DNA of 64,000 nucleotides from Clostridia bacterium (GTDB lineage Bacteria; Bacillota; Clostridia; Christensenellales; UBA1242): positions 1-64,000 of the forward strand of contig JAQVWL010000002.1 of assembly GCA_028709705.1 (NCBI GenBank), given 5' to 3'. Shown here one piece after another: positions 1 through 64,000 of this stretch (positions within the stretch are counted from its first letter, which is position 1; the number at the start of each line of letters is the position of its first letter). The notes beneath the pieces are model-generated. The model saw only the letters and a list, made by a program, of their open reading frames with translations, ran no database searches and had not been told where the DNA came from. The position numbers and the translations under genes are program-made.

Positions 1-105
1 ACAGCAGAACACACACCAGAGTGGGAACAATGTTGGCACTACAAATTTGAACAAGGCGGATACTTTAAAGGCATAACACTTGAAATGTTTAAAGATTTTA
101 ATTAG
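1..105 (+). CDS. C-terminal fragment of a hypothetical protein (truncated by window start)
   Basis: Frame 1 is open from base 1 to TAG at 103-105 (…EQCWHYKFEQGGYFKGITLEMFKDFN*). Confidence 0.5.
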   Translation, partial: TAEHTPEWEQCWHYKFEQGGYFKGITLEMFKDFN

Positions 106-719
106 TTAAAAACCTATAAACTTAATTCAAATTTATTTTTTAAATCAAAAAAGCTCGAAAACAATGTAATGTTGAAAGTGAATATAACTATAGTAGGTTT
201 AATGGAGAAGACCAATGGCATTATTATCTATTATCTAAAACTATAACTGATATTTTAAAAATAAAGTACAACTATGATGGTACTTATAGTGATTCAAATA
301 ATGAAATCGTCGCTTTGCAGTCCCCATTTATTAAAGATTATAGTTACTTATATCTTGAAAAAACTTTGTTTGATAAAATAAATACCGAACTCAATTTAAC
401 TATAGGAGTATATTCTGAAAAAAGAGACGATAATGATAAAAAAATGTTGAGTGGAGTTGAGATTGGGTGCGAATATGATGCAACGTATAAATACTTTAAT
501 GGAAATTTCATATTGGAGAAATTAAGAAAAAGATAAATATGTTTTTCATTTTTACTGTCCCCAATTACACAGTTTTAGGTAGATTTAGATAGAAAATGAA
601 GAGTTTTAAGATTTTGACTTGAAACTCTTTTTTTTAGGTAAAATTTAAACTTTTACTGTCCCCATTTCTACGACCAATTTTATTTTGGTTAAAAAAGTGA
701 GGATATTGAGTATGAAAAA

Positions 720-741
720 AGCCCGTAAATACGGGCTTTTA
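720..741. terminator. Intrinsic terminator-like hairpin next to tRNA-Thr copy 1
   Basis: aaaaaAGCCCGTaaatACGGGCTttt, A/T flanked on both sides. Confidence 0.6.
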
Positions 742-744
742 GAG

Positions 745-820
745 TGGAGCTAATGATGGGGCTCGAACCCATGACCTCTACCTTACCAAGGCGGTGCTCT
801 ACCGACTGAGCCATAACAGC
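745..820 (-). tRNA. tRNA-Thr(GGT), probably chimeric or degenerate
   Basis: Reverse complement GCTGTTATGGCTCAGTCGGTAGAGCACCGCCTTGGTAAGGTAGAGGTCATGGGTTCGAGCCCCATCATTAGCTCCA; D and T arms intact, anticodon GGT, but acceptor and anticodon stems contain mismatches. Confidence 0.7.
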
Positions 821-980
821 ATGTTATGTTTTTGTGTTATTTTTGTTCGGTTTTTGGTGTGTGTATTAAATGCCGTTTTTGGTGTTTTTTATTTTACCAA
901 AACCGAGACCTTTTTTAGTAAGGTTAAGAACCCACCCCAAACTTATCAATAAAATCATAGCACCAATGCCACCGAATTGT

Positions 981-1021
981 CAAACTGTCACATAAACTTT
1001 TCTCTCTTGTGTGACAGTTTG
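981..1021. promoter_or_regulatory. Inverted repeat upstream of cas13a
   Basis: CAAACTGTCACA (981-992) and TGTGACAGTTTG (1010-1021), perfect 12-bp arms. Confidence 0.5.
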
Positions 1022-1199
1022 TGCCTAACTCCCCCATTTTAGCAACTTTTGATCTAAAACCCACTAAATTTGACGGTCTAAGTCGGTGCAGGAAGTAAGT
1101 TAATTTAATTATAAAATTTTTGCGTTTTTTGTAGATTAATGTTATAATAATTTTAATTGAGACATTTTGATTGAATTTTTTATGCAAAAAGGAGTTAAA

Positions 1200-4100
1200 A
1201 TGAAAATTTCTAAATTAAATAGCATTAGGTTTGCCAATAACGAAAAAATAGGTTTTTTGTATGAAACCAATATAAAAAACTCAAAACCTTTAGAAAGCCA
1301 TATAATAAACAGAATTGAAGAAGTTAAGGGCAACTTCGAAATGTTTAGTTTTATTTTAAAAAATTACAAAGAAAGAGGTTTAAAACTTAATGAATTTAAT
1401 TTAAAAGTAAAAAATTATATAAAAGACAAGTCTACACAAATTAAATGTTGTTTTTATGAAAAAGATACTTCTAAAAAAATAAATATGATTAAATCGTTTA
1501 TTGATGAACTTAACAGAATTATACCTGTAAAAAATCAAGAAATATCTGATGATTTTTTTCAAGATATAGTATATAGCTATAGAGAGTATTTTAAAAAAGC
1601 TTTGGAACCTAAATTTTTAAAATTTAATATTAACAAACCGTTAGATGTTTTTAGTTTTTTATTTAAAATTTATAAAATTTATGACAGAACAATTTTTAAA
1701 ACAGCAATTTTAAAAGGAATTGGAAACAACACAACTTCTTTTAACAAAGATTTATTATCAACATTAGAAAACTTGGCAAATAGTGATTACAAATCTATAG
1801 TATATGATAAATCAAAAGTTTTTTTAATTAATTTTAAAAAATATGTTTTAAAAGATAATGAAAATATTGAATGGATATATACAAAAAACGAAGCTTTAAA
1901 ATATACAAAAATAAAAAAAGATACATATATTGAAAATTTAACATTAAGATTTTTAAAAGAAGAAATTATTAACTATATTAAATTAAAGGCAAAGGATAGA
2001 AATGAAAAAAAAGAAATTTTTTTTGAAAATATTAAAGCAAATATAGTTTGTGATAGATTAATAAAATTAACACAAGGAAGATTAAAAAATTATTTTACAA
2101 ACAGTTTGATAAGATATGGTAAACTTTGTTTTATTAAAGATAAAAACAAAACAAATGAAATAACAAGTAAAGAGCTTGAATTCCAAAAAGCAGAAGATGA
2201 ACTAAGACAACATTTTTATCAGGCGGTTTGCTTTGCAGAAAAAAGTGCAAATCGACTTGATAACTCAGATGTAAATAGCAACTATTTTTTTAGAAGTTTA
2301 AATTTTCATAATATTAAGCTAACAGAATATGTTGAAAGATTTAGAAATAATACTTTTCATTTTATACCTGGTGCAAAAATAATTGATTTTGATAACACTG
2401 AAGAAAAAGATAGAGAAATTGTTGAACAGTTAAAACCTTTTATTGAAGAAGAATTAAAGGAATACCCAGAAGTTATAAAAGAAAAAATTACAGCTTTAGA
2501 TATGACTTCTTATTTTAACAAAGAGCAAATAGAAAATTTCTTTAATAATATTTATTTAGGCAATGCAAAAATATCACAATTTTTTCCAAGCTTTAAAAAC
2601 ATCAACAAATACTTGTTAATTGATAATTATTATGCGAAAGAAGAAGGATTGGATTCTTTTAAAAATCTTCAAGTATTTATTTATAAAACAATTTATAATA
2701 AATATTTTGTAAAAGAGTTTGAATTAAAACCTTTTAGCGAAGCCACTTTGAAATATGTTAAAAATTTGGATAACGGATCATACATAAAAGAGTTTGACAG
2801 CTTAAACGAGATTTCACTTAAAAAAGATAAAATGGCAGAAATTGCTAATAGGTTACTTGTTCAGTTTAATTTAAACAACACCGACACGACAAGTAAGAAT
2901 ATTGATAAAATAAAAAGTAGTCATTTTAAAATTATTTTAAATCAATTAGTGGCACAAGAATTCTTATTGTTTTTAAATAAAAACTTTGCGAGCTATTTAG
3001 ATATAAGTTTAAACGAATTTAAAAATATTATAAAGTTAGAAAAATCAGAAAATATTGATAATATAAAAATTAATTTTAATGCAAGAAATATAGATTACAG
3101 TTATTTTCTTTTTGCTTTATTGTTGCCTAATAGTATTGCAAATGATTTAATGCAAAGTTTAAAAAAATATATCCAGTTTTCTAATGATATAGATAAAAGA
3201 TATAGTTTGAACAATAGCATTGAAAAAAATTTGGATAATATTTATAATCAAATTAAAACTCTTGAATTAGCAATAGATTATTCAAATTCAACAAATACCG
3301 AAGATGATGATATTAAAGAAATTTTAAAAATTGCAGTTAATGATGAATCAATAAAAAGTTCTAAAGATGAAAAAGTAAAAAATTTTTATGTTTTAATAGA
3401 TAAAAAAAATGAAGAACATTTTATAAATAGATATAGTTATAAAAATTTAAAAAAGTTTGGAACTTATGATGTAATTAAAAAGTTGTTTGAAAATAACGAA
3501 GAATTCAAAATAAAAGAACAAAATATTAAATATTACTTAAATTTCAAGTCAGAAGATTTAGAAAACTATTATAACTTAATTAACAAAAAAGAAATAGAAA
3601 AAAGAGATATATTTAATGTAAAAAACGCTTGGGAAAAAGTAAATGATTATATTGCAATAAAAAATATGGTTACCTTACAAAACATAATAAATATTTCAAA
3701 TTTAATAATTGATTTATCCAGCCATTTGGTTTCTTATGCTTTTAAATGGGAAAGGGATAGTTATTACTTTTTATTAGGTTATGTTAATCTTAAATATAAA
3801 AACGATGAAGAACTTAAAAAGAACAAAATTGAAGAACTTAAAACTGTTTTTAGTTATGAAAAAGAAAATAAAGCAATTAATGAAAAACTTAGAGAATTAT
3901 TAACAACTGAAAGTGGCAAATTATATAACGAAATTTTTAAAATTAAAACCAACACAACTAATCCATTAAAAATGATGCAAGTTAGAAACGACATTGACCA
4001 TTTTGTTTATCTTAATGAAAGCTCAAATGCTAAAAGTGGAAAGAACTTGTTTCAAATTTATTGTAATTGTATGTTTGTTTTAACAAGTTATAATAGTAAG

Positions 4101-4385
4101 TTAAAGGAATCAGTTTTAAGAAAATTTACCAATGTGCTAGAAAAATATGGAATATTTCTAAATGGAAATAATAGCAAGTTTATAATAGATTTTAATATGA
4201 ATAATTATAAAATTGAAGTAGATGATAAAAAATTTGAACATAAAAATATAAATAATGATTTTCAAAGTGTTATAAAGGAAAGAATACTGAAAAAAGAAAT
4301 AAAATATAAAAACAATAAAAGTTTTAGAGCAAATAATATAAGTTCAAAGTATGCAAAAATGGTAATAAAATTATTAAATATGTAG
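1200..4385 (+). CDS. cas13a: CRISPR-associated RNA-guided RNase Cas13a (type VI-A effector), about 1061 aa
   Basis: Two HEPN R-x4-H motifs: RNNTFH (codons 2343-2360) and RNDIDH (3984-4001); adjacent array whose repeat has the Cas13a-type CUACCCC…GGGGACUAxAAC architecture. AAAGGAG Shine-Dalgarno at 1188-1194 favours ATG at 1200 over the ORF-track start at 1167. Confidence 0.93.
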   Translation: MKISKLNSIRFANNEKIGFLYETNIKNSKPLESHIINRIEEVKGNFEMFSFILKNYKERGLKLNEFNLKVKNYIKDKSTQIKCCFYEKDTSKKINMIKSFIDELNRIIPVKNQEISDDFFQDIVYSYREYFKKALEPKFLKFNINKPLDVFSFLFKIYKIYDRTIFKTAILKGIGNNTTSFNKDLLSTLENLANSDYKSIVYDKSKVFLINFKKYVLKDNENIEWIYTKNEALKYTKIKKDTYIENLTLRFLKEEIINYIKLKAKDRNEKKEIFFENIKANIVCDRLIKLTQGRLKNYFTNSLIRYGKLCFIKDKNKTNEITSKELEFQKAEDELRQHFYQAVCFAEKSANRLDNSDVNSNYFFRSLNFHNIKLTEYVERFRNNTFHFIPGAKIIDFDNTEEKDREIVEQLKPFIEEELKEYPEVIKEKITALDMTSYFNKEQIENFFNNIYLGNAKISQFFPSFKNINKYLLIDNYYAKEEGLDSFKNLQVFIYKTIYNKYFVKEFELKPFSEATLKYVKNLDNGSYIKEFDSLNEISLKKDKMAEIANRLLVQFNLNNTDTTSKNIDKIKSSHFKIILNQLVAQEFLLFLNKNFASYLDISLNEFKNIIKLEKSENIDNIKINFNARNIDYSYFLFALLLPNSIANDLMQSLKKYIQFSNDIDKRYSLNNSIEKNLDNIYNQIKTLELAIDYSNSTNTEDDDIKEILKIAVNDESIKSSKDEKVKNFYVLIDKKNEEHFINRYSYKNLKKFGTYDVIKKLFENNEEFKIKEQNIKYYLNFKSEDLENYYNLINKKEIEKRDIFNVKNAWEKVNDYIAIKNMVTLQNIINISNLIIDLSSHLVSYAFKWERDSYYFLLGYVNLKYKNDEELKKNKIEELKTVFSYEKENKAINEKLRELLTTESGKLYNEIFKIKTNTTNPLKMMQVRNDIDHFVYLNESSNAKSGKNLFQIYCNCMFVLTSYNSKLKESVLRKFTNVLEKYGIFLNGNNSKFIIDFNMNNYKIEVDDKKFEHKNINNDFQSVIKERILKKEIKYKNNKSFRANNISSKYAKMVIKLLNM

Positions 4386-4411
4386 CTAATTTTTTTAAAA
4401 AATGAAATAAG

Positions 4412-4440
4412 TTGCATTAGTACAAATACCGTGATATAAT
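4412..4440 (+). promoter_or_regulatory. Putative sigma70/A-type promoter for the CRISPR array (leader)
   Basis: TTGCAT (4412-4417), 17 nt, TATAAT (4435-4440), about 42 bp before the first repeat. Confidence 0.7.
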
Positions 4441-4481
4441 GCAAAATATAGGAACAATTTTACTATAAAATTGCCACACCT

Positions 4482-5110
4482 ATTTTACACTACCCCTAAA
4501 TTACAGGGGACTAGAACTCAACTCCATTAACAAGTATGCTGTCTATTATTTTACACTACCCCTAAATTACAGGGGACTAGAACAACGGGCGGTAGGGCAA
4601 CATTGATAGTTAAATTTTACACTACCCCTAAATTACAGGGGACTAGAACATATTTTTAACTCTTCACAAACTTTGTTTTATTTTACACTACCCCTAAATT
4701 ACAGGGGACTAGAACTCTGATTTCATTAAACTTCTCCTCTTAATTATTTTACACTACCCCTAAATTACAGGGGACTAGAACAATCAATCGTTCTTTGTGT
4801 GCTTGTGTAATATTTTACACTACCCCTAAATTACAGGGGACTAGAACATTCGGCGAGTACTTCTTGCTTTTCTTTTTATTTTACACTACCCCTAAATTAC
4901 AGGGGACTAGAACCAAATTTTCAATATCATTTTTAAGATTTATATTTTACACTACCCCTAAATTACAGGGGACTAGAACCCGCTCATCCGATTTCTTCGG
5001 TTTGTTGCAATTTTACACTACCCCTAAATTACAGGGGACTAGAACAAACTACTGTGAACTACCAGTCCACTTTAGTGTTTCATTACCCCTAAATTACGGT
5101 AGTTGGCAAT
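4482..5110 (+). CRISPR. Type VI-A CRISPR array: nine identical 36-nt repeats, nine 30-nt spacers (66-nt period), degenerate terminal repeat at about 5076-5110
   Basis: Repeat ATTTTACACTACCCCTAAATTACAGGGGACTAGAAC starting at 4482, 4548, 4614, 4680, 4746, 4812, 4878, 4944, 5010; stem CCCCT/AGGGG. Confidence 0.98.
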
Positions 5111-5114
5111 AAAA

Positions 5115-5167
5115 AAACAGTTACCCAATAACTGTTCAAGACTGTATAAAATTTACAGTCTTTTTTT
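5115..5167 (+). terminator. Double hairpin / intrinsic terminator after the CRISPR array
   Basis: AACAGTTA…TAACTGTT followed by GACTGTA-taaaatt-TACAGTC + T7. Confidence 0.75.
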
Positions 5168-5178
5168 AATTATTTTAT

Positions 5179-6081
5179 TTAAAACTTAATCTCAAAATAA
5201 TTTAGATATTTTTTATATTTATCTTGGGCGGAAAGGCATGTGTCTAATAGGAAGTTTTTTTCGTGTTTCCATTCTTTTAATCCGCGATAATAAAACAATT
5301 TTAATTGCTCGTCTATGATAAATGGAACAATATTATTTGCCAAACATTCCTTAAACATTATAAGTCTGCCAACTCGCCCATTGCCATCTTGAAAAGGGTG
5401 TATGCTTTCAAAATTATGGTGAAATTCAATAATGTCTTCCAAAGTTTTATCTTGTTTTGTTTTATAATTTTCAATAAGTTTTTTCATTTTTTCTGGAACA
5501 TTTTGAGGACTGCAAGTTTCTTGTCCCCCAACTTCATTTGGTTTTTGCTTATAATCCCCCACTTTGAACCAATCTTTTTTGCTGTTTGAGGTGCCTGTTT
5601 TTAACATAAGATGTAATTTTTTTATCATCGACTCGCTTAACTTATTTTCAGCATTTTCTATGATATAATCAACGCATTTGAAATGGTTTAATGTTTCAAG
5701 AATATCATCAATATTTACAGTTTCATTATTTACACCAAGAGTGTTGGTTTCGAAAATGTACCTAGTTTGATCTTCTGTAAGTTTACTGCCTTCAATATGG
5801 TTTGAATTGTAAGTAAAATCAATTTGCGTTTTATGATAAATTCCGCCTTTAAGCTTCATTTCCTTTTCTTCTTGTAAAACTTTCAACAACGCATTTTTGC
5901 TAAATTTATTTTTGCTTGCTCTGTTTGGTTTAACTGCATTTTCGGGTATATTCCACGTTTTACCAGTTAAAAAAGCCCCCGCAATTCTTCCATTTGTACA
6001 ATAATTTCTGACTGACCTTTCGCTCATATGCCACTTTTTCGCAATTTCAACAACTGATATATAATTCATAAAACCATCCAC
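5179..6081 (-). CDS. Fic family protein with N-terminal HTH
   Basis: HPFQDGNGRVGR matches Fic HPFx(D/E)GNGRxxR; SNHIEG matches the (S/T)xxxE(G/N) inhibitory motif; N-terminal SVVEIAKKWHMSERSVRNY HTH. Confidence 0.93.
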   Translation of the reverse strand: MDGFMNYISVVEIAKKWHMSERSVRNYCTNGRIAGAFLTGKTWNIPENAVKPNRASKNKFSKNALLKVLQEEKEMKLKGGIYHKTQIDFTYNSNHIEGSKLTEDQTRYIFETNTLGVNNETVNIDDILETLNHFKCVDYIIENAENKLSESMIKKLHLMLKTGTSNSKKDWFKVGDYKQKPNEVGGQETCSPQNVPEKMKKLIENYKTKQDKTLEDIIEFHHNFESIHPFQDGNGRVGRLIMFKECLANNIVPFIIDEQLKLFYYRGLKEWKHEKNFLLDTCLSAQDKYKKYLNYFEIKF

Positions 6082-6098
6082 CCATTCCCCATATTATA

Positions 6099-6112
6099 TG
6101 CCGATATCGGCA
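6099..6112. promoter_or_regulatory. Palindromic candidate operator between fic and the divergent ORF
   Basis: TGCCGATATCGGCA perfect 14-bp palindrome; half-site TTGCCGAT at 6141-6148. Confidence 0.5.
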
Positions 6113-6227
6113 AAAAGTCAAGTAAATATAAGATTTGTTTTTGCCGATGAATAATTTTAAACACCCAACACATTGTCCGATAATTTGGACATTGTTTTTG
6201 TTATTGTTTTTTTAGTGGGGAGATAAT

Positions 6228-6818
6228 ATGGAAATTGATAAAATAATTTTTGAAAATGAGATTAAAGATAATAAAGAGTTGCAAGGGTTGGGTTTAAGCA
6301 TTGTTGAAAATTTAAAAACGGATAAGGAATTGAAAAACGAAATTGACAATATGGAGTTGTCAGTTGGTTTTAAGAAAAGTTTTTTTAAAACATTAAATTT
6401 GTTTATTGAGCATAAAGAAAAAAATGTAAATACTTACAAAAATATTTTAATAAATGGCGAAAACGTTCCGAACAGAGTTTTTGATATTTGTGTAAATTAT
6501 TTTTCTAATAACGATGTATGCCAAAATATAAAAATAATGAACTATGATTATATATATGAAAGAAAAACTGACTTATCATTTAATGGTGTTGTGAATTTCC
6601 AATTAAAAAAATTTAACACCCAAGAAACTTTTAAGGCAATGAAAACGGCCAATAAAAATTTAATAATTATTGCAATTGTTGATAACAATGAATATCAAAA
6701 ATATGTTGATAGTTTTGAGGTTTTGTTTCCTTATAAAATAAAAAATGAATATTCCATAAGAGAAGAAACATTAAAAATTAAAAAACTAATTAGCGAAATG
6801 GGATTCTTTTTTTATTAA
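6228..6818 (+). CDS. Hypothetical protein (196 aa) divergent from fic
   Basis: Intact ORF preceded by GGGGAG-like RBS; no family recognised. Confidence 0.7.
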   Translation: MEIDKIIFENEIKDNKELQGLGLSIVENLKTDKELKNEIDNMELSVGFKKSFFKTLNLFIEHKEKNVNTYKNILINGENVPNRVFDICVNYFSNNDVCQNIKIMNYDYIYERKTDLSFNGVVNFQLKKFNTQETFKAMKTANKNLIIIAIVDNNEYQKYVDSFEVLFPYKIKNEYSIREETLKIKKLISEMGFFFY

Positions 6819-6905
6819 ATTTTTGTAATTTTACTGTCCCCATTTTTATAATTTTTTGTCCCCATTTACAAAAAGGTCAAAAAAAGGAGAGAAGATATTA
6901 AAATA

Positions 6906-6957
6906 AAAAAACCCGTGAAACTCGCATTATATAAACGTTTCACGGGGTTTGTTTTTT
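6906..6957. terminator. Bidirectional terminator downstream of tRNA-Thr copy 2
   Basis: aaaaaaaCCCGTGAAAC…GTTTCACGGGgtttgtttttt. Confidence 0.8.
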
Positions 6958-7031
6958 GGAGCTGGTGGCGGGAATCGGACCCGCGCTCTCTTGCTTACCA
7001 AGCAAGTGCTTTACCACTAAGCCACACCAGC
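6957..7031 (-). tRNA. tRNA-Thr(GGT), intact
   Basis: GCTGGTGTGGCTTAGTGGTAAAGCACTTGCTTGGTAAGCAAGAGAGCGCGGGTCCGATTCCCGCCACCAGCTCCA; acceptor GCTGGTG/CACCAGC, anticodon stem CTTGC/GCAAG. Confidence 0.95.
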
Positions 7032-7091
7032 ATATTGGGATTTCTCCCGTTTTTTGAACTATTTTTTATTAAAAATTTTTGCCTTATTTCT

Positions 7092-7130
7092 CCTTACCAA
7101 GGCGGTGCTATACCACTAAGCCACACCAGC
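7092..7130 (-). pseudogene. Orphan 5' half of tRNA-Thr (ends just past the anticodon loop)
   Basis: Reverse complement GCTGGTGTGGCTTAGTGGTATAGCACCGCCTTGGTAAGG, no 3' half. Confidence 0.85.
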
Positions 7131-7192
7131 ATAACGGCATTTCTGCCGATTTTTTATTCAATTTTGAGTTTGTTTAGATTTGACTGAATTAG

Positions 7193-7231
7193 CCTTACCA
7201 AGCAAGTGCTTTACCACTAAGCCACACCAGC
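7193..7231 (-). pseudogene. Second orphan 5' half of tRNA-Thr
   Basis: Reverse complement GCTGGTGTGGCTTAGTGGTAAAGCACTTGCTTGGTAAGG; matches 5' part of tRNA at 6957-7031. Confidence 0.87.
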
Positions 7232-7374
7232 ATGTGCGATTTTTACAAATCGCAATGATTAATGAATAATGAATAATGAATAATTATGGTTGATTTTTGC
7301 AACTTGCATTGCAATGATTAATAAATAATTGTTGGTTATGCAAATTTCGGTGCAGTATATAAGTAATAAAAGTT

Positions 7375-10300
7375 TTAAAACACTGTTGGGTTTGCTTCAA
7401 CTGGGAATACGTTTCTGTATTGTTTTAGACCTGTTCCTGCTGGAATAAGTTTTCCTATAATAACATTTTCTTTTAATCCCAAAAGTGTATCAACTTTGCC
7501 TTTTAATGAAGCGTCAGTTAAAACTCTTGAAGTTTGTTCAAATGATGCTGCTGAAAGGAAAGATTCGGTAGACAATGCTGCTTTGGTAATACCTAACAAA
7601 ATACGTTTTGCTGTTGCTGGAACTTTACCTTCTTTCATTATTTTTTCGTTTATTTCATCGTATGCAAAGGCATCAACAATTTCGCCCGGAAGAAGACTTG
7701 AATCTCCCGCATTTTCAATTTTTACTTTGCGAAGCATTTGTCTGATAATAACTTCAATATGTTTGTCGTTTATTTTAACATCTTGTGCTCTATAAACTGA
7801 AATAACTTCACTTAAAAGATAATCTTGCAAACCTTTTAGACCCTTTGTTCTTAACAAATCTCCCGGATTGATTGAACCATCAACAAGTTGCGTTCCTGGT
7901 TGAACCGCATCGCCCGTTTTTACTTTCAAGAATGCAGGTTTTTTGATGTTGTATTCAACTTCGCCATCTGCTGTTTTGACAGTGATTTTGTAAGATTTTA
8001 TTTCTTCTTTAACTGTAATTTTGCCTGAAACTTCTGAAAGTTGTGCTTCGCCTTTTGGTCTTCGTGCTTCAAAAATTTCTTCAACACGAGGAAGACCTTT
8101 TGTGATATCGGTTGCGACCATAGCACCACCGGTATGGAAAGTTCTCATTGTAAGTTGTGTGCCTGGTTCGCCAATACTTTGTGCGGCAATAATACCAACT
8201 GATTCGCCTATTGAAACTTTATCTTTGCCCGCCATATTTCTGCCATAACATTTTGCACAAACACCATGTTTGCAACGACAAGTCAAAAGTGAACGAATCA
8301 TAACCTTTTTTATTCCTGCATTTGTAATTTCTTTGGCTTGTTCTGGACTTATCATTGAATTTGCTGGAACAATAACTGCTTTGGTTTCTGGATTGATAAC
8401 TGCATCAACTGTAAATCTACCAACAATTCTTTCTTCAAGAGTTTCAAGAAGCATTTTGTCCTCAACCAAATCTGTCACTTCAATACCTTTAACTTTTTCG
8501 CCCAAACTTGCAAAACAATCTTCTTCATTGATTACAACATCTTGTGAAATATCAACAAGTCTTCTTGTTAAATAACCTGAATCTGCTGTTTTTGTTGCTG
8601 TATCGGCAAGACCTTTTCTGCCACCACGAGAAGAAATAAAGTATTCTAATGGTGTTAATCCACCTTTGTAGCAAGATTTTACGGGAATATCAATTTTTTG
8701 ACCTGAGGTTGTAGACATAATACCTCTCATTCCTGTCAAACCGTTAAGTTGGACATTGTTACCACGAGCACCAGATACGACCATCATTTTTAGGGCATTA
8801 AAGTCACTTAAATGTTTTAGAACTGCGTCTTGAACTTGCTTTGTTGCATCGTTCCAAATTCCAATATTGGCAGTCAATTTTTCATCAAGTGTAATAAGAC
8901 CTCTTCTTAAAAGTTTTTCATTGTCTGTAACTTGTTTTTGTGCTTCTTGAATTATTTTTTCTTTTGCGGTAGGTTCTTCCATATCAAAAACATTGATTGT
9001 CAATGAACCAAGAGTTGAATACTTGTAACCTGTTTCCTTTATTCTGTCGACCATTTTTGAACATTCTGATGTTCCCAAAACTCTGAATGCTTCGTTGGTT
9101 ACAAACTTTAAGTCTTTTTTCATTATGTCTTTGTTAAGTTCTAATTTGCAATAGTTTTCTGGTTTTGTTCTGTCAACAAGACCCAAGTTTTGTGGAATTG
9201 CCCAATTGAAAATAAGTCTTCCCACTGTTGTTTTAATTTTTTCGCTGTATATTTTTCCATCAACTTCTTTCGATCTTTTAACTGTAATTTCTGCACGAAC
9301 ATCAAGGTTTCCTGTTTGATAAGCGGTAACTGCTTCATCATCAGAAGAATAAATATTGCCTTCGCCTTTTGCCCCTGGTTGAATTTGTGTTAAATAATAA
9401 CAACCAATAACAATATCAAGACCTGGTGTGATAATTGGTTCGCCATCAGATGGTTTTAAAATATTGTTTGAAGCAAGCATAAGTGTTCTTGCTTCGGTCC
9501 TTGCTTCAATACTCAAAGGAACATGGATTGGCATTTGGTCCCCATCAAAGTCAGCATTGAAACCTGTACAAACAGAAGGGTGAAGTTTTATTGCTCTTCC
9601 TTCCACCAAAACGGGTTCAAATGCTTGAATTGAAAGTCTATGAAGAGTTGGTGCACGGTTTAAAAGAACAGGGTGGTCTTTTATAACTTCGGCAAGAATA
9701 TCCCAAACTATTGGTTTTTCTCTTTCTATCAATCTTTTTGCACTTTTGATATTGTGAGATTGATTTAGTTCCACAAGTCTTTTTATGATAAAAGGTTTGA
9801 ACAATTCAAGCGCCATTTCTTTTGGCACACCGCATTGATACATTTTTAGTTCTGGGCCAACAACAATAACTGAACGACCAGAATAGTCAACTCTTTTTCC
9901 AAGCAAGTTCTGTCTAAATCTTCCTTGTTTTCCTGTTAGCATTGCTGTCAAAGATTTTAAATCTCTTGATTTTGCTCCTTGAACTGCTTTGCCACGTTTT
10001 CCATTTTCAATCAAACTGTCAACTGACTCTTGAAGCATTCTTTTTTCGTTTCTAATAATAACTTCAGGAGCACCAAGTTCCATCAGTTTTTTTAGTCTGT
10101 TGTTTCTATTTATAACTCTTCTGTAAAGGTCGTTTAGGTCACTTGTTGCATATCTTCCGCCGTCAAGTTGAACCATTGGTCTTAATTCTGGTGGTAAAAC
10201 AGGTAGAACTTCAAGAATCATCCATTCAGGTTTGTTTCCACTATTTAAAAAAGATTCAATAATATCAAGTTTTTTTATTGCTTTTATTCTTTTTTGACCT

Positions 10301-10899
10301 TTTGCTGTTTGCAAAATATGTTTTAAGTCATTGCTTTCTTTTTTTAAGTCAACTTCACTTAAAAGTTTTTTTATTGCTTCTGCACCCATTCCAACTTCAA
10401 AAGATTTTGGGTCTATTTCTTCAATGATTTTTCTATATTCTTTGTCTGTCAAAATTTGTTTGTGTGCTAGACCTGATTTTTTTGGATTTGTTACAATATA
10501 ACTTACATAATAAATAACTTGTTCAAGGGCTTTTGGTGTTATATCTAAAATAGTTCCAATTCTGGTTGGCACACTTCTAAAATACCATATATGAGAAACA
10601 GGGCAAGCAAGTTGAATGTGTCCCATTCTTTCTCTTCTTACTTTTGAACGAGTGATTTCAACACCGCACTTGTCACAAACAACACCTTTGTAACGTATTC
10701 TTTTGTATTTTCCGCAATGACATTCCCAATCTTTGCGTGGTCCAAAAATACGTTCACAAAACAAGCCGTCTTTTTCTGGCTTTTGTGTACGATAGTTTAT
10801 AGTTTCAGGTTTTGTTACTTCACCATAAGACCATTCTCTTATTTTTTCAGGCGATGCAATACCAATTTTTATTGCATCAAAGTTATTTAATTCAAACAT
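7375..10899 (-). CDS. rpoC: DNA-directed RNA polymerase subunit beta'
   Basis: NADFDGDQM catalytic motif, [22 protein letters not shown] zinc site. Confidence 0.99.
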
Positions 10900-10956
10900 A
10901 TTTTCACCCTTTTTTTAGTAAATTTTTTAAATTTTTCTTAATTATTTAAGTGGTTT

Positions 10957-13900
10957 TTATTCTTCAAAATCATCAAAGTCTTCAAACAAACTATCCGCAT
11001 TAAATTCTGTGTCTACTTTTGGCATTGTTACTTGGTTAATGTCTTCTTCAATATTTATTGAAACATCTTTAAGTTCTTCTTCTACTTCTTGAACCAAGGT
11101 AGGAATATCATATTCGTCTGTTGAAAGTTCTTTTAATGAAATTTCTCTGTTTTCATCTGTCAATATTTTTATGTCTAATCCCAAAGATTGAAGTTCTTTG
11201 ATAAGCACTTTGAACGATTCTGGCACGCCTGGCTCTGCAATAGGTTGACCTTTGATAATTGCTTCAAATGTTTTTGTTCTGCCAATCACATCATCAGATT
11301 TTACTGTCAACATTTCTTGCAACAAACTTGCTGCTCCATACGCTTCCAAAGCCCAAACTTCCATTTCACCAAATCTTTGACCACCGAACATTGCTTTTCC
11401 TCCAAGTGGTTGTTGAGTTACAAGTGAGTATGGACCTGTTGAACGCGCGTGCATTTTGCTGTCAACCATGTGGTCAAGTTTTAGCATATATTTGTAGCCA
11501 ACTGTTGCTGGATTGTCAAAAGGAAGACCTGTTCTGCCATCAAAAAGTTGAATTTTTCCATTTGCTGGAAAACCATTTTCAGTCAACAATTCTTGTATTA
11601 TTTTTGCATCTGCACCATCAAAAACCGGTGTGGCTACTTTCCAACCCAATGTTTTTGCAACAAGACCTAAATGCACTTCAAGCACCTGTCCAACATTCAT
11701 ACGAGAAGGAATACCAAGAGGGTTAAGCACAATGTCAAGTGGTTGACCATTACTTAAATAAGGCATATCTGCTTCTGACAAAATTCTTGAAACAACACCT
11801 TTGTTTCCGTGTCTTCCCGCCATTTTATCGCCGACTGAGAGTTTTCTGCGTTGGGCAACATAAACTTTAACCATCATTGTAACGCCTGGTTCTAGTTCAT
11901 CTTTGTTTTTTCTTGAAAATACTTGAACATCAACAACAACACCGTTTCGACCATGTTGAACTCTTAAAGAAGTATCTCTTACTTCATGTGCTTTTTCACC
12001 AAAAATTGCTCTTAACAATCTTTTTTCTGGTGTTAATTCGGTTTCGCCTTTTGGAGTTACTTTTCCAACAAGGATATCTCCGGCTCTAACTTCTGCACCT
12101 ATTCTAATTATTCCATTTTCATCAAGATTTTTTAGTGCTTCATCGCCAAGGTTAGGGATATCTCTTGTTATTTCTTCATCGCCAAGTTTTGTAGAACGGC
12201 ATTTAATTTCTTCAACTTTTAGTGTGATAGAAGTATAAATGTCTTCTTTTGCTATTCTTTCACTAATCAAAATAGCATCTTCGTAGTTATAACCTTCCCA
12301 ATTCATATAACCAACCAGCACGTTTTTGCCAAGTGCCAACTCGCCGTTTTCAGTTGAGTAACCATCAGCAAGAACATCGCCCGCTTTAACCTTTTGACCT
12401 TTAAAAACAATAGGTTTTTGGTTAACGCAAGTATCTGCGTTGGTTTTTTCAAATTTGGTTAAATAATAGTTTTCTTCTTGTGTTTTTGTTTGAACTTTGA
12501 TAACACTTGCACTAACAAAAGTTACAACACCATCTGTTTTTGCCTTTATCAAAGCACCGCTATCATAGGCAACTTTTCTTTCCATTCCCGTTCCAACTAT
12601 TGGTGCTTCGGGTCTTAACAATGGAACTGCCTGTCTTTGCATATTTGCACCCATAAGCGCACGAGCAGAGTCGTTGTTGTTAAGGAAAGGTATCAAAGAA
12701 GTCGCAGCAGAAATAAATTGTTTTGGAGAAACATCAACATAATCAACAGTGGTTGAAGGAACTTCAACAATAAGGTTTCTAAATCTGCAAATAACTCTAT
12801 CGTTTACAAATTTACCTTCTGCTGTAAGGGGTTCAATCGCTTGTGCAATATAAGAATTGTCTTCAATATCTGCCATATAATAATGATAATCGTTTTCAAC
12901 AATGCCTGTTTCTTTGTTTACTTTTCTATAAGGTGTTTCAATAAAACCATAGTCATTGATTTTTGCATAACTTGTAAAACTGTTAATAAGACCAATGCTT
13001 TGTCCTTCTGGGGTTTCAATAGCACAAATTCTGCCATAATGTGTATAGTGAATATCACGAACATCAGCACTTGCTCTTTCTTTTTTTACACCGCCAGGTC
13101 CAACTGCTGACATTTTTCTTTTTTGAGTTAAGGTTGAAAGACAATTGATTTGGTCCATAAGTTGTGAAAGTTGTGAAGACGCAATAAAGTCTTTAAGCGC
13201 CTTGTTGATTGGTCTTGGGTTTACAATTTCTTTTGGTGTTATTCCAACAAGTTCTTTTCCTTGCAAAGTTTCTTTGATTGAAGTTGCAAGTTTGTTAACG
13301 CCTGAACGGAACGCGTTACCCAAAAGTTCGCCCACTGTTGCAATTCTTCTGTTGCTAAGGTGGTCAATATTATCCAAAGCACCAATGCCTTCCAAAAGGT
13401 CAAGATAAGAACTTATGCTTGCCAAAATGTCGTCCATTGTTAAAGTTGTGATAATAAGATTTTTGGCGTTTTCTTTAATTGCTTTTTTGATATCGGCATC
13501 AGTTTTGTTATCTTTTAAAATTTGCGTTAAAACAGGGAAATAAACTTCTTCCGTTATTCCCAATTCCTCTTCATTGCAAGGGTAAACAGCAGAAAGTTGA
13601 ACTCTGTTATTGCCACGAATTAAATGCTTTTTGCCATTGTGCAATACCCAAACTTCGTTTATGCCTGCATTTTGTATTTTTCTTGCTTTTTCATTTGATA
13701 TTATTTCATTTTTCTTTATAACTATTTCATCTTCAATGTTTATGTTGTTTGCACTTGTCAAGCCAGCAACTCTGTTGCTTAAACTCAATTTTTTGTTAAA
13801 TTTATAGCGACCAACTCTGTTAAGGTTGTAATATTGGTCAGAGAAGAAGAAAAGGTTTAAATAACTTCTTGTGCTTTCTGCTGATGGCACTTCGCTTGGT

Positions 13901-14625
13901 CTTGTTTTTCTTGCAAGTTCAATAAGTGCTTCTTCTTGTGTGGTTTGTGGTTCTTTGTCAAGCACATTTTTGATATAAGAATTGTCGCCAAAAACCTTCA
14001 AAATTTCTTTTGGTGTAAAACCAAAGCATTTTAGAAAAATACCAATAGTAACTTTACTGCTTCTATCAAGTACAACTTTTACTATTTCATTTGCACCTTG
14101 CTCAAATTCAAGCCACATTCCACGAACGGGTATCATTTGCCCTTTCAAAGAAGAAAGGTCAGAGTTTTCTTGCGTAAAATAAACGCTAGGTGCTCTTATC
14201 ACTTGGTTGACAACAACTCTTTCAATACCATTAAAAACAAAAGACCCATCATCAGAAATCAACGGAATATCGCCAAGATAAACTTCTTGGTCAATGGTTT
14301 CGCCTGTTTCTTCAACAACAAATCTCGCTTGAACTTTAAGCGGTATTGTGTATGAGGCACCTCTTCTTTTACATTCTTTGATAGAATATTTTGGTTCAGT
14401 GGTCAAGTTAGATTTCAAAAAATATAACTTTGCCTTTCCACTGAAATCAACAACGGGTGAAAACTCGTTTAAAACTCTGTCTACACCTTCTTCAATGAAA
14501 TCTTTGTAAGCTTTTTTTTGAATTTCCAAAAAATCTGGAAGTTCAACGATTTCATCGATCTTAGAAAAACTGTATCTTTCAGTTGTTCCGTACATTACCT
14601 TTTTAATATTTGACCAATTTTTCAT
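10957..14625 (-). CDS. rpoB: DNA-directed RNA polymerase subunit beta
   Basis: Full-length beta with characteristic motifs ([35 protein letters not shown]). Confidence 0.99.
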
Positions 14626-14942
14626 ATTTTCTCCTTGCTAAAAAAATTATGGAACGAAAAACCGCAAGCACCGCCTTATCGCCAAAATGCTTGCGTTGTG
14701 TATGTTTTTAACTAAAAAAAGGACATAACTTCACTATTATATAAAAATTCCAAAATTAGAATAACATAAACATAAATATATGTCAACACCTTTTTTAAAA
14801 AAAAGGACAAAAAAACATAAACTTTACGAGAATAATTCCAAAGTTTTATAAATATATTACAACTTCAAAAATATATGTCAAGCAAAAAAGGTACTTTTTT
14901 TGATATTTAACACTTTTTTTTGCAAAAACATATAAACTCATA

Positions 14943-15152
14943 ATGGAAAATAATTATAAAGATAATCAAATAATTGATGAAAAAATAATGAATGAAATGG
15001 CAAAGGCTTATGCAAGTGCAGTCAAAAAATTGCAAGAAACAACACAACCCACAACAATTTTGACAACCGAGCAGTTGCTAGCGCTTATTTTGCAAGAACT
15101 TAAAGCAATAAGAGCCACAATGGAACTAAATAGAAGAATAAGGTTGTCCTAA
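14943..15152 (+). CDS. Small hypothetical protein (69 aa)
   Basis: ORF in intergenic space, convergent with next gene. Confidence 0.45.
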   Translation: MENNYKDNQIIDEKIMNEMAKAYASAVKKLQETTQPTTILTTEQLLALILQELKAIRATMELNRRIRLS

Positions 15153-15952
15153 TTGCTTTCTTTTTTTGCTCGTTTTTTGTCTAATTGGTTCAAATAACTT
15201 TTTAAATTATTAAATTTTACGGGGTACTGCTCCGCCTTTAACATTTCTACATTTTGCGAACGTAAACACTTTATTTCTTCTTTTAGTTTCAACTTTTCGT
15301 TTGATAAAAGTTCAAACTTTTTTCTTAATATTTTTACTTCTCTTTCTTTGTCTGCAAGGTTTTTGATTGACTTTCTTAACTCATTATTTGCTGACTGAAC
15401 CTGAAAAATAAGATTGGCATCTAAGTTATCTCGCGCGGATTTTTTTACAATTTTTACAAGCCCCAAAAACAAACTGTTGATTTCATCATCAGTCAAGCCA
15501 CTTTTTTTGTTTGGCATAAACAAAACATTGTTTTTCTTGGCGGTTGTTTTTTGTTTTAGTTCACTGCGGTACTTGTTTTGCAATCTTATCATAAGTTGCA
15601 AACTTCCGCCCGCCACTTCTTGACAAGCCCGCCTTACAGAATAACCCTTGCTTAAAAGTTCATTTATTTTGCCCATACTTAATTTTACTTCTTGTGCAGT
15701 AAAAAATTTTTGCTCGTTCTTTTTATGCAAATCAAGATTGATATTAAAATCTTTTGCAAGGTTTTTGTTTTTTTCAAATATTTTTAACTGATAATAATAA
15801 AAATTTCTTATGCTATTCGGTTTGCGATTGGATATCAATGCAAAACTTTCAAAGGCTTTTAAAAGTGGTTTGTTGGTTGTTCTAAAATTTTCAACAAGTT
15901 TAAACAAGTCATAAATTTGAGTTTTGCCCCAAGCAATTTCTTTTTTGTTCAT
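15149..15952 (-). CDS. Putative DNA-binding/coiled-coil regulator (267 aa)
   Basis: Possible HTH segments (SIRNFYYYQLK, LLSKGYSVRRACQEV) and C-terminal heptad-rich region. Confidence 0.55.
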   Translation of the reverse strand: MNKKEIAWGKTQIYDLFKLVENFRTTNKPLLKAFESFALISNRKPNSIRNFYYYQLKIFEKNKNLAKDFNINLDLHKKNEQKFFTAQEVKLSMGKINELLSKGYSVRRACQEVAGGSLQLMIRLQNKYRSELKQKTTAKKNNVLFMPNKKSGLTDDEINSLFLGLVKIVKKSARDNLDANLIFQVQSANNELRKSIKNLADKEREVKILRKKFELLSNEKLKLKEEIKCLRSQNVEMLKAEQYPVKFNNLKSYLNQLDKKRAKKESN

Positions 15953-16048
15953 AAAAATCTCCTTTCAGCCGATTATTGCCACTTGTTATGGTATTTATAC
16001 ACAAAAATACTCATACCTTTGAAAAATCTTTAATATATTATTATTGTT

Positions 16049-16957
16049 ATGAAATATTTTTTATACTCAAAATCGACTTGCTTGGCAGAGGTAAATTCAA
16101 AAATCTGCGAGGTGTCAAACAAAATGCCACTTGTTTTGAATAATGGCGAATATGTTAAAATATTCCCGCTGGAAAATGGGAAATTACCATTTTGTTTTGT
16201 TGTTGACAACAAAATATTGCAAAACAATTATCTGAACGGGATTGAGTTTGAAAAATATACCATTTTGGAAGTTCAAGCACCGCAAATTTTTAGTGGCGAA
16301 TTTTTTAAAACAAAAACATTTAACGATTATACCGCAAGTGTTTTGGGCAAACCATTCAAGTTTAATATTGATTTCAAAGACAATCATTTTTCTTTTAACT
16401 GCAAAAAAGATTTGAAAGATATTAACATTTTTGATCAAAAAAATTTGATTGTGATAGAAAGTTTTTCAGGTGCCCAAGATTATGTTGTTTGTTTTCACAA
16501 AAAAGCGGAAAAATTTTTTGAGTTTTGTGGAAATGTGGATATAAAAGACACAAAAATTGTGGAAGTGAAAGACAAAAACACGCAAGCACGCCACGGTCAA
16601 CTTAACGAATATGCCATTGAAACCGACAAAATTGAACTGCTTGCAAGCGAACCAATTTATTTAAACAAAATGCCACAAATAGTGCCACCATTTTTGTTCC
16701 ATATTGCCTTTTTTGAAGCGGTAAGAGAAAACGATTTTGAACTTGCAAAGTCATACTTAACACCAGAGTTTTCAGAAAAACTGAAAACTGCACATTTTAA
16801 AGAATTTTTTGGCGAATTTGAGCAAATAAAACCAATAATGGAAAATGGCGAACATAAGATTGCCTTGATAAAAAAAATAAACACAAACTGCCAAAAGGCA
16901 AAAGTGTTTACCCTAAAATTTGTGGATAACTTCATCTCGGATATTTTGACCGAGTAA
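16049..16957 (+). CDS. Hypothetical protein (302 aa)
   Basis: Long intact ORF, no family recognised. Confidence 0.7.
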   Translation: MKYFLYSKSTCLAEVNSKICEVSNKMPLVLNNGEYVKIFPLENGKLPFCFVVDNKILQNNYLNGIEFEKYTILEVQAPQIFSGEFFKTKTFNDYTASVLGKPFKFNIDFKDNHFSFNCKKDLKDINIFDQKNLIVIESFSGAQDYVVCFHKKAEKFFEFCGNVDIKDTKIVEVKDKNTQARHGQLNEYAIETDKIELLASEPIYLNKMPQIVPPFLFHIAFFEAVRENDFELAKSYLTPEFSEKLKTAHFKEFFGEFEQIKPIMENGEHKIALIKKINTNCQKAKVFTLKFVDNFISDILTE

Positions 16958-16975
16958 GTGAAAAAAGTTCAAATT

Positions 16976-18610
16976 TTATTCCATTGAAATAATATAGTAA
17001 TAAACGGGTTGTCCGCCATCAAGCACTGAAACTTCGCAACTTGGATACTTTTCAGATAAAATTTCTTGCAATTTTATTGCATCTGCTTCTCTAATATCTT
17101 CGCCAAAAAATAGAGTGATGTTGCAAATATCATCAGTCAACATTTTGTCAATTAATTCCAAAGTTGTGGCAGAAACATCGCTTCCTTTCGCCAAAATTGA
17201 TTTGTCGTCAAGCCCAATAATATCTCCCGCGGTAAGTTCCAAGCCATCAAGGTTTGTGCTTCTAACAGCATAAGTGACCGATGCTGATTTTACATTTTTA
17301 AACGACTCATTCATTGCCGTTGTGTTGTCCTCAACCGTTCCTTCTGGATTGAATGCCAAAACGCAAGAAATACCTTCCGGAACGCTTTTTGTTGGAATGA
17401 CAACCAAGTTTTTTGTTGTCAAATCTCGTGCTTGCTCTGCGGCAAGAATAATATTTTTGTTGTTAGGAAAAATGATAACATTTTTTGCGGGAACTTCTTC
17501 AACCGCTTTTACAATATCTTCGGCACTCGGGTTCATTGTTTGTCCGCCCTCAATAATTTGGTCAACTGACAAGTCTTTATAAAGATTTGCAATGCCTTTT
17601 CCGGGTGCGACTGCAACCATTCCCAAAGGTTTAAGTTCTTCGGTTTTTTGTGCAAGTGCTTTAAGTTCACGATTTTGTTCTCGCATATTTTCAATTTTCA
17701 AACCGTGAAGTTCGCCAAGTTCCAAAGCATAGCCCAATGCCATATTTGGATTGTTTGTATGCACATGCACTTTTACCAAATTCAAATCGCCAATACAAAT
17801 AACACTGTCGCCAAGAGTCATCAATTTGTCTCTCAACTTGTCAATGTCGGCTTCAGTAGTTTTTTTGTGCATATGAATGATAACATATTCAGTGCAATAG
17901 CCAAAAACTATTTCGGCAAGGTTGTGAATATCTGGCAAAACATCTTCCATTGTGTTTGCGGGAGCAAGTTCTTCTTCAAAGTCAACTTCCAACTCTTCGC
18001 CAATAAGACCCTTGTAAAAACCCGTCAAAATTATTAAAAGACCTTTTCCGCCAGCATCAACCACACCCGCTTTTTTAAGAACGGGGAGCATATCTGTTGT
18101 TTGTTTAACAATTTCGGCACCTTGTTCCAAAACAAGAGGCAAAAATGTGTGAAAATCTGAATTCTTTTTTGCAAGTTCAACTGCATATTCTGCCATAACG
18201 CGAATAACAGTTAAGATTGTTCCTTCTTTTGGAACGGTAACCGCCTTGTAAGCAACTGCCGATCCTTCTTGAAGCGCTTTTGCAAATGTTTTTGTATTAA
18301 ACTCTTTTGCCGCACCAACAATATTGCAAAAACCTTTCAAGATTTGCGAAGTAATAACGCCCGAGTTTCCTCTTGCACCACGCAATGCACCTTTTGAAAG
18401 TGCTTCTGAAAGGCAAACCAAATTGTTGTCAACGCATTTGTTTACTTCTGCCACCGCTGATTTTAAAGTTAGAAACATATTTGTGCCCGTATCTCCATCT
18501 GGAACCGGAAAAACGTTTAACGCATCTATATGTTTTTTATTTTGTTCAAGCAAACCTGCACCAATTTTAACCATTTTGTGAAAGTCTGCGCCATTTATAA
18601 TTTTTTGCAT
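16976..18610 (-). CDS. fakA: DAK2/DhaL domain fatty-acid kinase subunit (YloV/FakA-like)
   Basis: NVFPVPDGDTGTNM, GARGNSGVI, VDAGGKG motifs; adjacent to Asp23-family gene. Confidence 0.92.
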   Translation of the reverse strand: MQKIINGADFHKMVKIGAGLLEQNKKHIDALNVFPVPDGDTGTNMFLTLKSAVAEVNKCVDNNLVCLSEALSKGALRGARGNSGVITSQILKGFCNIVGAAKEFNTKTFAKALQEGSAVAYKAVTVPKEGTILTVIRVMAEYAVELAKKNSDFHTFLPLVLEQGAEIVKQTTDMLPVLKKAGVVDAGGKGLLIILTGFYKGLIGEELEVDFEEELAPANTMEDVLPDIHNLAEIVFGYCTEYVIIHMHKKTTEADIDKLRDKLMTLGDSVICIGDLNLVKVHVHTNNPNMALGYALELGELHGLKIENMREQNRELKALAQKTEELKPLGMVAVAPGKGIANLYKDLSVDQIIEGGQTMNPSAEDIVKAVEEVPAKNVIIFPNNKNIILAAEQARDLTTKNLVVIPTKSVPEGISCVLAFNPEGTVEDNTTAMNESFKNVKSASVTYAVRSTNLDGLELTAGDIIGLDDKSILAKGSDVSATTLELIDKMLTDDICNITLFFGEDIREADAIKLQEILSEKYPSCEVSVLDGGQPVYYYIISME

Positions 18611-18619
18611 AATTTCTCC

Positions 18620-18970
18620 CTAAACCTGTACTCCTGCAACATGCACATTGACATTATCCACAATCATTCCGGTAAAATTTTCCACACTATATTTAACAGA
18701 CTTTTTCAAACTTTCCGCAACCGCAGAAATTGAAACGCCATATTTAAAAATGCAATAGATATCAATAGTGATTCTATTTTCTTGATTGGAAACAACAACG
18801 CCTTTTTCATAAGGTCGTTTTTTTATAAGGTATTTGATGCTGTCTTTCAAATTGTTGGAAACTAGGTCAACCACACCATAACATTCAAGTGCAGAAAAAC
18901 CAGCGACAACTGCAATCGCATCATCAGCAATACTGATTTTACCATAATAATTATTTGTATCAACAGTCAA
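18620..18970 (-). CDS. Asp23/Gls24 family envelope protein (YloU-like)
   Basis: GKISIADDAIAVVAGFSALECYGVV… and position before fakA. Confidence 0.88.
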   Translation of the reverse strand: MTVDTNNYYGKISIADDAIAVVAGFSALECYGVVDLVSNNLKDSIKYLIKKRPYEKGVVVSNQENRITIDIYCIFKYGVSISAVAESLKKSVKYSVENFTGMIVDNVNVHVAGVQV

Positions 18971-19161
18971 TGTTGGATTTCCTTTTTTTTGTTAAGTTAT
19001 ATTTATATTGTATTTACACAAAATCAATATACACCAATTTTTATAAATTTTCAAGTATTTTTATATATTTTTAACCAATTTTAAAAAAGCACTTGCAAAA
19101 CGGGTTTTAAAATGCTAGACTAGGCAAGTAAAATTTTTAACCAAACAAGGAGAGAGTCAAA

Positions 19162-19353
19162 ATGAGTAGAGTATGTGATATTTGTGGAAAAAGCAGAATG
19201 GCGGGGAAAACTGTTAGTCATGCAAACAACAAATCAAACCGTTCTTATGAAGTAAATTTACAAGAAACAACAATAATAGTTGATGGAAAAGAAAAAAAAG
19301 TTAAGGCTTGCACAAAATGTATTAAAACCCTAAATAAAAAAACAGCAAAATAA
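19162..19353 (+). CDS. rpmB: 50S ribosomal protein L28
   Basis: MSRVCDICGKSRMAGKTVSHANNKSNR…; AAGGAGAG RBS. Confidence 0.96.
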   Translation: MSRVCDICGKSRMAGKTVSHANNKSNRSYEVNLQETTIIVDGKEKKVKACTKCIKTLNKKTAK

Positions 19354-19410
19354 AGTGATTAAAATCGGCACAAACAGTGTCGATTTTTTTTATGTAACGG
19401 GGCGGATTGA

Positions 19411-19518
19411 GTGTGCCCGATGGCACACGTGATGAGCGGGCTATTGCCCGCATTATGAGCACGCTCCGCGTGCGTGATGTAAATGCTAACGCATTTATGA
19501 TGAGTGTGCTCCGCACAC
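19411..19518 (+). repeat. Hairpin array A: five short hairpins, ~23-nt period, (A/G)TGATGA(G) linkers
   Basis: GTGTGCC-CGAT-GGCACAC; GCGGGC-TATT-GCCCGC; GCACGC-TCC-GCGTGC; AAATGC-TAAC-GCATTT; GTGTGC-TCC-GCACAC. Confidence 0.9.
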
Positions 19519-19601
19519 ATTAATGCGTGGGACTGACCCAAAAAGTTTTTTGTTTTTTTGAATAATTTTTTACTAACAAATTTTAAAAACAAAACCACAA
19601 T

Positions 19602-19709
19602 GCGTGCCTTTGGCACGCTCATCATGCACGCATTAGCGGGCTCATCACGCGGGCAATAGCCCGCACATCATGGGTGCGTTAGCACTCTCGTCATGTGGGC
19701 TCCGCAAAC
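19602..19709 (-). repeat. Hairpin array B: same design, inverted relative to A
   Basis: GCGTGCC-TTT-GGCACGC; GCACGC-ATTA-GCGGGC; GCGGGC-AATA-GCCCGC; GGGTGC-GTTA-GCACTC; GTGGGC-TCC-GCAAAC, linkers TCATCAT/TCATCAC. Confidence 0.88.
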
Positions 19710-19950
19710 TCACTCTTACTGAATAACCTTTTTGGCAAAAAACAATTTCAAAAATCTTGCCAAAATCTTTGGTGCTTTAAAGCAAATAATTTTCATTATG
19801 TATCTCCTATTAAAGCATATTCATTATCCCGCATTGTTGTGAAAAAGGGGCGGGGGGGGCGGAGCGATGCCCCAAATTCTGCGGGGCAATCACTTCCGCC
19901 CCGCACTTTTGTAGTAAACAGTTTTGGTTCAGTTTGATTTTTTAGCAAGG

Positions 19951-20370
19951 GTCAACGGGGACGGTAGTAACTGACACGGGAGCGTTAGCGTAGGGTCAGT
20001 TGACTACGTCCCCTTGACTTGTTTTTTGTAATACAATCTGATAAAAATTCTTGGAACAATTGCTTTCAAAAAAAGTACGGGCAAAACCGCCAACGCAGTG
20101 CGGTTTTCGTTTGGCCCGTAAAAGCAAAAACTTGCCTGATAAAGCGATGCTTTTTTGTGAAACAAAAAACAAGCACAAAGGCAAGTTTTTGCGTGTGTCA
20201 AGGGGACGTAGCCAACATGACTCTAGGGCTTCGCCCTTCGCGTCAGTTGCTAGCGTCCCCGCTGACCCTTGACCTTTTTTTTCGTACTATCCCGTTTTCG
20301 TGTCAAGGGGACGTAGCACTCCTTGACCGTTCGCCTTCGGCTCCTGTCAATTGCCACGTCCCCGTTGACA
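19951..20370 (+). repeat. Nested-palindrome element, left copy
   Basis: REP-like units GTCAACGGGGACG…GTCCCC(T/G)TTGAC around TACGGGC/GCCCGTA and GCAAAAACTTGCC/GGCAAGTTTTTGC hairpins; inverted homologue at 22963-23277. Confidence 0.9.
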
Positions 20371-20465
20371 CTCATATAATATATTTTTTTTTAATTATAT
20401 AAATTGTTTGACATAAAGTAATAAAAAATGATAAAATAAAGCAATATATATAACAACGGAGTCTT

Positions 20466-22499
20466 ATGAGCAGAACTTTTAACACAATTTTAATAGGGCT
20501 TTTGGGGGCATTATGCACAGTGCTCTTATTTGTTGTTGGCTTGCAAGCAATTTTTATTAAAGGTGTTATGCCACTTAATGTAAATTTTGAAATAAACCCC
20601 GAAGTTAAAGTTCAAATTGATTTGGTAAGAACAGATATGTATGGCAACCGCTCCGACCCCGTAACCATTTTTAACAACACAAAAAGCAATACCAGCCCAC
20701 TGCTTGGCACCCCCGCAAGTGCCGATGCGGTATATAACACCGAAGGCAATACGGTTTATATAAACACATGGTATGAATATTTTCGCAACTTGTCAAGGTC
20801 CGACACCTTGACCTTTATCACAACCAATTACACCACCAATGCCGAAGCGGGCTTTATTGACCCCGAAACAACCAGTGCAATCAAGTTTGAAGTTGAAGGC
20901 ATAACCGACCAAGATGGCATAAGTGTGGACTATTCCACCAACCCCACCAATTCAGTTTCTTATATTAAAGCCTATGATGGCACGCCCGCCAACGCAGTGC
21001 AAGGCACAATCAGTTTTTCAATTAACCCTTTATATCCAAACACACTTTCTTCAATAAATTTTAACCTTGAACTTGTGGAATATGAAAACACAATTTTCTC
21101 TTGCGATACTTACAGCATAAAGGAATACACCGAGGACCAATACAGCAAAGTTATGTTCGCAAAGTTTCCAACAAGCAATGCCACATATAACACCGAAACT
21201 CAAAAAATTGATGGAATGAACGGATATTATTACTATCTTGAAATGGGCGAGTACCCACAAACTTTTGTTGGCGAAACGCTTGATAGTGCCTTGAATCACA
21301 CCTTTGGCACAGAAGAAGAATTGAATACCTTTGGCAAAATTGAAATCAAAAACAGTTATGGCGCAAATGTTTTGAACTCTGCTGGCACAAAAATGACACT
21401 AAAATATGTTAAAACCGTTTATCAAGCAGTTGCACAAAATAATAATACAACTACTGCACCATTTCCATACACTATTTGCCCTATTTATTGGTTTGAAGAC
21501 ATAACAACGGGCGAAACCTATGCAAGAAGTTTGGCTTATGGTTACGCCGACGCATCCTTTGCAGCAGCAAGATATTTAAGCACTGTAAGTTCAACAACGA
21601 ACGGAAATTATGATGACGGTTATATAATTCCCACAACTGCGGGGGTCTACAACTGGTTTAAAGTTGAACCGCTAAGGTGGATAATTTATATGGCAAACAA
21701 TGTTTCTTTAAGCACTTATGCTAACAACAATGCCCCACAATTAACGGCAATAACCACAGCAATGGCAAACAACCAAAACTTGACAGTGCTTGCCGAAACA
21801 GACATAGACGCAAGCCCATTCAATTTTGCAGTAACAGGTTCAAACTCATCACAATATGGCGGAAACAACTGGGCAACAAGTTATATTCGTTCCTTCCTTA
21901 ACGGGCAAACTAACACAAATTATAGCCTTCCCGGCACTATTAATTCTTTTGCCAATCCATATTTTTACAATTCTTCAAATTTAACAAACACAAAAACTTA
22001 TTTCAACAGCAATATGTCAATCAATCAAACCACCGAAACTTTAACTTCGCTTTTGGATATATGTTTCAATCAAACCGAGCAAAACAGCATTGCCACCACA
22101 ACCCAAACAACCTATTTCACCCGTGACACTTTTAGTGGTTTAAGTTTAAATGTGGCAGAAGGTGCCGCAACAAACAATTCCCCATATTATTCCTTAACGC
22201 AAGACAAACTTTTTGTTTTGGCAGGGAATAATGCCAATGAAAGTTATTATTATGGTGATTTTTATAATTCAAATTATTACCGCCGAGTTTTTCCAACAGA
22301 TTATGCCCAAGCTCACCGAGCGTTTAATTATCCGAATAATGGCATAGAGTATTGGCACACAGCATATAACTGGCTTCGCTCTGGTTACGTTTCTTACGCT
22401 GCCCACTCCTACGGTGTCAACAGTCGTGGCGTTGTCCGCGACCTTGCTGTTTATTATACCCACTATTGCCTCAGACCTGCTTTTTCTTTTAATTTTTGA
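20466..22499 (+). CDS. Membrane-anchored surface protein, DUF6273-like C-terminal domain (677 aa)
   Basis: N-terminal hydrophobic anchor (TILIGLLGALCTVLLFVVGLQAIF); YYLEMGEYPQTFVGE, VEPLRWIIY, WLRSGYVSYAAHSYGVNSRG…CLRPAFSF. Confidence 0.75.
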   Translation: MSRTFNTILIGLLGALCTVLLFVVGLQAIFIKGVMPLNVNFEINPEVKVQIDLVRTDMYGNRSDPVTIFNNTKSNTSPLLGTPASADAVYNTEGNTVYINTWYEYFRNLSRSDTLTFITTNYTTNAEAGFIDPETTSAIKFEVEGITDQDGISVDYSTNPTNSVSYIKAYDGTPANAVQGTISFSINPLYPNTLSSINFNLELVEYENTIFSCDTYSIKEYTEDQYSKVMFAKFPTSNATYNTETQKIDGMNGYYYYLEMGEYPQTFVGETLDSALNHTFGTEEELNTFGKIEIKNSYGANVLNSAGTKMTLKYVKTVYQAVAQNNNTTTAPFPYTICPIYWFEDITTGETYARSLAYGYADASFAAARYLSTVSSTTNGNYDDGYIIPTTAGVYNWFKVEPLRWIIYMANNVSLSTYANNNAPQLTAITTAMANNQNLTVLAETDIDASPFNFAVTGSNSSQYGGNNWATSYIRSFLNGQTNTNYSLPGTINSFANPYFYNSSNLTNTKTYFNSNMSINQTTETLTSLLDICFNQTEQNSIATTTQTTYFTRDTFSGLSLNVAEGAATNNSPYYSLTQDKLFVLAGNNANESYYYGDFYNSNYYRRVFPTDYAQAHRAFNYPNNGIEYWHTAYNWLRSGYVSYAAHSYGVNSRGVVRDLAVYYTHYCLRPAFSFNF

Positions 22500-22735
22500 A
22501 AATAGATTAAAGATTGCAAGTTTACACCCTTGACGGGCTATGACCGCAAGGGTGTAAGTAATATAGAAAAAAAACGAAAAATTCCCGCCTATGGCGGGTT
22601 TTGATATTAAGGAAAACAATGGAAGAAAAAGATATAGAATTAAAAGAAAATTTTGATAAAATAAAGAAAACAGTAAAAAGAAAAGTTGGCAAGGGGGTTA
22701 GCACGTGTCAACAGGGGGGCAACGGGGAAATTTGA

Positions 22736-22845
22736 GTGGGCTTCCGCCCCACATGATGAGAGCACTTCGTGCTCGTGATGAGTGTGCCATCGGCACACAT
22801 GATGAGCCCGCTAACGCGTGCATGATGAGCGTGCCAAAGGCACGC
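22736..22845 (+). repeat. Hairpin array C: five hairpins with ATGATGAG linkers; inverted homologue of array B and its flank
   Basis: GTGGG-CTTCCGC-CCCAC; GAGCAC-TTC-GTGCTC; GTGTGCC-ATC-GGCACAC; GCCCGC-TAAC-GCGTGC; GCGTGCC-AAA-GGCACGC followed by ATTGTGGT…TTTAAAATTTGTTA, as in reverse complement of array B flank. Confidence 0.9.
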
Positions 22846-22962
22846 ATTGTGGTATTATATTTAAAATTTGTTAAGCGTAGCGAAGGTAAACGGGGACGCT
22901 AGCAACTGACACGAGCGGGCGAAAAGCAAGGGTCAACGGAGACGTAGCAAGGGGCAACGCGG

Positions 22963-23277
22963 GTCAACGGGGACGCTAGCAATTGACAGGAGCCGTAGGC
23001 GAACGGTCAAGGGTGCTACGTCCCCTTGACACACGCAAAAACTAGCCCTTGTGCTTGTTTTTTGTTTCACAAAAAAGCATCGCTTTAACGGGCAAGTTTT
23101 TGCTTTTACGGACCAAGCGGAAACCGCATTTCATTGGCGGTTTTGTCCGTACTTTTTTTTGAAAGCAGTTGTTCCAAGAATTATTATCAAATTGTAGTAC
23201 GAAAAACAGGTCAAGGGGACGTAGTCAACGTGACCCTACGCTAACCCTTCGTGTCAGTTACTACCGTCCCCGTTGAC
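22963..23277 (-). repeat. Nested-palindrome element, right inverted copy
   Basis: Reverse complement aligns to 19951-20370 along most of its length. Confidence 0.9.
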
Positions 23278-24127
23278 TTACACTACCACATTTCAAGTTT
23301 TTGTAAATTGCTTGGTATCTTTCATACCTTGAAAAATCTATTTGCCCGCTTTCTACTGCTTTTTTTATTCCGCAGTCTTGTTCGTTTGTGTGAGTGCAAG
23401 ATTTATATTTACAGTTTTTTAAAAACTCTAAAAAATCGGGGTAATAATACGGCAATTCCCAATATTCTATTGGCAAAAGTTTTTCATCTAAACTGCTAAA
23501 CCCGGGTGTGTCGGCAATATAAGAATTTGGTTCAAACTCGAATAACTCGCAGTGCCTTGTGGTGTTTTTTCCCCTTGATATTTTGGTTGACAACATACCT
23601 TCAAGTGTTTTTTTGTTGCCAAACAAAGCATTCAAAAGCGCGGACTTGCCAACACCTGACTGCCCCGCAAACGCCGATATTTTGTTTTTTAATAATAGTT
23701 TAATGTTTTCCAAATTGATTGTTTTGTGTGCAGAAACAAATACGGTTTTGTAAAACTTGCCATACACGCTTTCAATATATTGCTCAAATTTTGTGCTTTT
23801 GTCTATCTTGGTATAACAAATAATTGGAGTGATATCATACACCTTGCAGAACAAAAGCAATTTGTCAAGCATTAAAAAGTCTGGCTGGGGTTTGTCTGCT
23901 ACCAGTACAAAAAGTTGGTCAAGATTGACAAGTGGCGGTCTTATTAATTGATTTTTTCTTGACAAAACTTTTTCAATATTCATTGTTTGTGTGTTAAACT
24001 CGACATTTTCGCCAACAAAAATGCCATTTGATTTTAAAATACCCTTTGCAGTACAAACAAAAAGATTTTGGGCAGTTTTTACCCAAAACTTGTCAGACAT
24101 TTTTTTTGTTATCAAGCCTTTTTCCAT
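23261..24127 (-). CDS. rsgA: Small ribosomal subunit biogenesis GTPase RsgA
   Basis: AGQSGVGKSALLNAL P-loop, circularly permuted GTPase order, CKYKSCTHTNEQDCGIKKAVESGQI zinc region. Confidence 0.95.
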   Translation of the reverse strand: MEKGLITKKMSDKFWVKTAQNLFVCTAKGILKSNGIFVGENVEFNTQTMNIEKVLSRKNQLIRPPLVNLDQLFVLVADKPQPDFLMLDKLLLFCKVYDITPIICYTKIDKSTKFEQYIESVYGKFYKTVFVSAHKTINLENIKLLLKNKISAFAGQSGVGKSALLNALFGNKKTLEGMLSTKISRGKNTTRHCELFEFEPNSYIADTPGFSSLDEKLLPIEYWELPYYYPDFLEFLKNCKYKSCTHTNEQDCGIKKAVESGQIDFSRYERYQAIYKNLKCGSVSQRGR

Positions 24128-24130
24128 AAA

Positions 24131-25060
24131 CTAAACCACAATCCCTGTTTGAATTGATTTTCCGTTTAAAAACTGTTTTGCTTGCATAATTTTGCCATTT
24201 GGTGCTTGAATTTCCAAAATTTCAACAAAACCATTTTTTGCCTTTATAACCAAACCTTGCTTTCCATTTGCAATAACAACTTCGCCATTTTTATAGTTTT
24301 TTATATCAAAATTACATTCATATTGCTTTGCTTTGTAAACCTTATATTGATTTCCATTTAGAACAAAAAATGCAGTTGGGGTTGGGTTATACGCTCTTAC
24401 TTTGTTTACAATGCTTTCCACATTTTCATTGAAGTTTAAAACTGCGTTTTCTTTTGTAAACATTGTGGTAAAAGTTGCGTTGCTTTGGTCTTGTTTTTTG
24501 AAAACTGCCTTGCCACTTTCAATGATTTCCAAACATTCAACCAGCGTTTTTGCTCCAACACTTGCCATTTTTTTAAACAAACTTTCCGTTGTGTCTTCTT
24601 TTTCAATCTTTATTTTTGTTTGAAGCAAAATATCACCACTGTCAACTTCCTTTTCCATTTTCATAATGGTAATTCCGCTTTCAGCATCGCCATTTAAAAT
24701 AGCAGTTTGAATTGGCGAAGGTCCTCTGTATTTTGGCAACAAAGAACCATGCAAATTGATTGGCATGGCAATGTTTAAAATTTCTTGACTTAAAATTTGC
24801 CCAAAGGCAACAAGAACCAGCAAGTCGGGTTTCAAAGATTTTAAGATTTGAACACCTTCTTTACTTATGCTGTTAAACTGATAAACAGGGATATTGTGTT
24901 GGATTGCCAATGTTTTTACAGGTGAATAAACAACATTTTTGCCTCTGCCAACGGGTTTGTCGGGCTTTGTTACAACTGCCAAAACTTGATGTTTTGTTTT
25001 CAAAATCTCGGCAAAGCATATTTTTGCAATTTCAGGTGTACCCAAAAAAACTAAATTCAT
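24131..25060 (-). CDS. fmt: Methionyl-tRNA formyltransferase
   Basis: MNLVFLGTPEIAKICF…NLHGSLLPKYRGPSPIQTAILNGD. Confidence 0.97.
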   Translation of the reverse strand: MNLVFLGTPEIAKICFAEILKTKHQVLAVVTKPDKPVGRGKNVVYSPVKTLAIQHNIPVYQFNSISKEGVQILKSLKPDLLVLVAFGQILSQEILNIAMPINLHGSLLPKYRGPSPIQTAILNGDAESGITIMKMEKEVDSGDILLQTKIKIEKEDTTESLFKKMASVGAKTLVECLEIIESGKAVFKKQDQSNATFTTMFTKENAVLNFNENVESIVNKVRAYNPTPTAFFVLNGNQYKVYKAKQYECNFDIKNYKNGEVVIANGKQGLVIKAKNGFVEILEIQAPNGKIMQAKQFLNGKSIQTGIVV

Positions 25061-25515
25061 TTGTCCCCCTTGACTTCTCTTTCCATTTTGTCAACAAAAA
25101 GCACTCCGTTTAGGTGGTCAAATTCGTGGCAAATACAACGGGCAAGCATTGCTTCGCCGGTTATGGAAAAGTTGTTGCCAAAACGGTCTTGTGCGTTTAC
25201 CGTTATTTTGAAAGGTCGTTTAACAATACCTCTTACATTTGGCACGCTTAAACAAGCTTCTTCTTCTTCAACTTCTCCACTGCTTGAAACAATTTCGGGG
25301 TTTATAAACTCCAAAAACATTCCGTTAACATCCATAACAACTACTCTTTTTAGTATTCCAATTTGCGGAGCTGCCAAACCCATTCCCTTAAACTTGAACA
25401 TACTTTCAGCCATATCATCTAGCAAATCCGACAATTTTCGGTCAAAAGTTGTAACTGTTTTTGATTGTTTTCTTAACAAATCATCACCAATTTTTATTAT
25501 TTCTCTATATGCCAT
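25057..25515 (-). CDS. def: Peptide deformylase
   Basis: GLAAPQIG, EEACLSVP, CHEFDHLNGVLF motifs; start MAYREI after RBS. Confidence 0.97.
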   Translation of the reverse strand: MAYREIIKIGDDLLRKQSKTVTTFDRKLSDLLDDMAESMFKFKGMGLAAPQIGILKRVVVMDVNGMFLEFINPEIVSSSGEVEEEEACLSVPNVRGIVKRPFKITVNAQDRFGNNFSITGEAMLARCICHEFDHLNGVLFVDKMEREVKGDK

Positions 25516-25525
25516 ATTTCCCTCC

Positions 25526-27727
25526 TTAACCCAAATTTTGCGGGTCAATTTCCACAAAAACACTTGCTTTTTTGTTTTTGAATTTGTTTACTATGTTGTA
25601 AATTTGTTCTATTATATCACTTTCATTGGTTTTTGTAAACCTTAAAAGAATTTGATAACGGAACTTGTTTTTTATTTTTGTATGCGGACTTTTCATTGCT
25701 TCCAAAAACAAAAAATCTTTGGAAAAGTTTTTTGCAATTTGCTTTATCAAAGCAAAAATTTCTTTGGTTATTTCACTTACAAGACTTTCATTTTCGTAAG
25801 TGATTAAAACTCTTAATATGGTGGAAAATGGTGGAAAATTTGTTGTTTCTCTTATGTTTATTTCTTTTTCAAAAAAACCTTTGTAATTGTAATTGGAAGC
25901 AAATTTATAAACATAATGTTTTGGATTGTAAGTTTGCAAAACAATTTTTCCGCCTCCATCTTTTCGCCCAGCCCTGCCACTAACCTGCGTTATAAGTTGA
26001 AAAGTTTTTTCGGTGCTTTTGTAATCAGTTTGATACAAACTTTGGTCGGCATCAATTATTCCAACAACTCCAACTTCGCTAAAATCGTGCCCTTTTGCTA
26101 TCATTTGAGTTCCAACCAAAATAGCTGGTTTGTGTTTGGCAAATTCTTCCAAAATAGTTTGGTGCCCGTTCTTGTTCCTTGTTGTGTCATTATCCATTCT
26201 AAAAATTTTTATATTTGGAAAAATTTCTTGAATATCACTAACAACTTTTTGTGTGCCAACCGCCCCTTGCCTTATATATGTGCTTTTACATTCTGGGCAG
26301 GCGGTAAGCGCCTTGAACCGCTTTCCACAATAGTGACATTTCAATTTTTCTTCATCTTTGTGATAAACAAGCGGTGCATCACAATCAGTGCATTTGGCAA
26401 TATAACCGCACTCATTACAACGCATAAAAGATGTAAATCCTCTGCGATTTAAAAACAAAAGTGCTTGTTTTTTTTGTGCAAAACATTCTTGCAGGTCATT
26501 TATCAGTTGATTGGAAAAAATACTGCCATTGCCATTATGTATTTCGCTTAACATATCAACAATTTGAATTTTGGGCATTTCTTTTTGATTTACTCTTATT
26601 GGAAGTTCAAGCAGTTCAATTTCTTTGGTTTGGGTTTTGTAATAAGTTTCCACGCTTGGTGTTGCACTTCCCAAAACCAAAGGGCATTTATTATAAGTTT
26701 GCCTAAATTTTGCAATGTCAAATGTTTTGTATCTCGGATTGCTCTCACTATTGTATGAACTTTCGTGTTCTTCATCAATTATAATTATTCCCAAATTTTT
26801 TAAGGGTGCAAAAATTGCCGACCTCGCACCAACAACTACTTTGGCGTTACAGTTTAAAATTCTTTTCCATTCATCATACTTTTCACCAGCAGAAAGTCCG
26901 CTATGCAACACAGCAACAGTTGCACCAAATCTTGCTTTCAAATTTCCCAAAACTTGAGGTGTTAAAGATATTTCAGGAACTAGCAAAATAGCAGTTTTTT
27001 CCATTTGCAAAACTTTTTTTATTAAACGCATATACACTTCTGTTTTGCCACTGCCCGTAACTCCGTGCAAAAGATATGTTTTGTTTTCAAAATTTTTTAT
27101 TGCATTAATTGCTCGGTTTTGTTCGGCAGTTAAAGCAACCGCCTTGTCTTCAACTTCCATTGTACTGGGCGAACGATTAACATCAATTGTTTTTACACAT
27201 AAAATATTATCTTTTTTGAATTTGTTTACTGCACTTGCACTAAATTTTTCATTTAAAATTGCTTGATTTTCGCTTGGGTGGGTTTTCAAATAAGTTAACA
27301 ACTCAAATTGGTTGAAACTGTTTTTTCGCAAAGTTTTTGAATATGCTTCCAAATCGACATTTTGGTTCAAATAACATATTTTTTGGGTTAATGTCTTTAT
27401 TTTTCCAGCGCGGAACTCGCTGACAATAAAAAGTCTTAACGCATCAACAAGTTTAATGTCATATTTTTTTACCATATACTTCATTAATTCGAGCATTTCG
27501 GGGAGTATTGTTGGAAAATTGTCTTTTGATTTTATAATACTTTTCAACTTTTCTGGTGCAACTTTTGATTTTTGTTTTATGTTGATAACATAACCTTCAA
27601 TAACTCTATTTCCAAAAGGAACAACAACTCTTTCGCCCGTTTGCAACAACAAACTTTCGGGTATTTTATAATCAAAAACCTTGTCAACTTCGCTACTTAA
27701 AACATCAACTATAACTTCTGCAAACAT
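25526..27727 (-). CDS. priA: Primosomal protein N' (replication restart helicase)
   Basis: GVTGSGKTEVYM, IDEEHESSY, zinc cysteines, VSGRAGRKDGGGKIVLQT; internal start MFAEVIVDV preferred. Confidence 0.95.
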   Translation of the reverse strand: MFAEVIVDVLSSEVDKVFDYKIPESLLLQTGERVVVPFGNRVIEGYVINIKQKSKVAPEKLKSIIKSKDNFPTILPEMLELMKYMVKKYDIKLVDALRLFIVSEFRAGKIKTLTQKICYLNQNVDLEAYSKTLRKNSFNQFELLTYLKTHPSENQAILNEKFSASAVNKFKKDNILCVKTIDVNRSPSTMEVEDKAVALTAEQNRAINAIKNFENKTYLLHGVTGSGKTEVYMRLIKKVLQMEKTAILLVPEISLTPQVLGNLKARFGATVAVLHSGLSAGEKYDEWKRILNCNAKVVVGARSAIFAPLKNLGIIIIDEEHESSYNSESNPRYKTFDIAKFRQTYNKCPLVLGSATPSVETYYKTQTKEIELLELPIRVNQKEMPKIQIVDMLSEIHNGNGSIFSNQLINDLQECFAQKKQALLFLNRRGFTSFMRCNECGYIAKCTDCDAPLVYHKDEEKLKCHYCGKRFKALTACPECKSTYIRQGAVGTQKVVSDIQEIFPNIKIFRMDNDTTRNKNGHQTILEEFAKHKPAILVGTQMIAKGHDFSEVGVVGIIDADQSLYQTDYKSTEKTFQLITQVSGRAGRKDGGGKIVLQTYNPKHYVYKFASNYNYKGFFEKEINIRETTNFPPFSTILRVLITYENESLVSEITKEIFALIKQIAKNFSKDFLFLEAMKSPHTKIKNKFRYQILLRFTKTNESDIIEQIYNIVNKFKNKKASVFVEIDPQNLG

Positions 27728-27818
27728 TATATAAAGTATATGTTGAAGGCAAAAAAAAGTCAAGAATAAGTGCAGTTTGGCATTTTTGATAAAAAAAATG
27801 TGTTTAAAACACACTTTC

Positions 27819-28022
27819 TTACTCTTTTTTATCGCTTGGGATAATTTCTCCGTTGTAGATTTCATCGGCGGCAATGCTAATTGCCTTTTTATCACTCGCT
27901 TCAATCTCTTCGGGAATGCGAATTTCTAACTCTTTTGCTCTTTTTGCAATCAAACAACTTAATTTGTATTTGTTGTTGCCCACTTTTTTTACCATATCAT
28001 CTATTGGCGGATCAATCATCAT
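27819..28022 (-). CDS. rpoZ: RNA polymerase subunit omega
   Basis: KYKLSCLIAKRAKELE…KKAISIAADEIYNGEI, upstream of priA. Confidence 0.9.
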   Translation of the reverse strand: MMIDPPIDDMVKKVGNNKYKLSCLIAKRAKELEIRIPEEIEASDKKAISIAADEIYNGEIIPSDKKE

Positions 28023-28065
28023 AATTTTTTACCTCTTTAATGTTTGTTATTATATCAACTTGATG

Positions 28066-30027
28066 TCAGTTTGTCAATATGTTTTGCAGTATATCATAAA
28101 ATTCTTCTTCTTGTATTATTTTTATTCCCAACGATTTTGCCTTGTCAAGTTTTGAACCTGCATTTTCTCCCGCTATAACAAAATCAGTGTTTTTTGAAAC
28201 TGAACTTACAACTTGTGCACCAAAATTTTCCAACATTTCAGTTGCTTGGTGGCGGTCGTATTTTTGCATTGTGCCTGTCAAAACCACCATTTTGTTTTTA
28301 AAAATTGTATCTTCTATGCTTATTTCTTCTCTTTGCTCTATTTCAACACCATATTCAAAAAGTTTTTCTATTTGAAAAATGTTTTTTTCGTTTCTAAAAT
28401 AATCAAAAATATTTTGTGCTATCACTTCTCCAATATTATAAATAGTCAAAATTTCTTCAAGTGTTGCGTTTTTAAGTTGATTAAAGTTTCTAAATTTTTT
28501 GGCAATATCTTTTGAAGTTTTTATCCCCACTCCGCCAATTCCCAGTCCATTTATAAATTTATGAAAAGAAACTTTTTTTGATTTTTCTATTGCTTGCAAA
28601 ACGTTTTGAACTTTTTTTGATTTAAAACCTTCAAGAAGCAATAATTCTTGTCCTGTTAATTCATAAATTTCATACAAATATTTTATATTAAATTTGTCAA
28701 AAAGGGCGGTGATAGTACTTGTTGACATTCCCTCAATATTCATTGCTTCACGACCAATAAAGTTTGATAACCTGTCAATAATTTGGTCCCTACAACCATC
28801 TGTGTTCGGGCAAAATAAGTTTGCACCGTTTTCAACTAGTTCTGTGCCACATGATGGGCAAAATTTTGGTTCTTCAATTCTTATGCTGTTCGGCAGTTTT
28901 TCTGCAAGTCCCAAAATTTCAGGGATAACTTCATTGCTTCGCCTTAAAAAAACTCTTGAACCAATTTCTACTTGTTTTTTTCTTATATCGGCAATATTGT
29001 TAAGTGTTGCTCGCTTGATTGTTGCACCCGCAAGTTCCACAGGTTCAATTTCTGCAATTGGCGTAATTTTGCCTGTTCTTCCCACTTGCCAAACAACATT
29101 TTTTAAAAGACTGCTAACTTCTTCGGCATCAAATTTATATGCCATTGCCCACTTAGGAAATTTGGCAGTAAAACCAAATTCTTCTCTGTGCGGAACATTG
29201 TTAAGCCTTACAACAACGCCGTCCATTAAAATATCAAGATTTTTTTTTGCACCTCCAATTTTATCTATTTCTGCAAAAATTTGTTCGGCAGTTTTACAAA
29301 CTTTAAAATAACTGCCAATATTAAACCCATTTTCTTTTAAAAAATCCATCATTTCGGATTGCGTTTCAAAATTTTTGTTTTCTGCTTTGTGGATAGTGTA
29401 AACAAACCAATCAAGTTTTCGTTTTGCTGTTTGTTTTGGGTCAAGATTTCTTATTGCTCCCGCCGCCGCATTTCTTGCATTTTTTAATTGTTCAGTGGAA
29501 CTTTCGTTGTATTTTTTTAAATTTGAAAGTGTTATCATTGCTTCGCCTTGAACTACAAGTTCGCCTTTAAATTTGATTTTTAAAGGAACACTCCTGATCG
29601 TTTTTGCTTGCTCACTAACATCTTCGCCAACAAACCCATTTCCACGCGTGCCAGCAGAAACAAAATATCCATTTTTGTAAGTGCAGACAAGCGAAAGTCC
29701 ATCAAATTTATATTCGCATGTGAAATCGGCTTGCGGAAAAACTTTTTTTATATCATCTATCCAAAGTTTTAAATCTTCTTTTGTTTGGCATTTGTCTAAA
29801 CTATACAATCTATATTTGTGCGGATATTTTTTAAAACCTTCCAAAATATCTCCACCAACCCGTTGTGTTGGGGAGTTTGGCAAAATTATGCCTGTTTGTT
29901 TTTCAAGCATAACAAGTTCATCATAAAGTTTGTCAAATTCTTTGTCAGAAATTGTAGGATTGTCCAAAACATAATAATTGTATGAATGCTTGGCAATTTC
30001 ATTGACAAGCCATTCCATTCTTTCCAT
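28066..30027 (-). CDS. ligA: NAD-dependent DNA ligase
   Basis: CEYKFDGLSLVCTYKNG (KxDG), zinc finger, HhH and BRCT regions. Confidence 0.98.
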   Translation of the reverse strand: MERMEWLVNEIAKHSYNYYVLDNPTISDKEFDKLYDELVMLEKQTGIILPNSPTQRVGGDILEGFKKYPHKYRLYSLDKCQTKEDLKLWIDDIKKVFPQADFTCEYKFDGLSLVCTYKNGYFVSAGTRGNGFVGEDVSEQAKTIRSVPLKIKFKGELVVQGEAMITLSNLKKYNESSTEQLKNARNAAAGAIRNLDPKQTAKRKLDWFVYTIHKAENKNFETQSEMMDFLKENGFNIGSYFKVCKTAEQIFAEIDKIGGAKKNLDILMDGVVVRLNNVPHREEFGFTAKFPKWAMAYKFDAEEVSSLLKNVVWQVGRTGKITPIAEIEPVELAGATIKRATLNNIADIRKKQVEIGSRVFLRRSNEVIPEILGLAEKLPNSIRIEEPKFCPSCGTELVENGANLFCPNTDGCRDQIIDRLSNFIGREAMNIEGMSTSTITALFDKFNIKYLYEIYELTGQELLLLEGFKSKKVQNVLQAIEKSKKVSFHKFINGLGIGGVGIKTSKDIAKKFRNFNQLKNATLEEILTIYNIGEVIAQNIFDYFRNEKNIFQIEKLFEYGVEIEQREEISIEDTIFKNKMVVLTGTMQKYDRHQATEMLENFGAQVVSSVSKNTDFVIAGENAGSKLDKAKSLGIKIIQEEEFYDILQNILTN

Positions 30028-30041
30028 AAAATTTTCCTTTT

Positions 30042-32240
30042 TTATAGTTTTTTTAGTGGAGCAATTTCAAGCATTAAAGTTTTTACTCCAATGTCATTAA
30101 AATCAATATCGGCAGTTTTGCTTTCAAAATCTATATCCAAAATTTTGCCAATGCCAAATTTTGTGTGTAAAACGGAATCTCCTTTGTGATATAAATTGAT
30201 ATCAATTTTGGGTTTGTTTTGATTTAAAAACTGGTTATATGTTGAGGTATTTATTGCACTTTTTACAAAGTCAACTTGTGCGTTTGTTTTGCGAGTTGTG
30301 GTATTATTTGCAACGCTAATTGTTGCTCCTTTGTTAGTATAACCCAATTCGCCCAAAAACCTGCTTGGCATCATATAATCTCTATGACCATACAAAAATC
30401 TTGTTTTGCAATTACAAAAAAACAATCTTTCTTTTGCACGAGTTATTCCAACATACAAAAGTCTTCTTTCTTCTTCCATTTGCTCTTCATTGCCAAAAGA
30501 CCTTGAAATTGGGAATATTTTTTCTTCAAGCCCTACCAAAAACACGCATTTAAACTCCAAGCCTTTTACAGAGTGTACAGTTGCAACAATTGCGTTGTTA
30601 GTTTCATCAAGGGTGTCAATATCACTTATCAAAGAAACGCTTTGAAGATAATCATTTAATGTGTCTTGCGGATTTTTTGTTGCATAAGTTTGAATTGAAT
30701 ACAAAAGTTGGTCTATATTAAGCATTTTATCCATATCTTCTTCTGTTTTGTTTGGATAAGCTGACTTTATAGAAAAATACTTTACTATATTTTCAGCAAA
30801 TTCATTTAGCGGTGTCAACTCATATTCGGCATACAGTTTTTTATAAATTTCAGAAAAACTATTAATTTTATTTGTTATACTGTTTGGCAATTCAAAATTG
30901 TTTATTTTAAGACAAATATCAAGCAAGTAAGTCTGTTCCCTTTCGGCAATTTCTCTTATTTTTGCAATCGCACTATCGCCTATTCCACGCTTTGGAAAAT
31001 TAATTACCCGCAAAAATGCTTGCTCATCTTTGGGATTGATAAAAACTTTTAAATAAGATAAAACATTTTTTACTTCAACTCTGTCATAAAACTTAAACCC
31101 ACCAAAAACTTTGTGTGGAATATTGTATGAAAGCAACTTTTCTTCAAATTGAAAGGTAAGTGCATTTAGTCTTAACAAAATTGCAAAATCTTTATATTCA
31201 TAACCACAATTGTTAACCAAATAATGAATTGTGTTGGAAACATAGTCCGCTTCGGCTTGCTCGTCATAAAGTTCTTTTCTTTCTATTGGATACGCACCAT
31301 CAATATCACTCCAAAGAGTTTTGTCAATTCTGCTTTTATTGTTTTTTATCAATTTGTTGGCACAATCTAAAATGATTTTTGTTGAACGATAATTTCTTTC
31401 CAACTTGTATACTTTTACATTTTCAAAATCTTTTTTAAAGTTTGAAATGTTCTTAAAGTTTGCACCACGCCAAGTGTAAATACATTGGTCCTCATCACCC
31501 ACCACAAAAATATTTTTGTGTTTACTGCAAAGGAGTTTAACCAAGTCATATTGAATAATGTTTGTGTCTTGAAACTCATCAACTAAAACATATTGAAAAC
31601 GATTGGCATAATATTCTAAAACTTCTTTGTTGCAATATAAAAGTTTGTAAGTTTGAACGAGTAAATCATCAAAGTCAAGTGCATTATTTTCAACCAAATT
31701 TGTTTGATATTCTTTTATAATCGAAACAATCAACTCAATATCTTTTTCAAAAGCAAAGTCTTGAATATAACTTTCATATTTATAATTATTGTTTTTAAAA
31801 TTTGAAATATGGAACTTTACTGTTTTTTTAAAATTTTCATCAATAATATCTTTTTTTGTAAAAATATTTTTCAAAACTTTGTCTGTGTCGTTATCGGAAT
31901 ATATAGAAAAATTGCTATTAAATCTTACATCAAGTTTGTTAATATTAAGTCTTAAAATTTTTGCACACATAGAGTGAAAAGTTGAAATCCAAACCCTATC
32001 GCCTTTTTCCGTCATTGCAACAACTCGCTCTTTCATTTCGCCCGCGGCTTTGTTTGTAAAAGTAATTGCCAAAATATTTTCAGGACTTACACCCAAATTT
32101 TCTATCAAAAAAACAATTCTGTTTGTCAACAATCTTGTTTTTCCACTTCCTGCTCCTGCCGTAACCAAAACAGCACCTTGTGTTTGTTTAAGTGCTTCTA
32201 ATTGTTCATTATTCAATAAACTTAAATCTTTTTCTGTCAT
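30042..32240 (-). CDS. pcrA: UvrD/PcrA-family DNA helicase
   Basis: VTAGAGSGKTRLLTNRI, DEFQDTN, GDEDQCIYTWRGA, VHSVKGLEFKCVFLVGLEE. Confidence 0.95.
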   Translation of the reverse strand: MTEKDLSLLNNEQLEALKQTQGAVLVTAGAGSGKTRLLTNRIVFLIENLGVSPENILAITFTNKAAGEMKERVVAMTEKGDRVWISTFHSMCAKILRLNINKLDVRFNSNFSIYSDNDTDKVLKNIFTKKDIIDENFKKTVKFHISNFKNNNYKYESYIQDFAFEKDIELIVSIIKEYQTNLVENNALDFDDLLVQTYKLLYCNKEVLEYYANRFQYVLVDEFQDTNIIQYDLVKLLCSKHKNIFVVGDEDQCIYTWRGANFKNISNFKKDFENVKVYKLERNYRSTKIILDCANKLIKNNKSRIDKTLWSDIDGAYPIERKELYDEQAEADYVSNTIHYLVNNCGYEYKDFAILLRLNALTFQFEEKLLSYNIPHKVFGGFKFYDRVEVKNVLSYLKVFINPKDEQAFLRVINFPKRGIGDSAIAKIREIAEREQTYLLDICLKINNFELPNSITNKINSFSEIYKKLYAEYELTPLNEFAENIVKYFSIKSAYPNKTEEDMDKMLNIDQLLYSIQTYATKNPQDTLNDYLQSVSLISDIDTLDETNNAIVATVHSVKGLEFKCVFLVGLEEKIFPISRSFGNEEQMEEERRLLYVGITRAKERLFFCNCKTRFLYGHRDYMMPSRFLGELGYTNKGATISVANNTTTRKTNAQVDFVKSAINTSTYNQFLNQNKPKIDINLYHKGDSVLHTKFGIGKILDIDFESKTADIDFNDIGVKTLMLEIAPLKKL

Positions 32241-32290
32241 AACAATATTATAACATAATTAGCAAAAAAAGTAAAAAGGTTTTGCACCAA

Positions 32291-32623
32291 TTAAATAACC
32301 ATTGAATGTTCTTTTTCATACTTTCTTTTCAATTCTGAATATTTATCGGCCAAAACAAAAAAATATCGCTCTTGCTCCATCTTATTCAAATTGTTATATT
32401 TTTTATAATCAATAAGTCTTCCAATTGGGTTAAAAACATCTTTGTTGTCTTTTAATATCAAACATAACTGTTTATAAAGTTTTTCGTCTTCTTCTCTTGA
32501 AATGATTTTTACATTTTCTTTTATTTCAAAAAATTTGTTTTGCTCCGTTCGGCCTATTTCTCCTTTCAATCTTTTTTTGGCAATTAGCGCAAGCATTTTT
32601 AGACCTTGATTACAATTTTTCAT
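32291..32623 (-). CDS. Hypothetical protein (110 aa)
   Basis: ORF with GGAG RBS, no family recognised. Confidence 0.6.
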   Translation of the reverse strand: MKNCNQGLKMLALIAKKRLKGEIGRTEQNKFFEIKENVKIISREEDEKLYKQLCLILKDNKDVFNPIGRLIDYKKYNNLNKMEQERYFFVLADKYSELKRKYEKEHSMVI

Positions 32624-32822
32624 TTTATTCTCCTTAACTACTTTTATAAAATGATTGTATAAATATTATAACAAAATTGATTTAAAAATCAAAAAACAAC
32701 GGGGTTATAAAATTGTTGAATTTGTTCTATATTTAATGAATTTTGTTTTTAAAAATTGTTTTAAGACAAAACATATTGACAACAAAGTTTTAGTGTGATA
32801 TTTTTGTTTTAAGGAAAGAAGT

Positions 32823-33530
32823 ATGAAAGGAAATATTATTGTTATTTCAGGTACAGATGGTTGCGGAAAAGAAACTCAAACCAAAAAATTGTTTGATTAT
32901 TTAAGCCAAAAAAATTTTGAAATAAAAACGCAAAGTTTTCCAAACTATGATAGTTTGTCTGCCGGTCCCATAAAAATGTATTTGAATGGGGAGTTGGCAG
33001 AAAATGCAAACTTGATTGACCCTTATCAAGCATCTGTTCCGTTTTCGGTGGATAGATTTTGCACAATGAAAAAGTATGAACCATTTTTGAAAAAGGGCGG
33101 ACTTATGCTTTTGGATAGATATATGGAATCAAATTTAATTCATCAAGCGTGCAAAATTGATGACAACAAAAAAAAACAAAAGTTTGTTGATTGGCTTTAT
33201 GATTTTGAATTTAATGTTATGAAAATCCCTGCACCTGATATGGTATTTTTTTTGGATATGCCACCAGAAATGTCAATGGCTTTGGCAAAAAAAAGACAAG
33301 GCTTGAAAAGCGGAGAAAAAAAAGATATTCACGAACAAGACGCCAACCATTTGATAAATGCCTACAAAAATGGTATGGAAATTGCAAAAAAAAGCGGTTG
33401 GAATATTATTAGTTGCACAGAAAACGGTAAGATAAAAACTATTGAACAAATACATACAGAAATTGCAAAAACAGTTGATAACTTTTTGTTAAACAAAAAA
33501 TGCCTTAAACAAAATAATCAAGAGAAATAG
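32823..33530 (+). CDS. tmk: Thymidylate kinase
   Basis: VISGTDGCGKETQTKKL P-loop, LDRYMESNLIHQACK, dTMP kinase order. Confidence 0.9.
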   Translation: MKGNIIVISGTDGCGKETQTKKLFDYLSQKNFEIKTQSFPNYDSLSAGPIKMYLNGELAENANLIDPYQASVPFSVDRFCTMKKYEPFLKKGGLMLLDRYMESNLIHQACKIDDNKKKQKFVDWLYDFEFNVMKIPAPDMVFFLDMPPEMSMALAKKRQGLKSGEKKDIHEQDANHLINAYKNGMEIAKKSGWNIISCTENGKIKTIEQIHTEIAKTVDNFLLNKKCLKQNNQEK

Positions 33531-34041
33531 TGCCATAATTTTTGGTGCAATCAAGAGCAAAAAAATTTTGCTCTATTTTTTTTGTTTTTAATCTTTCACA
33601 AACAATTATTCCATTTTCAGCAAGTAAGTTCTTTTCTTTTATTTTTTGTAAGCACTGATAGTACAAGCCACTTTCATATGGTGGGTCTAAAATTATTAAG
33701 TCAAATTTTTCTTCAAACTTTTTAAGTGCAACTAAACAATCTTTTTGAAAAACTTCAATTTGAGTGTTGTTGTTTTTAAGGTTTAAACTAGAAATATTGT
33801 TTTTTGTCAATGCAATACTTTTTGCGTTGCTATCGCAAAACACTACTTTTTTTGCATTTCGACTTATTGCTTCAATCCCCAAAGCACCGCTTCCACAAAA
33901 CAAATCAAGCACAGCAGTATTTTCTATTTGAAACTGCAATTTTGTAAAAAGTGCTTGCTTTATTATATCTAATGTTGGGCGAATGTCGTGTTTGGGTGGA
34001 AATAATTTTTTACCTTTAAATTGTCCTGATATTATTCTCAT
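33505..34041 (-). CDS. rsmD: 16S rRNA (guanine966-N2)-methyltransferase
   Basis: MRIISGQFKGKKL…RPTLDIIKQALF…LDLFCGSGALGIEAISR…LDPPY. Confidence 0.94.
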   Translation of the reverse strand: MRIISGQFKGKKLFPPKHDIRPTLDIIKQALFTKLQFQIENTAVLDLFCGSGALGIEAISRNAKKVVFCDSNAKSIALTKNNISSLNLKNNNTQIEVFQKDCLVALKKFEEKFDLIILDPPYESGLYYQCLQKIKEKNLLAENGIIVCERLKTKKIEQNFFALDCTKNYGTISLDYFV

Positions 34042-34076
34042 TTGATTATTTTAACAAAAATATTAGAAATTGTAAA

Positions 34077-35120
34077 TTAATTTATTATTATATAATTCAT
34101 TCTTAAATAATTTATATTTGTTAAAATTTCATAAGGTATTGTTTCACAATTTTTTGCCCAACGAAAAGCATTGTCAAAAACCAAAACTTCATCAAAAACT
34201 TTTGCATTAAGATTTGTTATATCGAAAAAAAACATATCCATACAAACATTCCCCACAATAGTGCATTTTTTGTTTTTTATTTTTACAGTTGAGTTTTTGC
34301 ATAACTTTCGGTTTATGCCATCAGCATAGCCAAGTGGAACCACTGCAATTTTGGTTGATTTTTTGCAAATGTAACCATTTGAGTAGCCAACTCTGTCACC
34401 TTTTTCTAGTTGCAAAATTTTTATTATTTGACTTTTTATTCTTACAACCAAATTTGGTTTTGTGTATAAATCAATTCCAATCCTAAACATATAGTCTGTG
34501 TATTTTTCAATGTTTATATTTTGCAAAACTGCACTTCCACCTATATGTTTTATAGGGTCAAAAATTGGCGGAATTAAATCAACAAATTCTTTAAACAATT
34601 TTAATTGCTTGTTGAAAAATACTATGTCACAGTCAGCAGTAGAAAAATGCGAAAAAATACCTTCAAAAATAAAAAATTTATTATTTTTAATTAATTTAAA
34701 TATATTTTTTAATTCTTTTTTATTATTTATTCCAAGTCTATTCATACCTGAATTTATTTTTATATGTATTTTTATTTTTTTTATTATATAATTATCTTTA
34801 TATAATTTAATTATATTTTCTATTTGATTTATATTGTCAATTGTAACACTTATATTATTGTCTATTGCGGTTAAAAAATCGCTTAATATTCCAACAATCA
34901 AAATAGGTGTATATTTGTCAAACTCTCTTATTTGTAAAGCTTCTTGCAAGTTTGCAACACCAAAAAATTTCGCCTTGCCGAAAAGTGTTTTGCAAATTGT
35001 TTCCAATCCGCAACCATAGGCATTTGCTTTTACCATTGCACAAATATTTTTTGATTTTAAACTTTCAAAATTTTTTAGCAATTTTTTTTTGTAAATAATA
35101 AAATCAGAATAATATAACAT
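34077..35120 (-). CDS. alr: Alanine racemase
   Basis: AMVKANAYGCGL PLP-lysine motif; KINSGMNRLGI; VGNVCMDMFFFDIT. Confidence 0.95.
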   Translation of the reverse strand: MLYYSDFIIYKKKLLKNFESLKSKNICAMVKANAYGCGLETICKTLFGKAKFFGVANLQEALQIREFDKYTPILIVGILSDFLTAIDNNISVTIDNINQIENIIKLYKDNYIIKKIKIHIKINSGMNRLGINNKKELKNIFKLIKNNKFFIFEGIFSHFSTADCDIVFFNKQLKLFKEFVDLIPPIFDPIKHIGGSAVLQNINIEKYTDYMFRIGIDLYTKPNLVVRIKSQIIKILQLEKGDRVGYSNGYICKKSTKIAVVPLGYADGINRKLCKNSTVKIKNKKCTIVGNVCMDMFFFDITNLNAKVFDEVLVFDNAFRWAKNCETIPYEILTNINYLRMNYIIIN

Positions 35121-35167
35121 ATTAATTTATATTATTATTTTATTGTTTTAGTGAAAATTATTTATAT

Positions 35168-36862
35168 TTAATTTTCATTTACATTTAACGACAAATATTC
35201 TGCAATGCTTGTATTTCCATTTAACACAGCATCTTTGCAAGAATCAGTTAAACTAATCATTCCATTTTCTTCTGCAACTTTTCTTATTTCTTCAACTGAT
35301 GTTTTTTTGTTAATCAAATTTCTTAACTTTTCATTTACATACATAATTTCGTGCACCGCCATTCTGCCCTTGTAACCTGAGTCGTTGCAAAACTGACAAC
35401 CACTTGGTCTGCAAATAGTGGCAGGTGTATCTAACCCCAAAATTTGCATTTCTTTTTCTGTTGTTTTGCTTTTTTTCTTACACATTGGACACAGTTTTTT
35501 GACAAGTCTTTGAGAAATTACCCCAACTATCGAATCGCCCACAAGATAACTGCTAACCCCCATATCCATAAGTCTTGTTACTGCACCCGGGGCATCGTTT
35601 GTGTGAAGTGTGCTAAAAACCAAATGCCCAGTTATTGCAGCACGTATTCCAATTTGTGCAGTTTCTTCATCACGAATTTCTCCAATCATAATAACATCTG
35701 GGTCTTGCCTTAAAATACTTCTTAATGCAGTGGCAAAAGTCATATTCGCTTTTGTGTTTACTTGTGTTTGGTTTACGCCTTTCATTGTATATTCAACAGG
35801 GTCTTCTACTGTTACAATATTTACTTGCGCCTTGTTAACTTCTTTTAAAAAACTATACAAAGTTGTTGACTTTCCGCAACCTGTTGGGCCTGTAAGCAAG
35901 ATAAGCCCGTGCGGGTGACCAAGTATTTTGTCAATCACCAAATTTTCTTCCATTGTAAAACCTAGGTCTTTTCTGCTGAAATTGAAAGAACTTTTATCCA
36001 AAATTCTTATTGCAAACTTTTCGCCATAAACAGTAGGAAGAGTTGAAACACGAAAATCGTATTCAGCACCATTTACAACCATATTTATTCTTCCATCTTG
36101 CGGAATACGACGTTCGGCAATATTCATACCAGAAATAATTTTCAATCTTGCACATACTGCTGGATATGACTCAATGGGAAAACTAACCCTATCTGACAAA
36201 TCGCCATCAATTCTATATCTTACTTTTACATCGTTTTCATAAGGTTCAATATGTATATCACTTGCCCTAAAAGGAATTGCTTCTTTGATAAAAGAATCTA
36301 TAAGGCGAACAGCAGGGGCATTTATAACATCAGTATTTTTGTCAAATTGTTTGCCATCTTGCGACAAAACTTTTTCAGTTTTTTTGTTTTTTTCTCTTTC
36401 CAAATCACTTAAAGCATTGGCTGTTGATTTTACCGCAACAATAGAGTCAATAAATGTGTCTATTTGTTTTTGCGGAACAAAAACATAATCTACTGCGCCA
36501 TTGTAAAAAGTTGAAATAATTGACTTTGCCATAACATCAATTGGTTTGCCAACTGCAACAAGCATAACAGCATTTTTGTCTACACAAATAGGAACAATTT
36601 TATGCTTTTTCAAAAATGACAAACTAAATTTTTCAAGCAATTCTTGGTCAACATCAAGCATTCCCATATCCACAAAAGGAATGTTCAAAAAATCTCCTAA
36701 TATTGAAAAATAAGTGGACAAATCACAAATATTGTTTTCAACCAAATATTCAGCCAATTTCATTTTTTTGGTCTTAATTTCATCTAAAATTGTTTGAATT
36801 TGGTTCTTTTTTATTAGTTTTTTGTAAACTAAATGTAGCAAAATTTCATTATATAAATTCAT
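35168..36862 (-). CDS. pilB: Type IV pilus / T2SS assembly ATPase (PilB/GspE)
   Basis: GPTGCGKSTTLYSFL, IMIGEIRDEETAQIGIRAAITGHLVFSTLHTND, CxxC zinc motif. Confidence 0.96.
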   Translation of the reverse strand: MNLYNEILLHLVYKKLIKKNQIQTILDEIKTKKMKLAEYLVENNICDLSTYFSILGDFLNIPFVDMGMLDVDQELLEKFSLSFLKKHKIVPICVDKNAVMLVAVGKPIDVMAKSIISTFYNGAVDYVFVPQKQIDTFIDSIVAVKSTANALSDLEREKNKKTEKVLSQDGKQFDKNTDVINAPAVRLIDSFIKEAIPFRASDIHIEPYENDVKVRYRIDGDLSDRVSFPIESYPAVCARLKIISGMNIAERRIPQDGRINMVVNGAEYDFRVSTLPTVYGEKFAIRILDKSSFNFSRKDLGFTMEENLVIDKILGHPHGLILLTGPTGCGKSTTLYSFLKEVNKAQVNIVTVEDPVEYTMKGVNQTQVNTKANMTFATALRSILRQDPDVIMIGEIRDEETAQIGIRAAITGHLVFSTLHTNDAPGAVTRLMDMGVSSYLVGDSIVGVISQRLVKKLCPMCKKKSKTTEKEMQILGLDTPATICRPSGCQFCNDSGYKGRMAVHEIMYVNEKLRNLINKKTSVEEIRKVAEENGMISLTDSCKDAVLNGNTSIAEYLSLNVNEN

Positions 36863-36875
36863 TTTTTCTCCTTTA

Positions 36876-38084
36876 TTATGCCAAGTTTTCCATTATTGAA
36901 ATTAGTGGCGAATAAACCGCAACAAATATTATGCCAATCAAAACACCCATAACTAGCATTAATGCTGGTTGCAAAAGTGAAGTTAGGGAATTTAATGTGA
37001 TTTGAAGTTGCTCATCAAAATAATCACACGAGCGAATTAAAACATCTTCCAAACTCGCTGTTTTTTCTCCTATGGAAACCATTTGTATAAGCATAACGGG
37101 AAATATTTCCATTTTTTCTAACGCTGTTGTTAACTTTACACCTTTTTTAACATCTTCAATTGCTTTTTCAAATTTTTTTTCAACAAATTTGTTGCCCAGA
37201 ACTTTTTTTATTACTTCCATACATTCAACCATATTCATACCGCTTGCTAGCAACAACCCAAAACCTCGGCTAAATTTTGAAGTGACAGAAGCAATTTGAT
37301 ATTTTTTAAATAGTGGCATTTTGATTTTTAACATATCTGTAAAATATCTGCCCCTTTTTGTTTTTTTGTACATTTTAAAAACTAGCCAAATTCCTACCAT
37401 TATCAAAAAAATCATTTTCCAATTTTCTATAAAAAAATCGCTTGCAACAAATATTGCTTGTGTTAAAGGGGGCATTTCTATGTTTAATTGCGAAAGTGAA
37501 TTTCTAAATGTTGGCACAACAAAGACTAACATAATTGCAAGAATACCCACCATCATTATCATTAAAGTGATTGGGTATACCATTGCGGATTTTACCTTGC
37601 CACGAGTTTTTTGTTCGGTTTCATAATAATCTGCAACATTGTTCAAAATTTTTTCTAGCGAACTGCTCATTTCCCCAACATACACCATATTTCTAAAAAA
37701 GTCAGGGAATATTTTTTTGTGTTTTTCCATTGCTTCTGACATAAGCTTTCCCGCTTTTACATCTTCATATAACATACTTAAAATTTTTTTAAAATATTGA
37801 GTATATGGTTGATTTTTTAACACTTCAAGACAATTTACTATCTCTATTGAAGAGTTTAACATTATTGAAAGTTGTCTGCAAAAAGATGTAAGTTCTTTGA
37901 TTGAAATTTTGCCAGTTAAAGAGAAAAAAGGATTGGGCGACTTGTCTGAAACCACTTTGCAAGAAAGCAAAAACAATTGTTGGTCAGAAAGTTGCTTTCT
38001 TAAATGCTCTTCACTTTCTGCCAAAAAAATACCGCTAAATTTTTTTCGGTTAATATTTATTGCAACATATTTATATTTTTTCAC
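36876..38084 (-). CDS. pilC: Type II secretion F domain inner-membrane protein (PilC/GspF)
   Basis: ELTSFCRQLSIMLNSSIEIVNCLEVL… and duplicated T2SF domains. Confidence 0.93.
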   Translation of the reverse strand: MKKYKYVAININRKKFSGIFLAESEEHLRKQLSDQQLFLLSCKVVSDKSPNPFFSLTGKISIKELTSFCRQLSIMLNSSIEIVNCLEVLKNQPYTQYFKKILSMLYEDVKAGKLMSEAMEKHKKIFPDFFRNMVYVGEMSSSLEKILNNVADYYETEQKTRGKVKSAMVYPITLMIMMVGILAIMLVFVVPTFRNSLSQLNIEMPPLTQAIFVASDFFIENWKMIFLIMVGIWLVFKMYKKTKRGRYFTDMLKIKMPLFKKYQIASVTSKFSRGFGLLLASGMNMVECMEVIKKVLGNKFVEKKFEKAIEDVKKGVKLTTALEKMEIFPVMLIQMVSIGEKTASLEDVLIRSCDYFDEQLQITLNSLTSLLQPALMLVMGVLIGIIFVAVYSPLISIMENLA

Positions 38085-38093
38085 AACTTCTCC

Positions 38094-38867
38094 TTATGCA
38101 AATAAATTTATATACCAATTTATCACCTGCTCGCCCAAAAACAATGCAAGCAAGACACCGCTTGCCAAAAATGGAGCGAAGGGATATTCTTTGCCTTTTT
38201 CTTTTTGCAATTTTTGTGCAAAAATTAAAACAATACTGCCAACGACCACGCCAACGAACAAGGCAAACAAAATGTTTTGCCAGCCAACGACAAGCCCGCA
38301 AACTGCCATAAGTTTTATGTCACCAATTCCCAAGGCTTCTTTTTTGAAAAAAATCAAACCGCAACCATAAAAGAATAACAAAACCCCACCGCCAACAAAA
38401 AAACCAATAATGCGGTCAAGAATTGCAATATTGCTTGTAAAAATTAAAGACAAAACACCCAAAACCAAAAGCACAATTTGAAAGCGGTCCGGAATAAATT
38501 TGTGCTCTAAATCTATAAATGCAACCACTAGTAAAAAAGAACAAAAAAACATATAAATAATTGCCAAAATTATGCTTGTGTTCCAAAAAAACAAAACACA
38601 AGCAAGCCACAATATTGTATTTAAAATTTCCACAAAGGTATATCTAAAAGGAATGTGCGTTTTGCAAAAACTGCATTTGCCTTTCAAAAAAATATAAGAA
38701 AAAATTGGAATATTGTGATACCATTTCAAAGTGTTGTTACATTTTGAGCAAAAAGAATTTGGTTTGACAATACTCAAATTGTTTGGAACTCGAAAAATAA
38801 GCACATTTAAAAAACTGCCAACGCAAAGTCCTATTAAACCAATTAAAATATAAATCAATATTTCCAT
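38094..38867 (-). CDS. pilD: Prepilin peptidase
   Basis: CSKCNNTLKWYHNIPIFSY, CSFCKTHI, multipass with GIGDIKLMA. Confidence 0.95.
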   Translation of the reverse strand: MEILIYILIGLIGLCVGSFLNVLIFRVPNNLSIVKPNSFCSKCNNTLKWYHNIPIFSYIFLKGKCSFCKTHIPFRYTFVEILNTILWLACVLFFWNTSIILAIIYMFFCSFLLVVAFIDLEHKFIPDRFQIVLLVLGVLSLIFTSNIAILDRIIGFFVGGGVLLFFYGCGLIFFKKEALGIGDIKLMAVCGLVVGWQNILFALFVGVVVGSIVLIFAQKLQKEKGKEYPFAPFLASGVLLALFLGEQVINWYINLFA

Positions 38868-38876
38868 TTTTTCCCC

Positions 38877-39272
38877 TTATTTCGCTATGTTCCAACTTGT
38901 CACAATTCCGTTTTCTTTTTCCACTGTGGCAAATGTTATTGTTTGATAATAATTTTTTACTGCCAAAATTTCTATTGTTTCTGTTGTTGTTATTTCAAAA
39001 CAAAAATTGTCATTTATGCTACTTAATTTGGTTGTGTTATCCAAAATTTCTTCTATATAATTTTGATATAACAATTTAAAGTTTGCTATGTTCAAGTCAA
39101 CAAAGTTTTGCGTGTGCTGATAAATTTGCTCGGTTTTTTCAAATTTGGTTATTTGGGTTTTTGCATAAATGTTTGTTGAAGTTGCCAAAACAAGTAGCAA
39201 ATTGCTAAGGGCAAGCACAAGCACCATTGCGACCATTGTTGAAGCAAGAGCAAATCCTTTTTTGTTTTTCAT
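38877..39272 (-). CDS. Pilin-like protein (131 aa)
   Basis: MKNKKGFALASTMVAMVLVLALSNLLLVLA prepilin-like N terminus. Confidence 0.7.
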   Translation of the reverse strand: MKNKKGFALASTMVAMVLVLALSNLLLVLATSTNIYAKTQITKFEKTEQIYQHTQNFVDLNIANFKLLYQNYIEEILDNTTKLSSINDNFCFEITTTETIEILAVKNYYQTITFATVEKENGIVTSWNIAK

Positions 39273-39731
39273 TTATGCCACCGCCTTGAAAAATGGATTA
39301 TCCATTTGATAAATTTGTTTTTCTGCTTTCAAAACTTTTGCCCAAAAACTAACTTGATTTTCTGTCAATGCAATTTCAAATACTATTTTTATTTTGCCAT
39401 CAGAATTTGGCGACAAATTGTTGTCAAAATTTATTGTATATTCTGTTGTTTGTGGTGTAAGTGGTTTTGGATTTATTGAGTTTGCTTCAAGTGCGAAAAA
39501 AAGATTTTGTTCAAACATTGTTGTGCTAAAACTTTCGTTTTGGATAAAACTGCTTGCCATAAAAGTTGTTAAAATATTGTTTGTTTGGTTGATTGCCAAA
39601 GTTGTAATTGTTGATTTTTGATAATTGCTGTTCACAAAAAGGCATAAGGAAAAAAACGAAAAAGACATAACAAGTATAATCGCTATTGCAATTACTGTTT
39701 CGGTCAACATATACCCCTTTTTGTGTTCCAT
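39273..39731 (-). CDS. Prepilin-like protein
   Basis: MEHKKGYMLTETVIAIAIILVMSF; internal start removes overlap with upstream gene. Confidence 0.72.
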   Translation of the reverse strand: MEHKKGYMLTETVIAIAIILVMSFSFFSLCLFVNSNYQKSTITTLAINQTNNILTTFMASSFIQNESFSTTMFEQNLFFALEANSINPKPLTPQTTEYTINFDNNLSPNSDGKIKIVFEIALTENQVSFWAKVLKAEKQIYQMDNPFFKAVA

Positions 39732-39741
39732 AATTTCCCCA

Positions 39742-40992
39742 CTAACTTTTTTTTGTGTTTTTAAACAAACTTGATATTTTTTTGAAAATCTTTCTTGCAT
39801 TGAAACCAATATTCATTTTTAAAGTTGCAATAACACCTTGCTTTTCTTTGTTGATAAAATTTTGCCCCCTGTTAAACACAACCGCATAAAGCATTCCATA
39901 CAAATCCATATATTCAGTTAATGAACATTTGTCAATAGTTTCTTTGCTAAAATTTTTTATTTTTATTTTGTCTTCATTTTCGGTTTGAAAAACAGAAGTA
40001 AATTCTGTTGCTATATTTACAATTGCATATTCAGGTTCAGGAAAAGAATAATTATCCACAACGCTTTTTTTGAGAAGCAATATGTGTTTTATAAAAGTTA
40101 TAAAATTTGTTTTTAGCAAATCATTTTTTTCTGAAAAATCAGAATGTAAAAATTTGGCAAAATGTTTTTTGGTGTTTTGCAAATTTTTGTAATAGTTGTC
40201 AAAATCTCTATTTTCAAATTCATCTATTATCTCTTCTTGATTTTTTGCACCAATCAAAGATTTTTTTGCTTTTGCTTGTTCTTTTGCGTTAAAAACTGCA
40301 AATTCGGCAACTGTGTTTTGATAAAAATCTGATTCTGCTTGGTTTGAGTTTAAAAAGTTGTTGCCAAAGGGTAGTGATGTAAAACATATTGTTTTGTCTT
40401 TGCTGACATAAGCAAGTTGGGAGTTTTTTTCGGATATATTTAAGATAATGTGATTGCTGTGTTTGATTTTGTTGCCAAGTGCCAAAAAACTGTTTACAAT
40501 GCAATTTGCATCATAAGAAATATTTTTTAGGTTAAGGTTGTGTTTTTTGGTTGCAGTTATGCAATCACGAATAATGTCTTTGTTGATTATTGTGTTTGAA
40601 TATATGTAATTCTTTTTTGTTTTTGTCAAAATTGTGCTGTTGATTTCCAAACTTTTATAATTGAAATATAATTTTTTTAGTTCAGTTTTTAAGGCATCTT
40701 TCATTTTGTTTTTTGGCATTATGGGAATTTTGACCAAATCAATGCCAACAAAATAATCAGGCAAAACAATATAAACATCTGGGTTGTCAAGAGTTTTGTC
40801 CATAAGATAAATATTTAAAACACTGTCTAGTATTTCAAAAATTTTTTTGTTGTCTATCAAAGTCTTATCACAAACATATTGTTCAATGTTAACTCTTTTG
40901 AAATCGTTTCCATAATTTTGCATTATTTTTATTGTGTAATCTTTTGTGTTAAGACCAATAACCAAGTTTTGTATTTTTTTACTTAAAGCCAT
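39742..40992 (-). CDS. PilM-like pilus assembly protein (actin-fold candidate)
   Basis: Position in pilus cluster and PilM-like layout; weak motif support. Confidence 0.55.
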   Translation of the reverse strand: MALSKKIQNLVIGLNTKDYTIKIMQNYGNDFKRVNIEQYVCDKTLIDNKKIFEILDSVLNIYLMDKTLDNPDVYIVLPDYFVGIDLVKIPIMPKNKMKDALKTELKKLYFNYKSLEINSTILTKTKKNYIYSNTIINKDIIRDCITATKKHNLNLKNISYDANCIVNSFLALGNKIKHSNHIILNISEKNSQLAYVSKDKTICFTSLPFGNNFLNSNQAESDFYQNTVAEFAVFNAKEQAKAKKSLIGAKNQEEIIDEFENRDFDNYYKNLQNTKKHFAKFLHSDFSEKNDLLKTNFITFIKHILLLKKSVVDNYSFPEPEYAIVNIATEFTSVFQTENEDKIKIKNFSKETIDKCSLTEYMDLYGMLYAVVFNRGQNFINKEKQGVIATLKMNIGFNARKIFKKISSLFKNTKKS

Positions 40993-40993
40993 T

Positions 40994-41482
40994 TTACACC
41001 CTTTTGTTTAGTATGATTGTATATGTCAAATCTTCGCCGTATTTCACATTGCACTTTACCAAATTTCCTTGTGTGGAAAAACCTACACTGTTGATATAGT
41101 TAAAATCTTCAATTTTTTGCCCATTATTGAAAAGTGAATTTTCACTGTAATTGATAACATAATCTTGACTTTCTGCTGTAAAAATCAAATTTTGTGAAAC
41201 AATGGTTTGTTGGTTTAAAACAAAACTATTTGTTTGATAATTTTCAAAAACACTGACTAAACTTGTTTTAAAAAAAATCAACTCATCAATGTAAGCAGTT
41301 TGCAGTTGTTTGCTTTTCAAAAAACTGTTGATTGACATCAAGCAAAAAACAAGCATAGACATAGCAATTGCCGAAATAGCCATTGCAACAGTAAGTTCCA
41401 CCAGCGTAAAGCCCTTTTTGTTTTTAAACAATCTGCATTTCATAACTAAAATTATTATAACACAACCCTTTGCCTTTGGCAA
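40994..41482 (-). CDS. Prepilin-type N-terminal cleavage/methylation protein
   Basis: KNKKGFTLVELTVAMAISAIAMSMLVF. Confidence 0.88.
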   Translation of the reverse strand: MPKAKGCVIIILVMKCRLFKNKKGFTLVELTVAMAISAIAMSMLVFCLMSINSFLKSKQLQTAYIDELIFFKTSLVSVFENYQTNSFVLNQQTIVSQNLIFTAESQDYVINYSENSLFNNGQKIEDFNYINSVGFSTQGNLVKCNVKYGEDLTYTIILNKRV

Positions 41483-41536
41483 TAATTACATAAAAAAAGA
41501 GATATCGCTATCTCTTTTTGGGATTAATGATAAGTT

Positions 41537-43351
41537 TTAATCTTCTTGTTGTACAACTCCGTTAATTGTTTTTATATTGTTTTCCGTGCAAGAAGTACTT
41601 GTTATTTTGTTTTTGTTTTGGTTTAAAGTTTTAGAAACATAAACAAAATCTTGTGTTTGGATTGTCCAACCTTCTGTCTGACCATTCAATGATTGAACAG
41701 ATAAATTTCCATTACTTTCACAATTAGTAAAAACAAATTCACAGTCGTTTGTTTGAGAAACAAAGCCACATGCAACAGCCCAGTTTCGCACAGTTCCATT
41801 ACCAACTATGGTTATAACACCGTAATTATCACTATTTAAAAAAGTGAGTTTTGCATCAGCAGGACTCCCAACAAAACCTCCGGCTTTTTCTCCAGCTTGA
41901 ACTTGAGCATTATTAACACAACTGCTAATGGTTATTTGGGCTATATCAGTTGATAAACCATAAGTTCTTCCAACAAGTCCCGCAACCCCATCAAAAGCTT
42001 TTATTTTGCTTTGATCCGTAGTTGTACCAATTACAATATTTTCAAGTTGCAAATCACCGAATGAATAACCGATTAAAGCAGCAACACCATCACCGTATAC
42101 TAAAGCACCAGTAGGAATATCTATATTAATACTTACGATATTAAGGTTTTTAATTATAGCATTAGAAACAAAACCAAACAAACCATAAACATATTCTTGT
42201 TTGTCTCTTATGGAATTATCATTTGAACCAAGAGCAACAGTAGTAGCATCATATCCGGTGTTATTTAAATTAGATATAGTATAACGATCTCCGTCAAAAG
42301 TGCCTTGGAAACCCTTAACTACTTTCGTTCTTGCAAAAGCACCAATTGGCACCCAACCATCGTTAAGTACGATATCATCGGTTAATTTAACTAAAACATC
42401 TATATAAGTAGCTCCACCATTTACTGAATCTCTAAAAGCTTCAAGTTGAGCAAGGGTAGATATGTTAACAGAAAAATTTTCCGTTTGTAAATCTTCATTA
42501 TCTAAATTTGATGTATTGTTTGTAACCATACCGCCATTATTAGAAAAATTTGCAGAAGTTAAAGAAAGTTGACCAGCTGTAAGAGTATCAACAATTCCAG
42601 AATTTGCAACATATACCGCTGTTGATTTTACTACTAAATTCTTGACATAACTAGCTTGTAGCAATATTAGATTACCAGAATTAATTTCTAAATCTCCAGC
42701 GTATCCATACAATGAATGGGTATCTGTAGCAGCAATATTTAGCGAATCAACTCTTCCATATTGGCTTATGTTTGCATTAGGGGTGTTTAAACTCAAAGTA
42801 GATATCACACCTTTTATTGTCGCATTTCCCATAGATAAACTATTAATTGACAATGTGCCTTTTAAAATATTTTTTCCTGTGTCAAAACTAGATAGTGTGG
42901 TTAAAGCAAAATTTTGGCTAGAGTTTTGGGTTAAAAAATAGTTTAATTGACATTTATTTGTAGTTATCACTTCACTAGGTGTTTTAACAGTTAACCATAA
43001 TTGTCCAGTTGTTAAATTATAAGTTCTTGAATTGTAAAGTACATTAAAATTTTCATCCACAAATAAGATTTGTTTTGAAACAGCATCCCATACAAATCTA
43101 CAATTTTCAGTAGTAGGATTTAGCTTTCCTATTCCATAACCTTCTTCGTCTAGAATATCAACCACCTCTTGCATTGAAGTAGCATTTGAAATTAGACTAT
43201 TAAATGTTGTGGCAAGTTGCGTGTCAGATGAAATATTTGCTTTTCTAACAAGACTTGTGTAGGTTGGTATCAATACTGCGGCTAAGATGGCAATAACTGC
43301 AATAACGATTACAAGTTCTGTTAATGTAAAAGCTTTTTTTAGTTTTTTCAT
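41537..43351 (-). CDS. Oversized prepilin-like protein (604 aa) with adhesin-like C-terminal domain
   Basis: KKAFTLTELVIVIAVIAILAAVLIPTYTSLVRKA; C-terminal YGLFGFVSNAIIKNLNIVS / VAALIGYSFGDLQLENI / GLVGRTYG GLUG-like repeats. Confidence 0.85.
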   Translation of the reverse strand: MKKLKKAFTLTELVIVIAVIAILAAVLIPTYTSLVRKANISSDTQLATTFNSLISNATSMQEVVDILDEEGYGIGKLNPTTENCRFVWDAVSKQILFVDENFNVLYNSRTYNLTTGQLWLTVKTPSEVITTNKCQLNYFLTQNSSQNFALTTLSSFDTGKNILKGTLSINSLSMGNATIKGVISTLSLNTPNANISQYGRVDSLNIAATDTHSLYGYAGDLEINSGNLILLQASYVKNLVVKSTAVYVANSGIVDTLTAGQLSLTSANFSNNGGMVTNNTSNLDNEDLQTENFSVNISTLAQLEAFRDSVNGGATYIDVLVKLTDDIVLNDGWVPIGAFARTKVVKGFQGTFDGDRYTISNLNNTGYDATTVALGSNDNSIRDKQEYVYGLFGFVSNAIIKNLNIVSINIDIPTGALVYGDGVAALIGYSFGDLQLENIVIGTTTDQSKIKAFDGVAGLVGRTYGLSTDIAQITISSCVNNAQVQAGEKAGGFVGSPADAKLTFLNSDNYGVITIVGNGTVRNWAVACGFVSQTNDCEFVFTNCESNGNLSVQSLNGQTEGWTIQTQDFVYVSKTLNQNKNKITSTSCTENNIKTINGVVQQED

Positions 43352-43561
43352 TTTATTCTCCTTATTTTATTTTAATTTCTCTTTAATTGCTTGCTCTTTT
43401 AAACAATTAATTTGATATAACTATACTATAACTTTTATAATTTTTTTTGTCAACAAAAATAAACAATATATTTTGTAATAATTTGGTCGAAAAAAATGTT
43501 TAATAAGTTATAAAAAAATAGTCTACCCTTTAAATATATGATATAAAAAGGGAATTTAACA

Positions 43562-46500
43562 CTATTTTTCTTCATTTGGGTCAATGATTTTGATTTCTTT
43601 TTTTATTATTGTAATTTTATCTTGAATAGAAGGTTTTTGTTGGTTGGTTTTGTTATGTTGTTCTATTGTTTTTTGATTTTGTTTTTCTTGTTTTGCAAGT
43701 TTTCGTGCTTGTTTTGCTTCTTTAAGTCTTATTTTGTTTTCGGCTAATTTTGCTGATTTTTGTTGTTTTAATTCTTTTAGTTTTTGTTGTTTTTCTTCAA
43801 GTTTTTTCTTGTTTTCGGCTTTTTTGTTTGCTTTTTGCTGTAGTAATTCAGCAGTTTGTTTTTGCTTTTCTTCAACAATTTTCTTCAATTCTTCTTTTTG
43901 GGTGTTTATATCATTAAAAAATTTGCTTTCCATTCTTTGTTGCTTGCTTTCATTGAAAGTATAAAGCGAAATTTTTTTGAAAGGCATTTTTTTGTTCAAA
44001 AATGGTTTTAGGCCTCGTATATCTTCAAACCAAAGCAAATTTTCATATCCGCTGGGCATTGTAATTGGCTTGGCTCTGCCAACTTTGGTTGTGGCAATTA
44101 GTTTTCCGTTATTAAAAAAACTAACAGTTTTCTTTTTGTCAAAAAAGTATAGTGCGGTTAAAAACATAATTAACAACAAAATGTCTAATATTACAAATTT
44201 TGTGAAATCTGCGTTGACATAATTTTCAAAAGATGTCCACTTTGCATAAAGCGAAAGACTGGGTTCGGTTATATTGTCAAAATCTGCCAAAATAGAAAGT
44301 GTGTTGTTTGAAAACCAACCATCAAAAAAGTTTTGGCGGTATGAAACTGGTATATATTTGGTTGACAAGTCTTCATTTGCATAATATACAACTGACTTGT
44401 TTTCGGCAATACCATTAAGATTGTAATGCACTAACACTGTTTCTTCAAATTGTGGAAACAAATTAAATCCAAAATACCATTTTTTTGGTTGCACTGAATA
44501 GTTTGAAAAGTTTTCTTCCATTATTTCATTAAGATTGGCAAGATAAGCATTTAATAGTCTTAAAACCTTTCCGTTGGAAAAGTCTTTTTGAGTACTTGTA
44601 TTGCCAACAAAATAATATTTGTCTGTTTCGCAAGCCACATTTGGCGACCAAACAATTGGCACTGCAAAATTGTTTGAGTTTGTTGTTTTGACTGAAACAT
44701 TGCCCAAATTGTAGTTGTTATACAAACTGCAATTAGTGTTTGACACAATCCCCACACCGCTTGCAACTGCAAGCAATTTGCTTTCTTGCAAAATAGTTAT
44801 ATCGCCTTGGTTAAATGAATTTATAATACTGCTATTCAAGTCCATTATTGCTATTCCCGCAACAAACAAGCAAGTTTCGTATTGTGTTGTGTTGGAAACA
44901 ACAGTTGACAAATCAATTTTTGCTAAATTGGAACTGTTTATTATCATTGAATTGTCAATTTTCCCTGCTATCATTCCACAATTTGCATTTATATCATTAT
45001 TGTTAAGCATTGTTATGTCAATATTTCCTTGGTTTTGGCAGTTGTTAATCAAACTGCTTTGACCTTTCAAATCAGCAATTATACCGCCTACTTGAATATT
45101 CAAAGTTTGAGTTGTTGCTGTGTTTGAAAGTTTTGTGTTGACAAAATTTGTTATGTTTTTCAAATTTGTGTTCTCGCCCAGTCCAACAACATTTGCAAAG
45201 TTTATGCTTGAATTTACCCCAAAATTGACTTGCAACTTTTGTGGTGCTTTTATTTTTATATTATACAAATTACAATTTTTTAAATATGGAAACAAACTCG
45301 TGTAGTTACTATATGTATTATATATAGTAGTATTTATACTTTTGTTATTTCCATTTATATCGTAATTGTTTAGCGGTTCAAAAATCAAACTGCTAACTGG
45401 GTTATTAAAATTGATATCATTTGCAAACTTTACAAAAGTTTTTGTTGTTTCTTGTTTTTTGTAGCCTTTCAAAAAATTTTCAAACTGGTTTGTGGAATTA
45501 ATGATATAAGGGCTTATTTCACTTCCCACACCTTGACCATTGTGGAAAATTTTTGTGTCAACATAAAAATTTATGTTCCCATTTTCTGAAAACAAGTTGG
45601 GATTTGTTGATTGGTGTGCTGTTTCATCAAAACACACTTCGCCGTTAAAGGTTATAGTTTTTGCGCTGTTGCTATAAATTCCAAAAAAAGAGTATCCCCT
45701 GAACAAAAAATCTGAATTTGAAATGATAATACTTGGAGATTGTATTGTAAAAGCAGTTGTCAAGTTTAAACTGCTTATCATTTGTGCGGTCAAACCATTG
45801 TAGTTGATTTTGTAAACTGTCAACTCCCAATGTGCCGTAAATATCAAGTTTCCAATCGTGCCTTTTGCAACAACTTTGTTTGGGTTATTCAAAGTGTCTG
45901 CAAAACTTTGTTCTGTTGTGTCGTTTTCACAAGTCCAGCCCAAAAATGTATAATAAGTTCTATTAGGTTTTGGCAAAACAAATGCTTCGGTTTCGCAAGT
46001 ATAAGTTGTTTTAAGTACAACATTTTCGCCCCATTCGCCATCGTTTAAAATATAAGTTATATTATATTCAATCGCTTGCCAAACAGCGTACAATGTTTGG
46101 TTTGAAAAAGTAAGTTGATTTGTACCCTGTTCGGTATATGTCGCAAAAGTTGCATTGTTTGTTTCTGCCCAACCCAAAAATGTGTAACCCGAACGGATTT
46201 CAGTTTCCAAAAACTGCAAATCAATTATATCGCCAATGAAGTATCTATTTTCATCGTTTGGTGGAACAATATTTGCAACATTGGGGTTATAAATTAATGA
46301 ATAAAAAGCAAATATAACCATATTTGAATTTGAGAATTTTATGTCATAATTTTCATTAAAAATTGCAAATTTGGTTTTATAAGTTTCGTTTGTCGCTTCA
46401 ATCAATATTGTTGTCGCTGAAACAATTTCTCCGCCAAAATTTATGCAAATATCTTCGCCAGAATAATATTGACTACCAATTTGTGCAACTATTTTTGTTT

Positions 46501-47377
46501 GGGTGTAAATTTGCGGTGCGGTTGTTTCAAATATTGGTGCACAAGAAAGACTTATGGTTGCATTTGTTGAATAAACTGCATAACCATTTGAATTGTTTGT
46601 TATCGTTCCACCAGAAATATTTATTGCTCCGCTGGTTGCATAAACTGCTCCTTCTTCACTTTTGCCAATAATTTGTGTTGGGTTTGGTGAAGCACTTTCG
46701 TGTATATTTATATTTGCTGTGCCTGTTGAATAAATTGCAAATGAGTTTTTTGATTCAATTTTTCCGCCAAATATATTTATATCTCCGCCATCTAGATTGT
46801 ATATTGTCTTTTCATTTGCAGTAAAATTGCCATCATAGATATTCAATTCTCCACCGCTAACGTTTTTTATCAAGTGAGAGTTTGCATTGTTGGTAAATTC
46901 CGCATTGCTAATTTCAACACTTGCGTTGTTGTTTACAAAAATCAACCCATTTGTGCTGTTTGCATAACCAGTCAGTTTGCCAGTAAGTGTATATTTTCCA
47001 TTTTTTAAGTCAAGGTATTTGTCACCCACACTAATTTGGTTAAAACTTATTACACAATCTTGATAACTTTGATTAGAAAGTCTGTCTTGGTCAATGGTTG
47101 AAATAATGTTTTCAAAACTGCTGTTTTCAAGCAAAATATAAGTCTCTTGGTTTTCATAAGACCCAAAAACCGAATAAATACTATTGTTTTGATTTATTTG
47201 ATAAGAATAAGATTTTGATATATCCTCATCAAAAGTTTCAGCACTTACTACTTGATTGTCAGAAATAGTTTTGTAACCCAATTTTTGATTGTTAACCAAG
47301 TCAAAGCCAATTAGAAGGGAAAACGAAAACACTAATATCAAAAAAGACAATAAAATAATTTTTGGTTGTTTTTTCAT
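43562..47377 (-). CDS. Large surface protein with InlB-type repeats, C-terminal TM and basic coiled-coil tail
   Basis: YTFLGWAETNNATFATY…LYAVWQ, YTFLGWTCENDTT, QNFFDGWFSNNT…LYAKW; TM FVILDILLLIMFLTALYFF; tail KKLEEKQQKLKELKQQKSAKLAENK. Confidence 0.8.
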   Translation of the reverse strand: MKKQPKIILLSFLILVFSFSLLIGFDLVNNQKLGYKTISDNQVVSAETFDEDISKSYSYQINQNNSIYSVFGSYENQETYILLENSSFENIISTIDQDRLSNQSYQDCVISFNQISVGDKYLDLKNGKYTLTGKLTGYANSTNGLIFVNNNASVEISNAEFTNNANSHLIKNVSGGELNIYDGNFTANEKTIYNLDGGDINIFGGKIESKNSFAIYSTGTANINIHESASPNPTQIIGKSEEGAVYATSGAINISGGTITNNSNGYAVYSTNATISLSCAPIFETTAPQIYTQTKIVAQIGSQYYSGEDICINFGGEIVSATTILIEATNETYKTKFAIFNENYDIKFSNSNMVIFAFYSLIYNPNVANIVPPNDENRYFIGDIIDLQFLETEIRSGYTFLGWAETNNATFATYTEQGTNQLTFSNQTLYAVWQAIEYNITYILNDGEWGENVVLKTTYTCETEAFVLPKPNRTYYTFLGWTCENDTTEQSFADTLNNPNKVVAKGTIGNLIFTAHWELTVYKINYNGLTAQMISSLNLTTAFTIQSPSIIISNSDFLFRGYSFFGIYSNSAKTITFNGEVCFDETAHQSTNPNLFSENGNINFYVDTKIFHNGQGVGSEISPYIINSTNQFENFLKGYKKQETTKTFVKFANDINFNNPVSSLIFEPLNNYDINGNNKSINTTIYNTYSNYTSLFPYLKNCNLYNIKIKAPQKLQVNFGVNSSINFANVVGLGENTNLKNITNFVNTKLSNTATTQTLNIQVGGIIADLKGQSSLINNCQNQGNIDITMLNNNDINANCGMIAGKIDNSMIINSSNLAKIDLSTVVSNTTQYETCLFVAGIAIMDLNSSIINSFNQGDITILQESKLLAVASGVGIVSNTNCSLYNNYNLGNVSVKTTNSNNFAVPIVWSPNVACETDKYYFVGNTSTQKDFSNGKVLRLLNAYLANLNEIMEENFSNYSVQPKKWYFGFNLFPQFEETVLVHYNLNGIAENKSVVYYANEDLSTKYIPVSYRQNFFDGWFSNNTLSILADFDNITEPSLSLYAKWTSFENYVNADFTKFVILDILLLIMFLTALYFFDKKKTVSFFNNGKLIATTKVGRAKPITMPSGYENLLWFEDIRGLKPFLNKKMPFKKISLYTFNESKQQRMESKFFNDINTQKEELKKIVEEKQKQTAELLQQKANKKAENKKKLEEKQQKLKELKQQKSAKLAENKIRLKEAKQARKLAKQEKQNQKTIEQHNKTNQQKPSIQDKITIIKKEIKIIDPNEEK

Positions 47378-47530
47378 ATTCTTTCCTTTATTTTTATATT
47401 TTATTATAGCATACATATATTAATTTGACAATTAGGTTTTAAAAATAAATAGTATTTTTGCATTTGTTGATTTATGTTGATTTTTGGTTGTTTTTAATTT
47501 ATAATATTTTTATTAAAAGATAGGTGTGAG

Positions 47531-48397
47531 ATGAGCAAGTTTTTTTGTGATAGCAACAGTGAACTTTGGTACACAAAAGCCGATGAATTGGGCTTAAAAG
47601 TTATAGGAATGCCCTATACACTTGATGATATTGAAAAAGATTATGATTTGGGAAGAAATACAGATTTTGATTATTTTTATAATAGAATCAAAAAAGGTGG
47701 CATTGCAAAAACACAAGCCTTAAACGTGCAAAATTATTTGGACTATTTTGAACCCGTTTTAAAAAACGGAGATGACATTATTTATGTGCATTTTTCAAAC
47801 CAAATGAGCGGAACTTTCGAATATATGAAACAAGCAATAGCAATCTTGAAAGAAAAATATCCAGAGCGAACAATAAAATATGTTGACACACTTTTGATAT
47901 CAGTTGGCGAAGCACTTGAAGTTTATGAAGCAGGAAAAATGTGGAAAAATGGAGCAACTGATGATGAAATTATAAAATTTATTGAAGATTATAGACAAAA
48001 CTATGCAGTGTATTTTTTGGTTGATGATTTGGGGCATTTAAAAAGAGGTGGCAGACTTTCTGCATCTTCCTTCATTGTTGGAACTGTGCTTAACATAAAA
48101 CCAATACTAAAAATGGACGAAATAGGCAAAATTGTTAAACACGGAGTTGCAAGCGGTAAAAAGAAAGGCATAAAAGAACTTGCAAACATTGTAAAAAACA
48201 CGGGCTTGGAACTTGACAAACACCCAATCATTATTGCACACGCACAAGCAGAAGAACTTGCAAACGAACTTAAAAAAATCCTGCTTGAAGAAATTGATAA
48301 AAATCTTGATATTTGGGTGCAACCTATTGGTCCAACAGTTGGAACGCATTGCGGACCTGGGTCAATCGGCGTTACATTTTACGCAAAACATAGATAA
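47531..48397 (+). CDS. DegV family fatty-acid-binding protein
   Basis: DSNSELWYTKADELGLKVIGMPY; VHFSNQMSGTFEYM; LKRGGRLSASSFIVGTVLNIKPIL; GPTVGTHCGPGSIGV. Confidence 0.92.
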   Translation: MSKFFCDSNSELWYTKADELGLKVIGMPYTLDDIEKDYDLGRNTDFDYFYNRIKKGGIAKTQALNVQNYLDYFEPVLKNGDDIIYVHFSNQMSGTFEYMKQAIAILKEKYPERTIKYVDTLLISVGEALEVYEAGKMWKNGATDDEIIKFIEDYRQNYAVYFLVDDLGHLKRGGRLSASSFIVGTVLNIKPILKMDEIGKIVKHGVASGKKKGIKELANIVKNTGLELDKHPIIIAHAQAEELANELKKILLEEIDKNLDIWVQPIGPTVGTHCGPGSIGVTFYAKHR

Positions 48398-48504
48398 AAA
48401 ATTAAACATACCAAAACAAAAAACTAGGTTTTCCCTAGTTTTTTTGTTAAAAAATGTGCCAAGTTTTTAGCACATTTTTTATTTAATATCAACTTGCAAT
48501 ATTT

Positions 48505-50607
48505 TTAACTTGCAATATCAAAATATTCTAAACAAGCACCAATATATTGTGAACCACCTTTTAGGAACAAATACATGTAATCGCCTTGGTATAAACCATC
48601 GTTGTTATCAGGATTATTATATATATCTAGAAGACCAAATTCCCCCCCCATTGCTCCATTGGGTCCTACATAACCCAAACCACCAGCAGAACTTAGCAAA
48701 ATTGGAGCACCAGCACTAATCAAGTCGGGTAAATTAGAATTGGTATTAAAAGCATTCATATCTAAAATTGTATCATTTATTGTATTTCCATTATTTATTG
48801 CCGTTACACCTTGCAATGGATGTTCAAATGTTAGCGGGTCGCTTCCATCTATCATTGCTGTAATAAAATTTAGTTTGCCATCTGCATTCATAATTGATTT
48901 TGTATTTGATGAATATCCAACAACTAATTGATTCATAGTAGCAATGCCTGCCATCAAAGCACCAGCATGATTTAAACTAAACCAAGCTTCCGTTCCATAT
49001 ACATAATTTTCAATAACGCAATCTGCAAAGTTTATGTTTGCATGGTTTGTTCCATCATCAACCGCACAAACAAGGGCAATTGGTCCGCCCGCTCTTTTAA
49101 ATTCACTGTTCGTTACATCATTTGTTTCACAACCATAAAGATACATCATACAACTAAATGAGTCATAAGTTTTGCAGTGGTTCAAAGTTGTTTTTGCTTC
49201 TTGCCCATCAACACCGGCTCTTTGAGTTGTGTAGTTTGTCAAAAAGCATTTTGAAATAACATTGTCTGCAATAAAATCTTTTGAAGTGCTGTTAACCATT
49301 GTTAAACCGCCAAGATATTTTGATAATTCTGAACGATTTGAATTGCCTATTACATTCAAATTTTCCATAACGCACTTACCATTAGCAATGTTAACATCAG
49401 TTCCCGCTTTGTCCCCAGTAAAACCAAACAAAAGTGAATTTGAAATTAATTCATCACTGTAAGTTGTTGAACCCAAATCTTTGCCATCATCATCTCTAAC
49501 TATCAATGGAATATCAGAAGCATCAATAGTAAAATAATTTCCGCTAAGGGTAAAGGTGTCATTTGATGCAACCATTCTGGTATATATTGACAACGAATCT
49601 TTTAATGAACCCAAAGATATTCTGTAATCAATTGCACCTTTTACTTCATTTTCTTGCCAAACATAACTTGTTGGAATATCATTTGCTGTTATTAATATGT
49701 TGTTATGTAAAATAATTGAACTTATTTCTTCACTTGTTACACTGTTTTCGCTTTTGTAAGTTGCCCAATCGGTTTCTGTTGTTAAATTATTATTTATTTT
49801 ACTTAAATCAGCTGCGCTATAAGCATTCCACCCATCAACAACTGTAAACGCAAATGAAACTGGACTTGAGTCAATCTCTGCTAAATCTTGTGCTGTCAGA
49901 CTTGCGGGACGAACTGTAATTTTAAAAGCTTTGCCAATAGCATTTTCTGTAAAATCAAAAGAAGATTTTGTTGTGTTTATTTCAACCATATCAGTTAAAT
50001 TGGTGTCAGTTAAAACAGTATATTCTTCTGTAACTTCGTCAAACATTTCAACTATTGCAATAGAAGTATAGGCTGAAGGAAAAAATTTGTTTCCACCTTC
50101 ATCTTCGGCAAATATTGTAGGCAAAAAGACAAATGGATTGTCATCGCCAACTTTATAACCTGCTGTTTTGTTGTAAAATTCTGTTTCTTTGTTAGCTTTT
50201 GCTAAAATATTATATTCATAACTTGCTACAAAAGAAGGTGCTTCAAACAAAATAACTGTATCTGTGCTTTCCAAACATCTAAGCACTTTGATTTTTATTG
50301 AACCTATCTTATTGCCATATGAAAAATTTAAAGTTTTTAAACCTGCGGTTGTTGTGTTAAGAGTATCAAAAATGTTGTCAAAATTGATATCTTCACTTGT
50401 CAATTCTTCAGTTGTTCCATCGCTGTAAGTAACAACAATTATTGCCCCTTCAACTGAAAATTGTTCATTTACATAGCATTCTGTGGATAAAGTTCCACTT
50501 TTTATGGAAATTGACGTGATGGTTATTGGAGTATCGCAACCAACCAAAAAAACGCCAAAACCAAACATAAGACAAAATGCCATTATGTATGTTGCAAATT
50601 TTTTCAT
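48505..50607 (-). CDS. Putative surface lipoprotein with bacterial Ig-like and parallel beta-helix-like regions
   Basis: MKKFATYIMAFCLMFGFGVFLVGCDTP lipobox; NEQFSVEGAIIVVTYSDGTTEELTSEDI Ig-like. Confidence 0.75.
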   Translation of the reverse strand: MKKFATYIMAFCLMFGFGVFLVGCDTPITITSISIKSGTLSTECYVNEQFSVEGAIIVVTYSDGTTEELTSEDINFDNIFDTLNTTTAGLKTLNFSYGNKIGSIKIKVLRCLESTDTVILFEAPSFVASYEYNILAKANKETEFYNKTAGYKVGDDNPFVFLPTIFAEDEGGNKFFPSAYTSIAIVEMFDEVTEEYTVLTDTNLTDMVEINTTKSSFDFTENAIGKAFKITVRPASLTAQDLAEIDSSPVSFAFTVVDGWNAYSAADLSKINNNLTTETDWATYKSENSVTSEEISSIILHNNILITANDIPTSYVWQENEVKGAIDYRISLGSLKDSLSIYTRMVASNDTFTLSGNYFTIDASDIPLIVRDDDGKDLGSTTYSDELISNSLLFGFTGDKAGTDVNIANGKCVMENLNVIGNSNRSELSKYLGGLTMVNSTSKDFIADNVISKCFLTNYTTQRAGVDGQEAKTTLNHCKTYDSFSCMMYLYGCETNDVTNSEFKRAGGPIALVCAVDDGTNHANINFADCVIENYVYGTEAWFSLNHAGALMAGIATMNQLVVGYSSNTKSIMNADGKLNFITAMIDGSDPLTFEHPLQGVTAINNGNTINDTILDMNAFNTNSNLPDLISAGAPILLSSAGGLGYVGPNGAMGGEFGLLDIYNNPDNNDGLYQGDYMYLFLKGGSQYIGACLEYFDIAS

Positions 50608-50684
50608 TTTTTCTCCTTTGATAAAAAATAATAAGATACTATGTTTATACCATAACTGTTTTTTTTTGTCAAATAATTTTAATG

Positions 50685-51092
50685 TCAATTTTGTGCATTT
50701 AACATTACTTTTTCAACAATATTTTTTCCATCAGTTGATTTTATTTGCACATAAATTATTCCCGCCCCAAAAAACGATACTTCACCCGATTGACTCACTG
50801 TTGCTATAGATGAACTTCCAATATGTTCAAATTCAACTGTTTGATTTGTTGCGTTGTCGGGATATACTCTATACTCAATTTGATATTTAAGACCAGTTGT
50901 ATAATTGAGTAAAATATATTTGATTAGAGTGCCTTCGCCATCAAACATTTCTTCCGCTTCAGTATTTATACACTCAATACTCGTAACATAAATTGTTTCA
51001 TTATAGGCTTTTATTTTCATACCAAAAAAACCAATAAAACATATTGACGCGATGTAAATTATTCCAATAACAATTACTATTGATTTTTTCAT
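50685..51092 (-). CDS. Membrane-anchored Ig-like small protein (135 aa)
   Basis: N-terminal TM; VYPDNATNQTVEFEHIGSSSIATVSQSGEVSFFGAGI Big_2-like. Confidence 0.6.
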   Translation of the reverse strand: MKKSIVIVIGIIYIASICFIGFFGMKIKAYNETIYVTSIECINTEAEEMFDGEGTLIKYILLNYTTGLKYQIEYRVYPDNATNQTVEFEHIGSSSIATVSQSGEVSFFGAGIIYVQIKSTDGKNIVEKVMLNAQN

Positions 51093-52748
51093 TTATTTCT
51101 CCTTGTAATATACTTTTATTCTGGTAAAGTAAAAATACAATCTTGCCACAAAAATTGCAAGACCTATAAAGAAAATTTTATACCACGCAACATTTATGTT
51201 TTCTATAAACAAAAACAGTGAAACGCCAAATATTAAAAAAGCAAGCAAAAACGCAAGTGTGCTGGACCGCTTTTCATTTGGGTTGTCAACCGCTTGACCA
51301 TAGGTTGAATACAAATGATATTGCGGATTCATTATGTCAAGTTCCGCACTCCAAAACATATGACCAATATTTACAAAAAACAAAGTAAAAAACAATAAAG
51401 TTAAAGGCAAAGTTTCTAGTCCTGTTAAGTTTCCAATAATGAAAATCGTTACAATCAAAGAAACAGTTGATAAAATCGCATTGAAAACAAGCTTTGACAG
51501 CAAGGTGCTTGCTTGCTTTGTGGGGGTTGTTTTTGGCATATAACCCGAAGCGCCCTCTTTGCTATATACAGTTGCAATTTGTGCGTTGTTAGCAAGCAAA
51601 ATTAACAATATCATTAAAATATTGAACGCCAAACACATATAATCACCCAACATTCTTGTGTCCATTGCTGCCAAAATAGTATTCAAAAAATAAATTGCAA
51701 TTGGCAAAACAATAAATACTGCCAAATTTCCATACATTATTTCAGGTGTTCTAATATTAAGTTTTAATTCTTTTTTTAAGTTAGACAAAAATGGTTTGCT
51801 TAAACTATTCTTTTTAGGTTTTATATTATCTTTCTTTTTATATTCAAACGGCATACTTGCCATTTTAAAAAACAGCGGTCTTGCAAGAAAATAGGTTAGC
51901 AACAAAATAACTGCAATGCAACCAACAAGCCCCGCAAAAATTATTAGGGTGTTGCTTGTGAATAAAACAGGTGCCAAATTAACCCTTGTGCCAACAATAA
52001 GTTCGGTTAGGTATGCGAACGGAACAAAAGTATTTACAAAATCACCCAAAAAACTTTGAATCTCCCAAAATGTTGTGCCCCAAGATTCAATAATATTAAT
52101 ATTTTCTGGGATTAAAGATATAATACTGACAATGCCATAAGCAACTAAACCCATAATTGCAACTACCAACAAAATTTGAATTGCACGATAATTTTTCAAA
52201 AATTGCCTAACGAACATTGCAGGTATAGAAAGTAATGCCCCAATAACAACTGGTAGCATAGAAACTATTAACATAATAAAAATTACCCACAAATAAAAAT
52301 AAATTGGAAGTCCGTTTATTAAACCAAAAGCAAAAAACAAAGGAAGCAAAAAAAACAAATTTTTTAAGATTTCATAAACATAAAACACAATTAGTTTTGA
52401 AACAAATACTAAATTAGATTTTACAGGAAAAGTTAAAATAAGTTGATTATCAAGTGAAAAATAAAGCGTTTTTGTTAAACCATTAGTACAACTTAAAATT
52501 GAAAGCAATTGCATAATTGTGAATATAACAACTACAACACTGATCGGAAAAACGCCGATAAGTGAAAAAATATTTAAGAAAACACTTGCATACATTGCAA
52601 GATAAATAAGTGCGGTAAGTGTAACCAACCCCAAAACCATAAATATTATGCGAAACCAAAAACTTTTTTTACTTCTAGTAAAACTTAAATCAATTTTATC
52701 TTTGAGTTGCATCATTACAAGTGTTTTTAAATTATTCAACCTAATCAT
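51093..52748 (-). CDS. ABC transporter permease (551 aa)
   Basis: Multiple TM segments; overlaps ATPase gene start-to-stop. Confidence 0.8.
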   Translation of the reverse strand: MIRLNNLKTLVMMQLKDKIDLSFTRSKKSFWFRIIFMVLGLVTLTALIYLAMYASVFLNIFSLIGVFPISVVVVIFTIMQLLSILSCTNGLTKTLYFSLDNQLILTFPVKSNLVFVSKLIVFYVYEILKNLFFLLPLFFAFGLINGLPIYFYLWVIFIMLIVSMLPVVIGALLSIPAMFVRQFLKNYRAIQILLVVAIMGLVAYGIVSIISLIPENINIIESWGTTFWEIQSFLGDFVNTFVPFAYLTELIVGTRVNLAPVLFTSNTLIIFAGLVGCIAVILLLTYFLARPLFFKMASMPFEYKKKDNIKPKKNSLSKPFLSNLKKELKLNIRTPEIMYGNLAVFIVLPIAIYFLNTILAAMDTRMLGDYMCLAFNILMILLILLANNAQIATVYSKEGASGYMPKTTPTKQASTLLSKLVFNAILSTVSLIVTIFIIGNLTGLETLPLTLLFFTLFFVNIGHMFWSAELDIMNPQYHLYSTYGQAVDNPNEKRSSTLAFLLAFLIFGVSLFLFIENINVAWYKIFFIGLAIFVARLYFYFTRIKVYYKEK

Positions 52749-54936
52749 TTCCTTTAATTGTATTCAAATAAAACTCTTCCAACTTTATGCCTTGTTTTTC
52801 CAAATCCACAATCGCGAAAACGCCCAAAATTTTGCCATTTTTTATTATTGCTATTCTGTCGCAAATGCGTTCAACCACATCAATAATATGACTACTAAAA
52901 AAAACTATATTGCCATTTTTTGCGTGTTCTTTCATACATTCTTTTACTTGAAAAATGCTGTTTGGGTCAAGCCCTGTCAAAGGTTCGTCCAAAATCCAAA
53001 GTTTTGGGTTATGAATAAGTGCAGAAATAATTGTAATTTTTTGTTTCATACCATGTGAATATGTTTTTATTGGATTGTCAATTGCCTGCTTTAATTCAAA
53101 CTGCTCCAAAAATTTGTTTAAACGTTTGTTTCTATCTTCCAAACTTACGCCATAAAGATCAGCAATGTAGTTTATGTACTCCCTTCCTGTCAATTTTTCA
53201 TATAACGCATAATGGTCAGGCACAAAACCCACTTGTTTTTTTGCCATAATTGATTGTTTTTCACAATCATAACCACAAATTTCTATTGACCCACTTGTGA
53301 TTGGTTGAATGCCAACTGTACTTTTAATAATTGTACTTTTCCCCGCCCCATTTGGTCCTAAAAAGCCAAAAATTTCGCCACCGTTTACTTCCAAATTTGC
53401 ATCTTTTACTGCAAAAATTTTAGATTCGCCATATTTTTTTGAAAAGTTTTTTAATATTAATTTATTTATTCCATTTTGATTCACAGGTTCATTGACCTCC
53501 TTTCCGTTTAATAATATTGCAAGTGCTAGTCCGTCTAATTTTATTTTCTTTTTTCTTTCCGCCATATCTTTGTGTTGCTTTGCTATTGAAAAGAATTGTT
53601 CATAAATAAACCACATTCCAAAAGCAAAACCAACATAAACCAGAAAGAACAATGTTTGGTAAATTGGATAAAATTTGAAAGTTAAGTCGCCAATTTGAAA
53701 ACTTGCGGTTATATCACGCAAATGCTCTGCCCATAAACCCAATTTGTCTGCAATAAAATCGCTATTTACAAAAAAGAAGTCAACGCCCGAATCAAAGTTT
53801 GTGAACCAGGCATTTATAAAAAGGATAAAAACAAAATAAACTGCAAATCCTACCATAGAATAAACAAATTGCTTCCACTTTGGTCTGCCAAAAACTCCAA
53901 GCGCAACAACTAACAAAGGCATAAAAAACGCACTATAATGGTTTATATAAAAAACCAACATACTAGGTGCAAAAATATTTAAACCATCTGACAAATTTGG
54001 CATTACCATTGCCAAAAATGCACCTAAAACATTGATAAAATACGTAAAATAAAATAATTTTTCCCATTTGAAAATCAAACAGATTGGCACAATGTACATT
54101 GCTGTGTGGCACAAATGAAGTGGCCAATTTGCAGGGTTAAGAAAAGTTTCTAATTTGAAGTTGAACATAAAAGTAATAAACATTCCTAAACTTAAATAAA
54201 GCAATGAAAAACGTATAAGTTTGGGGTCCTTTTTTCTTAACATAAAATATATTACAAGTGGTACAATCAAAGAACCATAAAGCACAATTCTATGTTCAGG
54301 CGTCAAACCTTCTAGTTCTAGCCCATTGCCAACATAACCAAACAATACACTTAAAAAAAATGGTGGCATAATGCTTAACAAAATTGGTACAATGCTTAGC
54401 AAAAGATTTTTGACTTCAATTTTTGGTATTTTTATGCTACCACTTTTTATGGTAATTAATAATGCAAACGAAAGAACAAGTCCGCACTCAACAGCATAAG
54501 CAAGTGCTTTTACATTAAAATTATCAAAAACTGCTGTTCCTGCAAGCGCTTGTAAATTTGCCCAGAAAAATATTATGTTTAAGACTGCAACAGGCAAAAC
54601 AAAAAATTTGATAAAATTTTGAATTGTTTTTATTTTAAAAAATGGATACAAAACAAGCATTAAAACACTTGCATAGGTAAACCAAGTAAGAAAAAGTGAT
54701 ACAATTGTTAAAAATGGGTCTAAAACAGGACTGCCATAGAGAACTCCAACGGTTGATGCAATTTCTTCTCTAAAAAACCCGTATCTTACCGCAAAAACAA
54801 AAGCCAAAACAATGGCAAATATTTTAAGTGTTTTATCCAAATTAGTCAATTTTTTGGTTTTTATTAACAAAAACAACAATGTACTTGTTGACAATACTAT
54901 AAATCCCAAGATTGCATAATATAAAAACTGCAACAT
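52741..54936 (-). CDS. Fusion of TMEM164/YwaF-like multipass domain and ABC ATPase
   Basis: NWPLHLCHTAMYIVPICLIF in N-terminal membrane half; GFLGPNGAGKSTIIKS, YSHGMKQKITIISALIHNPKLWILDEPLTGLDP in C-terminal half. Confidence 0.85.
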   Translation of the reverse strand: MLQFLYYAILGFIVLSTSTLLFLLIKTKKLTNLDKTLKIFAIVLAFVFAVRYGFFREEIASTVGVLYGSPVLDPFLTIVSLFLTWFTYASVLMLVLYPFFKIKTIQNFIKFFVLPVAVLNIIFFWANLQALAGTAVFDNFNVKALAYAVECGLVLSFALLITIKSGSIKIPKIEVKNLLLSIVPILLSIMPPFFLSVLFGYVGNGLELEGLTPEHRIVLYGSLIVPLVIYFMLRKKDPKLIRFSLLYLSLGMFITFMFNFKLETFLNPANWPLHLCHTAMYIVPICLIFKWEKLFYFTYFINVLGAFLAMVMPNLSDGLNIFAPSMLVFYINHYSAFFMPLLVVALGVFGRPKWKQFVYSMVGFAVYFVFILFINAWFTNFDSGVDFFFVNSDFIADKLGLWAEHLRDITASFQIGDLTFKFYPIYQTLFFLVYVGFAFGMWFIYEQFFSIAKQHKDMAERKKKIKLDGLALAILLNGKEVNEPVNQNGINKLILKNFSKKYGESKIFAVKDANLEVNGGEIFGFLGPNGAGKSTIIKSTVGIQPITSGSIEICGYDCEKQSIMAKKQVGFVPDHYALYEKLTGREYINYIADLYGVSLEDRNKRLNKFLEQFELKQAIDNPIKTYSHGMKQKITIISALIHNPKLWILDEPLTGLDPNSIFQVKECMKEHAKNGNIVFFSSHIIDVVERICDRIAIIKNGKILGVFAIVDLEKQGIKLEEFYLNTIKGND

Positions 54937-55045
54937 TATTTCTCCGCTTGTTTAGATTGATAATTTACATTATATACTATAAAAAAACATATTTCAACTT
55001 TTATTGACTTATTTATTAATCAAAAAAAGAGCATATGCTCTTTTT

Positions 55046-55450
55046 TTATAGTTGTCGTGTTGATTCTTTTTTGAGTTCGTTGTTGTTTAAATAAATATTT
55101 TGCGACAATATTGGATTTGGTTTTTTGTAAAAAAATTGATTTGACTTGATTTCCAAAATCAAAAATCTTTTCATTTTTTCATTGTATCCACAATCAACAA
55201 TTTTCACAACTGTATCGCCTTTGCTTTTGTTGTTTTCTGGTGCGGGGTATGAAAACGAATAAACCAACAAGCCCTTAATTCGATTTACATCATAAGTTTT
55301 TATATCTCCATTTTCATCTTTGCACTTTTTCCAAAGTTCGTCAAACAGTGAACTGCTAAAAAAAATCTTTTGCCCTCTTAATCCCAAAATATTTTCTTCT
55401 ATAAAGTCAATCATATTTAATTTTGAATTTTTTATTGATGCTTGTCTCAT
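55046..55450 (-). CDS. Hypothetical protein (134 aa)
   Basis: ORF with terminator-like sequence downstream. Confidence 0.55.
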   Translation of the reverse strand: MRQASIKNSKLNMIDFIEENILGLRGQKIFFSSSLFDELWKKCKDENGDIKTYDVNRIKGLLVYSFSYPAPENNKSKGDTVVKIVDCGYNEKMKRFLILEIKSNQFFYKKPNPILSQNIYLNNNELKKESTRQL

Positions 55451-55572
55451 AACATTTCTCCCTTTGCAAAAATTATAGCACTAAAAAAATAAAAAACAAG
55501 GGGTAATTTTAAAAATTTTGATTTACAAATAAAAGAATTGCACATACTATTTTTATTGAAAAGGAGATTTTT

Positions 55573-56271
55573 ATGAAAATTGTTATAACAGGCGGGGCTG
55601 ATGGTCTTGGCAGAGAGATTGTGGGGCAACTTATTTCCCACAAACACGACGTTGTTTTGATAGACAAAACAATGGAAAATATTGAAAAAGTGTCATACGA
55701 CCTTAACATTAAGGACATTTTTCAATGTAACTTAACCGAACCGAGTCAAATTATTGAAACCACCCAAGCAATTTTGAAAAAACACAAAAAAATTGATGTG
55801 CTTATCAACAATGCTGGCGTATGGACCGACGAAAATAACGAAAGTCATCTGGATAATTACAAAAATATGATACTTGTAAATATGTTTGGGACTATTGCAG
55901 TTACAAAATGCTTTTTGCCAAAATTTAAAAAACAAAAAAGTGGGCATATTGTAAACATAAATTCACAAACAGGCATAAACCCTTGCCCAAACTCGCCTGT
56001 GTATTCTGCCACAAATCATGGAATTGCAGGCTACCGAAAAAGCATTGCGCAAGAACTTTCACAAAACGGAATAAAAATTACAGATATTTATTCTGGTATG
56101 ATTCAAACAAATTTATTTGCCAAAGCAGGTGTAGATTTTTCAAAAACAACTTTTGATAAGTATGCCCTTTCAAAAGAAGCAGTTGCCAAGGCGGTTGTTT
56201 GGGCAATTGAGCAACCCGCAGATGTTGCAATCCCTTCACTAGAAATAAAAAACATAAACGAAACTATATAA
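55573..56271 (+). CDS. Short-chain dehydrogenase/reductase
   Basis: ITGGADGLGREIV, LINNAGVW, YSATNHGIAGYRKS; AAGGAG RBS. Confidence 0.92.
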   Translation: MKIVITGGADGLGREIVGQLISHKHDVVLIDKTMENIEKVSYDLNIKDIFQCNLTEPSQIIETTQAILKKHKKIDVLINNAGVWTDENNESHLDNYKNMILVNMFGTIAVTKCFLPKFKKQKSGHIVNINSQTGINPCPNSPVYSATNHGIAGYRKSIAQELSQNGIKITDIYSGMIQTNLFAKAGVDFSKTTFDKYALSKEAVAKAVVWAIEQPADVAIPSLEIKNINETI

Positions 56272-56296
56272 AAAACGTTTTTTTATAAACACTTTT

Positions 56297-57010
56297 TTAT
56301 TCTTTGTTTTTGTTAAGTTCATTTTTATCTTTTGCCTTTCGGCTGAATTTGGAAACAAACCAATTTTCAATTTTGTCTTGGTGTTTTGTCAAAATTATTG
56401 AAGCAAAAATCATAACAACCACAAAACAACCGAGCAAAATCAAGCCCAAAGTTGTTTTTATCATTTCCGCGCCAATAAAAACCGTGCAAAAGTTATCTAT
56501 TCCCCTTGTTATGCAAATAACAATTGAAAAATAAAGCCAATTTATGTTTGAAAGCCCCGCCGCCGCACAAACAATATCGTCAGGGAAAATTGGCACAAGC
56601 AAAATCATTGGCAAAACAAACTTTCCTCGCCCCAAAAAATAAGCGTATCTTTTTGCTCTTTTTTGCCCAACTATCCACCTTAAAACTTTAACGCCCCAAA
56701 TTCTTGCAATCCAAAACATAATCAAGGAACCTATTGCCAAACCAATCCAGCAAACAAGCCACGCTTTTAGTGGACTATCAAAAAGCACAACCGCACTGCC
56801 CGAAAAAATCAGTGTTCCCGCAGGCAAAAACAATACCTGTGCGACCATTATAAGCCCAAAAATAATCACACCCCAAAAACCTTGGTTAACTATTTCCCTT
56901 AATTTATCTAAATCATCAAGATTAAGTGCTTTTAAAACAAAATAACCCGTTGCAACGATTATTGTCATAACACCAATTACAATAAAAACTTTTAAAATTT
57001 TTTTCTTCAC
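56297..57010 (-). CDS. TVP38/TMEM64-family membrane protein
   Basis: FLPAGTLIFSGSAVVLFDSPLKAWLVCWIGLAIGSLIMFWIARIWG; LVPIFPDDIVCAAAGLS. Confidence 0.85.
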   Translation of the reverse strand: MKKKILKVFIVIGVMTIIVATGYFVLKALNLDDLDKLREIVNQGFWGVIIFGLIMVAQVLFLPAGTLIFSGSAVVLFDSPLKAWLVCWIGLAIGSLIMFWIARIWGVKVLRWIVGQKRAKRYAYFLGRGKFVLPMILLVPIFPDDIVCAAAGLSNINWLYFSIVICITRGIDNFCTVFIGAEMIKTTLGLILLGCFVVVMIFASIILTKHQDKIENWFVSKFSRKAKDKNELNKNKE

Positions 57011-57115
57011 AAATTTATTATAACAATATATGACAAAAATACAAGTTTTTGTTTATTATTTGGCGGTTTTGTTTTTTTGCTTTATTTGTTTTTTTAATTG
57101 TGTTAATATGTTACT

Positions 57116-58297
57116 ATGGAAAAAGTATTTGATGTTTGTATTATAGGTGGTGGAGCAAGCGGACTTGTTTGTGCAATTAAATGTGCTGGGCATGGCAAAA
57201 ATGTTTGTATTGTGGAAAAGTCAGCAAAATTGGGGAAAAAGTTACTAGTTACGGGCAATGGCAGGTGCAATTTAAGCAATGAGAAAATAATTGGCAGTTT
57301 TTATAACAACCAAATTGTGGATAAGGTTTTTAGTATTTTCTCACAAGTTGACACAATCAAGTTTTTTAAAAGCATTGGCATTGAAACTTTTGCAGATGAA
57401 GAGGGCAGAATTTATCCAATAAGCAAAACAGCAAGTTCCGTTGTTGATGCCTTAATCCTGAAAATTGAAAGTTTGAACATAAAAGTATTTTGTGGCGAAG
57501 AAGTATTAAATGTGCATAAAGAAAAAAATCTTTTTGAAATAAAAACTCAAAACAATTTAATAAGTTCAAAAAACATTGTTGTGGCTTGCGGTGCAAAATC
57601 CGCACAACAAATTTTTGCAAAAAGCGGGCACAAATTCTTGCAACAAAAAAATGTGCTTGTTGGGTTGGAATGTGAAAAACCATTTGACAAAAATCTTGCC
57701 GGAACAAAAATAAATTGTGAAGTAAGTTGTAATATTGGAAAAGAAAATTTTAAAGAATTTGGACAAGTACTTTTCAAAGAAAAAGGGATTTCTGGAATTG
57801 TGATTTTTAACCTTTCTGCCTTTGTTGCAAAATATGGAAATTTTCCTGTTGATATCAGTTTGAATTTATTGCCCAAATTAGGTAAAGAAAAATTGAACAA
57901 TATTTTATTGGAAAGAAAAGTAAATTGTAGTTATTTAAAAATAGAAAATATATTGCTTGGATTATTGCCATATAAATTAAATAAAAATTTAATGAAAAAA
58001 ATAAAAATAAATGATTTTAATATAAAAATAAATAAAATAAATGAAAAAATAATAAATAATTTAATAAACAATATTTTTGATTATAAATTAACAGCAATAA
58101 ACACTTTGGGCGAGCCACAAGTTTTAAGCGGTGGTTTTGATTTGTCAGAGTTTGACAATTTGCAATCAAAAAAAATAAAGGGGCTTTTTGCTTGTGGTGA
58201 AGCAAGCGGTGTGTTCGGTTTTTGTGGCGGTTATAATTTACAATATGCTTGGAGCAGTGGTGTGTTTGTTAGCAATCAAATAGCAGGAGAAAAATAA
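57116..58297 (+). CDS. NAD(P)/FAD-dependent oxidoreductase (BaiN/HI0933 family)
   Basis: CIIGGGASGLVCAIKCAGHGKNVCIVEKSAKLGKKLLVTGNGRCNLSN. Confidence 0.93.
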   Translation: MEKVFDVCIIGGGASGLVCAIKCAGHGKNVCIVEKSAKLGKKLLVTGNGRCNLSNEKIIGSFYNNQIVDKVFSIFSQVDTIKFFKSIGIETFADEEGRIYPISKTASSVVDALILKIESLNIKVFCGEEVLNVHKEKNLFEIKTQNNLISSKNIVVACGAKSAQQIFAKSGHKFLQQKNVLVGLECEKPFDKNLAGTKINCEVSCNIGKENFKEFGQVLFKEKGISGIVIFNLSAFVAKYGNFPVDISLNLLPKLGKEKLNNILLERKVNCSYLKIENILLGLLPYKLNKNLMKKIKINDFNIKINKINEKIINNLINNIFDYKLTAINTLGEPQVLSGGFDLSEFDNLQSKKIKGLFACGEASGVFGFCGGYNLQYAWSSGVFVSNQIAGEK

Positions 58298-58298
58298 A

Positions 58299-59870
58299 TT
58301 GGAATATATAATAAATGAAATTAGATTGAATATTAATGAAACTGAAAATATATTACTTGAAAAAATAGCAAATAAATTAAAAATAAATAAAAATAATATT
58401 AAATTAATTAAAATATTAAAAAAATCAATTGATTCAAGAAAAAAAAGTGATGTGCATTATAAATATAATATTTTATTTTCAATTAATGATAATATTATTT
58501 TTGATAAAAATTTGATTAAGCAAAAACCCGAAATACCAGATTTTATTATTGAAAAAAAATTACTACCCAAAAACTTTTTAAAACCTGTTATTGTTGGTTG
58601 TGGACCATCGGGGCTTTTCGCGGGCTTGATTTTGGCAAAAATGGGTTTACACCCAATTATTTTGGAACAAGGAAAATGTGCAGTAGAGAGAAAAAAAGAT
58701 GTTGAAAGTTTTTGGAACGGAGAAAAACTTAACGAAAAAAGCAACGTACAGTTCGGGCAAGGCGGTGCGGGCACATTTTCAGACGGCAAAATGAACAGCA
58801 GTATCAACAGCCCATTTTGCAATTTTGTTTTAAGTACATTTGTAAAATATGGAGCAAACCCCGAAATTGAATATTCAAACGCTCCGCACATTGGCACAGA
58901 CATTTTGCTTTCCGCGATTGAAAAAATGAAAAACGAAATTGTGGAACTTGGCGGAAGCATTTTGTTTGAACACACATTTTTAAATTTTAAAACAAAGAAC
59001 GGAAAAATATGTTCTGCGGAAATTGAAAACAATGGGAATATTTTTGAAATAAAAACTGATAAATTAATTTTATGTTTGGGTCATAGTGCAAGAAAAACTT
59101 TTGAAATACTTTTTAAGAACAAAGTAAATATTGCACAAAAACCTTTTTCCATTGGTCTAAGAATTCAGCACAAACAAAGTGAAATTTCAAAATCACAATA
59201 TGGCGAATTTGCTAAATTTTTGCCACCGGCTGACTACAAATTGTCTTGCTTTTTAAAAAATGGTAGGTGTGTTTACACTTTTTGCAACTGCCCCGGCGGT
59301 TATGTTGTTAACGCAAGCAGTGAGAATAACGGCGTTGTTTGCAATGGAATGAGTTACAGTGACCGAGCAAGCGAAAACTCAAACTCCGCAATTTTGGTTA
59401 GCGTTAAAACAACCGATTTTGAAAGCGACCACCCGCTTGCCGGAATGTATTTTCAAGCAAAATGGGAGCAAGAAACTTATAAAATTAGTGGCGGGCATTT
59501 TTTGCCAATTCAAACTTTAAAAGATTTTTTTGCAAACAAAAAAACAACGCAAATTGGAAGCATAAAATCAATTTGTAAAGGAAAAGCGATGTTTGCAGAC
59601 TTGAACAAAATTTTGCCCAAATTTGCAAGTGAAGCAATCAAAGAAGGTTTGCAAGTTTTTGACAAAAAAATAAAAGGTTTTGCCAATCCCGATGCGATTT
59701 TGACAGGAATTGAAACTCGGTCTTCTTCGCCAATTCGCATTGTGAGAGATGAAAATTTTGAAACAAATATAAAAGGGCTTTTTTCTTGCGGTGAAGGTGC
59801 AGGTTATGCGGGTGGAATTATGAGTTCAAGTGTGGACGGAATAAAACTTGCCCTAAAAATTTATGAATAA
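58299..59870 (+). CDS. FAD-dependent dehydrogenase-like protein
   Basis: PVIVGCGPSGLFAGLILAKMGLHPIILEQG; FGQGGAGTFSDGKMNSSI; GEGAGYAGGIMSSSVDG. Confidence 0.92.
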   Translation: MEYIINEIRLNINETENILLEKIANKLKINKNNIKLIKILKKSIDSRKKSDVHYKYNILFSINDNIIFDKNLIKQKPEIPDFIIEKKLLPKNFLKPVIVGCGPSGLFAGLILAKMGLHPIILEQGKCAVERKKDVESFWNGEKLNEKSNVQFGQGGAGTFSDGKMNSSINSPFCNFVLSTFVKYGANPEIEYSNAPHIGTDILLSAIEKMKNEIVELGGSILFEHTFLNFKTKNGKICSAEIENNGNIFEIKTDKLILCLGHSARKTFEILFKNKVNIAQKPFSIGLRIQHKQSEISKSQYGEFAKFLPPADYKLSCFLKNGRCVYTFCNCPGGYVVNASSENNGVVCNGMSYSDRASENSNSAILVSVKTTDFESDHPLAGMYFQAKWEQETYKISGGHFLPIQTLKDFFANKKTTQIGSIKSICKGKAMFADLNKILPKFASEAIKEGLQVFDKKIKGFANPDAILTGIETRSSSPIRIVRDENFETNIKGLFSCGEGAGYAGGIMSSSVDGIKLALKIYE

Positions 59871-59879
59871 GGAGAAAAA

Positions 59880-60446
59880 ATGAAAATAGGAATTGATTTA
59901 GATGGGGTTGTGTTCGATAGCGAAAATTGGTTTAGAGCATACTCTGAAATTTTCGATGTTAACATTGGCGGGAAAGGTGTCAAAAATCCAAATTGTATAA
60001 GAGCGCAACATAGGTACGAATGGACGGAAGGCGAGATAAAACAATATTTTGACGATTGTATGACAGACATTCAAAAGCACGCTCCACTTATGCCTTATGC
60101 AAAATACGTTATAGACAAATTGGCGGAAAAGCACCAAATTTATTTTATAACAAGGCGGGGTGTTATATCGGATAGCGAAATAACAAATACAAAAAAAAGA
60201 TTGGCAAAAGAAAAAATCAAATATGATAATATTTTTTTCAAGCAGTCGAGTAAACTTGAAACTTGCAAAAAATTAGAGATTGATTTTATGATTGATGATT
60301 TTCAAAATGTTGTTAAGGAACTAACAGACAACGGAATTAAATGTTTGTATTTTAAAAATATAACAAATCCTAGTATGCAAAATAACAACATAATTGAGGT
60401 GCAAGATTGGGGCGAGATATACCGTTTTTTCTTTGGTAAAAAATAA
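59880..60446 (+). CDS. HAD-superfamily nucleotidase-like hydrolase
   Basis: MKIGIDLDGVVFDSE (DxDGV), YFITRRG, MIDDF motifs. Confidence 0.85.
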   Translation: MKIGIDLDGVVFDSENWFRAYSEIFDVNIGGKGVKNPNCIRAQHRYEWTEGEIKQYFDDCMTDIQKHAPLMPYAKYVIDKLAEKHQIYFITRRGVISDSEITNTKKRLAKEKIKYDNIFFKQSSKLETCKKLEIDFMIDDFQNVVKELTDNGIKCLYFKNITNPSMQNNNIIEVQDWGEIYRFFFGKK

Positions 60447-60466
60447 AAAAGTTTTACATAAATATA

Positions 60467-60495
60467 AAAAATCTTCCGTTTGGAAGAATTTTTAT
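60467..60495 (+). terminator. Intrinsic terminator after the HAD gene
   Basis: aaaaATCTTCC-gttt-GGAAGAAttttt. Confidence 0.75.
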
Positions 60496-60732
60496 CGAAA
60501 CAACACTCAAATCATTTAAAAAAACTGACAAATTTGTTATGCGGATCACAACAAATCCGTTCGCAGTTGCATTTTCGTAATGATTTAATAAAATTGGGCA
60601 TTTTTCAAGCATTTTTGTTTTAATGTTTATGTTTTTTCTTCAAAAGCACTTCCACAAACTCTTATCCGCTGTCTAGTTCCATAAATAAGTGCCAACGCAC
60701 TTGGCGATATGTCAAGTTGTGCCAAATTGGAT

Positions 60733-60764
60733 AAAAAAATCTCAATTGCAAAATTGAGATTTTT
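60733..60764 (-). terminator. Terminator downstream of tRNA-Lys
   Basis: aaaaaaATCTCAATT-gcaa-AATTGAGATttttt. Confidence 0.85.
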
Positions 60765-60840
60765 TGGTGGACTGTCGGGGGTTCGAACCCCGGACCTTTT
60801 GATTAAGAGTCAACTGCTCTACCGACTGAGCTAACAATCC
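60765..60840 (-). tRNA. tRNA-Lys(CTT)
   Basis: GGATTGTTAGCTCAGTCGGTAGAGCAGTTGACTCTTAATCAAAAGGTCCGGGGTTCGAACCCCCGACAGTCCACCA. Confidence 0.93.
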
Positions 60841-61114
60841 AAATGATATTCGGTTTTTGTTCCAATCATTACTAGTCAAGTGCCTTGCTATATAATTTAC
60901 TATAAATGTTTTTATTGACACGACAAACAAATTCTTTGATTTTTTGATTTAAAATTTTTCAATTTGTTTTAAAACTTTTTTATTATATCAAATAACATTT
61001 TGTTTTGCAAGGGGAAATTGAAATCATAGTTTAAATATTTTAAACTAAAAAACAGATTTTTATTTTGTTTGATTTTGTCAAATTTTTTCTAATACTATTG
61101 CATTTGGGGTTTTT

Positions 61115-62140
61115 TTGGTGTATTCTAAAACAGAAATGTCAAAAGTTTGGGGTTCTGTAAGTGTTTTAATTGTCTTTGTTTTAGGTGTTATTACTTTTGT
61201 TGTAATAAATGTTTTTTCTTCTCGCCCCGAAAAACTCTCAAGCGGTTTTGTTAGTTTTTCAATAACAAATGCCGACATTTTATATTCCGGCACAGATGAA
61301 AATTCAAATGTTTTTAGGTATACATTAAAAATTGAAACTTCATACAATCAAAATTTTAAAAATACTGATTTGAAACATAGTTCAAATGTAGTAATTGACT
61401 TACAAAGCAACGGGGATTTGTTTGTTATTTATGATTTTCACGTTGTCAGTGGAACTGCAATCAATTTTGATTTTTGCACAAGTAATTATGAAACAAAAAG
61501 AGAAACTTATAATACTATTTATAAAACCAACGGCGAAACACAAATTTACGCCGAAAGTGTTGAAAATTTGCTCGATGAAATTGAATTGGAAATTGGCGAC
61601 ACATTTGTTATCACATACAATATTTTACCCCAAACTGCAACCGTTCGCACTGTTGGGTTTGAAAAAAGCAATTGCGAATATTTTGATTTATCAAACAGCA
61701 TTATAACAGCAGTTTCTGTTGGCAATGGCAGTGTTTTTGTAAAGTTAAATGGCAATTTGGTAAAAACGATTGAAATAAATATTATAAAAAACCAACAGCA
61801 GGAAGAAGATTATGTTTTTGATATTTCGCTGGACATTGAAGAAGATTGGATTGAATATAACCCAGAAGAAAAAACAGCAACATTTAATTTAACTTTGTGT
61901 CCTTATGAAAATGAGTATCCAACGGTTTCTTTTACAATCTATATAAAAGACAGGGATAACAATACTATTCAAAAAAATTGGTTTTGGACATTAGACAATA
62001 GGGAAAAAATACTTAATGATAATTCATTATATCCAACGAAATTGTCAATTACATTTAGCGGAGCGGGAGAAGTTTCACTTACAATTTTTAATAATGACCT
62101 TCCTATTAGGGAAACTATAACTATAAATGTTACAGAATAA
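61115..62140 (+). CDS. Membrane-anchored protein with Ig-like domain (341 aa)
   Basis: N-terminal TM WGSVSVLIVFVLGVITFVVINVF; long intact ORF. Confidence 0.65.
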   Translation: MVYSKTEMSKVWGSVSVLIVFVLGVITFVVINVFSSRPEKLSSGFVSFSITNADILYSGTDENSNVFRYTLKIETSYNQNFKNTDLKHSSNVVIDLQSNGDLFVIYDFHVVSGTAINFDFCTSNYETKRETYNTIYKTNGETQIYAESVENLLDEIELEIGDTFVITYNILPQTATVRTVGFEKSNCEYFDLSNSIITAVSVGNGSVFVKLNGNLVKTIEINIIKNQQQEEDYVFDISLDIEEDWIEYNPEEKTATFNLTLCPYENEYPTVSFTIYIKDRDNNTIQKNWFWTLDNREKILNDNSLYPTKLSITFSGAGEVSLTIFNNDLPIRETITINVTE

Positions 62141-62299
62141 TGCATTTTAGCATTTAACAAAACATTGGTAAATATAAAATTGAAAGGTTGTAATTTGTTG
62201 ACATTTTGTTTTGAATGTGGTAATATCAACTTGCTTAAAAAGCAAAAAAATTTTTTAGTGTCTAGAAAACAAATTTTTGACAACAATAGTTTAATGTTT

Positions 62300-62390
62300 G
62301 GAGAAGTACCCAAGAGGTCGAAGGGGCTCCCCTGCTAAGGGAGTAGGTTTGTAAAAGGGCGCGAGGGTTCAAATCCCTCCTTCTCCGCCA
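62300..62390 (+). tRNA. tRNA-Ser(GCT)
   Basis: GGAGAAGTACCCAAGAGGTCGAAGGGGCTCCCCTGCTAAGGGAGTAGG…CGCGAGGGTTCAAATCCCTCCTTCTCCGCCA; long variable arm, anticodon GCT. Confidence 0.95.
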
Positions 62391-62571
62391 AACAAAAAGC
62401 ACTGCGTTAGCGGTGTTTTTTTGTTTGGTGAGAGAAGAGTTTGCGTTAGCAAAATGTTTGCAGATAGCAAACAGGATTCGAACGGGCGGAAAAGCAAAGT
62501 TGCCAGTGGCAAGTTTGCCCGCCCAGGCGTGATAGCGCGCCCAGCCAAATAACACTGCTTACAAAGCGGAG

Positions 62572-62592
62572 CAAATCTCTCCTTCTCCGCCA
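62572..62592 (+). repeat. Direct repeat of the tRNA-Ser 3' end (att-like)
   Basis: CAAATCTCTCCTTCTCCGCCA vs CAAATCCCTCCTTCTCCGCCA at 62370-62390, 20/21 identical. Confidence 0.88.
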
Positions 62593-62622
62593 AAAAATCT
62601 CAATTGAAAATAGAGATTTTTT
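62591..62622 (+). terminator. Terminator-like hairpin after the tRNA-Ser 3' repeat
   Basis: aaaaaATCTCaattgaaaataGAGATttttt. Confidence 0.75.
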
Positions 62623-62765
62623 ATCCAAGTTGGCACAACTTGGTATATCATCAAATACGTTAGGTTTGCATATCATATTATCCGAGTTCGTTAGCATTTG
62701 CATAACATTAATAAAACAAAATTTTGCATATTTTCAAAAATATATTTGATTAAATAAACTACAAA

Positions 62766-63481
62766 ATGTCTATTATTGTTTTTATGGAAATATTAAGATT
62801 GCTTGCCTTTTCGGGAATGTCTGTTTTGTATTTGTTTGTTATTTCCAAAATTTTGGGCAAAAAGCAAATTGCACAACTTGAATTTATTGACTATGCAATA
62901 GGTATTTCAATAGGTTCTATTTCTGCCGAAATGGCAACGATTTAGGCGAAAATCATTTTTATTATTATTTGATTGCAATATCAGTTTTTGTTATTTTTGA
63001 TATGCTTGTTACTTTTTTGGGTCGCAAAACTTTGCCGTTTAAAAAATTTTTTAAGGGCAAGCCAATAATTGTGATAAACAATGGCGAAATTGATTTTGGG
63101 CAATTAAAAATTAGCAAATTAGACTTTTTTGACTTGCTTTCTTTGTGCAGACAGCAAGGTTATTTTGATATAAAAAATGTTGCCTTTGCAATATTTGAAC
63201 CAAACGGTAAATTAAGCGTTATGCCAAAGTCAGACCAAAAACCTATTGTGGCAAATGATATAAAAATAAACCCGCCAAAAGCAAAATTGATAAAATATTT
63301 GATAGTTGATGGGGAAATTATCAAAGAAAATTTAAGAGCAATAAAAAAAGATAAAAAGTGGCTTTTTGAAAAATTGAAAATAAAAAAATCAAAACAACTT
63401 AAAAATATTTTGTGGGCAAGTTATGATAAAACAAAACAAAAAATTTTGATAGAAAATAAACATAAAAACAGCGATATTTAA
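62766..63481 (+). pseudogene. DUF421 (YetF-like) membrane protein, apparently split by a 1-nt frameshift near 62938
   Basis: Frame 1 …IDYAIGISIGSISAEMAT then stop; the other frame continues …DLGENHFYYYLIAISVFVIFDMLV…KPIIVINNGEIDFGQLK. Confidence 0.8.
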
Positions 63482-63606
63482 TAGAAAAAATTACTGTTTT
63501 TTTGTAAGAAAAATAGTGTAGAAAAAATTGAAAAAAAATTATTTATTTTTTTATTTACATTTGCAAATGTTTTGAATATAATGTAAGAATTAAAAGGGAT
63601 AAATAT

Positions 63607-64000
63607 GTGAGAAAATTTGAAGAAATTATACAAGGAAAATTTGTATACAATAATGTAAGTTTGAGCGATGTAGCCGAACAATTCGGCACTCCGTTAAAAC
63701 TCGTTTTTTTAGACCTGATTGAAAAGAGGGTTTGTAATTTAAAAACTGCTTTTAACACTGCAATAAAAAATGAAAGTTATAAGGGCAAATGCCTTTATCT
63801 AAATGCAAATAAAGCCAATTATTCTAGTGATATGATTTTCACTGCTAGCAAATTTTCCGACGGTATAGAAACTTCAAGTTTTTATGACCTACTTTTTACA
63901 AAAAAACTTTTGCAATCTGCAAAAAAAGTTTTACAGAACAAAGTTATTTTTTGTAATGGTTACAAACAAAAAGATTATATAAACGAAATAGTAAAAATGT
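63607..64000 (+). CDS. Fold-III PLP decarboxylase-like N-terminal region (truncated by window end)
   Basis: VRKFEEIIQGKFVYNNVSLSDVAEQFGTPLKLVFLD…LYLNANKANYSSDMIFTASKFSDGIETSSFYDL; start codon GTG tentative. Confidence 0.6.
   Translation, partial: MRKFEEIIQGKFVYNNVSLSDVAEQFGTPLKLVFLDLIEKRVCNLKTAFNTAIKNESYKGKCLYLNANKANYSSDMIFTASKFSDGIETSSFYDLLFTKKLLQSAKKVLQNKVIFCNGYKQKDYINEIVKM

Follow-up and report, generated by a model that had tools for sequence, protein, structure and literature searches.

The window, by which we mean the whole stretch of 64,000 nucleotides analysed, contains three arrays of variable hairpins separated by a seven-nucleotide linker. Two of these (A1 and A2) are inverted with respect to each other and are separated by a gap of 83 bp, and the third (A3) lies further along the window. 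The elements of the locus are as follows.

19162 to 19353, + strand: small gene 5' of A1, read from its sequence as a putative ribosomal protein L28 gene (rpmB)
19361 to 19390: inverted repeat directly before A1, terminator hairpin of the putative rpmB
19411 to 19518, + strand: array A1, five hairpins (19411-19428, 19436-19451, 19459-19473, 19481-19496, 19504-19518) with a period of 22-25 nt, separated in order by GTGATGA, ATTATGA, GTGATGT and ATGATGA
19519 to 19540, + strand: inner boundary of A1, ATTAATGCGTGGGACTGACCC(A), found with small changes in A1, A4, A5, A6 and A8
19541 to 19594, no strand: centre between A1 and A2, delimited from the sequence
19595 to 19601, - strand: ATTGTGG, last linker of A2
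19602 to 19709, - strand: array A2, five hairpins (19602-19618, 19626-19641, 19649-19664, 19672-19687, 19695-19709), with linkers reading TCATCAT, TCATCAC, ACATCAT and TCGTCAT on the + strand (ATGATGA, GTGATGA, ATGATGT and ATGACGA on the - strand)
22736 to 22852, + strand: array A3, five hairpins (22736-22752, 22760-22774, 22782-22798, 22806-22821, 22829-22845) ending in ATTGTGG

An earlier note on this DNA had described five hairpins per array with a second, inverted array of five nearby, and the coordinates confirm this layout; both arrays that it reported are real, although it missed the third at 22736-22852, whose final two hairpins are those of A2 with one base different. Its near-constant (A/G)TGATGA linker holds as a consensus (R-TGATGA) from which individual linkers have drifted, and a few of the A2 hairpins are imperfect. 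Taken together, the inverted A1 and A2 form terminal inverted repeats of the kind found in miniature inverted-repeat elements (MITEs).

When the window was simulated 200 times and the local segment 5000 times by a first-order Markov process, no run gave three consecutive perfect hairpins at a period of 20-26 nt, and the RNA fold of positions 19396-19725 has a z-score of -11. Covariation was assessed in 31 different hairpin units from seven arrays of the genome against 500 shuffles. Paired cells account for 93.5% of the stems (73.9% shuffled), double-change cells number 40 (10 shuffled), and the stem covariation score of 0.543 (0.164 shuffled) was reached by 0/500 shuffles, which bears out the description of the stems as different in sequence yet self-complementary and covarying. 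The RTGATGA arrays are found to alternate an RTGAWDW-type heptad with variable hairpins, as seen in these 31 covarying units. The stem sequences vary, as had been noted, but not freely: the vocabulary is small, with 16 distinct 6+6 stems among 35 units, and several hairpins reappear in other arrays. Mismatches in the stems comprise 25 G-T and 17 A-C (P = 0.28) and show no strand bias, so that neither RNA nor DNA is favoured as the working form.

About nine RTGATGA arrays were found in the 0.92-Mb genome, mostly directly 3' of stop codons or terminators. A1 follows the terminator of the small ribosomal-protein gene, A4 and A5 lie immediately 3' of stop codons, and A6 and A7 are found after terminators. 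A9, located behind leuS, is a compact inverted pair with a GC stem and a T-run at its end, and has GTGATAA as a variant heptad in one half and the complement TTATCAC in the other. Most of the copies are single arrays. Their inner ends fall into two kinds, ATTAATGCGTGGGACYGACC (A1, A4, A5, A6 and A8, with small changes) and ATTRTGG (A2, A3 and A7); a parent 4HB element flanked by RTGATGA arrays would be expected to have ATTRTGG and CGGGTCAGTCCCACGCATTAAT as its inner ends. Reading the edges by eye demonstrated neither a target-site duplication nor an empty site. A DNA query found no RTGATGA arrays in seven genomes of the same genus, and scanning sampled relatives de novo for chains of hairpins returned only a few, which were unconvincing. 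Neither an rRNA match in the window scan nor an S23p open reading frame beside the window arrays was found.

Other repeats were observed in the window. A second dispersed, MITE-like repeat with inverted ends like GGTCAACGGGGACGCTAGTAACTGAC recurs next to hairpin arrays, occurring at 19949-20018, 20197-20266, 20302-20369 and about 22890-23280 as well as beside A4, A5 and A8. A third repeat, GGGCGGAGCGATTGCCCCAAATTCTGCGGGGCAAATCACTTCCGCCC, recurs between the array and the GGTCAACGGGG repeat, being present at about 19843-19910 and beside A4 (L010) and A8 (L582). Separately, positions 30403-30498 on the - strand match Rfam n00280, a C. difficile sRNA inside a helicase gene, barely above the gathering score.

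Exact TGATGAG-triplet scans of genome and viral collections yielded, among the matches listed, mostly coding Asp-Glu repeats and one useful locus (L134). At L134, hairpins separated by ATGATAT words form two inverted arrays behind a tRNA terminator, and its genome holds 17 pattern matches at about ten loci. A class-wide search identified ATGATAT arrays in eight further genomes from eight families. Variable hairpins with a constant heptad were found to recur in many families of Clostridia with ATGATAT, GCTAAAT, GTGAAGT and more as the heptad, each element having its own. The usual form elsewhere is that of two inverted arrays forming a 'zipper', with three or four hairpin units per arm compared to the five of the window arrays. 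In one genome (G171), two elements have closely similar hairpins, but the heptads are GTGATGT/ACATCAC in the first element and GTGAAGT/ACTTCAC in the second, every word of both arms having changed in concert.

In the consensus fold of eleven GCTAAAT elements, the left heptads are paired with the right heptads and the hairpins protrude, giving a chain of four-way junctions. Compensatory changes occur in 17 of its 59 pairs, although the heptads are nearly invariant in this set and the heptad pairing itself, the zipper, is therefore not tested by it. As read from the sequences, the 3' arm of the first hairpin occurs a second time at the centre, where it offers the 5' arm another possible partner. 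By eye, the GCTAAAT array is the leader of a gene and follows a promoter-like sequence.

This gene encodes a PF05635 four-helix-bundle protein (4HB), also called S23p or 23S-rRNA intervening-sequence protein, and a gene of this family adjoins several of the arrays found in other genomes. We scanned for zippers without regard to the heptad sequence: any constant word was accepted, provided that hairpins lay between its copies and that the arrays were inverted. The 67 sampled 4HB loci (274 kb) contain 26 zippers; all 26 lie 5' of the gene at a distance of no more than ~170 bp, and one overlaps the gene envelope. Control DNA has one zipper in 351 kb of the same genomes and three in 3.0 Mb of other DNA; against this pooled control (four in 3.35 Mb), the enrichment has a Poisson P of about 1e-40. 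The scan leaves 41 of the 67 loci without a zipper, partly from layouts that are invisible to it, and it does not call A1-A2, whose inverted heptads have drifted. No zippers were found at the top-scoring PF05635 matches (set B); in G317, four copies of 3.2 kb that are almost identical resemble rRNA operons, as judged by size and identity only.

PF05635 is present in 112 of the 391 genomes of the class, and in seven of the nine array-bearing genomes against 105 of the other 382 (Fisher P = 0.003). It is absent from G001, G006 and G007 and present in the genus mates G002 and G005. When 49 4HB proteins were placed in a tree and labelled by heptad, 19 label changes were counted, with a minimum of 16 and 34.8 after shuffling; the heptad tracks the 4HB phylogeny and not the host family. 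Invariant polar residues of the family are the Q, R, S, N and E of QxxRSxTSIGANxxE, and each entry of its solved relatives, 2rld and 2gsc, contains five chains. To our knowledge, no catalytic activity has been described for PF05635. PADLOC and PHROGs hold no family for 4HB, and the association of arrays with 4HB was not found in the open-access literature.

The single PF05635 gene of the present genome (L423, contig C27, about 1498-1791) lies beside the tmRNA gene and has its own ATGCAAT zipper, and no PF05635 gene is found near the RTGATGA arrays. The reading frame of this single gene ends short of the conserved C-terminal helix, the residues of which appear to continue in another frame. In family f1, reading by eye showed 4HB genes flanked by tandem heptads without hairpins (such as TTTTCAC, ATGAATA, ATTAGCA and AATGATG repeats; L534, L536, L537, L541, L544, L545, L547, L552 and L553), and these may form a bridge to the simple heptamer repeats of other bacteria. 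At two further loci, the 3' end of the upstream gene takes part in the hairpin that precedes the array, in palindromes of 17 bp (L431) and 10 bp (L425) that span the stop codon, as if insertion had reverse-copied the flank.

Units of array and 4HB gene are shared between host families. Those of the GCTAAAT type (540-650 bp) share 81-93% identity across host families, with L472 as the most distant member at about 75%, and their flanks mostly do not align between host families. Three loci of one genome (G331) represent different states of such a unit. L426 has the left array, the 4HB gene and the right array; the gene is absent from L395, where both arms (84% and 85%) and the first 4HB codons are retained; and L402 has the left arm only. 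L395 is a MITE-like internal deletion, and the relation of L426 to L395 and L402 is that of autonomous and non-autonomous copies among transposons and MITEs. The ATGCAAT array of the 4HB gene in the present genome likewise has two copies without 4HB, at 84% identity, near A7 and A8.

By analogy, the window parallels G331, with A2-A1 as a candidate for both arms around a short centre and with A3 and A7 as probable lone left arms. The last linker of A2, ATTGTGG, matches in position the ATTATGG of L426 that contains the 4HB start codon, and the same holds for ATTRTGG in A2, A3 and A7 against L426, L395 and L402; we give this match moderate weight because the motif is short. Read on the - strand from A2 to A1, the centre can be interpreted from L426 and L395 as replacing the position of the 4HB gene in the relatives.

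We consider that the window arrays are probably non-autonomous, MITE-like copies of a small mobile element that carries the PF05635 4HB as its sole gene, with a probability of roughly two in three. Direct support comes from the design and its multiplicity, the covariation, the adjacency to 4HB, the shared phylogeny of heptad and 4HB, the sharp-edged shared units of ~600 bp and the internal-deletion derivative elsewhere, whereas the membership of the RTGATGA arrays, the binding by 4HB and the chemistry of mobility are parts that we infer. As a 4HB gene with RTGATGA heptads, and with it a parent element, was not found in the genomes compared, which are mostly metagenome assemblies, membership rests on the design, the type of heptad, the boundary motif and the genomic parallels. 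Since PF05635 does not adjoin the RTGATGA arrays, it is also by inference that they are called non-autonomous copies.

The constant linkers and covarying stems had earlier been taken as a sign of selection for a string of hairpins. A recurrent string with its pairing kept is indeed what was found, but host selection is not required for it, and a mobile element explains the pattern better. The principal alternative is that the arrays are cis-acting RNA or DNA structures of the host (3'-end protectors, terminators, insulators or regulators) under host selection, with 4HB recruited as a regulator and no mobility. Their position immediately 3' of stop codons or terminators and ahead of promoters, the terminator-like end of A9 behind leuS (GC stem and T-run), the GCTAAAT arrays that form a 5' leader behind a promoter-like sequence, and the covariation of stems and heptads would all fit such a role. 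We nevertheless regard it as unlikely, as the arrays occur patchily within the genus and in several unrelated copies per genome, the genes that flank them share no class, and units of ~600 bp are common to host families with unrelated flanks and include internally deleted copies. A by-product of mutation, in which quasi-palindrome correction or template switching makes palindromes that have no function, would account for near-perfect stems with rare mismatches that lack strand bias, and the limited stem vocabulary does suggest copying between units. Invariant heptads, the coherent two-arm switch from GTGATGT/ACATCAC to GTGAAGT/ACTTCAC and the adjacency to one gene family are left unexplained by this process, and we hold it to be very improbable.

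The earlier note had suggested a search for a linker-recognising transposase. This pointed in the right direction: a specific gene does accompany the design, although it belongs to PF05635 and is not a known transposase. REP/BIME-type palindromes moved by a Y1 (RAYT-like) transposase share with the arrays an intergenic, multi-copy, hairpin-based occurrence in direct and inverted orientation. The Y1 family (PF01797) is absent from this genome and from G099, the stems differ between copies, the constant part is a 7-nt linker, and the neighbouring gene is PF05635, which together leave this reading next to no probability. Mobilization of array RNA in trans by a reverse transcriptase of the group II intron or DGR type, with 4HB acting like Avd, is suggested by two likenesses: Avd of the diversity-generating retroelements is a pentameric four-helix-bundle protein, and group IIC introns insert next to terminators. 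No reverse transcriptase (RVT_1, PF00078) was detected in this genome or in 14 of the 18 array or 4HB genomes tested, and we judge it highly unlikely that one is involved. Two other readings were rejected. For CRISPR, the repeated part would be just 7 nt long, with palindromes as 'spacers'; and RUGAUGA resembles the snoRNA C box, a resemblance that the heptads of the other elements do not fit.

The non-autonomous 4HB element was further compared with named systems, as the note had known of no named feature with this design. That statement has to be qualified, because half-arrays with other heptads match Gut-1 and heptamers precede S23p in a Coxiella intervening sequence (PMC4990558). Gut-1 RNA (Rfam RF01706) was described from gut metagenomes and has had no function assigned since 2010 (Weinberg et al. 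2010, PMC2864571). Nine Gut-1 matches above the gathering score, at eight separate places (L387 and L427 are the same locus), lie in or overlap hairpin zippers with the heptads ATGATAT and TGAAAT (overlap at L432, L392, L490, L427, L312, L315 and L405); Gut-1 therefore appears to be one half of such elements, and unlike the full zipper it covers just one half of some. The window arrays gave no match to Gut-1 even at E-values up to 1 and stayed below its 50-bit gathering threshold, and no match was found for GCTAAAT, GTGAAGT, ATGCAAT or other tested arrays of this genome.

With the 23S rRNA intervening sequences (IVSs), related arrays have in common an adjoining gene of the same protein family (PF05635, TIGR02436). 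The Coxiella IVS has tandem GACAGAT heptamers before the S23p start codon, and the relative Xcc0516 is described as a toroidal homopentamer (PMC4990558). IVSs lie inside 23S rRNA with no hairpin arrays described, whereas the window arrays are intergenic, without such an open reading frame beside them, and do not combine an insertion in 23S rRNA with S23p. The TAACTGA heptamers that occur as direct repeats in Beggiatoaceae, Cyanobacteria and Bacteroidetes are intergenic, patchy and often just before start codons, and a mobile binding protein was proposed for them as a possibility (PMC4679880). They look analogous to the arrays in being intergenic heptamers of patchy distribution, but their heptad is another one, there are no hairpins between, and a term search of PMC4679880 found no 4HB gene. 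MITEs and REP/BIME repeats resemble the arrays in being short, multi-copy, non-autonomous, inverted and intergenic; the arrays differ from them in their heptad-hairpin ends, in having no Y1 transposase in the genome and in that no target duplication was seen.

We propose that the linker would be the heptad word of the element (RTGATGA here; ATGATAT, GCTAAAT and GTGAAGT in others), each heptad being followed by a hairpin in which pairing but not sequence is kept, and that a full element would consist of two inverted arrays. As the arrays are inverted, the left heptads are complementary to the right ones, which would allow a strand to zip up as a succession of four-way junctions from which the hairpins protrude. 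Read on the - strand, A2 to A1 would then represent a left array, a start-codon remnant, a deleted gene and a right array, and A3 a lone left array. The 4HB protein, whose solved relatives are pentameric rings, may bind the heptad-hairpin units of DNA or RNA, which would let the element, and copies without 4HB in trans, settle beside stop codons, terminators and promoters. The match between the five units of each window array and the five subunits of the ring is curious but does not count as evidence.

More tentatively, and at well under even odds, 4HB rings may be the mobility proteins of a distinct class of bacterial mobile element that depends on no known transposase and on no reverse transcriptase. 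Each ring would read its own heptad in a hairpin zipper, insert the element by gene ends or promoters and move arrays without 4HB in trans, with Gut-1, the heptamer repeats and the rRNA intervening sequences as facets of the same system. If this is true, three orphans, namely the PF05635/S23p family, Gut-1 RNA and the unexplained heptamer repeats, would have one home, and the movement of S23p intervening sequences would become directly testable, as one small protein and one short word would be available in many natural pairs.
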